From: Clostridia bacterium
GTDB lineage: Bacteria; Bacillota; Clostridia; Oscillospirales; Acutalibacteraceae
DNA length: 42,293 nt
NCBI GenBank assembly: GCA_017396515.1
Contig: JAFQLV010000046.1
Location: 1 to 42,293 of the forward strand
Direction of reading: 5' to 3'
The position numbers and the translations under genes are program-made. This document shows, in pieces, positions 1 through 42,293 of the stretch; the stretch's first letter is position 1, and each line of letters opens with the position of its first letter. The notes under the pieces were generated by a model. That model searched no databases and was not told the DNA's origin. It saw only the letters and a program-made list of their open reading frames with translations.

Positions 1-680
1 GCTTCGTCCCCCTTTATTATGTCTGCATGACACAGTATGACGCAACTATGCCTAACGTACACGTTGCATTCAAGCCTCAGACACTTGAAAACACCTTCGG
101 TGAGTACCTTGCCAAAATGGGCAAGACCCAGCTGAGAATTGCAGAGACTGAGAAGTACGCCCATGTAACCTTCTTCTTCAACGGCGGTGTTGAAAAGCAG
201 TATGAGGGCGAAGACAGAATTCTTGTTGCTTCACCCAAGGTTGCAACCTATGACCTTCAGCCCGAAATGAGTGCCTATGAAGTAACCGACAAGGTTGTTG
301 AGGCTATCAAATCAGGCAAGTACGATGCTATTATCCTCAACTTTGCAAACTGCGATATGGTTGGCCATACAGGCATTTTTGCTGCTGCCAAGGCTGCTGT
401 TGAGGCTGTTGATAAATCAGTGGGCAGAGTTTATGATGCTGTTATGGAAATGAACGGCGTTATGCTTATCACTGCCGACCACGGCAACGCCGACAAGATG
501 TATGAGGAAGACGGCTCACCCTTCACGGCACACACAACCTTCCCCGTACCCTTTGTAGTTTGCGGCTATGACTGCGAGCTTCGTGAAGGCGGCAAGCTTT
601 GTGATATTGCCCCCACAATGCTTAAAATTATGGGACTCGAGCAGCCGGCTGAAATGGACGGACAAAGCATTGCACTGTAA
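1..680 (+). CDS. gpmI: 2,3-bisphosphoglycerate-independent phosphoglycerate mutase, C-terminal part
   Basis: This is the last ~226 residues of the roughly 510-residue cofactor-independent phosphoglycerate mutase, which interconverts 3- and 2-phosphoglycerate in glycolysis. The gene is cut by the left window edge: the frame is open to base 3, and the residues before the first in-window ATG (FVPLYYVC) still belong to the protein. Visible family motifs include [15 protein letters not shown], the metal-ligand segment CDMVGHTG (Asp and His), [10 protein letters not shown] (Asp-His) and [10 protein letters not shown] (the last His), so the C-terminal metal-binding set looks complete. The stop codon at 678-680 is followed at once by the heptamer arm of a repeat element, which carries a hairpin terminator about 100 bp downstream. 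The identification is secure. Confidence 0.97.
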
Positions 681-937
681 ATTCGGAATGCGGAATTCGG
701 AATGCGGAATTGCGGGGAGATTTGATAAAATAACAAGTCTCTTACCGCAGATTTAGTCACATAAAGCTTGATAAAAATATCCACCTGTTCCTATTTTGGT
801 CAGGTGGATATAGTTTTTAGTCTTTATAAACTGACGGCGGAATTAACGGGTCATAAAATGACACTTCAGCTTTTTTCCCTGCGGGATGAAATCAGCCTCT
901 TGGGTAAACTCCCCCGCAATTCCGAATTCCGAATTAA
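681..937. repeat. Heptamer-armed element A between gpmI and ispH-rpsA
   Basis: The whole gap between two convergent genes is bounded by inverted arms. The left arm (681-712) is a tandem of 7-mers of the form ATTCGGA/ATGCGGA, followed by ATTGCGGGGAGA. The right arm (918-935), read on the minus strand, is AATTCGGAATTCGGAATT-type sequence preceded by GCGGGGGAG. Each arm leads into a GC-rich hairpin: GCGGGGAGA pairs with TCTCTTACCGC on the left, and GCGGG pairs with CCCGC on the right. A terminator lies in the middle (777-811). The arms start 0 bp after the gpmI stop and about 2 bp after the ispH-rpsA stop. There is no plausible coding content. The overall plan matches the elements at 17372 and 31372. 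Confidence 0.75.
777..818. terminator. Bidirectional rho-independent terminator inside element A
   Basis: An 11-bp perfect inverted repeat, ATATCCACCTG (777-787) and CAGGTGGATAT (801-811), surrounds a 13-nt loop. On the plus strand it is followed by TAGTTTTTAG. On the minus strand it is followed by TTTTTATC. It therefore can stop both gpmI transcription (plus) and ispH-rpsA transcription (minus), as expected between convergent genes. Confidence 0.85.
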
Positions 938-2992
938 TTATTCAGCGTCAGCAGCAGCCTCGATAGCAGCCTCAACAGCTTCTTCTACTGTTTCTTCTGC
1001 AGCGGGAGCATATTCCTCATAGCTCTCAACCTCTGTGTTCTCATCCTTTTCGATAAGAGCGCGGATTGAAAGGCTTACGCGCTTTCTGTCATAGTCGATT
1101 TCTGTGATCTTAGCCTTAACAACATCGCCGATTGAGAGAACCTCTTTGGGAGAAGCAATGTGTCTGTCAGCAATCTGTGAAATATGGATAAGACCCTTAA
1201 CATCGTCAATGATCTTAGCAAATGCACCGAATGTAGCAAGACCCTGAATTTCAACATCTGCAATATCGCCTACAGCATACTTGCTTGTGAAGATCTGCCA
1301 GGGATCGTCCTCGATCTTCTTGTAGCCGAGTGAAATCTTTTTCTTTTCGTCGTCCTTAACTTCGATAGCCTTGATGTAAACCTCAACAGTGTCACCAACG
1401 TTAACGATTTCTGAGGGATGCTTGATCTTTGACCATGAAAGCTCTGAAATATGAATCATGCCTTCAACACCGCCAAGGTCAACGAATGCACCGTAGCTTG
1501 TGAGTGACTTAACAGTACCTGTATAAGTCTTGCCTTCCTCAGCTGTTGCCCAAAAAGCTTCTGCTGCAGCCTTGCGAGCTTCAGCTGTTACGCTGCGGAT
1601 TGAACCGATAACGCGTCTTCTTCTGTCATCGATATCAATAATGCGGAACTGAACAGTCTTCTTAACAAGCACATCAAGCTCTTCGTTTCTTGCAAGGCCT
1701 GTGTGTGAAGCGGGAATGAATACTCTTGAGCCCATGGGGTATGCGATTACGCCGCCCTTGACAGCCTCTGCAACAACTGCTTCAAGAACAGTGCCGTTTT
1801 CCTTAGCATCAAGAATTGTCTGCCATGATGCTTTTCTGTCATAAATGCGCTTTGAAAGCTTCATTGTGCCTTCATTGTCATTTGTTGACATAATGGTAAG
1901 GTTCAGCTTGTCGCCGATCTTGAGTTCCTGCATGGGATCTGCAGTGGGGTCGTTACTGTATTCGTCTCTGGGAATGAAGCCGGCATACTTTCTGCCGATA
2001 TCAACCTGAATCTCATTGGGTGCGATACTAACAACAACGCCAATAACATTCTGACTTGTGCTTGTATTATCCATGCTGTCTACTGCAGCTAAGAAAAGCT
2101 CCTGATCCTGTGTCTCCTTCGATTTATTTGTTTGCATTTCGTTAAAGTTCTCTGTCATAATAACTTTAACCTCCTTTATAATTCGTGCAGGTGTGGATGC
2201 GCCTGCTGTTATACCAATTTTATCACAGCCCGAGAAATCCACAGGCTGCAGGTCCTCTACCCTCTCGATAAGATAAGTCTTTGTGTTTTCACTGCAGACA
2301 TTTTTAAGCTTGACAGTGTTTGAGCTGAATGTGCCGCCTATTACCAGCATAACATCTGCCCACCGGGATAAGTGCTCGGCTTCGTCCTGTCTTTCTTGGG
2401 TAGCTCTACATATTGTATCAAAATAAATTGAATTTGTACATAGTTTTTCAATAATTTTTAGACTTTTTTTCCATTCTTTTACGGAAAAAGTTGTCTGCGC
2501 AAGAAGAATTATCCGTTTATTTTCAAAAACGGAATTTGAAGTGAGAATTTTCTCAAGCTCCGGGGCCGTTTTAAAGGTATAAGACTTGCCCTTGCAATGG
2601 CTGCGGAAGCCGCAGACCTCAGGGTGATTGCCGTCACCTGCGATTAAAACTATATCATCTTCATTTGTCTGCTGTTTGATAATTTTGTGAATTTTCAGCA
2701 CATAGGGACAGGTGGCATCAGTAAAAGGAATTTTTCTTTCATGAAGCTCACTGATAGTTTCTTTGGTTACACCGTGAGCTCTTATGACAACCTCATAGCC
2801 TTCCGGTACCTCTGAGGGTGATGCCACAGCCTTCACTCCCCTGCCTTCAAGGTCCTCTATAACCTGAGGGTTATGGATAATAGGCCCTAAGGTGCACACT
2901 TTTCTGCCCTCGGATATCATATTATAAAGCATATCCACTGCTCTGTTAACGCCAAAGCAGAAGCCTGCCGTTTCAGCTACTCTGATTTCCAT
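938..2992 (-). CDS. ispH-rpsA: Fused IspH (HMBPP reductase) - ribosomal protein S1
   Basis: This 684-residue protein joins two activities, a fusion known in Clostridia. Residues 1 to ~283 are 4-hydroxy-3-methylbut-2-enyl diphosphate reductase, the last step of the MEP isoprenoid pathway. The iron-sulfur cysteines are visible as C12 (GFCFGVNRAV), C95 (DATCPY) and C195 (FDTICRATQERQ), with IHNPQV, RAHGV and GGTFSSNT motifs. After a ~30-residue linker come four S1 RNA-binding domains at about 315-381, 398-466, 488-556 and 573-643 (for example SYGAFVDLGGVEGMIHISEL), then an acidic Ala/Glu-rich tail. The start ATG lies 3 bp after the cmk stop, so the genes form an operon. A strong internal ribosome binding site at the linker could also give S1 alone. 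The stop codon abuts element A. Confidence 0.95.
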   Translation of the reverse strand: MEIRVAETAGFCFGVNRAVDMLYNMISEGRKVCTLGPIIHNPQVIEDLEGRGVKAVASPSEVPEGYEVVIRAHGVTKETISELHERKIPFTDATCPYVLKIHKIIKQQTNEDDIVLIAGDGNHPEVCGFRSHCKGKSYTFKTAPELEKILTSNSVFENKRIILLAQTTFSVKEWKKSLKIIEKLCTNSIYFDTICRATQERQDEAEHLSRWADVMLVIGGTFSSNTVKLKNVCSENTKTYLIERVEDLQPVDFSGCDKIGITAGASTPARIIKEVKVIMTENFNEMQTNKSKETQDQELFLAAVDSMDNTSTSQNVIGVVVSIAPNEIQVDIGRKYAGFIPRDEYSNDPTADPMQELKIGDKLNLTIMSTNDNEGTMKLSKRIYDRKASWQTILDAKENGTVLEAVVAEAVKGGVIAYPMGSRVFIPASHTGLARNEELDVLVKKTVQFRIIDIDDRRRRVIGSIRSVTAEARKAAAEAFWATAEEGKTYTGTVKSLTSYGAFVDLGGVEGMIHISELSWSKIKHPSEIVNVGDTVEVYIKAIEVKDDEKKKISLGYKKIEDDPWQIFTSKYAVGDIADVEIQGLATFGAFAKIIDDVKGLIHISQIADRHIASPKEVLSIGDVVKAKITEIDYDRKRVSLSIRALIEKDENTEVESYEEYAPAAEETVEEAVEAAIEAAADAE
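2156..2176 (-). promoter_or_regulatory. Internal Shine-Dalgarno and ATG for a stand-alone S1 product
   Basis: Within the fused gene, the minus strand reads AAGGAGG (2176-2170), then 11 nt, then ATG (first base 2158), which is Met279 of the fusion, right at the end of the IspH part. The frame is that of the S1 domains, so initiation here would give a ~406-residue S1 protein. A near-perfect anti-16S match at exactly the domain junction is unlikely by chance. It may be a relic of two formerly separate genes or an active second start. Confidence 0.6.
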
Positions 2993-2995
2993 ATT

Positions 2996-3667
2996 TTAAA
3001 TTCTTTCCTTAATGATATTTATTATCAGGTCAATGGACTGCTCGAGAGTGTTGCCGCTTGTGTCGGCAAGCACGGCATCATCGGCCTGCTTTAAGGGTGC
3101 AATTGCTCTGTGAGAATCATCATAGTCACGCTTTATCATATCGCTGAGCACGTCCTCATATTTCACATCCATACCCTTTTCCTTAAGCTCGAGATAGCGT
3201 CTCTCTGCCCTTGCCTCAGGTGTGGCTGTAAGAAAGATTTTTACATCAGCATCGGGGAGCACCACAGTGCCTATATCTCTGCCGTCCATAATGCAGTTAT
3301 TTTCTTTTGCAAGCTGCTTTTGCAGGTCAAAAAGGAATTTTCTCACCTCAGGCACTGCTGAGGTTTTTGATGCTGCCGAGGACACCTCGGGAGTTCTTAT
3401 TTTATCGGAAACATCCTCACCGCAAAGGAACATTCTCTGCTCACCGTCAATGAATCTGAGCTCAACCTTAAGGTCATCCGTGAGAGTGGCAATAACAGAG
3501 GCAGGGTCATTTATATCGGCACCTTTTCTCAGTGCATTAAGACCCACGGTTCTGTAAAGTGCACCGGTATCAATATAGATAAAGCCAAGCTCTGCAGCCG
3601 CCTTTCTTGAAATTGTGCTTTTGCCTGCACCTGCAGGGCCGTCAATTGCTACGTTGATAACTTTCAT
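2996..3667 (-). CDS. cmk: Cytidylate kinase
   Basis: This is CMP/dCMP kinase, which phosphorylates (d)CMP with ATP in pyrimidine nucleotide metabolism. The 223-residue protein starts MKVINVAIDGPAGAGKST, with the P-loop GPAGAGKS near the N-terminus, and contains YIDTGALYRTVG, the signature GRDIGTVVLPDADVKIFLTA, and DSHRAIAPLKQADDAVLADT near the end. I place the start at the ATG at 3667 because AAGGAG lies 7 nt upstream; a longer in-frame reading to 3706 has no better signal. It is followed after 3 bp by ispH-rpsA. In many Clostridia plsC lies between these two genes; here it is absent. Confidence 0.95.
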   Translation of the reverse strand: MKVINVAIDGPAGAGKSTISRKAAAELGFIYIDTGALYRTVGLNALRKGADINDPASVIATLTDDLKVELRFIDGEQRMFLCGEDVSDKIRTPEVSSAASKTSAVPEVRKFLFDLQKQLAKENNCIMDGRDIGTVVLPDADVKIFLTATPEARAERRYLELKEKGMDVKYEDVLSDMIKRDYDDSHRAIAPLKQADDAVLADTSGNTLEQSIDLIINIIKERI

Positions 3668-3736
3668 GGCAATTCTCCTTATGATTTTAAATATAATATC
3701 TTGCACGAGTGCATTTATGAACTCGTGACCGAGGGG

Positions 3737-4969
3737 TTATATACTATTTGCGGCACACATAGCCGTTGAGAAGGCTATCTGCAGATTAAAGCCGCCTGTG
3801 TACGCGTCAACATCTATAACCTCACCTGCAAAATACAGACCGCCCATAAGCTTTGATTCCATAGTTTTCGGGTCAATTTCCTTAACGCTGACACCGCCTG
3901 AGGTTATTATGGCTTCTTCTATGGGGCGAAGTGACATTACGGTCACCTTCAGGTCTTTGAGAATATTAACAAGCTTGGCTCTCATTTCCTTGGTTACCTG
4001 ATTGACCTTGGTTGAAGGCTTGATGCCTGTGAGTCTGACTATTATGGGAACAAGCTTTTTCGGCAGAAGTGCATCAAGGGCATTGATGAAATTCTTATTT
4101 GCGTTCTCAAGAAAGTCTCTTTGTATACGCTTATCCAGCTGCTCATAGCTGAGTGCGGGCTTCAGGTCAATGTGAATTTCATATTTTCTCGGCTGAACAT
4201 CCTTCATATGTGAGCTTGCCGATAAAATAAGGGGGCCCGACACACCGAAATGAGTAAAGAGCATTTCGCCGAAGTCTCTGTAAACCTCTTTATATGAGCT
4301 CATATCCATTACGCTGATTTCCACATTGCGAAGGGACAAACCCTGCAAATCCATGCAAAAGCCTTCGTGGCAGTTAAGGGGTACCAAGGAAGGCTTGAGC
4401 TCTGTTACAGTGTGACCTGCCTGCTTTGCAAGCTCATAGCCGTCACCCGTTGAACCGGTGAGAGGATAAGATTTACCGCCTGTGGCAATGAGTACGGCAT
4501 CTGAAAAAAACTCACTGCCGTCTTCAAGGCGAACACCGCGAAGCTCCCCGTCTGTTATAATCAGCTCGGTGACTCTGCCCTTTATGCGTTTTACACCTGC
4601 ATCCTGAGAGTAGGAATTGAGGGCATCAACAATATCAACAGCCTTATCCGAAACAGGGAAAACTCTGTTGCCCCGCTCAACCTTAAGAGGCACACCCATA
4701 TCCTCAAAGAAATCTATGGTGTCTGAGGGCATAAACTTTGAAAAGGCACCGTATAAAAATCTGCCGTTAACGGGCACATTGGCTATAAGGTCGTTAATAA
4801 GGCTCACATTGTTGGTCACATTGCAGCGACCCTTGCCCGTAATCATAACCTTGCGTGCAACCTTATCGTTTCTTTCGATAAGCAGCACATCATAGCCCTT
4901 TTCGCCTAAGGTACCCGAGGCCATAAGACCTGCCGCACCTGCACCCACAACAATAACTTTTTTGCTCAT
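3737..4969 (-). CDS. BaiN/HI0933-family FAD-dependent oxidoreductase
   Basis: A 410-residue flavoprotein of the NAD(P)/FAD-dependent oxidoreductase family, variously annotated as HI0933-like, YhiN, BaiN or 'aminoacetone oxidase family'. The N-terminal dinucleotide-binding motif is VVGAGAAGLMASG (residues 5-17). It is followed by the family signatures ITGKGRCNVTN, ATGGKSYPLTGSTGDGY and, near the C-terminus, GGVSVKEIDPKTMESK with GLYFAGEVIDVDAYTGGFN. The physiological substrate of most members is unknown. It lies 69 bp upstream of cmk on the same strand and probably heads the cmk-ispH-rpsA transcript. The start is the ATG after AGGAGACAGCAG. Family assignment is sure; function is not. Confidence 0.9.
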   Translation of the reverse strand: MSKKVIVVGAGAAGLMASGTLGEKGYDVLLIERNDKVARKVMITGKGRCNVTNNVSLINDLIANVPVNGRFLYGAFSKFMPSDTIDFFEDMGVPLKVERGNRVFPVSDKAVDIVDALNSYSQDAGVKRIKGRVTELIITDGELRGVRLEDGSEFFSDAVLIATGGKSYPLTGSTGDGYELAKQAGHTVTELKPSLVPLNCHEGFCMDLQGLSLRNVEISVMDMSSYKEVYRDFGEMLFTHFGVSGPLILSASSHMKDVQPRKYEIHIDLKPALSYEQLDKRIQRDFLENANKNFINALDALLPKKLVPIIVRLTGIKPSTKVNQVTKEMRAKLVNILKDLKVTVMSLRPIEEAIITSGGVSVKEIDPKTMESKLMGGLYFAGEVIDVDAYTGGFNLQIAFSTAMCAANSI

Positions 4970-5081
4970 CTGCTGTCTCCTGAATATAATTATACATCTA
5001 AATTATAATTATATATTAAAAGCATTGCAATTTCAATAGAAAAGAAAGAAAATTAAAGTGAATTAAATCAGGCTCAATATG

Positions 5082-5111
5082 TTGACTGTTAATATTTCCA
5101 CAATGTATAAT
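5082..5111 (+). promoter_or_regulatory. Predicted sigma-A promoter for the small membrane-protein locus
   Basis: TTGACT (5082-5087), an 18-bp spacer, then a perfect TATAAT (5106-5111). It lies about 30 bp upstream of an AGAGGTGAT ribosome binding site and the broken small gene at 5144. The promoter remains good although the first gene behind it is disrupted. Confidence 0.6.
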
Positions 5112-5143
5112 TTAAGTGTAAATTATACAAAAGAGGTGATTCC

Positions 5144-5383
5144 CATGTTTCGATAAAATTTAGGTTCTTCTATACAATGAAGTATTAGGGCATTATAATA
5201 ACAGTATTAATGTATGGGTCAATAATCATATGCCCCTTCACTACCATTTATTATCTGGTTCTTGCGGTTAAAGCAATAACAGACAAGGACACTTCGGGAA
5301 GTTGAAAAAAGTACACATACATATCAGGTATTTCTTTATCATTGTGTATTTCAATTATTTTCTTTCTTTTCGCTCAAAAATAG
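5144..5383 (+). pseudogene. Relic of a small two-helix membrane protein gene
   Basis: A good ribosome binding site precedes ATG at 5144, but that reading stops after three codons. From 5177 another frame reads MKY-stop-GIIITVLMYGSII..., then TIYYLVLAVKAITDKDTSGS, a TGA at 5303, and KKYTYISGISLSLCISIIFF up to TAG at 5381. The pattern of a hydrophobic segment, 'LAVKAITDKDT', and a second hydrophobic segment parallels the intact neighbour at 5404 ('LKAVKDIVEKRDS' between two helices). I therefore infer a duplicated small membrane protein, now inactivated by a frameshift and two in-frame stops. Confirmation would need a protein alignment with homologues. Confidence 0.45.
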
Positions 5384-5403
5384 ATTAAAGCAGGTGTAAA
5401 TTA

Positions 5404-5580
5404 ATGAGTTTGATATTATGTTATTTACTTTATATTCTTCCCACTGCCGCTGTGCTTTCTCTGTTAAAAGCCGTAAAAGATATCGTTGAAAAAAGAGACT
5501 CCGCAAGTTGGATATTCTATGGTATTATATCGGGCGTTTGCCTGACCTTTACCGCCATAGCAATTGCTTACTTAGGTTAA
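5404..5580 (+). CDS. Small two-helix membrane protein (58 residues), unknown function
   Basis: A short open frame (58 codons plus TAA) starts MSLILCYLLYILPTAAVLSL. It has a first hydrophobic segment at about residues 3-21, a polar charged loop KAVKDIVEKRDSAS (22-35), and a second hydrophobic segment from about 36 to the end. The start follows GCAGGTG at short distance, and a terminator follows 6 bp after the stop. No family is recognised. Support for a real gene comes from the promoter upstream, the terminator directly downstream, and the similar layout of the broken copy before it. It may be a member of a short holin-like or stress-type membrane peptide group, but that is a guess. Confidence 0.55.
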   Translation: MSLILCYLLYILPTAAVLSLLKAVKDIVEKRDSASWIFYGIISGVCLTFTAIAIAYLG

Positions 5581-5586
5581 ATATAA

Positions 5587-5620
5587 GCAGGTCATTACAT
5601 CAGTAGTGACCTGCATTTTT
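5587..5620. terminator. Bidirectional terminator, stem GCAGGTCA(T/C)TAC
   Basis: GCAGGTCATTAC (5587-5598), loop ATCA, GTAGTGACCTGC (5603-5614), then ATTTTTAG on the plus strand; on the minus strand TTATATTT follows. One G-U pair aside, the stem is complete. It can end the small membrane-protein transcript (plus) and the dipeptidase transcript (minus). The same stem core recurs inside the repeat elements at 17498 and 31495. Confidence 0.85.
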
Positions 5621-6476
5621 AGTTCTGAAATATCAACCCGGCATTTTTATAAAACACCTTTTCAACCACTTCTTTACTCATTCCCCTTGCAATAAGATAA
5701 TTATAAAGCCTCGCCACATCATCAGCAGATTTCAGTTCATCGCTCATTTCTGCTCCGTCAAAGTCACTGCCGAGAGCTATACAGTTTTCTCCGCCCAAAG
5801 AAAGCAGATATTCAATATTGTCCCCTACTCTCTCAAAAGCACTCCCCTTGCCTAAAAAAGGCGGATAAAAGTTAATACCTATGAGTCCCCCTCTTGATAT
5901 TATCTCCTTAACCTGCCACTGCTTTAAATTGCGCTTATGAGGGCATATATCATAGCAATTGCTGTGGGAAGCTATAAAGGGCTTTACCCCAATTTTACAA
6001 ACATCGCGAAAGCCCTTTTCATTTAGATGTGACACATCAATTATAATTCCGGAGTTTTCCATTTCTTTTACGGCTTCTTTCCCCTTGGGCTTCAAGCCGC
6101 CCTTTGCATCAACTCCCGAGGCAAGGTCATTTTCACCGTTCCATGTCAGGCTCATCATTTTTACTCCCTGCTCCTTGAAAAAGGCTATATTGTTTAAGTC
6201 ACCGCCCAGAGACGAAGCGTTTTCTAATGTCAGGCGGGGTGTTACTCCCCTTGCTTTGATTTCATCTTCATTTGCCTTATAAAAGCCCAGAAGCTCTTTG
6301 CAATAAGAAAAAGCAGGCTCCCCATGAAGCTTGTCATCAAGCCACAATGCGAAGCACTGCTCACGCCTTATAAATTTATCCGAGCCGAGTTTCACGGCAA
6401 GGGTACCGCCAAAAAGACTTATGCTTTCACGGTATGCCTTAGTTACACTGTCGCAGTGAAGATCAGAATACATCAT
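5619..6476 (-). CDS. Membrane dipeptidase family (peptidase M19)
   Basis: A ~285-residue zinc dipeptidase of the renal-dipeptidase (M19) family, which hydrolyses dipeptides, including ones containing D-residues. Visible motifs in order: SDLHCDS with the metal-binding H-x-D, MSLTWNGENDLASG, DVSHLNEKGF (His ligand), FIASHSNCYDICPHKRNL (His ligand) and ALGSDFDGAEMS (Asp). No signal peptide or membrane segment is present, so it is probably cytosolic. The start is uncertain: the tandem ATG at 6476/6473 fits the family, but the best Shine-Dalgarno (GGGGGAGG) is about 15 nt away. It overlaps the 3' end of yraN by 14 bp, suggesting translational coupling. Confidence 0.9.
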   Translation of the reverse strand: MMYSDLHCDSVTKAYRESISLFGGTLAVKLGSDKFIRREQCFALWLDDKLHGEPAFSYCKELLGFYKANEDEIKARGVTPRLTLENASSLGGDLNNIAFFKEQGVKMMSLTWNGENDLASGVDAKGGLKPKGKEAVKEMENSGIIIDVSHLNEKGFRDVCKIGVKPFIASHSNCYDICPHKRNLKQWQVKEIISRGGLIGINFYPPFLGKGSAFERVGDNIEYLLSLGGENCIALGSDFDGAEMSDELKSADDVARLYNYLIARGMSKEVVEKVFYKNAGLIFQN

Positions 6477-6861
6477 AGCTGCCCGAAAAATCCTCCCCCT
6501 GAAATGCACCTTCAATAAGCTCGAATTTTACAATTTCTCCGCCGCTTTGCCACAGCTCAAACACATCGAAGCGGGGCTGCTTATCCCTGTCATTTTCACT
6601 GAGATATTTCATTGCCGTCAGGGTCAGCTTTTTGATTTTTGCCCTGCCGACACTGTTTGCAGGTCTTTCTATTGCTTTTACGCTTCGGGTTTTCACCTCG
6701 CAGAAGACCACATAAAAATCGTTTTCGGCTATAACATCAATCTCACCGTAGCGTGAATGATAGTTTCGTGACACTATCTCATAGCCCTTGCTTTCATAGT
6801 ACTCTGCCGCAAAGCTTTCGCCCATAGCACCTGTTTTCTGAGTAGTGCCCATATCATTCAC
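6463..6861 (-). CDS. yraN: YraN family (UPF0102) nuclease-like protein
   Basis: A 132-residue UPF0102 protein with the restriction-endonuclease-like fold. The core motif is visible: GAMGESFAAEYYESKGYEI, then YGEIDVIAENDFYVVFCEVK, which contains the E-ID...EVK catalytic-type residues. Members are often encoded next to rnhB, as here: the coding regions overlap by 8 bp, with rnhB upstream. Its role is unknown; a nuclease or Holliday-junction function is inferred from fold only. It is followed by the dipeptidase gene, with which it overlaps. Confidence 0.92.
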   Translation of the reverse strand: MNDMGTTQKTGAMGESFAAEYYESKGYEIVSRNYHSRYGEIDVIAENDFYVVFCEVKTRSVKAIERPANSVGRAKIKKLTLTAMKYLSENDRDKQPRFDVFELWQSGGEIVKFELIEGAFQGEDFSGSYDVF

Positions 6862-7453
6862 CCAAAATCTTTTTAAGGAAGGTGCGTCTGTGCTCAGGGC
6901 AGATGCCGTGCTCGGCTATCATTTCATAATGCAGCTTTGTGCCGTAGCCCTTATGCTTTGCGAACTGATATTCGGGATATTTTTCGTCCATTTCGAGGCA
7001 ATATCTGTCTCGTGTCACTTTTGCAAGTATTGATGCTGCCGCAATGGAAATGCTCTTTGCATCGCCCTTGACAAGGGTTCTTTCTTCAATTGAAAGACCC
7101 GGTCTCTGATTGCCGTCTATAAGAGCAATGTCAGGCTTAATTGAAAGTCCCTCTACGGCTTCTCTCATTGCTTTGAATGTGGCCTGCAGAATGTTGATTT
7201 CGTCAATGGTTTTAGCATCCACCATTACTACAGAATATGCCAGAGCCTTTTCTTTTATGATGTCATAAAGCATATCACGCTTTTTTTCGCTGAGCTTTTT
7301 TGAATCGTTGATACCCTCGATTTCACAGTCAAGAGGCAATATTACTGCGGCGGCACAAACAGGACCGCAAAGAGGGCCTCTGCCTGCTTCGTCAACACCG
7401 CAGACGACCTTGTAGCCTTCAGCCATGGCTTGTTTTTCGTATTCGTATGTCAT
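6854..7453 (-). CDS. rnhB: Ribonuclease HII
   Basis: RNase HII removes RNA from RNA-DNA hybrids, including single misincorporated ribonucleotides. The 199-residue protein shows the N-terminal signature CGVDEAGRGPLCGPV with the catalytic Asp-Glu pair, then INDSKKLSEKKR, ALIDGNQRP and KGDAKSISIAAASILAKVTRDR with the later Asp. The start ATG at 7453 follows CCGGAGGATTTTAAT, a strong site. It heads the rnhB-yraN-dipeptidase group on the minus strand. A heptamer-type repeat remnant (7477-7521) lies directly upstream. Confidence 0.96.
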   Translation of the reverse strand: MTYEYEKQAMAEGYKVVCGVDEAGRGPLCGPVCAAAVILPLDCEIEGINDSKKLSEKKRDMLYDIIKEKALAYSVVMVDAKTIDEINILQATFKAMREAVEGLSIKPDIALIDGNQRPGLSIEERTLVKGDAKSISIAAASILAKVTRDRYCLEMDEKYPEYQFAKHKGYGTKLHYEMIAEHGICPEHRRTFLKKILGE

Positions 7454-7476
7454 ATTAAAATCCTCCGGATTTTTTG

Positions 7477-7521
7477 AATTGTTAATTGCGGAAAATTCTG
7501 TGTTTAAAAGAAGTATTTTCC
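7477..7521. repeat. Short heptamer arm with attached hairpin
   Basis: AATTGTTAATT (7477-7487) followed by GCGG and then the inverted repeat GGAAAAT (7490-7496) / ATTTTCC (7515-7521). This repeats the plan of the other arms in the window: an AT-rich 7-mer tract, then ATTGCGG, then a hairpin. It bounds the accessory patch 7541-8534 on the rnhB side. Confidence 0.5.
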
Positions 7522-7540
7522 AGCAGAATATGTTGAAATA

Positions 7541-7939
7541 TTAAAATTGATAACTTTCACTAAACTGATTTAAAGCCTGTAAAAAAGACTCATAATTGAA
7601 ATTAACCTTAGACTTAATTTTTTTAGCAGCTTTAGCAACTGCATCTTTTATCAACAAATTTTTTCCATAACTGTCAGCAACGTAATATTCGTTGAAGTTT
7701 ATTCGCAAAGTAACAATAGCACAGCTTTTATTTCCGATTATTTGCACCGATTCCTTCCAAGCTCCACTTTCATATGATTCTTCCGGCGCAACCACCGGCA
7801 ATATTCCGATAGTATGCAAGGTATCACTGTATTCTTTGTCTTTGAAAAACGAATATAGTTTCCGGCAAAACTCATACACTTCATCATCTACACCATAACG
7901 GTCAGAGAAATATGCCGGTGAATTGATATTAAGTTCCAT
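7541..7939 (-). CDS. Hypothetical protein, accessory (132 residues)
   Basis: Not recognised. The protein starts MELNINSPAYFSDRYGVDDE and has no signal peptide or membrane segment. It contains a mixed alpha/beta-looking middle (IGILPVVAPEES..., CAIVTLRINFNEYYVADS) and a Lys-rich helical end. The ATG at 7939 is preferred because GGGAG lies 7 nt upstream. The frame happens to stay open further up through the repeat to 8002, but that part is the repeat itself. Size and orphan position resemble immunity genes of polymorphic toxin systems, yet I see no toxin gene and cannot assign a family, so this is only a suggestion. It appears more AT-rich than its neighbours. Confidence 0.7.
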   Translation of the reverse strand: MELNINSPAYFSDRYGVDDEVYEFCRKLYSFFKDKEYSDTLHTIGILPVVAPEESYESGAWKESVQIIGNKSCAIVTLRINFNEYYVADSYGKNLLIKDAVAKAAKKIKSKVNFNYESFLQALNQFSESYQF

Positions 7940-7949
7940 AGTCAATCTC

Positions 7950-8004
7950 CCTCGGCGGGAAAAGAGCTGATTCCTCTCCGATGCTCCCCCGCAATTCTGC
8001 ATTT
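7950..8004. repeat. 43-bp repeat plus heptamer remnant, copy 1
   Basis: Positions 7950-7992 match 8563-8605 at 42 of 43 bases by eye (one A/T difference). Read on the minus strand it starts GCGGGGGAGCATCGGAG and ends TTTTCCCGCCGAGG, so GCGGG and CCCGC can pair. On the outer side lies a degraded heptamer tract (AATGCAGAATT read on the minus strand). It sits directly upstream of the start of the gene at 7541-7939. Confidence 0.85.
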
Positions 8005-8024
8005 TGTACAGTGTAATATATAGC

Positions 8025-8534
8025 TCATATATTGCTACTATTTATATTATGGAATTCATCCCAAGACTTCGAAACTTCTTCAGGTTCTCTTATGTTATAC
8101 ATATTTCCTTCTTCATCTAAAGAGAAAATATTCTTAAAACAGTCCGGCATCTCATTATATTGTTTTTCTAACTGTTTGAAAAAAACATGAAAACACTCAT
8201 AATTGTATTTGTTTATTAAGTATGGCATTAAAAACACCGATCTCATACATTCATATTCCTGATAATTATATGGTGTATGCTTTGGTCTTTTCTTTAAAAT
8301 TTCCAACATTTTTGCCATTAAAACTTCCACTTCTTCTTCGGTTGCATAGGCCGAATATCCTCTTACAGCAAGCAATTTTCTATCGAGCGACCTTGTTTGT
8401 TTAAACACCTTAACAAAAAAATCTTTGGCATCTTCCGGTAAATTTAACACCAGTTTCTTTAATATTTGCCACCTTATATATAAGTCTTTCGTTTGAAAAT
8501 ACTCTTCCATTAATTCATTGGTGTTTTTCTCCAT
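8025..8534 (-). CDS. Hypothetical helical protein, accessory (169 residues)
   Basis: Not recognised. The protein starts MEKNTNELMEEYFQTKDLYI and looks entirely alpha-helical, with HEAT-like alternation (IRWQILKKLVLNLPEDAKDF, RKLLAVRGYSAYATEEEVEV). It has no signal peptide or membrane segment. The start ATG at 8534 follows ACGGAGGTAAAAT. It is visibly AT-richer than the surrounding housekeeping genes. Together with the gene at 7541 it forms a small accessory patch between repeats. Proteins of this size and look are often immunity proteins without their toxin, but nothing in the sequence proves this. Confidence 0.72.
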   Translation of the reverse strand: MEKNTNELMEEYFQTKDLYIRWQILKKLVLNLPEDAKDFFVKVFKQTRSLDRKLLAVRGYSAYATEEEVEVLMAKMLEILKKRPKHTPYNYQEYECMRSVFLMPYLINKYNYECFHVFFKQLEKQYNEMPDCFKNIFSLDEEGNMYNIREPEEVSKSWDEFHNINSSNI

Positions 8535-8562
8535 ATTTTACCTCCGTAATTTCTTCGCTCTT

Positions 8563-8632
8563 CCTCGGCGGGAAAAGAGCTGTTTCCTCTCCGATGCTCC
8601 CCCGCGATTGCTAATTGCTAATTACAAATTGT
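8563..8632. repeat. 43-bp repeat plus heptamer arm, copy 2
   Basis: The 43-bp unit (8563-8605) is followed by a clear heptamer arm: GATTGCTAATTGCTAATTAC (8605-8625 region), with unit ATTGCTA. Its left end lies about 30 bp upstream of the start of the gene at 8025-8534, as copy 1 does for its own gene. The arm and unit junction reads GCG-ATT, as in the other elements of this window. Confidence 0.85.
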
Positions 8633-8660
8633 AATAAAGCTGCCGCTTTCGCGACAGCTT
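8630..8660 (-). terminator. Terminator of the P-loop protein gene
   Basis: On the minus strand, AAGCTGTCGC-GAAA-GCGGCAGCTT (8660-8637) is a 10-bp stem with one mismatch and a GAAA tetraloop, followed by TATTACAATTT. It lies 12 bp after the stop of the gene at 8672-9091. Confidence 0.75.
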
Positions 8661-8671
8661 CGTGTTTGTTA

Positions 8672-9091
8672 TTATTCAAGAACTGTGCAGTAGTTGAAGA
8701 TTGCTGCGGGAAGTTCGTCCTTATCAGCTGAGATTGTGAAAACGAAGTTCTTTTCGTGTGCTGAAGCCAGCTCGTAAATCTGCTCAAGGAATTCAGCAAG
8801 AGCTTCGTAGTTTCTGCCACCGATGCGAAGAGTTGCATCAACGAGAACATCTGTGATGTCGTGGTTGCCTGCACATACACCTGCAAGGAAGCCGAAGAAT
8901 GAAGCATAGCCCTTAATCTCGTAATCGTCAGTTGCAATAAGTCTTGCCTGATAATTAACATCATATGTTAACTTGGTTTCTTTCTCAACGCAAACAACAT
9001 TGCCCTTTGATGTTTCAACAGCCTGGTTTACGCAAGAAATCAAGCGCTTTGTCTTTCCTGAACCTTTGTGTCCTAAAATAATAGAAATCAT
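8672..9091 (-). CDS. Small P-loop NTPase, unknown role
   Basis: A 139-residue protein starting MISIILGHKGSGKTKRLISC. Residues 7-14 (GHKGSGKT) form a Walker A motif, and DVLVDA at 81-86 is a plausible Walker B. The rest contains a short alpha/beta core (NFVFTISADKDELPAAI near the end). It is too short for a kinase with a lid domain or an AAA module. Its partner and substrate are unknown, and I do not recognise a named family. The start follows AAAGGAGGAATTATAA, a very strong site, and a clear terminator follows, so it is a real single-gene transcript or the end of one. Confidence 0.85.
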   Translation of the reverse strand: MISIILGHKGSGKTKRLISCVNQAVETSKGNVVCVEKETKLTYDVNYQARLIATDDYEIKGYASFFGFLAGVCAGNHDITDVLVDATLRIGGRNYEALAEFLEQIYELASAHEKNFVFTISADKDELPAAIFNYCTVLE

Positions 9092-9164
9092 TTATAATTC
9101 CTCCTTTTATTTATTGCTTCACAGATGCTTTTGACATCTGCTATTCAATTACACCTTTATTATA

Positions 9165-10505
9165 TCACTTATTGAGTCTTTCTTCAAGTACTTCTTTCTC
9201 ATTTTCATAGCCGGGTTTGCCTAAAAGTGCAAACATATTTCTCTTATAGCTTTCAACACCGGGCTGGTCAAAGGGATTGATGCCTAAAACATAGCCTGAA
9301 ATAGCACAAGCCTTCTCGAAGAAGTAAATGAGATAGCCAAGTGATGCTTCTGTCATATCATCAGCCTTGATGATAATGTTGGGCACTCCGCCGTCATTAT
9401 GAGCGAGAACTGTGCCCTGATATGCCTTTTCATTGACATAAGAAATGCTCTTGCCTGTAAGGAAGTTAAGTCCGTCAACATTTTCCGGGTCTTCCTTAAT
9501 GAAGATTTCCTGCTTGGGCTTTTTGAAGGAGACAACTGTCTCAAACATAATTCTTTCGCCCTCCTGGATATACTGACCGAGAGAGTGAAGGTCTGTTGAG
9601 AAAATTGCGGAAGTTGGGAAAAGTCCCTTGTTTTCCTTGCCTTCGCTTTCGCCGAAAAGCTGCTTGAGCCATTCATTCATCATTGTGAAGCAAGGCTCAT
9701 AGCTGATGAACATTTCTGTTTTCTTGCCCTTATTGTAAAGAGCGTTTCTGATAGCTACATATTTATAGCAATCGTTTTCATTTATATCAGTGCTCATAAG
9801 CTCCTGGCGGGCATTTGCCGCACCGAGCATAAGAGCATCAATATCAATTCCTGCAGCAGCAATGGGAAGAAGACCAACTGCAGTGAGCACGCTGTATCTG
9901 CCGCCAACATCATCAGGTACAACAAAGGTCTCGTAGCCTTCTCTGTCAGCAAGGTTTTTAAGGGTACCCTTAGCTTTATCTGTGGTAACGAAAATTCTTT
10001 CTGCAGCTCCCTGCTTGCCGTACTTTTCGGTGAGCATCTCACGGAAAATTCTGAAGGCAATTGCAGGCTCTGTTGTTGTGCCTGACTTTGAAATAACATT
10101 GACGCTGAAATCCTTACCGTCGCATATTTCAATAAGCTCACTCAGAGATGATGATGAAATGCTGTTACCTGAGAAATAAATTGCAGGTGTTCCCTTGTGA
10201 AGGTCGTTATAATTCTGGCTCTTGATAAACTCAATAGCTGCTCTTGCACCGAGATATGAGCCGCCTATGCCTATAACGATAAGAACATCGCTGTTTTTCT
10301 TTATCTTTTCTGCTGCCGCTTTGATTCTTGCAAATTCTTCCTTATCATAGTCCACGGGGAGATCAACCCAACCTGTGAAATCGGAGCCTGCACCTGTTTT
10401 ATTGTGCAGAGCTTCATGAGCTGCCGTAATTTTATCCTGATATGAAAGGATTTCTTCATCGCTAACAAAAGCGGAAACATATTTTTTCTTAAACTCTAAT
10501 GCCAT
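9165..10505 (-). CDS. pgi: Glucose-6-phosphate isomerase
   Basis: Interconverts glucose 6-phosphate and fructose 6-phosphate in glycolysis. The 446-residue length fits the shorter Firmicutes form. Visible motifs: [53 protein letters not shown] (signature), [18 protein letters not shown] (catalytic Glu region) and [17 protein letters not shown] (Lys near the C-terminus). The start ATG follows AGGAGACCCGGTTTA. A consensus-like promoter lies about 40-65 bp upstream. Single-gene transcription is likely. Confidence 0.97.
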
Positions 10506-10543
10506 TAAACCGGGTCTCCTAAATTAGTATATCTATTTGTTGT

Positions 10544-10572
10544 ATTTTAATATAAATTTGACGATTTGTCAA
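10544..10572 (-). promoter_or_regulatory. Predicted sigma-A promoter of pgi
   Basis: On the minus strand TTGACA (10572-10567), a 17-bp spacer, and TAAAAT (10549-10544). The -35 region reads TTGACAAATCGT, which is also found at the glpK promoter near 31340. Confidence 0.7.
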
Positions 10573-10590
10573 CCGATTAGACGATAATTA

Positions 10591-11742
10591 TTATGCACTT
10601 TTTGCAAGACTTCTCAAAAATCTGAGCATTATGTGTGCCAAAGTTGTTTTTTCCACAGCCTTTTCACTGATGAGATTATATTCGCTTATTACCTCGTCAC
10701 CGATTTTAAGCTGTACTCTGCCGAGAACCTGATTTTTTTCTACAGGTGCCTCAACATCTTCACTCAGAGTTATGACAGTTTCTATTTTACTTTTCAGCCC
10801 TGACTCAAGAGTAATGGGTGCAACACCTATGATAACAGGCTTTATAATAGCCTCAACACCTCTGAGGACCTTGACCTCACCGAAAAGCGAGGAATCTATC
10901 TGCGGTGTAACCGTTTCAAAGTTTGCAAAGCCCCAGTTTAGCATTGCCTTTGCCCCCTCAAAGCGGTCTGTGCTGTTTTGTGCCCCCATAACAACAGCTA
11001 TAAGGTGAAGTCCGTCTCTCTCGGCAGAGGCACTCAGGCAATGACCTGCCTTTGATGTGGTACCCGTTTTCAGTCCTGTTGTGCCGCTGTAAAAGCGGAC
11101 TAATTTGTTTGTGTTGACAAGCTGTGTTTCTCCGTTTCTCAATGAATCCATCCACACTGTTGTGTAGGTTCTTATCCTCTCGTGTGATAGAAGCTCCCTT
11201 GACATAATTGCAATATCCATAGCCGTTGTCAGGTGCTCAGCGGTGTCATCGTCAAGACCTGAACAGTTGACAAAATTAGTGTTTTCCATACCGAGCTCTT
11301 TTGCTCTGTCGTTCATCATTTTAACGAAGGCCTCTTCACTGCCTGCTATGTGCTCACCCAGAGCCGTGCAGGCATCGTTTGCACTGCCTATTGCTGTGGC
11401 ACGCAGCAGCTCGTCAACAGTCATAGTCTCCCCCTCCTTAAGCCATATCTGGCTGCCGCCCTTGCCTGCGGCAACATTGCTTGTTGTTACCGTATCCGTA
11501 AGAGCCATTTTGCCGCTGTCGAGTGCTTCCATAAATAAAAGCAGAGGCATTATCTTTGTCACCGATGCCGGGTAAAGCTTTTCATTTTCATTAAAGCTAT
11601 AAAGCACCTCACCTGTGGAAGCATCCATAAGCAGAGCCGACTTTGCCTTGACATCAATAACAGTTTCCCCCTGGGCATGTGAAATAATACCAAAGGGAAG
11701 AATTAAAATTAAACACAGTAAACCTGAAAAAAGCTTTTTCAA
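10591..11742 (-). CDS. D-alanyl-D-alanine carboxypeptidase (PBP5/DacF type)
   Basis: A 383-residue low-molecular-weight penicillin-binding protein that trims the terminal D-Ala of peptidoglycan stems. A signal peptide spans about residues 1-23 (MKKLFSGLLCLILILPFGII). The three active-site motifs are S60-V-T-K63, S120-A-N122 and K225-T-G227. A PBP5 C-terminal beta domain follows at about 285-365, and the end (AHIMLRFLRSLAKS) looks like the amphipathic membrane anchor of this family. The start codon is TTG (11742), supported by AGGTGATATACA just upstream. It is divergent from mtaB. It may be dacF or a general dacA-like gene; sequence alone does not decide. Confidence 0.93.
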   Translation of the reverse strand: MKKLFSGLLCLILILPFGIISHAQGETVIDVKAKSALLMDASTGEVLYSFNENEKLYPASVTKIMPLLLFMEALDSGKMALTDTVTTSNVAAGKGGSQIWLKEGETMTVDELLRATAIGSANDACTALGEHIAGSEEAFVKMMNDRAKELGMENTNFVNCSGLDDDTAEHLTTAMDIAIMSRELLSHERIRTYTTVWMDSLRNGETQLVNTNKLVRFYSGTTGLKTGTTSKAGHCLSASAERDGLHLIAVVMGAQNSTDRFEGAKAMLNWGFANFETVTPQIDSSLFGEVKVLRGVEAIIKPVIIGVAPITLESGLKSKIETVITLSEDVEAPVEKNQVLGRVQLKIGDEVISEYNLISEKAVEKTTLAHIMLRFLRSLAKSA

Positions 11743-11790
11743 TGTATATCACCTCGATTATAGATATGAAAGTTTAAAATGAAATAAAAC

Positions 11791-11819
11791 TTGACCTTTA
11801 ATCAATCGTGATATATAAT
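11791..11819 (+). promoter_or_regulatory. Predicted sigma-A promoter of mtaB
   Basis: TTGACC (11791-11796), a 17-bp spacer and a perfect TATAAT (11814-11819), about 36 bp upstream of the mtaB ATG. Confidence 0.7.
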
Positions 11820-11855
11820 TTTTCCTGTAACTACTAAATCAATGAGGCTGAATAA

Positions 11856-13151
11856 ATGAAAGTTAAATTCTACACCCTTGGCTGTAAGGTCAATCAGTAT
11901 GAAACTCAGGCAATGGGCGAGGCACTGAAAAAAATGGGCTATGAAACGGCAAACGGCAATGAGGAAGCTGACATTTTTATTGTCAATTCCTGCACCGTTA
12001 CGGCAGAGTCCGACAGAAAGACCCGTCAGGCTGTGCGCCGCTTTAAAAGACAGAACCCTCACGGCATTGTGGTGCTAACAGGCTGTATGCCTCAGGCGTA
12101 TCCCGAAAAGGCAAAGGAGCTGCTTGAGGCCGACATAGTTTTGGGCAACAAAAATAACAGGGACCTGCCCCGTATGCTTGAAAGCTACATTAAATACGGC
12201 TCAAGAGTTTTTGATATAAGCGAGCATAAAACAGGTGACAGCTTTCAGGGTGACACAATAACCTCTTTCGACGAGAGAACGAGAGCCTATGTAAAAATTC
12301 AGGACGGCTGCAACCGCTTCTGCTCCTACTGCATCATACCCTACTCACGCGGCAGAGTACGCTCAAAGCCTCTGAGCCAACTGAAAAACGAGCTTGATGC
12401 CTTAAGCAAAAACGGCTATAAGGAGGTTGTGCTCGTGGGCATCAACCTTTCCTCCTACGGCTCAGATATAGGCTGCAGCTTCCCCGAGGCTGTGAAAATT
12501 GCCAACGATACCGAGGGAATTTTGCGTGTGCGTCTGGGCTCACTTGAGCCCGACCACCTGACAGATGAGGTTATTGAGGCACTTTCAAAGTGCGAAAAGC
12601 TCTGCCCTCAGTTTCACATTTCACTGCAAAGCGGCTGTGACAAAACCCTTAAGGCAATGAACCGCCATTACACTGCCGATGAATACAGAAAAATTGCAAA
12701 TAAGCTGCGTGAATGCTTTAAGGACTGCACCCTGACAACGGATATTATGGTTGGCTTTGCCGGAGAAACTCAGGAGGATTTTGAGGAAAGCCTTCATTTT
12801 GCAAAGGAGATCGCCTTTGAAAAGGTGCACATTTTCCCCTATTCAATAAGAAAAGGTACCCGTGCCGAAAAGCTGACGGGGCACCTTGATAAAAGCATAA
12901 AGGATGAACGCTGTAAAATCCTCACTGCACAGACGGATAAAATCAGGCAGGATTTCTTTTCCTCTCAGCTTGGCAGAAGCTACGGTGTGCTCATTGAGAG
13001 TAAAACCGACAGTGACGGATATTACACCGGTCACACGGCAAACTACATCCCCGTAAAAGTAAAACTGCCACAGGATTTCTGCGGCAGCATAGTTGATGTG
13101 ATTATAACCGAAGTCAGCACTGACGGTTACTGCATAGGCGAAATTATCTGA
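11856..13151 (+). CDS. mtaB: tRNA t6A37 methylthiotransferase MtaB
   Basis: A radical-SAM enzyme that converts t6A37 to ms2t6A37 in ANN-decoding tRNAs. The 431-residue protein starts MKVKFYTLGCKVNQYETQAM, the MtaB-type form of the MiaB family N-terminus. The UPF0004 cluster cysteines are C10, C46 (VNSCTV) and C77 (LTGCMPQ). The radical-SAM triad C152-x3-C156-x2-C159 lies in IQDGCNRFCSYCIIPYSRGR. A TRAM-type domain follows at the end. It meets the convergent tmcAL gene with an 8-bp overlap of coding ends; both act on tRNA. Confidence 0.95.
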   Translation: MKVKFYTLGCKVNQYETQAMGEALKKMGYETANGNEEADIFIVNSCTVTAESDRKTRQAVRRFKRQNPHGIVVLTGCMPQAYPEKAKELLEADIVLGNKNNRDLPRMLESYIKYGSRVFDISEHKTGDSFQGDTITSFDERTRAYVKIQDGCNRFCSYCIIPYSRGRVRSKPLSQLKNELDALSKNGYKEVVLVGINLSSYGSDIGCSFPEAVKIANDTEGILRVRLGSLEPDHLTDEVIEALSKCEKLCPQFHISLQSGCDKTLKAMNRHYTADEYRKIANKLRECFKDCTLTTDIMVGFAGETQEDFEESLHFAKEIAFEKVHIFPYSIRKGTRAEKLTGHLDKSIKDERCKILTAQTDKIRQDFFSSQLGRSYGVLIESKTDSDGYYTGHTANYIPVKVKLPQDFCGSIVDVIITEVSTDGYCIGEII

Positions 13152-14328
13152 CAATCTGAACAGAGTGTGTTTCCTCAAGGTTACACGCTCTTATTTTTTC
13201 GCTCATAAGTGAAAACAGGTCAGTGCTTCTGCACTCGGCTTCATAAATTTCTTTGCCTTTGCCCGACAGCCTTTGTGCTTCGGAATGCTTTGTAATTACG
13301 GGCAATGCTGTGTTCTCTTTAGCCTTGGCTATAAGTGAGAGTCCTCTTTCTTTTGCGGCAAGAATTTTTATATAGGGCGGTATGCCCTCGCTCCACTGCT
13401 TGTTTATGCCCAGATAAAGATTAATTACCTCACGGCGTACCCTTGCCATTGTGTAATTTTTGCTTTTTGCCTTATCATATAAGCTGTCAAGGCTGTCAGC
13501 AGCCTTTGCCGCCTCATAAATTCTTGAGGCAAGGCCCGTCCCGTCAGTGACATAAACAGAATATTCCTCTTTCGGTATGCTTCTGAGCTTTGAAATTATT
13601 GCCCTTTCGCAGTTATTGACGCAGCAGGGCAGATATCCTGCTTCACTGCTTTGTGAATAAAGTGCATATGCCTTTTCCGGCATAAATTCAGACCATTTCT
13701 CACCAAAGGGCAGCGACCTTATTTTAGAGGCACTTGCATAGCCCTCTTTTATCTCATCACTGTCGTGGTGTGTACCCTGCCGTTTTATGGGGAGTATGTC
13801 CCTTTCTTTGCCGTATTTTATAAGCCGGCTGATATATTCAATTGCAAGAGTGTTATTGGGAGAAGCAAGCAAATCCGCACAGTCTGTGCCGTAAAGCTCA
13901 CCTATTGCCTTCTGCTTTGCGGCAGGGAATACCGTTCCCTTGGCTGTTTCGCTTTTTATTATATCGGCAACAGCCCTTTCCTGTGCCGCCCTTGCACATT
14001 TTATGAGAAGGTCTGTGCTGCTGTTTTCACAGCCGAAGGACAGCATATCAATGCCGAAATTCATAAGCAGGCCCACACTGCCCCTTGCAAAGGTTTCGGC
14101 AGAGCTGCAGCTCCACGGGGTAGGCAGATCAATAACAATATCCGCTCCGCACATGACGGCAGCTTTTGCCCTGAGCCACTTATCAGCCACAGCACATTCT
14201 CCGCGCTGAACAAAGTTGCCGCTCATAACGCACACTATAAAGTCCGCACCTGCCTCACGGGTCTTTTTTATATGATATAAATGGCCCCTATGAAAGGGAT
14301 TATATTCGCAAACAATACCTGCAATCAT
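13144..14328 (-). CDS. tmcAL: tRNA(Met) cytidine acetate ligase
   Basis: TmcAL (YlbM) forms N4-acetylcytidine at the wobble position of elongator tRNA(Met), using acetate and ATP. The 394-residue protein starts MIAGIVCEYNPFHRGHLYHI, with the nucleotidyltransferase-type H13-x-G-H16 motif, then FIVCVMSGNFVQRGE and WLRAKAAVMCGADIVIDLP, all typical of the family. The start follows GGGGAGGAGGATGCGTA. The 3' end overlaps that of convergent mtaB by 8 bp. Confidence 0.94.
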   Translation of the reverse strand: MIAGIVCEYNPFHRGHLYHIKKTREAGADFIVCVMSGNFVQRGECAVADKWLRAKAAVMCGADIVIDLPTPWSCSSAETFARGSVGLLMNFGIDMLSFGCENSSTDLLIKCARAAQERAVADIIKSETAKGTVFPAAKQKAIGELYGTDCADLLASPNNTLAIEYISRLIKYGKERDILPIKRQGTHHDSDEIKEGYASASKIRSLPFGEKWSEFMPEKAYALYSQSSEAGYLPCCVNNCERAIISKLRSIPKEEYSVYVTDGTGLASRIYEAAKAADSLDSLYDKAKSKNYTMARVRREVINLYLGINKQWSEGIPPYIKILAAKERGLSLIAKAKENTALPVITKHSEAQRLSGKGKEIYEAECRSTDLFSLMSEKIRACNLEETHSVQIVR

Positions 14329-14387
14329 TACGCATCCTCCTCCCCTGATGATATATCTAATCTTATATATTTTTTGCTCTTATGTCA

Positions 14388-14422
14388 AGTAAAAAAATTA
14401 AGGACTGCCTTGAGGGCAGTCC
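14388..14422 (-). terminator. Terminator of the ferredoxin gene
   Basis: The minus strand reads GGACTGCC (14422-14415), loop CTCAA, GGCAGTCC (14409-14402), then TTAATTTTTTTAC. The 8-bp stem is perfect. It lies about 19 bp after the ferredoxin stop. Confidence 0.9.
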
Positions 14423-14440
14423 CTATCATAGCCTTTGCTA

Positions 14441-14611
14441 TTAGCCTTCGCTGATTGCTTCAACGGGGCATGAACCTGCGCAAGCGCCACACTCGATGCA
14501 AGTGTCAGCATCAATTACGAACTTGCCGTCTCCTTCGCTGATTGCTTCAACAGGGCAGTCTGCTGCACAAGCGCCGCAAGCAACACAGTTGTCACCAATT
14601 ACGTATGCCAT
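14441..14611 (-). CDS. 2[4Fe-4S] clostridial-type ferredoxin
   Basis: A 56-residue ferredoxin, MAYVIGDNCVACGACAADCP onward, with two CxxCxxCxxxCP clusters: Cys 9, 12, 15, 19 and Cys 38, 41, 44, 48. The two halves are near-repeats (both end CPVEAISEG), as in the ancestral duplication of this family. It carries low-potential electrons in the cytosol of anaerobes, for example for pyruvate:ferredoxin oxidoreductase or hydrogenase. The start ATG at 14611 follows AAGGAGGAAACATAA. A terminator directly downstream indicates a single-gene transcript. Confidence 0.95.
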   Translation of the reverse strand: MAYVIGDNCVACGACAADCPVEAISEGDGKFVIDADTCIECGACAGSCPVEAISEG

Positions 14612-14818
14612 TTATGTTTCCTCCTTGTAAATGTTTTTGTGATTTCATTTTAACACATAAAATAAAAATATCAATACCTTTTTCGAGGTTTTATGTGTTT
14701 TTTATGAAAAAATTATGTACGTTTATGCATTTATTTTCTAATTTGTAAATTTATTCACCCTTGAAAAGCAATGTTAGTTTTTGCTAACCGAAAGTGTCAA
14801 AAAATTAATTTATAACTA

Positions 14819-14847
14819 TTGTAAAAAGAATGATTTTATTGTATAAT
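14819..14847 (+). promoter_or_regulatory. Predicted sigma-A promoter of holB-ricT
   Basis: TTGTAA (14819-14824), a 17-bp spacer and perfect TATAAT (14842-14847), 35 bp upstream of the holB start. The 270-bp gap between ferredoxin and holB is otherwise AT-rich without other recognisable features. Confidence 0.7.
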
Positions 14848-14882
14848 ATTCCGGAATATGAAGAAATATGTGAGGAATAAGC

Positions 14883-15764
14883 GTGTTTGAGGATATAAAT
14901 ATTGCTCCGGCTTTAAAAAACAGATTAAAAAGTGCCCTTGATGCGTCAAGGCTTTCTCATGCACTTATACTTGAAGGCTCAGATGAACAAACGAGAATCA
15001 ATACAGCCAAGGCAATTGCCATGCACCTGCTTTGCAAGGGTGACAGCAAGCCCTGCACGGTATGCTCATCCTGCACCAAAGTCAGAAACGCTTCACACCC
15101 TGACCTTCATATACTCACCAAAGACGAAAAAAGCTCGATGATTAAGGTTGACACCGTAAGAGATATCAAAGCTAAAGCTACGGTGCTGCCCAACGACGGC
15201 GATAAAAGTGTTTTTATTATCTGCGAGGCTCAGCTGATGAATGTGCAGGCACAGAATGCACTGCTTAAAATTTTTGAGGAGCCTTCAAGGCATGTGAGCT
15301 TTATACTCACCTGCCCGTCAAAATCGTCACTGCTTGAAACTATAACCTCAAGAGCTACAGCCTACACCTTAGGCGAAGAAACCGGCACTTTTTCAGATGA
15401 ATTATCTGAGCGTGCGGCACAGACAGCACAGGAGCTGCTCGTATGCTTCATAGACGAAAGTGAATTACAGTTCATAAAACAAACAGCAGTTTTCCGCAAG
15501 GATAAGCAGTTTTTCCTTCTGACACTCCAGGCGGCACTGCCTATAATAAGAGATGCTCTTGTTCTCGCAAGCGGCGGCAGGGTACTTATGAGTGACGCTG
15601 AAGAGGCAGCAAAAAAGCTGAAAAATGCCCTTACCCAGAAAAAGCTTCTTGAGCTTATAGAGGTTACGGGCAAGCTCATAGAAAACACAGAAAATGCGGC
15701 TAATCACAACTTAAGCATAACCAGACTCAGTGCCGTGTTTTACTCCATAAAGCAGAAAGGATAA
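14883..15764 (+). CDS. holB: DNA polymerase III delta' subunit
   Basis: A clamp-loader subunit of 293 residues. HALILEGSDEQTRINTAKAI occupies the P-loop place but lacks the GxxGxGKT sequence, as usual for the non-hydrolysing delta' subunit. The zinc-binding region CTVCSSCTKVRNASHPDLH, then IKVDTVRDIKAKATVLPNDG, NALLKIFEEPSRHVSFILTC and the SRAT sensor segment follow. The start is GTG at 14883 after GAGGAATAAGC. ricT follows after 6 bp, the usual holB-ricT order in Firmicutes, so the two form an operon. Confidence 0.93.
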   Translation: MFEDINIAPALKNRLKSALDASRLSHALILEGSDEQTRINTAKAIAMHLLCKGDSKPCTVCSSCTKVRNASHPDLHILTKDEKSSMIKVDTVRDIKAKATVLPNDGDKSVFIICEAQLMNVQAQNALLKIFEEPSRHVSFILTCPSKSSLLETITSRATAYTLGEETGTFSDELSERAAQTAQELLVCFIDESELQFIKQTAVFRKDKQFFLLTLQAALPIIRDALVLASGGRVLMSDAEEAAKKLKNALTQKKLLELIEVTGKLIENTENAANHNLSITRLSAVFYSIKQKG

Positions 15765-15770
15765 TAAATT

Positions 15771-16640
15771 ATGGCAGAGGTAATTTCAGTCAGATTTAAA
15801 GAGGTAGGCAAGAACTACTATTTTGACCCTCAGGGCAAACAATATAAAAACGGCAATAAGGTTATTGTTGAAACGGCAAGAGGCCTTGAATTCGGTGAGG
15901 TTTCAATCGGCAACAGAGAAATCCCCGACGAGGAAATTACTGCTCCTCTCAAGAGTGTTATCCGCAGTGCCACGGCAAAGGATTTTGCCACAGTTGAAGA
16001 AAATAAAAAGAAGGAAAAAGAAGCCTTTGAAATCTGCCACAAAAAAATTGCAGAGCACAAGCTGCTTATGAAGCTTGTGGATGTGGAATATACCTTTGAC
16101 AGAAACAAAATACTTTTCTATTTCACCGCTGACAACAGAGTGGATTTCAGAGAGCTTGTCAAGGACCTTGCAGCTATTTTTCACACAAGGATTGAGCTTC
16201 GTCAGATAGGTGTCAGAGACGAAAGCAAAAAGGTGGGCGGTCTCGGCATCTGCGGCAGACCCTTCTGCTGCAGCACCTTCCTCGGCTCCTTCCAGCCTGT
16301 TTCAATCAAAATGGCAAAGGAACAGAGTCTCTTCCTGAGCACTGCAAAAATCAGCGGCACCTGCGGCAGACTTATGTGCTGCCTTAAATATGAGCAGGAG
16401 GCCTACGAGCACCTTTTAAGAGTAACCCCTAAAAACGGCGCTATTGTGGACACTGCCGAGGGTCGCGGCACGGTTGTGGACTTTAATCTTCTCACCGGCA
16501 AGCTTAAGGTTTCTCTTGACAAGAGACCCGAGGCAGCACCTATTGAGGTAAACAGAAAAGAAGTAAAGCTCATTAAGGATAATCAGATTAAGGTTGATCA
16601 GAAAGAGCTTGAAGAGCTCGGTGCAATGGAAGGCAACTGA
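15771..16640 (+). CDS. ricT: PSP1 domain protein RicT (YaaT)
   Basis: A 289-residue member of the stage 0 sporulation / PSP1 family. In Bacillus subtilis RicT forms a complex with RicA and RicF that carries iron-sulfur clusters and promotes RNA processing by RNase Y; it affects sporulation and competence. Conserved cysteines are visible at 161, 166, 167 (GICGRPFCC) and 198, 203, 204 (GTCGRLMCCLKYE). The N-terminus, ISVRFKEVGKNYYFDPQG, is typical. It lies 6 bp downstream of holB. The presence of spo0A in this window fits a spore-former lineage. Confidence 0.92.
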   Translation: MAEVISVRFKEVGKNYYFDPQGKQYKNGNKVIVETARGLEFGEVSIGNREIPDEEITAPLKSVIRSATAKDFATVEENKKKEKEAFEICHKKIAEHKLLMKLVDVEYTFDRNKILFYFTADNRVDFRELVKDLAAIFHTRIELRQIGVRDESKKVGGLGICGRPFCCSTFLGSFQPVSIKMAKEQSLFLSTAKISGTCGRLMCCLKYEQEAYEHLLRVTPKNGAIVDTAEGRGTVVDFNLLTGKLKVSLDKRPEAAPIEVNRKEVKLIKDNQIKVDQKELEELGAMEGN

Positions 16641-16696
16641 TATCAGAGTTCGCATCATATTAGCCACCCTACAGATGAAAGGAAAGGAAAATTCAA

Positions 16697-17371
16697 ATGG
16701 AAAATGTATTCTCAGGCGAGATTTTAAATATTACACCCTTTAAGAAAGGTTTTGTTTTTGCCACAAAGAGCATAGCTCCCGACGGCAGACTTAAGGCAAA
16801 CTTTTACGGCTACGATGCCGTCAACGATAAATTCACACACATCAAGAAGTCAGTTTATCTTAAAATCAAATTCGGCTATGAATATGAGGAAATCGCAGAG
16901 CAGCTTGGCGATTATGTTTCATGCGATGTGGGCGTGCTCAACGACAACAGAATTATGGCAATTTTCCCCAGCGGAGAATATAATATCTTCAACACCGACG
17001 GTAGCCTCAATGTTTCTTCACTGCTGACATATCACGGTGCCCCCGTTTGTGATATAGCAGTTGACGGCGCTTATGTCTGGTGTGCCGTACCCACAGAAAA
17101 TGCAATTATCAAATATTCTCCCCGTGAGGGCAGAATTCTGCTTCGTGTTGGCGGCGGCGATGCAACAGCCTTTGAAAGCCCCTGTGCAGTTACACTTCAC
17201 GGCAGCACCCTTTACATCTGCAATCAGTCTTCAAAGAAAATCCGCACCCTTAACATTCAGACAAACTCAGTGAGAGACTACCGTGTCTTCAACGAAAGAG
17301 TATACAAATATATCAATGTTATGGGCAGAGAGTTTGTCTGGCTCAAATCGGGACTGTATATCTTAGATTAA
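16697..17371 (+). CDS. Hypothetical protein with beta-propeller-like repeats
   Basis: Not assigned to a named family. The 224-residue protein has no signal peptide or membrane segment. Its pattern of short strands with repeated phrases such as YGYDAVNDKFTHI, VLNDNRIMAIFPSGEYNIFN, VDGAYVWCAVPTENAIIKYS and LHGSTLYICNQSSKKIRTLN resembles NHL/SMP-30-like propeller blades. It starts after GAAAGGAAAGGAAAATTCAA, 56 bp downstream of ricT, and is probably the third gene of the holB-ricT transcript. The TAA stop at 17369-17371 runs directly into the left arm of repeat element B. Confidence 0.8.
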   Translation: MENVFSGEILNITPFKKGFVFATKSIAPDGRLKANFYGYDAVNDKFTHIKKSVYLKIKFGYEYEEIAEQLGDYVSCDVGVLNDNRIMAIFPSGEYNIFNTDGSLNVSSLLTYHGAPVCDIAVDGAYVWCAVPTENAIIKYSPREGRILLRVGGGDATAFESPCAVTLHGSTLYICNQSSKKIRTLNIQTNSVRDYRVFNERVYKYINVMGREFVWLKSGLYILD

Positions 17372-17755
17372 ATGCAAAATGATAAATGCAAAATGCAAAA
17401 TTGTGGTCGCGACTACACCGCTGACTAACCTCAAGCCTCTTTCCGCGGAGTAGAAACTCAGAAACGGTAAGTATCATCAATCTTAAAATAAACAAACGGC
17501 AGGTCACTTCCAAATCGTTAGTAACCTGCCTTATTTATGCCTTCCCCTTGATTTAAGGAAATTCCCCTGTTAGGGGAAATGTCGCGTAAGCGACAAAAGG
17601 GTGCCTGTTCTCGGAGAGAAAAGGTGTCACGCAGTGACGGATGAGGTTTATAATCTGCAGAGTTGGATTTTCATCCCAACTCCCTTTGCGGTTGATAAAT
17701 TGTTTATTGGTAGAAATTTCCCCGCGACCACAATTTTGCATTTTGCATTTTGCAT
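17372..17755. repeat. Heptamer-armed element B (arms ATGCAAA, core 329 bp)
   Basis: The left arm (17372-17402) is a tandem of ATGCAAA-type 7-mers; the right arm (17732-17755) is its reverse complement. The core runs from GTGGTCGCG (17403-17411) to CGCGACCAC (17723-17731), a terminal inverted repeat. Inside are a terminator-like hairpin (17498-17530), a segment AGGTGTCACGCAGTGACGG and an extra stretch with two small palindromes (17562-17578, 17580-17595) absent from element C. The core clearly matches element C at 31404-31667, but the arms do not. Both arms touch stop codons: of the gene before it, and of the lipoprotein gene on the other strand. No transposase is present, so it is MITE-like. 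Confidence 0.85.
17498..17536. terminator. Terminator-like hairpin within element B
   Basis: GGCAGGTCACT (17498-17508) and AGTAACCTGCC (17520-17530) form an 11-bp stem with one mismatch, followed by TTATTTATG on the plus strand. It lies between two convergent genes and has the same stem core as the terminators at 5587 and 31495. Confidence 0.6.
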
Positions 17756-18307
17756 TTAATTCCTGCTTCCCGGCTTGCTTGTCGGCTCAATTTCAGTGAG
17801 ATAAGTGTTGTATATCATCACCTGGCACACAAGGGGCGTGGAATAATAAACGAAGTAAAAGTTATCCTGTTTTTTTGTCAGCTCCCCCTCTTTCAGGAAA
17901 GAGCTCGACTCACCGAGAGAAAACTCACCCATAAGCGCTTCGGCAGAGTACCTGTCATAAAAGCAAAAGGTCTGCAGGGTGTTTTTTAGTATGTATAGAA
18001 AGTTTTTGCTATCCGTAGAAATATTTTTACTTTGCTCACCGTTTTTTGTCAGCTTAGTCATCATCACTCTGCATTCGCATATTTTCCCGTCAGGAGCCTC
18101 TTTGAGAGTCAGAAGAATGTTATCCCTTATCAGCTTGTATTCTCTGCTTTCACCGGGAGCGTAAATAAAATCCGTAAAGGCAATCTCATTTTCAGCCACC
18201 TCGTTATAGTTTTCGATAAAACCGCTTAAATCCATAAACTGACTTTTTGAGCAGGCTGTTAGCGTAATAATCAGAAACAAGCAAAGCGGCAACTTAAAGC
18301 ATCGCAT
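17756..18307 (-). CDS. Predicted lipoprotein, unknown function
   Basis: A 183-residue protein with a type II signal peptide: MRCFKLPLCLFLIITLTACS, lipobox LTAC with lipidation at Cys19. The mature part looks like a small mixed alpha/beta domain (for example NILLTLKEAPDGKICECRVM and KKQDNFYFVYYSTPLVCQVM). No family is recognised. It should be anchored to the outer face of the membrane. The start follows AAAAGGTGATATT. The TAA stop at 17758-17756 lies right at the end of the heptamer arm of element B, so the last residues and stop may have been set by the insertion. Confidence 0.85.
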   Translation of the reverse strand: MRCFKLPLCLFLIITLTACSKSQFMDLSGFIENYNEVAENEIAFTDFIYAPGESREYKLIRDNILLTLKEAPDGKICECRVMMTKLTKNGEQSKNISTDSKNFLYILKNTLQTFCFYDRYSAEALMGEFSLGESSSFLKEGELTKKQDNFYFVYYSTPLVCQVMIYNTYLTEIEPTSKPGSRN

Positions 18308-18351
18308 AATATCACCTTTTGATATTTATGAAAAGTATAGCTGAATTATGT

Positions 18352-18380
18352 TTGACTTTTTACGGTTACGGATGTAAAAT
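18352..18380 (+). promoter_or_regulatory. Predicted sigma-A promoter of the deo operon
   Basis: TTGACT (18352-18357), a 17-bp spacer and TAAAAT (18375-18380), 30 bp upstream of deoC. No DeoR or CytR gene is present nearby, and I see no clear operator palindrome in the short leader. Confidence 0.65.
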
Positions 18381-18410
18381 TAAAGCATAATAATTAAAGA
18401 GGTATTTGTT

Positions 18411-19076
18411 ATGGATATTAAAGAAATTCTTTCAAGGGTTGACCATACCCTTCTCAGTCAGAGTGCAACATGGAATGAAATCAAAGCTATTTGCGATGAC
18501 GGCATAAAATACGGCTGTGCAAGCGTGTGTATTCCTCCGTCATATGTTAAAAAGGCAAAGGAATATGTGGGTGACTCACTTAAATTATGCACCGTTATTG
18601 GCTTTCCCAACGGCTATAACACCACGGCAGTGAAATGCTTTGAAGCAGCCGAGGCTGTAAAAGAGGGAGCTGACGAAATCGATATGGTTATAAACATCGG
18701 TATGCTCAGAGATAAGAGATATGAGGATGTTCTTTCTGAAATCAAGGCTGTTAAACAGAGCTGCGGCAGTAAGCTTTTAAAGGTTATAATTGAAACCTGC
18801 CTTCTCAGCGAGGAAGAAAAAATCAAAATGTGTGAAATAGTCTCAGACAGCGGTGCAGATTATATCAAGACCTCAACAGGCTTTTCAACAGGCGGTGCAA
18901 CAAGAGAGGATATTGCACTTTTTGCAGCCAATGTGAAGCCTCACCTTAACATCAAAGCCGCAGGCGGCATTGCAAGCATAAAGGATGCAGAGGATATGCT
19001 CAGTCTCGGAGCAAGCCGACTGGGCACCAGCAGAATTGTTAAAATAGTCAAAAATGAAGAAGGCTTCGGCTATTAA
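18411..19076 (+). CDS. deoC: Deoxyribose-phosphate aldolase
   Basis: Splits 2-deoxyribose 5-phosphate into acetaldehyde and glyceraldehyde 3-phosphate. The 221-residue TIM-barrel protein shows the N-terminal IDHTLL-like VDHTLLSQ and VCIPPSYV, the active-site aspartate D91 (GADEIDMVINIG), the Schiff-base lysine K153 in YIKTSTGF, and the second lysine K182 in IKAAGGI. It is the first gene of the nucleoside salvage operon and is followed after 12 bp by deoD. Confidence 0.97.
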   Translation: MDIKEILSRVDHTLLSQSATWNEIKAICDDGIKYGCASVCIPPSYVKKAKEYVGDSLKLCTVIGFPNGYNTTAVKCFEAAEAVKEGADEIDMVINIGMLRDKRYEDVLSEIKAVKQSCGSKLLKVIIETCLLSEEEKIKMCEIVSDSGADYIKTSTGFSTGGATREDIALFAANVKPHLNIKAAGGIASIKDAEDMLSLGASRLGTSRIVKIVKNEEGFGY

Positions 19077-19088
19077 GGAGGAAATGCT

Positions 19089-19814
19089 ATGTCAGTTTCA
19101 ACACCTCATATCTGTCTGCCCGAGGGGGAAAGCTTTGCTAAAACCGTGCTTATGCCCGGTGACCCTCTGAGAGCTAAAATGATTGCGGAAACTTTTTTTG
19201 AAAATCCTGAGCTCATTAACAACATAAGAGGCATTCAGGGCTATAACGGCACATATAAGGGCCACAAGGTCAGCGTTATGGCAAGCGGTATGGGTATGCC
19301 CTCTATAGGAATATATTCCTACGAGCTTTATAATTTTTTCGGTGTGGAAAATATTATCCGTGTGGGCTCTGCAGGAGGTCTGAGCGAGGAAGTAAAGCTT
19401 CGTGATATCGTTGCAGGCATAGGTGCCAACACAAACTCAAACTTTGCTGCACAATACGGTGTTACGGGCAATATTGCCCCCACCTGCTCTTATTCACTGC
19501 TTTCTGCCGCTGTGGACTCTGCCGAGGCCTTGGGTCTTTCTCTTAAGATTGGCAACCTCTTTTCAAGCGACACCTTTTATGATGCTGATCCCGAGTGTCA
19601 TAAAAAGTGGAAGGAGGTAGGTTCACTTGCCGTTGAAATGGAGGCGGCAGCACTTTACCTCACAGCTATGAAGGCAGGCAAAAAGGCTCTTGCTATATGC
19701 ACTATATCAGATATCCCCGCCACAGGTGAGGGCTGCAGTGCTGAGGAAAGACAGAACACCTTCACGGATATGATGAAAATTGCCCTTGAAACGGCAGTAA
19801 GAATGGATAAGTGA
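19089..19814 (+). CDS. deoD: Purine-nucleoside phosphorylase, DeoD type
   Basis: Phosphorolysis of purine (deoxy)nucleosides to base and (deoxy)ribose 1-phosphate; hexameric PNP family I. The 241-residue protein shows STPHICLPEG with the N-terminal His, MPGDPLRAKMIAETF, GMGMPSIGIYSYEL, RVGSAGGL, LAVEMEAAALYLTA and CTISDIPATG with the catalytic Asp. AAGGAGGAAATGCT precedes the ATG. It supplies the (deoxy)ribose 1-phosphate that DeoB isomerises in the next step. Confidence 0.97.
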   Translation: MSVSTPHICLPEGESFAKTVLMPGDPLRAKMIAETFFENPELINNIRGIQGYNGTYKGHKVSVMASGMGMPSIGIYSYELYNFFGVENIIRVGSAGGLSEEVKLRDIVAGIGANTNSNFAAQYGVTGNIAPTCSYSLLSAAVDSAEALGLSLKIGNLFSSDTFYDADPECHKKWKEVGSLAVEMEAAALYLTAMKAGKKALAICTISDIPATGEGCSAEERQNTFTDMMKIALETAVRMDK

Positions 19815-19818
19815 TTTA

Positions 19819-20988
19819 ATGATTAACCGTATCTTTTTAATTGTGCTGGACTCCTTCGGCATCGGTGCAATGCCCGACAGTGCCGTTTACGGTGATGAGG
19901 GAAGCAATACACTTCACTCCTGCTTTTTGCAGGCAGGCTTTGCTGTGCCCAATATGGCAAAGCTGGGGCTTTATAACATTGACGGTGTTTCTTTCGGCAA
20001 AAAAGAAAATGCACCCCTTGGTGCCTACGGCAGAATGGCTGAAAAAAGCAAGGGCAAAGACACCACAACAGGTCATTGGGAAATTGCAGGTCTCGTGTCT
20101 GAGAGTGCCTTTCCCACCTATCCTGAGGGCTTTCCCGATGAAATAATAAAAGAATTTGAAAATCGAACAGGAAGAAAAGTTCTTTGCAACAAGCCCTATT
20201 CAGGCACAAGAGTAATTGCAGATTACGGCAAGGAGCATATTGAAACGGGTAATCTTATAGTTTACACATCTGCTGACAGTGTTTTTCAGATAGCTGCCCA
20301 TGAGGATATTGTGCCCACTGAAAAGCTCTATGAATATTGCCGCATTGCAAGAGAAATCCTTTGCGGTAAGCATGCCGTAGGCAGAGTTATAGCAAGACCC
20401 TTTGAGGGTAAGTATCCTGACTTTAAACGCACTGCAAGGCGTCATGATTTTTCCCTTGTGCCGCCGAAAGCCACTCTTTTAGACGAGCTGAATGAAAATG
20501 GCTTAGATGTTATACCAATCGGTAAAATCTATGATATTTTTGCAGGTAAGGGTCTCATAAAAGCAATACCTACCGAGAGCAACAAGCATGGCATGGAGCT
20601 GACGAGAAAAGCTCTCGGAAAGGATTTCAAAGGTCTTTGCTTTACAAACCTGGTTGACTTCGATATGCTTTACGGCCACAGAAACGATGCGGCAGGGTAC
20701 GCAAAGGCACTGACGGATTTTGATTTGTGGCTTGGCAGCTTTATGAAAGAAATGAAAGAGGGCGACCTGCTTATGATAACTGCCGACCACGGCTGCGATC
20801 CTCTGACAAACAGCACGGACCATTCGAGAGAATATACTCCCCTGCTAATTTACGGCAGTGGTGTCAGAAGTATTAATCTCGGCACACGAAAAAGCTTTGC
20901 AGACATCGGCAAAACAATAGCCCATATTTTCGGCATTGAAAGTCACATCAGCGGTGAAAGCTTTAAAAATGAAATAAAGGAGAAATAA
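19819..20988 (+). CDS. deoB: Phosphopentomutase
   Basis: Moves the phosphate of (deoxy)ribose between C1 and C5, linking the nucleoside phosphorylases to DeoC. The 389-residue length is typical. Motifs of the alkaline-phosphatase superfamily with two manganese ions are clear: IVLDSFGIGAMPDSAVYGDE, KGKDTTTGHWEIAGL with the phospho-acceptor Thr, CNKPYSGTRVI, and TADHGCDPLTNSTDHSREY. It begins 4 bp after deoD, and cdd follows after 1 bp. Confidence 0.97.
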   Translation: MINRIFLIVLDSFGIGAMPDSAVYGDEGSNTLHSCFLQAGFAVPNMAKLGLYNIDGVSFGKKENAPLGAYGRMAEKSKGKDTTTGHWEIAGLVSESAFPTYPEGFPDEIIKEFENRTGRKVLCNKPYSGTRVIADYGKEHIETGNLIVYTSADSVFQIAAHEDIVPTEKLYEYCRIAREILCGKHAVGRVIARPFEGKYPDFKRTARRHDFSLVPPKATLLDELNENGLDVIPIGKIYDIFAGKGLIKAIPTESNKHGMELTRKALGKDFKGLCFTNLVDFDMLYGHRNDAAGYAKALTDFDLWLGSFMKEMKEGDLLMITADHGCDPLTNSTDHSREYTPLLIYGSGVRSINLGTRKSFADIGKTIAHIFGIESHISGESFKNEIKEK

Positions 20989-20989
20989 A

Positions 20990-21385
20990 ATGACAGAACT
21001 TGAACTTATAAATGCAGCAAAAGAGGCGGCTGAAAACGCTTATGCCCCCTATTCACACTTCACCGTCGGTGCGGCACTGCTTTGCAAAGACGGCAAGGTT
21101 TACACGGGCTGTAATATTGAAAATGCCTCCTACTCCCCCACCAACTGTGCTGAGAGAACAGCCTTCTTTAAAGCTGTCAGCGAAGGTGAGAGGGATTTCT
21201 CCGCCATTGCAGTTGTTGGCGGAAAAAACTGTAATTTCACCGATTACTGCTCCCCTTGCGGTGTATGCAGGCAGGTTATGGCTGAATTTTGCAGTGAGAG
21301 CTTCAGGGTGATTTTAGGTAAAGAAGGAAAAGATTTCAGGGTTATTACTCTGCGCAATCTGCTTCCCGACAGCTTCAGCATTTAA
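20990..21385 (+). CDS. cdd: Cytidine deaminase
   Basis: Deaminates cytidine and deoxycytidine to uridine and deoxyuridine, feeding the pyrimidine phosphorylase that follows. The 131-residue size fits the small homotetrameric class. The zinc site uses three cysteines: CAERTAFFKA (Cys plus the catalytic Glu) and CSPCGVCRQV (two Cys). CNIENASYSPT is the substrate-binding segment. AAAGGAGAAATAAA precedes the ATG. It sits between deoB and pdp in the operon. Confidence 0.96.
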   Translation: MTELELINAAKEAAENAYAPYSHFTVGAALLCKDGKVYTGCNIENASYSPTNCAERTAFFKAVSEGERDFSAIAVVGGKNCNFTDYCSPCGVCRQVMAEFCSESFRVILGKEGKDFRVITLRNLLPDSFSI

Positions 21386-21402
21386 TCCTAAAGGAGTAGA
21401 AT

Positions 21403-22701
21403 ATGAGAATATACGATATAATTGCTAAAAAGCGTGACGGCTATGAGCTTACAGACGAAGAGATAGCCTTCTTTGTCCGTGAGCTGACTAAGGAAAACAT
21501 AAAGGACTATCAGGCAACTGCCCTTTTAATGGCAATATACATAAGGGGTATGTCTGACAGAGAAATGATAACTCTCACAAAAGAAATGGCTGCTTCAGGT
21601 GACACCCTGAGCCTGAGTGAGCTTGGCATCACTGCCGACAAGCACTCAACAGGCGGTGTAGGCGACAAAACCACTCTTATCGTGGCACCGATAGTCGCAT
21701 CCCTGGGTATAAATGTTGCAAAAATGTCAGGCAGAGGTCTCGGACACACAGGCGGTACTGTTGACAAATTAGAGTCAATTGAAGGCTTCAGGGTGAGTCT
21801 GTCTGCGGATGAATTTATCTCTCAGGTGAAAAGCATCGGCATTGCCGTTGTCGGGCAGACGGGTCAGCTCGCTCCTGCCGATAAGATAATATACTCCCTT
21901 CGTGATGCAACTGCCACCGTCGGCAGTGTACCCCTTATAGCCTCGAGCATTATGTCGAAAAAGCTTGCCGCAGGCAGTGAGACCATTGTTTTAGATGTGA
22001 AATACGGCAGCGGTGCCTTTATGAAAACCACAGCCGATGCTGAGACACTCTCACGCAAAATGGTGGATATCGGCAAAGCAGCAGGCAGAAAAATGGCTGC
22101 TGTTATCAGTGACATGGGCACACCCTTGGGTAAATGCATAGGCAATTCCCTTGAAGTTAAAGAAGCAATTGAAGTGCTCAAAGGCAACGGAAGTGAGGAC
22201 CTGAAAGAGGTCTGCCTGACTCTTGCTGCCAATATTGTTTCTCTGTCTCTCGGCACCGATACGGCAGCAGCAAGAGAAATGGCGGAAAAGGCTCTTGCAA
22301 ACGGCTCAGCTTATGAAAAATTCAAGGAGCTTATCTTATCTCAGGGCGGCAATGTTTCACAGATTGAAAGTCCTGACAAGCTGCCAAAGGCAAGCACGGT
22401 TTATAAGGTGCTTGCCCCCGAAAGCGGCTATATAGCTGAAATGCAGGCTGAAATTATAGGCTCTGCCAGCGTTATATTGGGTGCCGGCAGACTCACAAAA
22501 GAGGACAGCATAGACTATGCCGCAGGAATAATTCTTCACAAAAAGACCGGTGACAAGGTTACGGCAGGCGAAGCTATAGCCGAGCTTCACACCAATGATG
22601 ACAGCAAAATTAAAGATGCCGAAAGGCTGTTTTTATCGGCTTTGTCTTTCAGCAATAAAAAGCCTGAAAAACCCCCTCTTATTTATAAGGTGATAAAATG
22701 A
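21403..22701 (+). CDS. pdp: Pyrimidine-nucleoside phosphorylase
   Basis: Phosphorolysis of uridine, thymidine and deoxyuridine to base and (deoxy)ribose 1-phosphate. The 432-residue protein shows DKHSTGGVGDKTTLIVAPIV, MSGRGLGHTGGTVDKLESI (signature), MSKKLAAGSETIVLDVKYGS and GNSLEVKEAIEVLKG. The length and Firmicutes context favour the broad-specificity Pdp over the enterobacterial DeoA, but the two are close relatives. It is the last gene of the operon, with ~200 bp of AT-rich sequence after it. Confidence 0.94.
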   Translation: MRIYDIIAKKRDGYELTDEEIAFFVRELTKENIKDYQATALLMAIYIRGMSDREMITLTKEMAASGDTLSLSELGITADKHSTGGVGDKTTLIVAPIVASLGINVAKMSGRGLGHTGGTVDKLESIEGFRVSLSADEFISQVKSIGIAVVGQTGQLAPADKIIYSLRDATATVGSVPLIASSIMSKKLAAGSETIVLDVKYGSGAFMKTTADAETLSRKMVDIGKAAGRKMAAVISDMGTPLGKCIGNSLEVKEAIEVLKGNGSEDLKEVCLTLAANIVSLSLGTDTAAAREMAEKALANGSAYEKFKELILSQGGNVSQIESPDKLPKASTVYKVLAPESGYIAEMQAEIIGSASVILGAGRLTKEDSIDYAAGIILHKKTGDKVTAGEAIAELHTNDDSKIKDAERLFLSALSFSNKKPEKPPLIYKVIK

Positions 22702-22797
22702 CATTTTTTAACAAATAAACCACTTTTTCTGTTTCTGTCTTATTTGAGACATACTTTTATCTGTCTATGTTATTAACAGCAAATAAACAAAATCTGA

Positions 22798-22825
22798 TTG
22801 TTGATCTTTATAGTTCAATTATGAT
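22798..22825 (+). promoter_or_regulatory. Possible promoter of the membrane protein at 22905
   Basis: TTGTTG (22798-22803), a 16-bp spacer and TATGAT (22820-22825). Support is moderate. An inverted repeat lies between it and the start codon. Confidence 0.45.
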
Positions 22826-22840
22826 AGAATAACTCACGAT

Positions 22841-22878
22841 GCTTCATGCTACGACTTCAAAAAGCCATAACATGAAGC
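22841..22878 (+). promoter_or_regulatory. Inverted repeat GCTTCATG...CATGAAGC in the 5' leader
   Basis: An 8-bp perfect inverted repeat, GCTTCATG (22841-22848) and CATGAAGC (22871-22878), with a 22-nt spacer, lies 26 bp before the ATG of the membrane protein gene and just before its Shine-Dalgarno. It could be an operator for a dimeric regulator or a leader hairpin. Both are inference. Confidence 0.45.
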
Positions 22879-22904
22879 TATTATTATGTTCGGAGGATAT
22901 CAGA

Positions 22905-23477
22905 ATGAACCAAAACGAAAAGAAGAGCTTTAAGCTCTTACATAAGCCCCCAAAGGGCAAAGTACCCGCACTGTGTCTTGTGTTTTTATGGATTGCCCTG
23001 TGGAATGTAATTTTCCAGGCACTTCACGGTGTAATGCCCCACGAGGGTCTGAGAATTATAAACTGGGCATTTTTCATCAGCGTTGCCGTTTTCTTTTTGC
23101 AGGAGGAGCTCTCCTACAAGGACCGCTTCTGGTACACGCTCTGCGGCGGTGCGGTAGGCTTGCTTTTAGCCGCCCTTGTAAGCCTGGGTGCCAAGGCACT
23201 TATGGGACTCGGACTTTCACACTTTGCGGCTGTGTGCATACCTCTTGTTATCATTATAGGTGTGCTTATTCTCACAAGACCCTTCATCCCTATGTTCTTT
23301 AATGATGTTGGCTTTGTTTATCTTATCTGCTCATTTATCGAGAGCGGTAAAATGATAGCTAACCTTCCCAGCCACCTGCTTTCCCTGCTCCTGGGCTCTA
23401 TTATACTTAACCTTGGTGCAAGCGCAATTATTATGCTTTACAGAAAAGCAATGGCTAAGAAGGCTGCAAAGAAATAA
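22905..23477 (+). CDS. Integral membrane protein, unknown function
   Basis: A 190-residue protein with about five to six hydrophobic segments: VPALCLVFLWIALWNVIF, IINWAFFISVAVFFL, LCGGAVGLLLAALVSLGAKA, FAAVCIPLVIIIGVLIL, VGFVYLICSFI and LLSLLLGSIILNLGASAIIM. The N-terminus and C-terminus are Lys-rich and probably face the cytoplasm. No transport family is recognised. The start ATG at 22905 follows CGGAGGATATCAGA; a longer reading from 22839 would include the leader inverted repeat and is unlikely. A strong terminator follows. Confidence 0.88.
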   Translation: MNQNEKKSFKLLHKPPKGKVPALCLVFLWIALWNVIFQALHGVMPHEGLRIINWAFFISVAVFFLQEELSYKDRFWYTLCGGAVGLLLAALVSLGAKALMGLGLSHFAAVCIPLVIIIGVLILTRPFIPMFFNDVGFVYLICSFIESGKMIANLPSHLLSLLLGSIILNLGASAIIMLYRKAMAKKAAKK

Positions 23478-23486
23478 GACGGCAAA

Positions 23487-23535
23487 AAAGAAAAAGAGGT
23501 AATACGAGTCATTTCGTGTTACCTCTCTTATTTTA
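23487..23535. terminator. Bidirectional terminator between membrane protein and sulfatase genes
   Basis: AGAGGTAATACGA (23495-23507) pairs with TTCGTGTTACCTCT (23513-23526) with about one or two mismatches. It is followed by CTTATTTTATT on the plus strand and by TTTTTCTTTTTTG on the minus strand. It serves both convergent genes. Confidence 0.85.
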
Positions 23536-24957
23536 TTATACTTTATCCTCCACGCTGAATCTCTTCCAGAAATCCTTACCCCATTGGTGGCCTTGCTCCT
23601 GCCACCGATCTCTGTGTGTGAGGAGCTTTTTTCGCATTTCTCTGACCTTTTCAAGAAAGGCTTCGTCCTTAGCGAGGTTATCCTTTTCCCACGGGTCACT
23701 TTCAAGATCATAGAGGAATGTCCATTTATCCTCTTCCTTATCACCGTTGCGGTACTCTATAAGCTTATATCTGTCATCCTTGATTCCTCTGACAAACTTA
23801 TCAAAAATCAGATACATTTCTTCTCTGAAGGCTTTTTCTTCGCCCGAGAGCACGCCTCTGAAGCTTTTTCCTTCAACACTGTCGGGAATATCAATACCGG
23901 CAATATCGCAAAGTGTGGGATAAATATCGTAAAGATAGACATAAGCACTGCTGCGGCTTCCCTTTTCTATGCCGTTGCCGCAAATAATCAGAGGTACTCT
24001 TATACCGTGCTCATAAATATCCTCCTTGCCCATCCAGCCGTGCTGCCCCACAGCAAGACCGTTATCTGCAGTGAAAACGATTATTGTGTTTTCCTTTTCA
24101 CCTGTTTCTTCAAGTGCCTTAAGTACTCTGCCGATTTCACTGTCAAGATGTGTTATCATGGCGTAATATTCGGCTATATTTCTCTTTATTTCCTCCTCTT
24201 GTCTCGGATAAGCTGCAAGAGCCTCGTCACGGTGCACCATAAGAGGATAGTTGGTGTCAATTTCTTTTTGGAAATTAGGGGGCAGCTTTATTTTCTCAGG
24301 GTCATACATCTCCCTGAATTTATCGGGCATTGTTCTCGGGTCGTGAGGTGCTAAATAGGCAAGATACATCATCCACGGCTTGTTGCCGCCTGCGTTTTTC
24401 TTTAAAAGGTCAATTGCCGCATCACTTATCAGCTCACTTGAATGCTTGCCCGGAGAAAACTCATCACAGTGCTGTTTCTGAGTAGTGTTGCCGTTATAAA
24501 AATCAACTGTGAAATTTATTACATTGTCATAGTTGCCGAAAGGGTCAAAACGGCTGGTGGGCACATTCCAATGATCCCACATACCGCCAAAGAAAACCTT
24601 TGCCCCTTGGGTGAAGCTTCTTGCATAGGCAGGGGTACCGTTATGAAATTTGCCAAGGCCTATAGTTTCATATCCGTTGTTTTTAAAGCATTCCGCCATT
24701 GTAATATGTTCTTCAGGTATATCCTCACCAAGGCCCTGAAGCCTGAATGGGTTTCTGCCTGTAAGCACCATAGCACGGCTGGGCATACATACAGCTCCGC
24801 AGGTACCGCCTGCAATATGTGCATGAGTGAAAGTCATACCCTCAGACATAAGCTTATCAAGATTAGGGGTGATTATTTCATCGTTACCCAGAGCGTGAAT
24901 AGTGTCAAAGCGTTGGTCATCGGTGATTATAAACAGGACATTTGGCTTCTTTGTCAT
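23536..24957 (-). CDS. Sulfatase (type I, Cys-type)
   Basis: A 473-residue sulfatase of the alkaline-phosphatase superfamily, resembling the iduronate/choline sulfatase group. VLFIITDDQRFDTI provides the metal aspartates. The active-site signature C57-M-P-S-R at GAVCMPSRAMVLTGR has Cys, which must be converted to formylglycine. VFTADNGLAVGQHGWMGKED provides later ligands. No signal peptide is seen, so it should act in the cytoplasm on an imported sulfated compound. An anaerobic sulfatase-maturating radical-SAM enzyme is not in this window. The substrate cannot be read from sequence. It has its own promoter and stands alone. Confidence 0.92.
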   Translation of the reverse strand: MTKKPNVLFIITDDQRFDTIHALGNDEIITPNLDKLMSEGMTFTHAHIAGGTCGAVCMPSRAMVLTGRNPFRLQGLGEDIPEEHITMAECFKNNGYETIGLGKFHNGTPAYARSFTQGAKVFFGGMWDHWNVPTSRFDPFGNYDNVINFTVDFYNGNTTQKQHCDEFSPGKHSSELISDAAIDLLKKNAGGNKPWMMYLAYLAPHDPRTMPDKFREMYDPEKIKLPPNFQKEIDTNYPLMVHRDEALAAYPRQEEEIKRNIAEYYAMITHLDSEIGRVLKALEETGEKENTIIVFTADNGLAVGQHGWMGKEDIYEHGIRVPLIICGNGIEKGSRSSAYVYLYDIYPTLCDIAGIDIPDSVEGKSFRGVLSGEEKAFREEMYLIFDKFVRGIKDDRYKLIEYRNGDKEEDKWTFLYDLESDPWEKDNLAKDEAFLEKVREMRKKLLTHRDRWQEQGHQWGKDFWKRFSVEDKV

Positions 24958-24982
24958 AGTGTCAACCTTCTTTCATAGGCAC

Positions 24983-25011
24983 ATTATAGCTTAATCAGAA
25001 ATATTTTGCAA
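24983..25011 (-). promoter_or_regulatory. Predicted sigma-A promoter of the sulfatase gene
   Basis: On the minus strand TTGCAA (25011-25006), a 17-bp spacer, TATAAT (24988-24983), about 25 bp upstream of the ATG. Confidence 0.65.
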
Positions 25012-25046
25012 TGGGTTGCGAGAAAGAAACAGCGTCCGACCACTCA

Positions 25047-25076
25047 TGTAAAAAGGGACTCATAATGAGCCCCTTT
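25047..25076 (-). terminator. Terminator of the sigma/anti-sigma operon
   Basis: The minus strand reads AAAGGGGCTCA (25076-25066), loop TTA, TGAGTCCCTTT (25062-25052) and then TTACATG. The 11-bp stem has one mismatch. It lies 8 bp after the stop of the gene at 25084. Confidence 0.85.
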
Positions 25077-25083
25077 GAAGTAT

Positions 25084-26307
25084 TTATTTTACTATAAGCT
25101 TATAAACCTCAGTACCTCTGTGCTGCGTAAGAGGCTGGAAGGACTCTGAAATTTCTTCATACAGAATATAGCAGCTGTTTACCTTTTCAAGTCCGGTTGT
25201 GTCAAGCTTAACCTTAAGATCTGTCTGATTTTCTTCGCTTGTTACAACATCAATATAGCTCTTGCCGTCAAAAACAGGCATAAGCTCATTGTTGATATAA
25301 AGGCTGAGTCTGTAAGTGCCCCCATCGCCGAGAAGAGAAATTGTAAGTTCTTCGTCCTTGCCTGAGTCTGCATACATTTTTGTGTGGAAGCCGTCGCTCG
25401 TAAAGAACTTATCAATGTCACTATACATAAAGGCATAAAACTCTGCTTCCATTTCATTATAGCTTTTAATAGCCCGCTTATCAACAGGAATAACCTCTTT
25501 GCCGCTGAAATCATCTGCAACAGGTGTCTGACCGGGAGCATCAACATTCATAATAACCTTGTTATAACCGATGTCTATTACATCATGATGATGCGATACC
25601 ATTTCATCCACATCGCCTTTTTCTTTAAGCTCAGTGTCAGGATTATACATAACATAAGTTGTCATCTGCAGCTCGTCGCCTGCCTTACCCACATTAGGTG
25701 TGAATGAAATGTAGATTTTCTTTTCTGTCAGAGGCTTTACATCAAACTTATAAAGCATTGTGTTTTCAGTTGTTTCGCCGTCACATTTTACCGTAAATTC
25801 CTGTCTGATGCCGCCGAGAGTAATAAGAATTGCCTTTTGTCTGAACATTGGCTCAGCTTCATTGTTAATAGTAAAAACAGCCTTTATTTCTCCGCCGTCA
25901 TAGCTTAAAACATCAAGCTCGCGTTTCTCATATTTTTCGGGAACAACGGTAAAGGTTCCGTCCTTATTATCCCATATGGTCTCGGGTATTTTAATATCAG
26001 CATCAGTTGCTTCTGCACCCTCAACATCATAATCAATTGTTCCGGTACCCAGAAGCACCGTAATTGCACCTGCCGATAAACTCAGACAAAGAACAATCAC
26101 AGCTGCAACAAGTGCGGCAAGCTTAACTTTAGGTCTTCGTCTGATATAAGCTGTCTGTGTCTTTTCGTTTTCAAAAAGAGTATTCATTTCCTTTTGAAAT
26201 TTGTCTGAATAAGGTCTTATAATCTGCTTTTCCTCAGGAAGATTTCTCAGTTCTATTCCTGCCGCCTCTTCAAGAGCTTTTTTAAGCATGTCGTTGTTCT
26301 TTTTCAT
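25084..26307 (-). CDS. Predicted membrane-bound anti-sigma factor
   Basis: A 407-residue protein in a row with an ECF sigma gene. Residues 1-60 are a charged cytosolic region with an N-terminal helical part (MLKKALEEAAGIELRNLPEE). A single transmembrane segment follows at ~62-86 (LAALVAAVIVLCLSLSAGAI), then a ~320-residue extracytoplasmic part rich in beta strands. The topology and position fit an anti-sigma factor with a sensing outer domain, of the DUF4179-like clostridial kind. The start ATG at 26307 lies inside the sigma gene, 9 nt after AAGGAGG, so translation is coupled (26-bp overlap). The signal it senses is unknown. Confidence 0.8.
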   Translation of the reverse strand: MKKNNDMLKKALEEAAGIELRNLPEEKQIIRPYSDKFQKEMNTLFENEKTQTAYIRRRPKVKLAALVAAVIVLCLSLSAGAITVLLGTGTIDYDVEGAEATDADIKIPETIWDNKDGTFTVVPEKYEKRELDVLSYDGGEIKAVFTINNEAEPMFRQKAILITLGGIRQEFTVKCDGETTENTMLYKFDVKPLTEKKIYISFTPNVGKAGDELQMTTYVMYNPDTELKEKGDVDEMVSHHHDVIDIGYNKVIMNVDAPGQTPVADDFSGKEVIPVDKRAIKSYNEMEAEFYAFMYSDIDKFFTSDGFHTKMYADSGKDEELTISLLGDGGTYRLSLYINNELMPVFDGKSYIDVVTSEENQTDLKVKLDTTGLEKVNSCYILYEEISESFQPLTQHRGTEVYKLIVK

Positions 26308-26824
26308 CTTTTTTGTCCTCCTTTTTCAAAATAGCTATGAGTTTTTGTCTGCCTCTGAAAAGCTGTTGCTTGACAGTGTTTTCTTTTGCGGCTGTCAGTG
26401 CAGCAATTTCAGAAACGGAAAGGTCATTAAGATAATAGAAGGTCAGCACATCACGGTATCTGCTTTCAAGCAATAAAATAGCAGAAACAATTTCCTGATA
26501 GCTCTCTTTGCGGCAGATTTCGTCAAGAATACTCTCATCTCTTTGGGCCATAGCTTCATCAAGAGCTGTTTCCTTTTCCGGCAAGCCCATTCTCAATATG
26601 TTAAGTGCTCTGCTTCTTGCCGCCTTAATCATATAAGCTGCCGTACTCACCGAGTCAACATCGCCTATTTTATCAAGATGCTTTAAAACTGCAATGAAAG
26701 CATCATGTACCGCATCCTCTGCCTTTTGAGGGTCATTCAGCACCTTACAGGCGGTTATGTACATTCTGTTTTTATATCTGTCATATAGCTGTCGGAGCTT
26801 TTCTCTGTCATAATCACCGTGCAT
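26282..26824 (-). CDS. ECF-type sigma-70 family RNA polymerase sigma factor
   Basis: A 180-residue sigma factor with region 2 (LYDRYKNRMYITACKVLNDP...AEDAVHDAFIAVLKHLDKI, residues ~13-58) and region 4 with a helix-turn-helix (YRDVLTFYYLNDLSVSEIAA...ENTVKQQLFRGRQKL). Regions 1 and 3 are absent, as in the ECF group. I set the start at the ATG at 26824 because GGAGGTGAT, a perfect anti-16S match, lies just upstream; the frame also extends to 26863 without a signal. The C-terminus is strongly charged and overlaps the anti-sigma start. Confidence 0.92.
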   Translation of the reverse strand: MHGDYDREKLRQLYDRYKNRMYITACKVLNDPQKAEDAVHDAFIAVLKHLDKIGDVDSVSTAAYMIKAARSRALNILRMGLPEKETALDEAMAQRDESILDEICRKESYQEIVSAILLLESRYRDVLTFYYLNDLSVSEIAALTAAKENTVKQQLFRGRQKLIAILKKEDKKDEKEQRHA

Positions 26825-26922
26825 TCTGTTATCACCTCCATTGTTTTTTAAAAGGCCTTTCACTTATATAGACACAGTTTAGCATATTAAGGTTACAGGA
26901 TTATGAAAAAAACTTTATACAC

Positions 26923-26960
26923 AAAAAAAGACGGCAGATTTCTCTACCGTCTGATTTTTA
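26923..26960. terminator. Terminator downstream of the malic enzyme gene
   Basis: AGACGGCAGA (26929-26938) and TCTACCGTCT (26943-26952) form a 10-bp stem with one mismatch and a 4-nt loop. On the minus strand seven T residues follow; on the plus strand GATTTTTAT follows. It ends the malic enzyme transcript about 115 bp after the stop, beyond element D. Confidence 0.85.
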
Positions 26961-26970
26961 TTCAGTTTTG

Positions 26971-27066
26971 CTGAGCAGACATCACTCTGCTTCTGCGGGT
27001 GAAAACTCACCTCTTCGGCAGAGTACGGCGCAATTCTGCGTTCTGCACTCTGCATTCTGCATTCAA
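26971..27066. repeat. Heptamer-armed half-element D after the malic enzyme gene
   Basis: The arm (27032-27066) is a tandem of TTCTGCA-type 7-mers (units TTCTGCG, TTCTGCA, CTCTGCA, TTCTGCA). Next to it lies CGGCG and a nested hairpin: CTCTGC (26985-26990) pairs with GCAGAG (27018-27023), enclosing GGGTGA (26997-27002) and TCACC (27007-27011). The second arm is missing or has been lost. The arm ends at the malic enzyme stop codon (27069-27067). Confidence 0.65.
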
Positions 27067-28245
27067 TCAGATGCGTGCTACGCCGCTATCTCTTGCTGCC
27101 TGAGCAACTGCTGCTGCAACTGTGGGGCCAACTCTTTCGTCAAATGCTGCAGGAAGAATGTAGTCACTTCTGAGCTCGTCATCACTGATAAGTGAAGCAA
27201 TAGCCTTAGCTGCTGCCATCTTCATTTCTTCGTTGATGTCACTTGCTCTTACATCAAGAGTACCGCGGAAAATGCCGGGGAATGCAAGAACATTGTTGAT
27301 CTGGTTGGGGAAGTCGCTACGGCCTGTACCGACAACAAGAGCACCTGCTGCAAGAGCTTCGTCGGGCATAATTTCGGGAACGGGGTTAGCCATGGGGAAT
27401 ACGATGGGATCCTTAGCCATTGAGCGAACCATATCCTGAGTTACGCAGCCGGGAGCTGAAACACCGATGAAAATGTCAGCGCCAACGAGAGCATCAGCAA
27501 GTGAGCCTGTTTTGCCTGACTTGTTTGAGAAGGAAGCGAGCTCCATCTTTGCAGGGTCATTTTCAATGCCTTCTCTGCCCTTGTGTACTACGCCCTTACG
27601 GTCGCACATAATAACATCCTTAATGCCCATAGCAATAAAGAGCTTTGCAATAGCAACACCTGCTGCACCTGCACCGTTGAATACAGCGGTGCAATCCTCA
27701 ATCTTTTTGCCTGAAAGCTTAAGAGCATTGATAAGAGCAGCGGAGCAAACAACTGCTGTGCCGTGCTGGTCATCGTGGAAAATGGGGATATCTGTCTTTT
27801 CCTTGAGCTTTCTTTCGATTTCAAAGCAACGGGGTGCACCGATATCTTCCAGGTTAACACCACCGAAGGAGCCTGAGATGAGAGCTACAGTGTCAACAAT
27901 TGTGTCAACATCCTTTGACTTGATGCAAAGGGGAACTGCATCAACATCACCGAATTCCTTGAAAAGAACACACTTACCTTCCATAACGGGCATACCTGCC
28001 TCAGGACCTATGTCACCAAGGCCGAGAACTGCAGTACCGTCTGTTACAACTGCGATTGTGTTCCATCTTCTTGTAAGCTCATATGACTTGTTTATGTCCT
28101 TCTGAATTTCAAGACAGGGCTGAGCAACACCGGGTGTGTAAGCAAGTGAAAGTGCTTCCTTATCCTTAACTGCTACTCTTGATACAACTTCAACCTTGCC
28201 CTTCCATTCGCCGTGAAGTCTTAATGATTCTTTTGCGTAATCCAT
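27067..28245 (-). CDS. NAD(P)-dependent malic enzyme
   Basis: Oxidatively decarboxylates malate to pyruvate and CO2. The 392-residue protein matches the short prokaryotic form without a phosphotransacetylase domain. Motifs: SLAYTPGVAQPC, LGLGDIGPEAGMPVMEGKCV, FKEFGDVDAVPLCI with the catalytic Lys region, LEDIGAPRCFEIE (metal ligands), HDDQHGTAVV, and the Rossmann motif FNGAGAAGVAIAKL. I set the start at ATG 28245 (MDYAKESLRLHG) because AAAGGTGA lies 5 nt upstream; a GTG three codons earlier overlaps that site. It lies downstream of the hairpin array and of the Ldh-family gene. The stop abuts a heptamer arm. Confidence 0.94.
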   Translation of the reverse strand: MDYAKESLRLHGEWKGKVEVVSRVAVKDKEALSLAYTPGVAQPCLEIQKDINKSYELTRRWNTIAVVTDGTAVLGLGDIGPEAGMPVMEGKCVLFKEFGDVDAVPLCIKSKDVDTIVDTVALISGSFGGVNLEDIGAPRCFEIERKLKEKTDIPIFHDDQHGTAVVCSAALINALKLSGKKIEDCTAVFNGAGAAGVAIAKLFIAMGIKDVIMCDRKGVVHKGREGIENDPAKMELASFSNKSGKTGSLADALVGADIFIGVSAPGCVTQDMVRSMAKDPIVFPMANPVPEIMPDEALAAGALVVGTGRSDFPNQINNVLAFPGIFRGTLDVRASDINEEMKMAAAKAIASLISDDELRSDYILPAAFDERVGPTVAAAVAQAARDSGVARI

Positions 28246-28272
28246 TTTTATCACCTTTTTAATTTATTTTCT

Positions 28273-28472
28273 TGCACCGAATGTGCATATCGGAGCCGTC
28301 AGGCATATCGAGTGTGTAACACATATCGAGCCGTCAGGCATATCGACAAGTTAAACACCGGACTAAATATCGATATGTTGCCTTGCGGCAACTCGATATA
28401 TTTGTCTGAAGACAAATTCGATATGTTTGCTAACAGCAAACTCGATATGTTTTACTTAATAAAACGAGATAT
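28273..28472. repeat. Array of eight hairpins joined by the linker TCGATATG / CATATCGA
   Basis: In the left half CATATCG(G/A) starts at 28286, 28304, 28322 and 28339 (period 17-18). The hairpins before them are TGCAC/GTGCA, GCC/GGC, TGTG/CACA and GCC/GGC. In the right half TCGATATG, the reverse complement, starts at 28370, 28393 (ending A), 28418 and 28442, with a degenerate copy at 28466 (period 23-25). The hairpins are GTTGCC/GGCAAC, ATTTGTCT/AGACAAAT, GTTTGCT/AGCAAAC and GTTTTA/TAAAAC. Stems differ in sequence but each is self-complementary. The array fills the space between two same-strand genes and ends 6 bp from the stop of the upstream one. Confidence 0.9.
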
Positions 28473-28478
28473 TCTACA

Positions 28479-29585
28479 TTATTCCCAGGGGAATTTATAA
28501 TCAAGACCGAGGTCATCACGAACCTTGTTCATTTCAGCCTGAACTGATTCGTTTATAGGCACACCGCTGTCTTTTCTCTGAAGCCAGATTTCATATTCCT
28601 TTTCGCCTGCGGTGTAAATTCTCTCCTCACCGGGAGCCTTCTTTGATGCACGCATTGAACGAAGAATGTCACCAGCCTTTTTACGGCAGATTTCTTCACC
28701 CATAAAGTGGTCTGTATCAATAGCGATGAAGAAGTGACCGAGGTGATAGGGACGGATATTGCCGTTTTCGTCCTTACCGTCAAGATCCTTACCGTAGGAG
28801 CCGTCCTGAAGAACTGATGAAAGGAACTCAACAAACAGAGCAAAGCCGTAACCCTTATAGCCGCCGAGAGCTTCGCCGATACCGCCGAGAGTTGCAAGAG
28901 CTGCTGTGCCGTTTCTGATCTTCTTAAGAGCTACACCGGCATCACCTTCAACGGGATTACCGTCTGTGTCGATAATTGTGCCGGGATGAACATCTTCACC
29001 GATTCTCTCATAATATTCAACCTTACCGTTCTGTGTAAATGATGTTGCACAGTCAAAGTTGAAGTCAAAGTCTTCATCAGTGGGAACACCGAGTGTGAAG
29101 GGGTTTGTACCGAACATACCCTCAACACCGAGAGTGGGAGCAACGCTGGGGCGTGCATTTGTACCTGTCATACCGATACAGCCTGCCTTGGTTGCCATTG
29201 TGGTGTAATAGCCTGCAATACCGTAGTGGCAGGAGTTACGCACAACAACCATACCCATACCGTACTTCTTAGCCTTTTCAATAGCCATAGTCATAGCCTT
29301 GTGGCCGATAACCTGACCCATACCGTTGTGGCCGTCAACAACTGCTGTTGTTTCGGTTTCCTTAATGATTTCGAAGTTTGTTACGGGCTGCTGAATGCCT
29401 GCATTGATACGGTCGATGTAAACGGGCTTGAAGCGGTTGCAGCCGTGTGACTCAATACCTCTTCTGTCTGATTCAAGAAGTACATCAGTTACGATTTCTG
29501 CATCGTCAGCAGGTACACCTACACCGATGAATGCATCCTTGATAAAATCGTGTGTGGTTTTCCAATCAAGAATTACTTTAGCCAT
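28479..29585 (-). CDS. Ldh2/malate dehydrogenase family oxidoreductase
   Basis: A 368-residue NAD(P)-dependent dehydrogenase of the malate/L-lactate/ureidoglycolate (Ldh2, type 2) family, which oxidises 2-hydroxy acids and is unrelated to classical malate dehydrogenase. Motifs: ESDRRGIESHGCNRF with His47, VVDGHNGMGQVIGHKAM, VVRNSCHYGIAGYY with the catalytic His120, GTNPFTLGVPT, and GYKGYGFALFVEFLSSVL. It lies upstream of malic enzyme on the same strand, so a malate-related role (oxaloacetate-malate-pyruvate) is an attractive inference. TATAGGAGTGAAATTAAAAA precedes the start. The hairpin array follows the stop. Confidence 0.92.
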   Translation of the reverse strand: MAKVILDWKTTHDFIKDAFIGVGVPADDAEIVTDVLLESDRRGIESHGCNRFKPVYIDRINAGIQQPVTNFEIIKETETTAVVDGHNGMGQVIGHKAMTMAIEKAKKYGMGMVVVRNSCHYGIAGYYTTMATKAGCIGMTGTNARPSVAPTLGVEGMFGTNPFTLGVPTDEDFDFNFDCATSFTQNGKVEYYERIGEDVHPGTIIDTDGNPVEGDAGVALKKIRNGTAALATLGGIGEALGGYKGYGFALFVEFLSSVLQDGSYGKDLDGKDENGNIRPYHLGHFFIAIDTDHFMGEEICRKKAGDILRSMRASKKAPGEERIYTAGEKEYEIWLQRKDSGVPINESVQAEMNKVRDDLGLDYKFPWE

Positions 29586-29651
29586 TTTTTAATTTCACTC
29601 CTATATATAATTTTTGATTTATTTTTCAAGCCCGAAGGCTTAAATACTTAA

Positions 29652-31166
29652 TTATTCTTTTTCTTCCCATGCCATTGCGCGGGTGACGGCTTTCTTCCAG
29701 CCTGCATAATATTTATTTCTTTCATCCATGCTCATTTCGGGCACAAAGACTCTGTCCACCTCACGGTTTGCCTGAATGTCCTCAAGGCTTTCCCATATGC
29801 CCACTGCAAGGCCTGCAAGATATGCAGCACCAAGAGCTGTGGTTTCAACAGTCTTAGGTCTGTCAACCTTAGTTTGTGCCATATTTGCCTGAATTTGCAT
29901 CATAATATTGCTTACGCTTGCACCGCCGTCAACACGAAGCTCACTGATATCAATGCCTGAGTCATCCTTCATAGCTTCAAGAAGGTCAGTCATCTGATAG
30001 GTTATGCTTTCAAGTACCGCACGGCAGATGTGCTTTCTGTTAACGCCGCGTGTAAGACCCACAAAGCAGCCTCTTGCATACATATCCCAATAGGGAGCGC
30101 CGAGGCCGGTGAAAGCAGGCACAAGATAGCAGCCGTTTGCATCGGGTACCATCTCTGCAAGCTCGTCACATCTCTTGGGGCTGTCAATGAGCTGCAGCTC
30201 GTCACGAAGCCACTTGATAACTGAGCCTGCGTTGAAAGCAGAGCCTTCAATTGAATAGGTGGTTTCGCCACCAAGGCTCCATGCAACACCTGTGAGAAGG
30301 TTATTTTTTGAAACAACTCTCTTGTTACCTGTGTTCATAAGCAGGAAGCAGCCTGTGCCGTAGGTATTCTTTGACATACCCGGTTCAAAGCACGCCTGAC
30401 CGAAAAGTGCTGAAGGCTGGTCACCGATTGCACCGCAGATGGGCACACCTTCAAGCTCTTCAAGACCGATAATGCCGCTTGACACCCAGCCGTAAACCTT
30501 GCTTGAGGGCACCGGTGTGGGAAGTATTCCCATAGGTATACCGAGTCTTTCGCAAAGATATTCGTCCCACTGAAGCTTATCAACATCAAAAAGCATTGTT
30601 CTTGAAGCGTTGGAATAGTCTGTAACATGGGTTCTGCCGCCTGTAAGGTTCCATATAAGCCATGTCTCAACAGTACCGAAAAGGAGCTGGCCTGCATCTG
30701 CAAGAGCCTTTACACCGGGAACATTATCGATAATCCACTTGATTTTTGTGGCGGAGAAATATGCATCAACAATAAGACCTGTATGCTCTGTGATATAATC
30801 GCAAAGCTCCTTGTCTTCTTTGATTTTTTCACACATATCGGCTGTTCTTCTGCACTGCCAGACAATAGCGTTATAAACGGGCTTACCTGTGGCTCTGTCC
30901 CAGAGGATAGTGGTCTCTCTCTGGTTTGTGATACCTATGCCTGCAATATCCTTACCCGAGAAGCTGCCTGAGCGAAGAACACTTGTAATTGAATTGAGCT
31001 GACTGTAAAGAATGTTGAGAGGGTCATGCTCAACCCAGCCTGCCTTAGGATAAATCTGCTCAAATTCGTTCTGAGCCTTGGCAATGATATTGCCTTTTTT
31101 GTCAAATACGATTGACCTTGAGCTTGTGGTACCCTGATCCAGGGCGAGAACGAGTTTTTCTTTCAT
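29652..31166 (-). CDS. glpK: Glycerol kinase
   Basis: Phosphorylates glycerol to sn-glycerol 3-phosphate with ATP. The 504-residue FGGY-family protein starts MKEKLVLALDQGTTSSRSIV. Further motifs: GITNQRETTILWDRATGKPV, the substrate region NAIVWQCRRTADMCEKI, VTDYSNASRTMLFD, GAIGDQPSALFGQ, KNTYGTGCFLL and RVDGGASVSNIMMQIQANM. The ATG at 31166 is chosen because AGGAGGATATGAAAAT precedes it; the frame extends 18 codons further up without a signal. No glpF or glpD is nearby. A leader terminator/antiterminator lies between promoter and start. Confidence 0.96.
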   Translation of the reverse strand: MKEKLVLALDQGTTSSRSIVFDKKGNIIAKAQNEFEQIYPKAGWVEHDPLNILYSQLNSITSVLRSGSFSGKDIAGIGITNQRETTILWDRATGKPVYNAIVWQCRRTADMCEKIKEDKELCDYITEHTGLIVDAYFSATKIKWIIDNVPGVKALADAGQLLFGTVETWLIWNLTGGRTHVTDYSNASRTMLFDVDKLQWDEYLCERLGIPMGILPTPVPSSKVYGWVSSGIIGLEELEGVPICGAIGDQPSALFGQACFEPGMSKNTYGTGCFLLMNTGNKRVVSKNNLLTGVAWSLGGETTYSIEGSAFNAGSVIKWLRDELQLIDSPKRCDELAEMVPDANGCYLVPAFTGLGAPYWDMYARGCFVGLTRGVNRKHICRAVLESITYQMTDLLEAMKDDSGIDISELRVDGGASVSNIMMQIQANMAQTKVDRPKTVETTALGAAYLAGLAVGIWESLEDIQANREVDRVFVPEMSMDERNKYYAGWKKAVTRAMAWEEKE

Positions 31167-31203
31167 ATTTTCATATCCTCCTAAAGATAATTGATTAACT
31201 ATC

Positions 31204-31265
31204 AAAAAAGAGAACAGCACAACAACCCCTATGGGATCATCATCTATTCTCTCATCTCCATAGAT
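31204..31265 (-). promoter_or_regulatory. glpK leader attenuator (terminator with competing antiterminator)
   Basis: On the minus strand, GAGAATAG (31251-31244) pairs with CTGTTCTC (31217-31210), followed by six T (31209-31204): an intrinsic terminator located after the promoter and before glpK. Upstream, ATCTAT (31265-31260) can pair with ATAGAT (31247-31242), which uses part of the left terminator arm, so the two structures exclude each other. In Bacillus subtilis GlpP antiterminates glp leaders in response to glycerol 3-phosphate. A similar control is inferred here. Confidence 0.6.
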
Positions 31266-31323
31266 TTATATCTCATTATAACAGCTATTGAAGGCAAAAC
31301 ACAGCTTGCCCATATGTATCTAT

Positions 31324-31352
31324 ATTGTACTGCAAAACGTACGATTTGTCAA
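31324..31352 (-). promoter_or_regulatory. Predicted sigma-A promoter of glpK
   Basis: On the minus strand a perfect TTGACA (31352-31347), a 17-bp spacer and TACAAT (31329-31324). Transcription from here would give a leader of about 150 nt containing the attenuator. Confidence 0.75.
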
Positions 31353-31371
31353 CAGAAAAAAGCATTTTTAA

Positions 31372-31703
31372 AGTTAGGAATTAGGAGTGAGGAGTTAGGA
31401 GTTGTGGTCGCGACTTTATCGCCCACTAACCGTAAGTCTCTTTCCGCGGAGATGAAGCTCAGAGGCGGTAAGTTTAATCAATCTTAAATTAAACGGCAGG
31501 TCACTACTGAAAATTTGTAGTGACCTGCCTTATTTGTGCCTTCCCCTTGCCTAAGGGGAAGGTGTCACGCAGTGACGGATGAGGTTTATAATCTACAGAC
31601 TCCCATCTCATCCCAACTCCCTTTGCGGGAAAAGATTGTTTATTGGCAGAAATGTACCCGCGACCACAACTTCTAACTCCTCACCCCTCACTCCTAACTT
31701 CTT
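31372..31703. repeat. Heptamer-armed element C (arms TTAGGAG, core 264 bp)
   Basis: The left arm (31372-31403) is a tandem of TAGGAGT/GAGGAGT-type 7-mers; the right arm (31668-31703) is the reverse complement type (CTAACTCCTCAC...). The core runs from GTGGTCGCG (31404-31412) to CGCGACCAC (31659-31667). It matches element B over most of its length, including TCCGCGGAG, the GCAGGTCACT hairpin, CCTTCCCCTTG, GGTGTCACGCAGTGACGGATGAGG-type sequence and CATCCCAACTCCCTTTGCGG, but lacks the ~65-bp extra stretch of B. The right arm stops about 3 bp from the spo0A stop codon. No coding content. Confidence 0.88.
31495..31536. terminator. Terminator-like hairpin within element C
   Basis: GGCAGGTCACTAC (31495-31507) and GTAGTGACCTGCC (31517-31529) form a perfect 13-bp stem, followed by TTATTTGTG on the plus strand; on the minus strand GTTTAATTTAAG follows. 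It lies downstream of spo0A and could end its transcript. The stem core is the same as at 5587-5614. Confidence 0.65.
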
Positions 31704-32471
31704 TCACGCTCCCTTTTTCAGCTTGAGCCTTAATTTATCGCTTATCATCGCAATAAACTCTGAATTTGTTGGCTTTCCTCTTGAATTCTGAATGGTATAT
31801 CCGAAATAAGATGAGAGAACATCAACATCGCCTCTGTCCCAGGCAACCTCAATAGCGTGGCGGATTGCACGCTCAACTCTTGAAGCGGTGGTTTTATTGT
31901 TTTTGGCAACGGTAGGATAAAGCACCTTAGTAACAGAGTGCATAAGCTCAGGGTCATTTATTGAAAGAATTATTGATTCTCTGAGATACTGATAACCCTT
32001 AATATGTGCAGGCACACCTATTTGTCGCATTATATCTGAAATAATTATCTCCAAATCGTGTTCGCTTCTGCTGTGCACGGTTATGCTGCTCTCTCCCCAG
32101 CCTGAAATCTGTGCTATGCGCTCCGCCATAATATTCAGCTCAAATGGCTTTATAAAACAGTAGTGTGCCCCTGCCGATAATAGCTCCTGCTCAAAGCGAG
32201 GGTTATCCCCGGGCAATATCAGTGCCATTACAGGCTTTTTGTCCGTCGCCTCACTCTTCAGCTGTTTGAGTACACCCAGAGCATCTACCTTCGGCATAAA
32301 AGCATCCATCAGCACAACATCAGGCTCATTTGCCTTTATGTACTGCGTAACCTTGCTGCCGTCTTTTTCAACTCTTATGACATTAAAGCCGAAATCCTCA
32401 AGAAACTTCACCATGTGAAGTGAAAACTCATTTTCGTCCTGAACTGCCATGACCTTTAATTGCTTGCTCAT
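31704..32471 (-). CDS. spo0A: Sporulation master regulator Spo0A
   Basis: A 255-residue response regulator. The C-terminal DNA-binding domain is unmistakable: [40 protein letters not shown] and [13 protein letters not shown]. The N-terminal receiver has the phospho-acceptor Asp56 (VLMDAFMP) and Lys108 (FIKPFE). However, the acidic pocket reads Q11-D12-E13 rather than the usual Asp-Asp pair, and the Thr/Ser normally found after strand 4 appears replaced (MALILPGD). CCAAGGAGGCAAAATTAAA precedes the ATG. It is the strongest sign that the organism belongs to a spore-forming lineage. The stop abuts element C. Confidence 0.96.
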
Positions 32472-32523
32472 TTTAATTTTGCCTCCTTGGTTTAAATATG
32501 TGAGAAATGCTCACTTTTGTTAG

Positions 32524-32552
32524 ATTTTATCACATTCCCTTGTAAAAATCAA
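32524..32552 (-). promoter_or_regulatory. Possible spo0A promoter
   Basis: On the minus strand TTGATT (32552-32547), a 17-bp spacer and TAAAAT (32529-32524), about 50 bp upstream of the ATG. A weaker sigma-H-like reading (AGGTATT ... GGGAAT) overlaps it. Confidence 0.5.
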
Positions 32553-32676
32553 TACCTTTTTGTCAGAAGGTAGATTTTTTTTATCAAAACATTGATTTTC
32601 CTCATAAAATCAATGGTTAGATGTTGTAAAAGGAAAAAGAATATGATAAATTGTTTGCATTATAATATAAATCAGA

Positions 32677-32683
32677 TGTCGAA
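32677..32683 (+). promoter_or_regulatory. Candidate 0A box TGTCGAA upstream of spo0A
   Basis: TGTCGAA, the Spo0A recognition heptamer core, lies about 206 bp upstream of the spo0A start on the plus strand. A single 7-mer can arise by chance; its place in a 305-bp non-coding stretch directly upstream of spo0A makes autoregulation worth testing. The rest of that stretch (32472-32776) is AT-rich and holds only the promoter above and the terminator at 32740. Confidence 0.35.
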
Positions 32684-32737
32684 AAATGTTAGTTTTTCTC
32701 ACATTTTTGTGAATTTTATTAACATTGTTTTTTCACA

Positions 32738-32764
32738 TAAAAAACAGCCCGGAAAAATCCGGGC
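32738..32764 (-). terminator. Terminator of the blaI-M56-membrane protein operon
   Basis: The minus strand reads GCCCGGA (32764-32758), a TTTT loop, TCCGGGC (32753-32747), then TGTTTTTTATG. Perfect 7-bp GC-rich stem, 12 bp after the stop of the gene at 32777. Confidence 0.92.
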
Positions 32765-32776
32765 CGTTATTAAGTT

Positions 32777-33466
32777 TTATTCCTGTGCGTTGCTGTCAGC
32801 TTCTTCGGCAGGTGCACCGTAAGGCACATCTGATTGAGGCGTCTGATAATATGACATTGGATTTGCCGCATCCTGCGGAGCCTGTGACAAAGCTTGCTGA
32901 AGCTTATCTTCAATATCGCCAAGTGAAGAAGCAAAGCTGAAAAGCGTTATGAGCATTGCAAGCATAATTATAAGTGCCGCAACAAGAATTGCCACCATGA
33001 GCACTGTGTAGACCTCTCCGCCCTCGGTTATAATGCCTAAGTAAAGCAGGAATGTGTTAGTGACGGTGAAAATTACATTAACTGTTCTGAGCACTAAAAG
33101 TTTTTTAGTCTGAGGGCAGGAATATTTATCGGCTATGGCTGCAAGGTTGGTAAACAGCTGGAAGGTGAAATACAGGTTAATTGCAGAGGGAATAAGGGAA
33201 ACATAATTAAGATAAATCTGCAAGCCGAATATTTTAAGTATCCAGTCTATGGTGCTCCATGCCACAAGAAAGATACCGAAGGGTCTTATAAGCTTTGCAC
33301 TCTCCTGCTCCAAAGCTATGGCTGACAGAGCCGACACTATAAGTGCATAGCCCGCCCAGTCGGGAAGAATATCAATAGAACCTAAATTAAAATGAATATG
33401 TATAAGAAAAAATCCCCAGGCTACTTTTTTAACCGCTGAACGGATATCTGAAATGTTATTTGTCAT
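32777..33466 (-). CDS. Integral membrane protein of the BlaI-controlled operon
   Basis: A 229-residue protein with about five to six hydrophobic segments (AWGFFLIHIHFNLGSIDIL, WAGYALIVSALSAIAL, PFGIFLVAWSTIDWIL, TVNVIFTVTNTFLLYLGII, VLMVAILVAALIIMLAMLIT) and an acidic, Pro/Gln-rich C-terminal tail of ~45 residues. No named family is recognised. Its start overlaps the end of the M56 peptidase gene by 11 bp, with AGGAGAAACAAA inside that gene, so it is co-translated with the regulatory pair. It is a candidate effector or target of the system. A terminator ends the operon. Confidence 0.85.
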   Translation of the reverse strand: MTNNISDIRSAVKKVAWGFFLIHIHFNLGSIDILPDWAGYALIVSALSAIALEQESAKLIRPFGIFLVAWSTIDWILKIFGLQIYLNYVSLIPSAINLYFTFQLFTNLAAIADKYSCPQTKKLLVLRTVNVIFTVTNTFLLYLGIITEGGEVYTVLMVAILVAALIIMLAMLITLFSFASSLGDIEDKLQQALSQAPQDAANPMSYYQTPQSDVPYGAPAEEADSNAQE

Positions 33467-35489
33467 TTTGTTTCTCCTCCTGAGTAAAAATTGTAAATTC
33501 GTCTATGAGTTCATTCCTGCAGAAAACCCATGCCATTTCAACAGCAGGCGGTTGCCAGTTTTTATATTCGCGTTCAATATCGCTTCCCGAATATCCGCCT
33601 CCACCGTTAACTGATAGCGAACCCTTCCAAGTGGAATCGATACCTTGCCACGACTCACTGCCACCGCCACTGCCCGGTGGAAAATCATATTCGGCAAGAA
33701 AAACCTTCACTTTCTTTTCATTTTCCTCATATGCCTTCATAAATTTTTCATAGTCTTCCACTGTTTGGAATCTTCTTGTTTGCAGTGCCATACTTTTTCC
33801 GTAAAAATCAGTTTTCTTATCCTCATAAACAGTATACACCCCAGATCTCAATTTCCATACTGTTTCGAAATCAGCATTAGGAACCGGATCATACATATAT
33901 GAAGACAAGCCTAGCATTTGACTCGCATTATCAGCGTAATGACTGTTATTAACAGTAAAGTTATTCTGATATGCCAATGTGAAGTTCCCAAAATCCCCTT
34001 TAGACTCATATACACCGAAATTAGGCTGTGATATTCCGTCATCATATTCATTTTCAGTATATCTCTCCCCGCTTTCGGTTACACCCCAGCCGTTATCATA
34101 AGAAATAATTACAGGTACAAAAAGATAATTTTCATATCCATCAGGCTTTTTGTTATAAAGTGAACAAAGCATATCTTCCGCTGTTTCCGGAAATTTAAAG
34201 CCTATAATTGCAGAATATGTTTTTTCATCAATTTTTTTGAGATTATATATTTTATAGCCTTCTGTTACACTGTAGCTATCGAACTCCTTACCTGTTTCAT
34301 AATAATACAGCTCTTTATCTGCACCATTCCCCATTGCAGTTATTATTTCTTTATGCATATCTTCATGCGTTGCAAGAATCATCATAATACCATTCTTTTG
34401 CGAAAGTGCTTTTGCAAAGCTGTCTAAAGCCCCTGCCATTGTGGTGCATTTTGCACTTCTTGCCGAAGCAACAGCAAAATTGAATTCGTTTTCAGATGCG
34501 GGATTATAATTCTTCAATTCCACCCCATAGCCGTAAAGGCAGGGCATAACAAGAAACAGCACAATACATACACTGACAACGCCCATTCCCTTAGGGTACT
34601 TTTTGAATTTGACAATTGAATCAATTCGCCTTGCAATGTTTTCGCCGCCGTTTGATGCCGAAGATGTGCAGGGCACCGTCTGATAGCGTTCATTCACCAT
34701 ACTAAGCAGAAGCTTGCCGTAGTCACGCCTTTCCTCCCCCTCCAGCTTTTCAAGGGTACGCAGATCGCAAAGCGCCTCTGTGTCATTGCCTATAACATTA
34801 AATACATAGTGCATAACCGGATTGAACCAGTTGAAGCATCTTAAAATGCAGATTAATGTGCTTTTAAAGGTGTCACCGTGTCTCAGATGCAAAAGCTCAT
34901 GCAAAATTATCTTTTCAGACGTTTCTTTTTCTTGCGGAAGCACAAGAACACTCTTTATAAAGCCGCAGACAAAGGCTGAGGGCAAGCCCTTGACCGTCAC
35001 TATCCTTTCAGGTGCATAGAGATTATATTTGCCGGCAATAAGATTAATTTCACGCCTGACCTCGTCGGGTACCTCAGGGCTGTTTTTAATAAGAAGTCTC
35101 AGTCTTATATATGATATAAGATAATATGCGGCAAACACCGCAGCTCCCGCAAAGAAAGCAATATAAAGATAGTCTGTAATGCTCACGGGCACTAAGGTGT
35201 CGGGCAAGGTGAAATGGGGCCTGATGAGAGAAAATTCAGGTGTATATGCCGATGAGCGACCTTCCTCGACGGTGAATTTCAGCATTTCGGCATAAGAGCC
35301 CACCGTCGGCACAAGTATGCTTCTGTGGGAGGATGAGGGAATGATTATGCGAAGAAACAGCACAAGCCAAATCCCTTTTTGCCAACGGGCTGACAGCAGG
35401 TCTTTGAAAAGCCTTTTCATCAGCAGAATTATCAGGGCAACAACAGTTATATTGAAGCTGTGTAAAAGTAAATACCAGATGTTGAACAT
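33456..35489 (-). CDS. M56 family (BlaR1/MecR1-like) membrane peptidase with novel C-terminal domain
   Basis: A 677-residue sensor-type peptidase. N-terminal membrane segments lie at about 8-25, 38-51 and 105-127, followed by the zinc-peptidase motif H197-E198-L-L-H201 (ILHELLHLRHGD) and E238 (NDTEALCD). A further transmembrane segment follows at ~302-321. The outer ~355 residues are not the penicillin-binding domain of BlaR1; I see no SxxK/KTG set there. The signal is therefore probably not a beta-lactam. The start is the ATG at 35489, 2 bp after the blaI stop, with GGAGGTG overlapping that stop. M56 peptidases cleave or trigger loss of the BlaI-type repressor. Confidence 0.9.
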   Translation of the reverse strand: MFNIWYLLLHSFNITVVALIILLMKRLFKDLLSARWQKGIWLVLFLRIIIPSSSHRSILVPTVGSYAEMLKFTVEEGRSSAYTPEFSLIRPHFTLPDTLVPVSITDYLYIAFFAGAAVFAAYYLISYIRLRLLIKNSPEVPDEVRREINLIAGKYNLYAPERIVTVKGLPSAFVCGFIKSVLVLPQEKETSEKIILHELLHLRHGDTFKSTLICILRCFNWFNPVMHYVFNVIGNDTEALCDLRTLEKLEGEERRDYGKLLLSMVNERYQTVPCTSSASNGGENIARRIDSIVKFKKYPKGMGVVSVCIVLFLVMPCLYGYGVELKNYNPASENEFNFAVASARSAKCTTMAGALDSFAKALSQKNGIMMILATHEDMHKEIITAMGNGADKELYYYETGKEFDSYSVTEGYKIYNLKKIDEKTYSAIIGFKFPETAEDMLCSLYNKKPDGYENYLFVPVIISYDNGWGVTESGERYTENEYDDGISQPNFGVYESKGDFGNFTLAYQNNFTVNNSHYADNASQMLGLSSYMYDPVPNADFETVWKLRSGVYTVYEDKKTDFYGKSMALQTRRFQTVEDYEKFMKAYEENEKKVKVFLAEYDFPPGSGGGSESWQGIDSTWKGSLSVNGGGGYSGSDIEREYKNWQPPAVEMAWVFCRNELIDEFTIFTQEEKQNDK

Positions 35490-35491
35490 AA

Positions 35492-35851
35492 TCACACCTC
35501 CATTTCATCAAGCAGCTTTTTAAGGCGCTCAACCTCGCTTTTTGAAATTTCACTGTCCTTGAGGAATGCGGCTATCAGATCCCCTGCCGCACCGGAGTAA
35601 ACCTTTGTCAGCAGCTCCTGCCTTTCTTCTTTGGCACATTCCTCTCTCGTCACCGCAGCTCTGTAAGGCTCGGCGGTGCTTTTATCAATTTCCACAAGAC
35701 CTTTTTTGTTCATTCTTGTCAGATATGTGTGAACCGTGTTGTTAGTCCAGCCGTGGCTCTGCCTGAGCGACAGAGTTATCTCACCTAAGGTGAAGCTTTC
35801 ACCTGACCAGAGCACCTCCATTACATCCCATTCGGGCAAAGTTAACTTCAT
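35492..35851 (-). CDS. BlaI/MecI/CopY family repressor
   Basis: A 119-residue winged-helix repressor. The N-terminal domain is typical: LTLPEWDVMEVLWSGESFTL, then EITLSLRQSHGWTNNTVHTY with the recognition helix, TRMNKKGLVEIDKS and a C-terminal dimerisation helix pair. In BlaI and MecI the repressor is cut within the C-terminal domain when the partner M56 peptidase is activated. Two matching operators overlap and follow the promoter upstream, so autoregulation is very likely. It is the first gene of a three-gene operon. Confidence 0.93.
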   Translation of the reverse strand: MKLTLPEWDVMEVLWSGESFTLGEITLSLRQSHGWTNNTVHTYLTRMNKKGLVEIDKSTAEPYRAAVTREECAKEERQELLTKVYSGAAGDLIAAFLKDSEISKSEVERLKKLLDEMEV

Positions 35852-35864
35852 ACAATCTCCTCCT

Positions 35865-35921
35865 TACTACAGTTGTAGTATTCTGCAATTACATTCTACA
35901 TTTGTAGTAGCCTTTTGTCAA
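35865..35921 (-). promoter_or_regulatory. Promoter and two BlaI-type operators
   Basis: On the minus strand TTGACA (35921-35916), a 17-bp spacer and TAGAAT (35898-35893). Palindrome 1, CTACATTTGTAG (35896-35907), lies in the spacer and touches the -10. Palindrome 2, TACTACAGTTGTAGTA (35865-35880), lies downstream, directly before the Shine-Dalgarno. The centres are 29 bp apart. The TACA...TGTA pattern is that of BlaI/MecI operators. Confidence 0.85.
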
Positions 35922-35949
35922 TATGTTTTAATAAAATTTAACAGACATA

Positions 35950-35982
35950 TAAAAAGGTACCCTGCCGCATAGGCAGAGTACC
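35950..35982 (-). terminator. Terminator of the metallophosphoesterase gene
   Basis: The minus strand reads GGTACTCTGCC (35982-35972), loop TATGC, GGCAGGGTACC (35966-35956), then TTTTTATATG. One mismatch in an 11-bp stem, 14 bp after the stop. Confidence 0.88.
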
Positions 35983-35996
35983 AAAAGCATATTCAA

Positions 35997-36980
35997 TTAT
36001 TTCTCAACGGGGATAACGATGTCATAGCTGCTGTCGCCTGTTTCCTCAGCAACCCATACACCCTTAGCCATATTTCTTGCTCTGAAGATAACCTCATCCT
36101 CATAAACCTCAAGGATAAAGCCGAGACCTGCCTCGTTATAGGTGCCGTCCTTATTCTCAATTGTCATTGAAGGAGCATTGATGGAGTGGATACCGTCAAT
36201 ATTGTTGTAGTTATCGGGACCAAAACCTGAATGAAGGTGACCTGAAATAAAGAATACATTCTTATATTTTGACATAATTGCCTGAAGCTCTTCGCTCTGC
36301 TCACCTACGCTTGCACCGGTTTTGATTGAGCTGCCCCAAGCCTGCTCGATGTTGTGGCTGTCTTTAAGAGGCTGATGCGCAATTACAAATACAGGCTTGC
36401 CGTTTTCTGCAGCAATTTCGCTGTCAATCCACTGAAGCTGCTCATCACTGAGATATGATGATTCAAATTCTGTTTTATCTGAGCCTACAACAATAATCTT
36501 ATAGCCGTTGATAACCTCTGAGAAGTGGAAGCTATCCATTGATTCGTCGCCGTTGAGAGTGTTGACAAAATAGCTGAAGGTGTTGAGGCTCTGCTTATAG
36601 ATACGAAGTCTGATATCGTGGTTACCTGCTGCCATTATGTAACGAGTGTCAAGACCGTGAAGCTTGTCATAAATAAGCTGATATTCAACTGAAAGACCGT
36701 TTTCAGCAATATCGCCTACACCGATAACTGCATCAAACTTGCATTCTGCATTGTGAAGGTCTTCACAAGCTGCTGTGTAAATGGGATATCTGCCAAGCAT
36801 ATAGTTTGAAATCTGAGGGTCAGCTAAAATTGCAAAATCTGCCTTTGCATCTTCCTTGCTTGTATCAATGGGTGTTTCTGTTGAAGGAGGCACATAACCG
36901 CCGTTGAGAGCTAAAACAAGTGCCATAAACACACCGAAAAGCCAATAGAAAAACTTTTGAAATACTGTACGCATTACCAT
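35997..36980 (-). CDS. Membrane-anchored calcineurin-like metallophosphoesterase
   Basis: A 327-residue protein with an N-terminal hydrophobic segment (~9-26, FFYWLFGVFMALVLALNGGY) that may be an uncleaved anchor or signal peptide. The metallophosphoesterase motifs follow: ILADPQIS (Asp), VGDIAENG (GDxxE in place of the usual GDxxD), AAGNHDIRL, FVIAHQPL and ISGHLHSG. The active site should face the outside. The substrate is unknown; family members hydrolyse cyclic nucleotides, nucleotides, phospholipid head groups or teichoic-acid precursors. The ATG at 36980 is chosen because of GGAGG 9 nt upstream. Single gene with its own terminator. Confidence 0.88.
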   Translation of the reverse strand: MVMRTVFQKFFYWLFGVFMALVLALNGGYVPPSTETPIDTSKEDAKADFAILADPQISNYMLGRYPIYTAACEDLHNAECKFDAVIGVGDIAENGLSVEYQLIYDKLHGLDTRYIMAAGNHDIRLRIYKQSLNTFSYFVNTLNGDESMDSFHFSEVINGYKIIVVGSDKTEFESSYLSDEQLQWIDSEIAAENGKPVFVIAHQPLKDSHNIEQAWGSSIKTGASVGEQSEELQAIMSKYKNVFFISGHLHSGFGPDNYNNIDGIHSINAPSMTIENKDGTYNEAGLGFILEVYEDEVIFRARNMAKGVWVAEETGDSSYDIVIPVEK

Positions 36981-37058
36981 TTTGATAATCCTCCGCTCAT
37001 ATAATTTATGCAAATAATTTTAACACTATTAAAATTAAAAGTCAAGATTTTCATGCTT

Positions 37059-38687
37059 TTATAAATATTTTTTTGCACATTCTTTTATGCAGCTGTTAAC
37101 CCTTTCACGGCTATTGAGAAGCCACCGGTTGTCATGGGGATAATCACTGAAGGTTATATGGTGCCTGCCGTCTTCTTCTATTATTTCAAGGCATTTGTGC
37201 TTACCCTCATATTTTTCAAGTGTTTTCAGTGCAGCCATATCCTGAAGTGCATCGTAAAAGACCTTTAACCTCAGCGAGTGATGTGCCGCTTTGTTCTCGG
37301 CAGGGTACACGACAAAGCTGTCTCCCGAGGGGAATTCCTTGCCCGCGTCGGTGACCTCATAGGGATTTACAAGTTCCTTTGAGAGCCTTGTGTAATAAAA
37401 ATTGTAGCCCCAGTGCAAAAAGCCCTTTATGCCGTAAGCAAACATCTGATAGCCCAGCACTCGTGTGCGCAGAGACTCGTTGCAGAAAAATCTGTTTGAA
37501 ACGAAGTGGCTCTTCTGGGCACTGCAATAGTAAACCCACAGGTCTTTTTTCAACCCAAGGAATTTATGTATGTGGTCATTGGCAGGTATGGGATTGCTGA
37601 CGATTTTCAGCTTATAGAACCAAGGGTCAGACAGTGCATCAATAATTTTATAGCCGTCAAATAGCCTGTGAATATATTTTGACGCCTTGCGGTAAGGAAT
37701 GAGCATACTCAGATTCGGCTCGTCGCTGACATGGATAAAGACCTTATCCTTAAGACCTCTTTCCTCAAGATACTTTTTAAGCTCTGCCGAAAATGCCTTA
37801 AGGAAAGCCTTGTATTCCCTGCTGTCAGCCTTTGTTTCCCAGCCGAAAATCCTCTTATATTCTCCGTCAACGGTAGCCATAATTTTAGGAGCGTGTCTTG
37901 CACCCCACTGAGTGTAAAAATGTGAAAGCTCAAAATATTCCACCGAGCATCTGTGTGCCATTTCTATCCACTGTGTCAGCTTGTCAAAATTAAAGCTGTA
38001 TTCACCTTTTGTGACATTAACATCAACCAACTGAACAGTAGGCCTTTCCTTGCCCTTTTCAGTGTCAAGAGGCGGCGTGAATATGGGAGTGAGCACACAG
38101 TTCATGCCGTATTCACCTGCAGTTTTCAAATAGCTTTCACACACCCGCCAATATTCATCTGAAAAAGCCTCAAGCTTATAATATGACATCAGGCAGTCAG
38201 TGTGGAACCAGCAGGTGTAAACAAAATCGTCAAAGGTCAGCTCGGCATCAATAATTTCAACTTCAATTCCTGCTGTGCTGCCGCCGACAGTGACCTCTAA
38301 GGTATACTCACCCGGTTCATTGCCGACAGCATCAATTTCTATCCACAGCACCGTTATGCCCTTTTTCAGCCTGACACTGTCTGCCGCAGGCAAAAGCAAA
38401 TCGGGATAATATCCGCTTTCACTGAATCTGTAATAATCGTCGGCACCCTTTTTCCACATAGGGAAATCTGATCTGATGTGCTCAACGGTATATACCCTGG
38501 CATTTTTAAGCTCACAGTTAATCTTAAAATCAACTGCACCTTCCGAGTCAGCCTCAAGGGCAACCTGAAAGGATTTCTTTTCGTTTTTCAGCATAGAGAA
38601 GCGTTTCAGCTCTGTTTGCGGCATTTTGTCACTGTCATAAATCTTTTCAAGAGAAGATATAATTTTTATAGCGGTTATGTTGCTCAT
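37059..38687 (-). CDS. DUF4091 (glycoside-hydrolase-like) protein
   Basis: A 542-residue protein with an N-terminal beta-sandwich-like part (residues ~1-150), a TIM-barrel-like middle (from FDDFVYTCWFHTDC), the acidic motif KVFIHVSDEPNL in the place of a catalytic acid, and the typical segment VLGYQMFAYGIKGFLHWGYNFY before the end. This order is that of DUF4091 proteins, a glycosidase-like family of uncertain specificity. No signal peptide is seen, so a cytosolic role is suggested. It stands alone, and a short heptamer tract lies 20 bp upstream of the start. Confidence 0.82.
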   Translation of the reverse strand: MSNITAIKIISSLEKIYDSDKMPQTELKRFSMLKNEKKSFQVALEADSEGAVDFKINCELKNARVYTVEHIRSDFPMWKKGADDYYRFSESGYYPDLLLPAADSVRLKKGITVLWIEIDAVGNEPGEYTLEVTVGGSTAGIEVEIIDAELTFDDFVYTCWFHTDCLMSYYKLEAFSDEYWRVCESYLKTAGEYGMNCVLTPIFTPPLDTEKGKERPTVQLVDVNVTKGEYSFNFDKLTQWIEMAHRCSVEYFELSHFYTQWGARHAPKIMATVDGEYKRIFGWETKADSREYKAFLKAFSAELKKYLEERGLKDKVFIHVSDEPNLSMLIPYRKASKYIHRLFDGYKIIDALSDPWFYKLKIVSNPIPANDHIHKFLGLKKDLWVYYCSAQKSHFVSNRFFCNESLRTRVLGYQMFAYGIKGFLHWGYNFYYTRLSKELVNPYEVTDAGKEFPSGDSFVVYPAENKAAHHSLRLKVFYDALQDMAALKTLEKYEGKHKCLEIIEEDGRHHITFSDYPHDNRWLLNSRERVNSCIKECAKKYL

Positions 38688-38706
38688 ATATACACCTCAG
38701 CCTGCA

Positions 38707-38730
38707 GTTGAATTTCTGATTTCTGATTAA
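38707..38730. repeat. Short heptamer tract upstream of the DUF4091 gene
   Basis: GAATTTCTGATTTCTGATTA: two tandem ATTTCTG units with AATT on one side, the same unit length and AATT edge as the arms elsewhere in this window. No second arm is visible nearby. The place (5' of a gene) differs from the stop-codon position of the others. Confidence 0.45.
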
Positions 38731-38797
38731 GAGTCTTAACTTGTTTAGGTTATTTTAACAAAAGGTGAGATTTTTGTCAATTAAATATATTTTCCTC

Positions 38798-38826
38798 TTG
38801 AAAATGAACAAAAAATGAATTATACT
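38798..38826 (+). promoter_or_regulatory. Predicted sigma-A promoter of the lipase gene
   Basis: TTGAAA (38798-38803), a 17-bp spacer and TATACT (38821-38826), 39 bp upstream of the ATG. Confidence 0.65.
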
Positions 38827-38865
38827 GTATTTATTAAATAAATTGTTAATACAGGCGGTGACATT

Positions 38866-40053
38866 ATGAAAAATGAAATGAAACTTAAGTATCCCCTGAT
38901 ATTTGTCCACGGCATGTTCGGTTGGGGAGATAATGAAGGCATAAACAAAATTATTCCCTATTGGGGTGCAACAAGCGGAAACATAACGGAATATATGAAC
39001 GATTTGGGCTGTGAGGCTTATGCGGCATCTGTGGGACCCATGTCAAGTGCATGGGACAGAGCCTGTGAGCTTTATGCACAGCTTACGGGTACCTTTGTAG
39101 ATTACGGCAAGGCTCACAGTGAAAAGCACGGCCATAAGCAATTCGGCAGAAGCTACAGTACCCCCATTATTGAAAATTGGTCTGCGGAAAATAAAATTCA
39201 CCTTATAGGTCACTCCTTCGGCGGTACCACCGTAAGAATGCTGACACATCTGCTGACCTACGGTGCACCTGAAGAGGTAGAGGCAAGCGGCAATAATGTT
39301 TCGCCCTTATTCAAAGGCGGAAAGGGCGATTGGATCTGCTCCCTCACTGCCATATGCTCACCTCTCAACGGCACATCGGCTCACGACACTGCAGTAAGAT
39401 ATAAGCTGAAAAATCTTATAATTTACGGTGCAAGTATTTATTCCGGTGTGCTTGGCAGAAGTCCTCTCAACGGCACACTTGTGGACTTTCATCTTGAGCA
39501 GTTCGGTCTGACAAACACTCCCGGTCAGAAGGATGCAGAGCCTATTATGGAAACCTTAAAGATTATCAGCAAAACAAAGGATCAGATTGAGCACGATATG
39601 TCACCTGAGGGCACAAAGGAAATTAATGACCGGATTGAAATTTCACCTGAGGTCTGCTATTTTTCTTATGCATATAACTCAGTTAAAGAAAGCAAAAACG
39701 GCAAACGGCATACGCCTTCTTACACAAAGTTTCCCTTTCTTTCTTTCACAAGTGCCCTTATGATGCACGACACAAAAAATCATCCCGATTTCCCCGGCAG
39801 CAAAATTGAGCTTTATAACGACGGACTCGTTGACACCTTCTCAGCCACTCACCCCCATGACGAGCCTCACCTTCTGTGGGAGGACGGCACCGAGATCAAG
39901 CCCGGTATATGGCATGTTATGCCCATAACCCACGGCGACCACGGCACTGCTATAGGTCTTTTTGAGTCAAAGGATGTCACCCAGAAGTTTTATGAGGAAA
40001 TGCTTCTCATGCTTTCGGGAGCTGAAAAAGCCACCGATAAAGCTAAAGCATAA
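38866..40053 (+). CDS. Family I.5-like lipase (zinc-containing type)
   Basis: A 395-residue alpha/beta hydrolase resembling the secreted thermoalkalophilic lipases of Geobacillus and staphylococci. YPLIFVHGMFGWGDNEG gives the oxyanion region. VGPMSSAWDRACELYAQL contains the zinc-binding Asp64, and GKAHSEKHGH contains the zinc-binding His84 and His90. HLIGHSFGGTT has the nucleophile Ser117. YNDGLVDTFS and HGDHGTAIG supply the likely Asp and His of the triad. Unlike the secreted relatives it starts directly at the catalytic domain with no signal peptide, so it is probably intracellular or exported in another way. It is convergent with a second, secreted hydrolase. Confidence 0.9.
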   Translation: MKNEMKLKYPLIFVHGMFGWGDNEGINKIIPYWGATSGNITEYMNDLGCEAYAASVGPMSSAWDRACELYAQLTGTFVDYGKAHSEKHGHKQFGRSYSTPIIENWSAENKIHLIGHSFGGTTVRMLTHLLTYGAPEEVEASGNNVSPLFKGGKGDWICSLTAICSPLNGTSAHDTAVRYKLKNLIIYGASIYSGVLGRSPLNGTLVDFHLEQFGLTNTPGQKDAEPIMETLKIISKTKDQIEHDMSPEGTKEINDRIEISPEVCYFSYAYNSVKESKNGKRHTPSYTKFPFLSFTSALMMHDTKNHPDFPGSKIELYNDGLVDTFSATHPHDEPHLLWEDGTEIKPGIWHVMPITHGDHGTAIGLFESKDVTQKFYEEMLLMLSGAEKATDKAKA

Positions 40054-40063
40054 CAGCACAACA

Positions 40064-40098
40064 GAAAAGCTACAGCCCTGCTCTAAATGCAGGGCTGT
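40064..40098. terminator. Terminator between the lipase and secreted hydrolase genes
   Basis: ACAGCCCTGC (40072-40081), loop TCTAAAT, GCAGGGCTGT (40089-40098): a perfect 10-bp stem. On the minus strand AGCTTTTCTG follows, on the plus strand TCATTG. It is better for the minus-strand gene but sits between both convergent stops. Confidence 0.7.
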
Positions 40099-40109
40099 TC
40101 ATTGTAGAC

Positions 40110-41819
40110 TCAGAATTTGAATATCATTCTGAAAAGCTCAATAAGCCATGTCAGGAAAGCAGACAGACCGGAAAAAATCTTTCCGTATTTATCTGTGGGA
40201 TTATCAAGAGCATCATCTGCTTCCCAATTTTCTGTGTCGCAATTTTCTGTTGTCATCGCTTCTATGCTGCCCCACTTATCGTTATCGGGGTCAGTGTATG
40301 AATAAACAACAAACTGTGACGGCCAACAGGAATTATTGATATTAAGCTGCTCTTTTGCCGAAGCAATTTCATAAAGGAGTCTCATTTCCCAGTCTGACCA
40401 GTTGGAGTGGCTTGATCCCTTAATAAACCATGTGTTGTCAGGGAAGAGACAGGTTGAAGCGTCTATCTGCTTATCAGGTGAAATATACTTACCTAAGCCT
40501 GCTTCGATTTTTGAAGCGATATGATCATCGCTGAGGTCCTTATAAATTGTGCCTGTTGTTGCGCCGAAGGATGAGCGGCCGACAGAAGCGAACTGATCTG
40601 AAGGCAAATCATTTGTTTCACAAATGGGAAGAATCTGGAAACCGTATTTTGAAATAACACCGAAATGCACACCGCTATCAACAGCTGTTTTGATTATTTC
40701 GGGCACTCTCTTTCTTATCTGAGTGTCATATCTTTCAATCTTAGAAATAAGGCCTGCATATTCCTCTCTTTTTTCGCTTCCCTCAGGGCCGAAAACATAT
40801 TCCATAGCTGTGTCAAAATCTTCATTTGATACACAAGCCCAATAGTTAGGCCATGTGTAGAAGGTTGAGAGAGACAAAGCTGAGGTTACACCTTCAACTA
40901 ACTTATAATAAAGCCAGTCCCTACCCTTGTCGATAACTGCATCGAGTACACCTGTTCTGTCAAGCATTTCAAGAGTTGTGTTGATAAAGCCGTCAACATC
41001 AAACAAACCTATTGCGCCACAGTCGATAAGCACTCTGTTTATAGCCGCAGCATCCACATTAAACTTGCCGCTGATTACTTCGCTAAGCATTTCAGCGCCG
41101 CCGACAACGCTACCGTCAAAGCCAACGCCTCTGATATGCTTGGCTGCATGGTCAGGATAACGAGCAAGATAAGAAGTAACGATATTGGTACCGAGGCAGG
41201 TAGCCATAATACCAACCTGGCTGCTGCCTGTTGAAGCCATAACATCATCTATGAAAAGCTTGAAATCTGCCGCTGTTTCATAGGGGTCAAGTCTCCAGTC
41301 ATATCTCCAGTAATATCTGTCCTGAACATAATATTTCTGACCGTCTGAGGTGTACCATGCCTGATCATTATGTCTTATATGGTTCATCTGGTCAATTCTT
41401 GACTGACGCAGACCTGTGCCGTACTGAGCGTTGCCGTCCTTATCAAGAAGTGAGTGTTTAAAAAGTTCACTTATCTCCGCCTGAAGATTTTCATAGTAAG
41501 GATCCCAATTGTCATTGAGAAGGCCGTCAATAAGAAAAGGCAGTAAAATGTTTGCCAGAGACTCAACCAACTCTTTATTGCCGTCTTCTTCAGACTCATC
41601 ATCCTTTTCAAGAATTGAAGCGAAATCCTTGTAATGGAAAACCTTTTCACCGTTTTCGTCTACAAGCTGCTCACCGTCACCTGAAATACGGATAATCGGA
41701 ATATCGCTGTGTGACTGAGAAACGAATTCTGTTCTGTTTGCAAAGGCTGATGAAGCCAGGCTGAAAGCCATTATCATAGCAAGCAGAAGTGACAACACTT
41801 TTTTAAAAGTATTTTTCAT
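40110..41819 (-). CDS. Secreted LCAT-like alpha/beta hydrolase with Cys in the nucleophile position
   Basis: A 569-residue exported protein with signal peptide (~1-27, KVLSLLLAMIMAFSLASSAF then A-N). The segment YYWRYDWRLDPYE at ~169-181 resembles the YDWR motif of the LCAT/phospholipid acyltransferase lipase group. About 25 residues later VGIMATCLGTNIVTSYLARY matches a nucleophile elbow, but with Cys208 where Ser is expected (x-C-x-G). The C-terminus ends in a hydrophobic, amphipathic helix (GLSAFLTWLIELFRMIFKF), perhaps for membrane contact. The Asp and His of a triad cannot be fixed by eye. The substrate is unknown. The leader region 41820-42103 is AT-rich with only weak promoter matches. 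A strong Shine-Dalgarno (AAGGAGGAAATATT) precedes the ATG. Confidence 0.75.
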   Translation of the reverse strand: MKNTFKKVLSLLLAMIMAFSLASSAFANRTEFVSQSHSDIPIIRISGDGEQLVDENGEKVFHYKDFASILEKDDESEEDGNKELVESLANILLPFLIDGLLNDNWDPYYENLQAEISELFKHSLLDKDGNAQYGTGLRQSRIDQMNHIRHNDQAWYTSDGQKYYVQDRYYWRYDWRLDPYETAADFKLFIDDVMASTGSSQVGIMATCLGTNIVTSYLARYPDHAAKHIRGVGFDGSVVGGAEMLSEVISGKFNVDAAAINRVLIDCGAIGLFDVDGFINTTLEMLDRTGVLDAVIDKGRDWLYYKLVEGVTSALSLSTFYTWPNYWACVSNEDFDTAMEYVFGPEGSEKREEYAGLISKIERYDTQIRKRVPEIIKTAVDSGVHFGVISKYGFQILPICETNDLPSDQFASVGRSSFGATTGTIYKDLSDDHIASKIEAGLGKYISPDKQIDASTCLFPDNTWFIKGSSHSNWSDWEMRLLYEIASAKEQLNINNSCWPSQFVVYSYTDPDNDKWGSIEAMTTENCDTENWEADDALDNPTDKYGKIFSGLSAFLTWLIELFRMIFKF

Positions 41820-42030
41820 AATATTTCCTCCTTAAAAAATCATCATTTTATAATCTTTCTTAATGTTTCTTAATTTTAAATTATAATCAGACACTTTTAC
41901 GAGAATTCTTTGATTTACTTAATAAATTATGAACAATAAATAAATTAATGACTCCCGACTAAAAAAGGTACTATTGAAGCTTCGGTTATTGATATTCTGT
42001 TCCTCATAAACCCGCAAAGCGAATAAAACT

Positions 42031-42060
42031 GAAAAAGCACTTCCGAAGAAGTGCTTTTTC
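42031..42060. terminator. Bidirectional terminator after the cyclase-family gene
   Basis: GAAAAAGCACTTC (42031-42043), loop CGAA, GAAGTGCTTTTTC (42048-42060): a perfect 13-bp stem with built-in T runs on both strands. It lies about 44 bp after the stop of the minus-strand gene at the right edge. Confidence 0.9.
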
Positions 42061-42103
42061 TGTATTTGCAGTTTAATTTAGCAACAAACTGATAAATTGG
42101 AAT

Positions 42104-42293
42104 TTACCTTTCAGTATCTATCAACACCGCTCTGCACGGTGAACCATCTGCACCCGCCAAATTCAGCGGAGCAGCATTTAAGAAATAGATACCCTCGGAC
42201 ACCTCTGCCAAACGAATCCCCTCAACCAAGATAACATCAGCAGACAGTAGTGCAAGATGTACCGCCATTGGCGCGTTTTGCGGTCCGACCGAC
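42104..42293 (-). CDS. Cyclase family protein (kynurenine formamidase-like), C-terminal part
   Basis: An open minus-strand frame enters from the right edge and ends with TAA at 42106-42104. The ~62 visible residues include APMAVHLALLSADVILVEGI, RLAEVSEGIYFLNAAPLNLA and GADGSPCRAVLIDTER, the typical C-terminal end of the cyclase / arylformamidase-like metal hydrolase family. That end carries the late glutamate (VEGI) and the GxDGxPxRA turn. The N-terminal metal-binding HxGTHxDxPxH motif would lie outside the window. The pathway is not known. Confidence 0.8.
   Translation of the reverse strand, partial: SVGPQNAPMAVHLALLSADVILVEGIRLAEVSEGIYFLNAAPLNLAGADGSPCRAVLIDTER

Follow-up and report, generated by a model that had tools for sequence, protein, structure and literature searches.

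A hairpin array in a Clostridia genome as a probable non-autonomous copy of an element with heptamer arms

Why does the gap between two genes of a Clostridia bacterium hold eight small hairpins, strung on a constant short linker in two opposed halves? The window analyzed here, a stretch of 42,293 nt (contig C19), belongs to a 1.88-Mb draft genome (G000) of 89 contigs that is 72% complete, and the array lies in it between a malic enzyme-like gene and a gene of the malate/lactate/sulfolactate dehydrogenase family (Table 1). We conclude that the array is an insertion and, probably, a non-autonomous copy of a TCGATAT-type element whose arms would be read by an oligomer of the protein that such elements encode, the "intervening sequence protein" (IVP).

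The element and its place in the window

Each arm of the element holds four linkers and four hairpins, one of the eight linkers being altered. The two opposed halves described in the original prediction, with periods of 17-18 bp on the left and 23-25 bp on the right, are present as described. The constant 8-bp linker that it proposed proved constant, but not of that length: the word is 7 nt long (TCGATAT, or ATATCGA on the other strand), the eighth base being part of the closing pair of a hairpin, and one copy in the window is altered to ATATCGG. Likewise, eight hairpins are indeed there, but they are not all different, GCCGTCAGGC occurring twice, and they are not all perfect small hairpins, the outermost left one having merely 4 bp. 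The array was rightly held not to be CRISPR-like: its constant part is 7 nt and its variable parts are palindromes, whereas in a CRISPR array the repeats measure upward of about 20 nt and the spacers lack structure. An Rfam search of the window matched no family.

Table 1. Coordinates of the element, its parts and the flanking genes within the window
Feature	Position	Strand	Remarks
Whole element	28274..28468	.	195 bp; two opposed arms of 7-nt linkers and hairpins, 23-bp centre; IVP gene absent; basis: sequence, and absence at 21/21 readable orthologous places
Left arm outer hairpin, 4 bp	28274..28286	-	
Left-arm linker with one change (ATATCGG on +)	28287..28293	-	
Hairpin GCCGTCAGGC, copy 1 of two identical	28295..28304	-	
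Linker TCGATAT (read on -)	28305..28311	-	
Hairpin GTGTGTAACAC	28312..28322	-	
Linker TCGATAT (read on -)	28323..28329	-	
Hairpin GCCGTCAGGC, copy 2 of two identical	28330..28339	-	
Linker TCGATAT (read on -)	28340..28346	-	
Centre, 23 bp, gene-free	28347..28369	.	
Linker TCGATAT	28370..28376	+	
Hairpin GTTGCCTTGCGGCAAC	28377..28392	+	
Linker TCGATAT	28393..28399	+	
Hairpin ATTTGTCTGAAGACAAAT	28400..28417	+	
Linker TCGATAT	28418..28424	+	
Hairpin GTTTGCTAACAGCAAAC	28425..28441	+	
Linker TCGATAT	28442..28448	+	
Right arm outer hairpin GTTTTACTTAATAAAAC	28449..28465	+	
Terminal GAG, read as partial fifth heptamer	28466..28468	+	right arm only
Flanking malic enzyme-like gene	27067..28254	-	scores under NCBIfam cut-offs
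Flanking malate/lactate/sulfolactate dehydrogenase family gene	28479..29585	-	scores under NCBIfam cut-offs

The dehydrogenase gene is present in 31 of the 34 genomes sampled from the genus (own included). Loci from 29 relatives were compared, and 21 of them were readable as far as the malic enzyme gene. The array is absent from all 21 of these orthologous gaps, 19 of which measure 20-90 bp, compared with 233 bp in the window. In G030, the gap consists of 257 bp of other sequence, and in G033 (L341) it is 142 bp long and starts with a plain heptamer repeat of another word, CAATGCA, which seems to have inserted independently at the equivalent site. The window array is an insertion. In several relatives that lack the window element (L338, L340, L342, and L346-L349), a single simple hairpin was seen by eye in this gap; its sequence varies, and it is probably a conventional terminator or attenuator.

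Folded as a single strand, the element reaches a z score of -7.6 as DNA and -5.6 as RNA, equalled in neither case by any of 200 dinucleotide shuffles; in the predicted fold, some left linkers pair with right linkers and the hairpins are kept as well.

TCGATAT arrays, IVP genes, and their heptamer arms

The pattern recurs well beyond the window. In the host genome, the two-linker pattern TCGATATN{6,24}TCGATAT yields 36 matches (one of them across the window centre) compared with 1 for the reversed pattern, and CTCGATATG yields 40 compared with 6; by eye, arrays account for 22 of these 40 (three of them in the window), the other 18 being isolated. Matches to the two-linker pattern occur in 40 of 59 genomes (own included), many of them by chance; among the matches listed, which leave out 18 of G045 and most of the 11 of G054, clear arrays are found in four other genomes of the genus (G001, G006, G009, and G024) and in one of another family (G055), so that the array is no oddity of one locus or strain; the original prediction had named absence from every other locus and strain as its refutation, and the arrays found elsewhere go against that outcome. 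A search of 84,980 species genomes with the three-linker pattern found hairpin arrays in at least 42 loci (42 of the 80 listed), those 42 all in Clostridia; the other 38 listed loci, 10 in Clostridia and 28 elsewhere or unclassified, do not qualify as arrays, and many are simple repeats.

The anatomy of these arrays is regular. Among 115 distinct TCGATAT arrays with at least two hairpin units, the number of exact linkers is four in 81, three in 33, and five in 1. A fourth hairpin directly follows the fourth linker in 67 of 79 distinct four-linker arrays, and after it comes GA in 48 of the 67 and GAG in 39. The usual arm thus comprises four linkers, four hairpins, and GAG. In the named loci, adjacent opposed pairs have the arm order '+-' 13 times and '-+' once, the window and G055 being '-+'; in G055, three loci (L110, L112, and L113) are window-like elements with short centres. 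In the '+-' order (L206, L213, L186, and others), an extra stem of ~8-11 bp encloses, by eye, the second arm, and this order with its enclosing stem is a second architecture. The two arm orders, together with elements that have both arms on one side of the gene, fall outside the IVP model set out below and are counted against it. In a further locus, L109, TCGATAT arms surround a centre of ~450 bp, similar in length to the IVP-bearing ones, in which a PF05635 search gave no match.

The hairpins vary in sequence and mostly stay paired. Of 364 distinct units between TCGATAT linkers, a set that comprises all loci collected to that point, chance matches included, 61% pair over at least 4 bp from the outside, compared with 5.2% when halves are swapped between units. 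The proposal that structure is kept and the linker read by sequence was right in direction. Of 52 units in the host genome, 12 have mismatches and the other 40 pair throughout; some copies therefore decay. Divergence of stems without compensation, which was to have spoken against selection on structure, accordingly has a divided outcome, since some units carry paired changes (GTTTGC..GCAAAC versus GCTTGC..GCAAGC) and most are fully paired, but the mismatched ones are not compensated. Paralogous arrays of the host genome differ by gain, loss, or exchange of whole units, and given this shuffling and the paired changes, the suggested "structure-copying" process is not needed for most copies. Stems within an array are all different in 20 of 20 host-genome arrays, compared with 12.7 in shuffles (0 of 2000 as high), a comparison confounded by shared descent, and in 16 of 16 arrays of G055, compared with 15.5, which is not significant. 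A rule that the hairpins of one array must differ was rejected, as the window itself repeats one.

TCGATAT arms surround a gene of the PF05635/TIGR02436 family in two host families, at L111 (G055) and L118 (G006), the gene in L118 having 119 codons. The family is named "four helix bundle protein" and comprises the IVP of 23S rRNA intervening sequences. PF05635 was detected in 47 of the 59 genomes (own included), in up to nine copies each, and in none of 14 control genomes. No IVP gene lies between or beside the window arms; the four PF05635 matches of the host genome are on contigs C7, C18, C37, and C51, and none is on C19. Since the window element lacks an IVP gene and the same arms hold one in L111 and L118, we call it non-autonomous. 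The four host IVP genes have other heptamers, and no TCGATAT-type IVP was seen in this genome, which is 72% complete.

To characterize the arms of IVP genes in general, we studied the flanks of 87 of 155 PF05635 matches, a chosen rather than random set of 59 loci fetched by place, 26 of 30 best-match loci, and the two TCGATAT loci, with four best-match loci near contig ends and one locus with two genes left out; stretches of 29 dehydrogenase loci, mostly coding, served as controls. Period 7 was strong, with 19 or more matches out of 21, in 34 of 173 IVP flanks of 350 nt and in 1 of 299 control stretches, and no other period from 4 to 13 reached the threshold in either set. Gaps of exactly 7 nt between successive hairpins numbered 46 in 67,849 bases, compared with 4 in 107,600 control bases. 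Automatic labelling of the 87 loci gave 50 tandem, 29 heptamer-hairpin, and 8 neither, that is, 7-nt arms in 79 of 87, whereas the tandem criterion picked out 1 and the hairpin criterion 0 of 108 control windows. The single tandem-positive control has the word ATTGTGC, to which the GCACAAT repeat of L341 is complementary, and it is therefore probably the L341 insert. By linker length, 29 loci were counted at 7 nt and 1, 1, and 0 at 6, 8, and 10; we take the 24 and 20 loci at lengths 5 and 9 to be these same hairpins counted with a closing pair added or removed. An earlier exact-word test for heptamers had given a score of 2 or more in 15 of 26 loci, compared with 3 of 26 in the outer control and 5% in shuffles.

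The arms also share a size and an orientation. Tandem Repeats Finder detected 106 period-7 arrays with a median of 4.6 copies, 60 of which measure 30-34 nt (mode 32), whatever the heptamer, and of the 35 IVP loci with arrays on both sides of the gene, 34 have them in inverted orientation, allowing 1 mismatch. Some elements have both arms on one side of the IVP gene. In the ATAACAC/ATATAAC subclade (L276, L306, L315, L318, and L322), hairpin arms are seen upstream of the gene and none downstream within 369-400 nt.

The link suggested between the array and the "heptamer arms" elsewhere in the window points the right way: the linker, too, is a heptamer, and genes of one protein family are flanked by arms of either kind. 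The window contains seven period-7 runs, none of period 5, 6, 8, or 9, and one of period 10. Tandem heptamer arms form inverted pairs at 679-712 with 913-935 (centre of ~200 bp), 17370-17401 with 17729-17761 (~330 bp), and 31372-31404 with 31668-31695 (~260 bp); PF05635 has no match in these three centres, and the pairs are plain-type gene-less elements. For two further period-7 arrays, at 8607-8634 and 27033-27065, no inverted partner within 1.5 kb is convincing.

A tree of 84 IVPs (104 columns; L291, L293, and L304 dropped for stops) groups proteins from mixed host lineages. Arm type changes once on this tree, compared with a mean of ~24 changes after shuffling (0 of 500 as low), a count that leaves seven unlabelled rows aside and takes L282 as hairpin/ACTTCAC after relabelling by eye, and the branch dividing the two types has weak support (54). 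When 30 hairpin-type rows, L282 among them, were each compared with the nearest IVP of another host family, allowing rotations and both strands and counting reciprocal pairs twice, heptamers differed by 0.93 positions on average compared with 2.24 in shuffles (0 of 2000), and were within one mismatch in 22 of 30 rows compared with 5.4 expected; by the same measure, the 46 tandem rows gave 1.89 compared with 2.66 (0 of 2000). For instance, ATAACAC is common to G000, G033, and G051, with one-base variants in G058 and G053; ACTTCAC is found in G006 (by eye) and G045, and ATGATAT in G033 and G050; GCGATAT/ACGATAT, in G006, G038, and G051, is near TCGATAT both as a word and in the tree. As judged from these sequence comparisons, heptamer sequence goes with the kinship of the IVPs even where their hosts belong to different families.

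Outside this order, searching the proteins of 72,556 plasmids gave 25 IVP records from five phyla (Cyanobacteriota, Chloroflexota, Bacteroidota, Spirochaetota, and Bacillota), near-copies included (L368, L370, and L371; L380, L381, and L383). Period-7 arrays flank the IVP gene in 24 of the 25, on both sides in all 24, and the arms are inverted, within 1 mismatch, in 21 of 24; the strict period-7 test is passed by 18 of 25 records and other periods from 4 to 13 by none, counts that stand without a separate plasmid control. Of 69 plasmid period-7 arrays, 23 measure 30-34 nt and 11 exceed 60 nt. The fixed arm size is thus confined to this order, which counts against the model. Plasmid arms (flanks of L366-L390) reach ~39 copies, in contrast to the fixed arms of Clostridia, and the exceptional record, L382, has, by eye, TTCGCAAT-like words with a longer palindrome between them.

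Filled and empty sites and a model of the IVP element

Several sites are occupied by an IVP element in some replicons and empty in others. In three related Nostoc plasmids (L368, L370, and L371), an element lies inside a DNA cytosine methyltransferase gene that is whole in three others (L391-L393). Homology stops ~5 nt left of the first heptamer and resumes ~328 bp further along the target, so that 466 bp of new sequence is inserted and ~328 bp of target is missing; target DNA has therefore been lost or replaced. The heptamer of the inserted element, CAATTCG, occurs within ~10 nt of the left junction in all three uninterrupted genes. An element separates cas2 from cas1 in two plasmids (one of them L376), and the two genes adjoin in two others (L394 and L395); in one of these empty sites (L394), TACTTC is found at the junction, and in the other it is not. 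The target may be chosen by the heptamer, or it may itself seed the heptamer. A third site, within the genus of the host, is the tpiA-gpmI gap, where G006, G005, and G002 have a complete IVP element (626-658 bp). The gap is 31-90 bp in ten other readable loci, 12 of the 30 loci falling outside the count; other heptamer-like sequence was seen there by eye in G014 (91 bp), G017 (278 bp), and G021 (360 bp), and the gap measures 143 bp in G031 and 122 bp in G012. Used as a query, the tpiA-gpmI element gives 24 matches in G000, 26 in G002, and 24 in G006, many of them 35-50 bp long and covering arms alone; gene-less copies are therefore common. No target-site duplication was recognized by eye at the filled and empty sites, where the element boundaries are uncertain. 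Taken together, and on the evidence of sequence alignments, filled and empty sites indicate that IVP elements are mobile.

These sites bear most directly on the alternative that survives best, namely a regulatory role without mobility, in which IVP would act as a repressor or an RNA-binding regulator and the arms would serve as its operators or attenuators, scattered near genes. Such a role would suit arms that adjoin the IVP gene, often lie between genes, and carry a heptamer that follows the IVP subfamily. We nevertheless consider it unlikely, because whole IVP genes are present or absent at the methyltransferase gene, the cas2-cas1 gap, and the tpiA-gpmI gap, and gene-less copies occur at unrelated sites.

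From the association of arms with IVP genes and from the presence and absence of elements, we infer how binding, movement in trans, and the underlying chemistry might work. A gene-bearing element consists of a gene for a small four-helix-bundle protein and inverted arms, usually one on each side. In this order, an arm typically has four heptamers and about four more nucleotides; in one part of the IVP tree a variable hairpin separates successive heptamers, and elsewhere the heptamers are directly tandem. With the hairpins folded, both kinds of arm would present an equal heptamer string of ~31-32 nt (4 x 7 + about 3-4). An IVP pentamer would bind the arm as a folded single strand, DNA or RNA, with one subunit per heptamer block, the hairpins being looped-out spacers that vanish on folding, and IVP could move gene-less copies in trans. 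Binding of this kind would explain why linkers are conserved, why stems vary yet stay paired, and how gene-less copies may be moved in trans. Because hairpins would vanish on folding, the linker reader most likely meets a folded single strand, and this is the main structural argument. The solved relatives matched in the PDB, 2rld and 2gsc, have five chains each, and PMC4990558 describes the Xanthomonas protein as a homopentamer whose subunits are four-helix bundles. With four and a half heptamers, an arm would present about five blocks to five subunits.

What would perform the cutting and joining is the weakest step. Reverse transcriptase (PF00078) was found in 13 of the 59 genomes and Y1 transposase (PF01797) in 33. 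Neither was found in G033, G050, and G038, which carry 8, 7, and 4 IVP genes and are each 98% complete, and reverse transcriptase was not found in G019 (9 IVP genes, 97% complete), negatives that were obtained on draft genomes with family profiles, by which very divergent reverse transcriptases would be missed. Neither enzyme therefore seems to be required, and IVP itself, or IVP together with host replication and repair, probably does the cutting and joining; alone or with that help, it may move the element as a single strand.

The same counts weigh on two further alternatives. In a retroelement-like scheme, IVP would act like the Avd protein of diversity-generating retroelements and a reverse transcriptase would copy a structured RNA. 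Avd and PF05635 are alike in sequence and structure according to the part of PMC10053308 available, the arms fold strongly as RNA, and target duplication was not recognized; the scheme is improbable, however, with PF00078 in just 13 of 59 genomes and not found in the four IVP-rich ones named above. Slightly less probable still is a REPIN-like or IS200/IS605-like single-strand element whose hairpins are read by a Y1 (HUH) transposase. In its favour are the opposed hairpins at the two ends, the numerous copies that lack a gene, and the location between genes, but a Y1 transposase is found in just 33 of 59 genomes and in neither the host genome, 72% complete, nor G033, G050, or G038, the conserved part is the 7-nt linker rather than the hairpin, and the gene between the arms is IVP in L111 and L118.

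A folded RNA between the "ldh-like" and malic enzyme genes had been offered in the original prediction as a possible role, and it could act locally on these two genes, as a processing site or terminator; the array does fold strongly between two same-strand genes; we reject this very improbable role because the orthologous loci lack the array (0 of 21 readable places, 19 of them merely 20-90 bp), which recurs at unrelated sites of the genome. Least credible of all is growth of the heptamers by polymerase slippage, with IVP genes beside them by accident: some bacterial genomes are rich in heptamer repeats (PMC4692102 and PMC4679880) and the very long plasmid arrays look like slippage growth, but the association at 79 of 87 and 24 of 25 loci, the inverted arms, the one preferred length in this order, and a heptamer that follows the subfamily speak against it.

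IVP elements with heptamer arms are apparently a widespread, unrecognized class of bacterial mobile elements. That this class is a general one, in which a pentameric four-helix-bundle protein reads about five heptamer blocks along a folded single strand, we put forward tentatively, as the less probable part of our interpretation; on that reading, the window would hold its most elaborate form, read in the same way, with each gap between blocks filled by a freely varying hairpin. The class would need no known recombinase to move, and it might do so at targets in which a heptamer-like word is already present.

Relation to known repeats and mobile elements

The window element resembles miniature inverted-repeat elements (MITEs), which are also short, intergenic, and numerous, with inverted ends common to a gene-bearing relative; the 36 two-linker matches and the opposed arms in the window and G055 conform to this description. 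Unlike in a MITE, the window ends are not one conserved inverted repeat, the 7-nt linkers being constant and the stems variable, no known transposase is involved, the gene of the related elements being IVP, and target duplication was not recognized. With the IVP heptamer-arm class the window element shares inverted arms of one 7-nt word and four heptamers plus a short remainder in each arm, and it lacks the IVP gene.

REPIN/RAYT systems consist of opposed hairpin units spread through the genome that depend on one protein in trans; their palindrome is conserved and the protein is an HUH enzyme. The elements described here are like them in having opposed hairpin units through the genome and, as proposed, one protein in trans; they differ in keeping the linker constant and in having a four-helix bundle as their protein. 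A Y1 (HUH) transposase search gave 0 matches in the host genome (72% complete), G033, G050, and G038.

Heptamer repeats themselves have been described repeatedly. The cyanobacterial STRR are one such family, tandem 7-mers between genes, and the Planktothrix plasmid arms include AATCCCC, which resembles the STRR word. In the available parts of the reports concerned, GGGAATC heptamers form 70 and 75 opposed close pairs in two Xanthomonas genomes and are generally not found with mobile elements, the Nostoc GGGGA(C/T)T repeats are similar with few opposed pairs (PMC4692102), and TAACTGA of Beggiatoaceae occurs mostly as direct repeats (PMC4679880). These families are likewise tandem 7-mers between genes, but those parts name no link to IVP, whereas here the heptamers flank IVP genes and, in one lineage, have hairpins between them. 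The class proposed above could be the source of a good share of the unexplained bacterial heptamer repeats, with GGGAATC, GGGGATT, and TAACTGA as candidates.

The IVP protein is already known; the new part is the element class. In the sections of PMC4990558 available, the 23S rRNA intervening sequence (IVS) is called selfish, S23/IVP is said to have no known function, and the S23 gene of one IVS is preceded by two or three GACAGAT heptamers and a degenerate one, heptamers being reported there at that single IVS. The likeness thus extends to the same protein family, complementary ends, and tandem heptamers before the gene (PMC4990558). The difference is that an IVS lies inside the 23S rRNA gene and is cut out by RNase III (PMC4990558), whereas the window element is gene-less, has hairpins between its heptamers, and lies between protein genes; with no Rfam match in the window and two protein genes flanking the element, a location inside a 23S rRNA gene does not apply. 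The Avd protein of diversity-generating retroelements is similar to PF05635 in the available part of PMC10053308, and differs in its system, as many IVP-bearing genomes have no detected reverse transcriptase domain. Our search of open-licence full texts, in the parts available, found nothing that links IVP genes in general to heptamer arms.

The counts, the controls, and the tree therefore connect two subjects, the IVP/S23 proteins, which have solved structures and no known function according to the part of PMC4990558 available, and the unexplained heptamer repeats of bacteria. The IVP model predicts that each IVP will bind the heptamer of its own arms. As to mechanism, the hairpin arms give the best indication, since they make most sense if read as a single strand after fold-out, and if IVP moves the element without a known recombinase, this would be a new way of moving DNA. 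On plasmids, IVP genes were also seen among defence genes (L376, L379, L381, L383, L384, and L386), in settings that include the cas2-cas1 gap, a place beside cas1, places beside DISARM or BREX genes, and a place between restriction genes.
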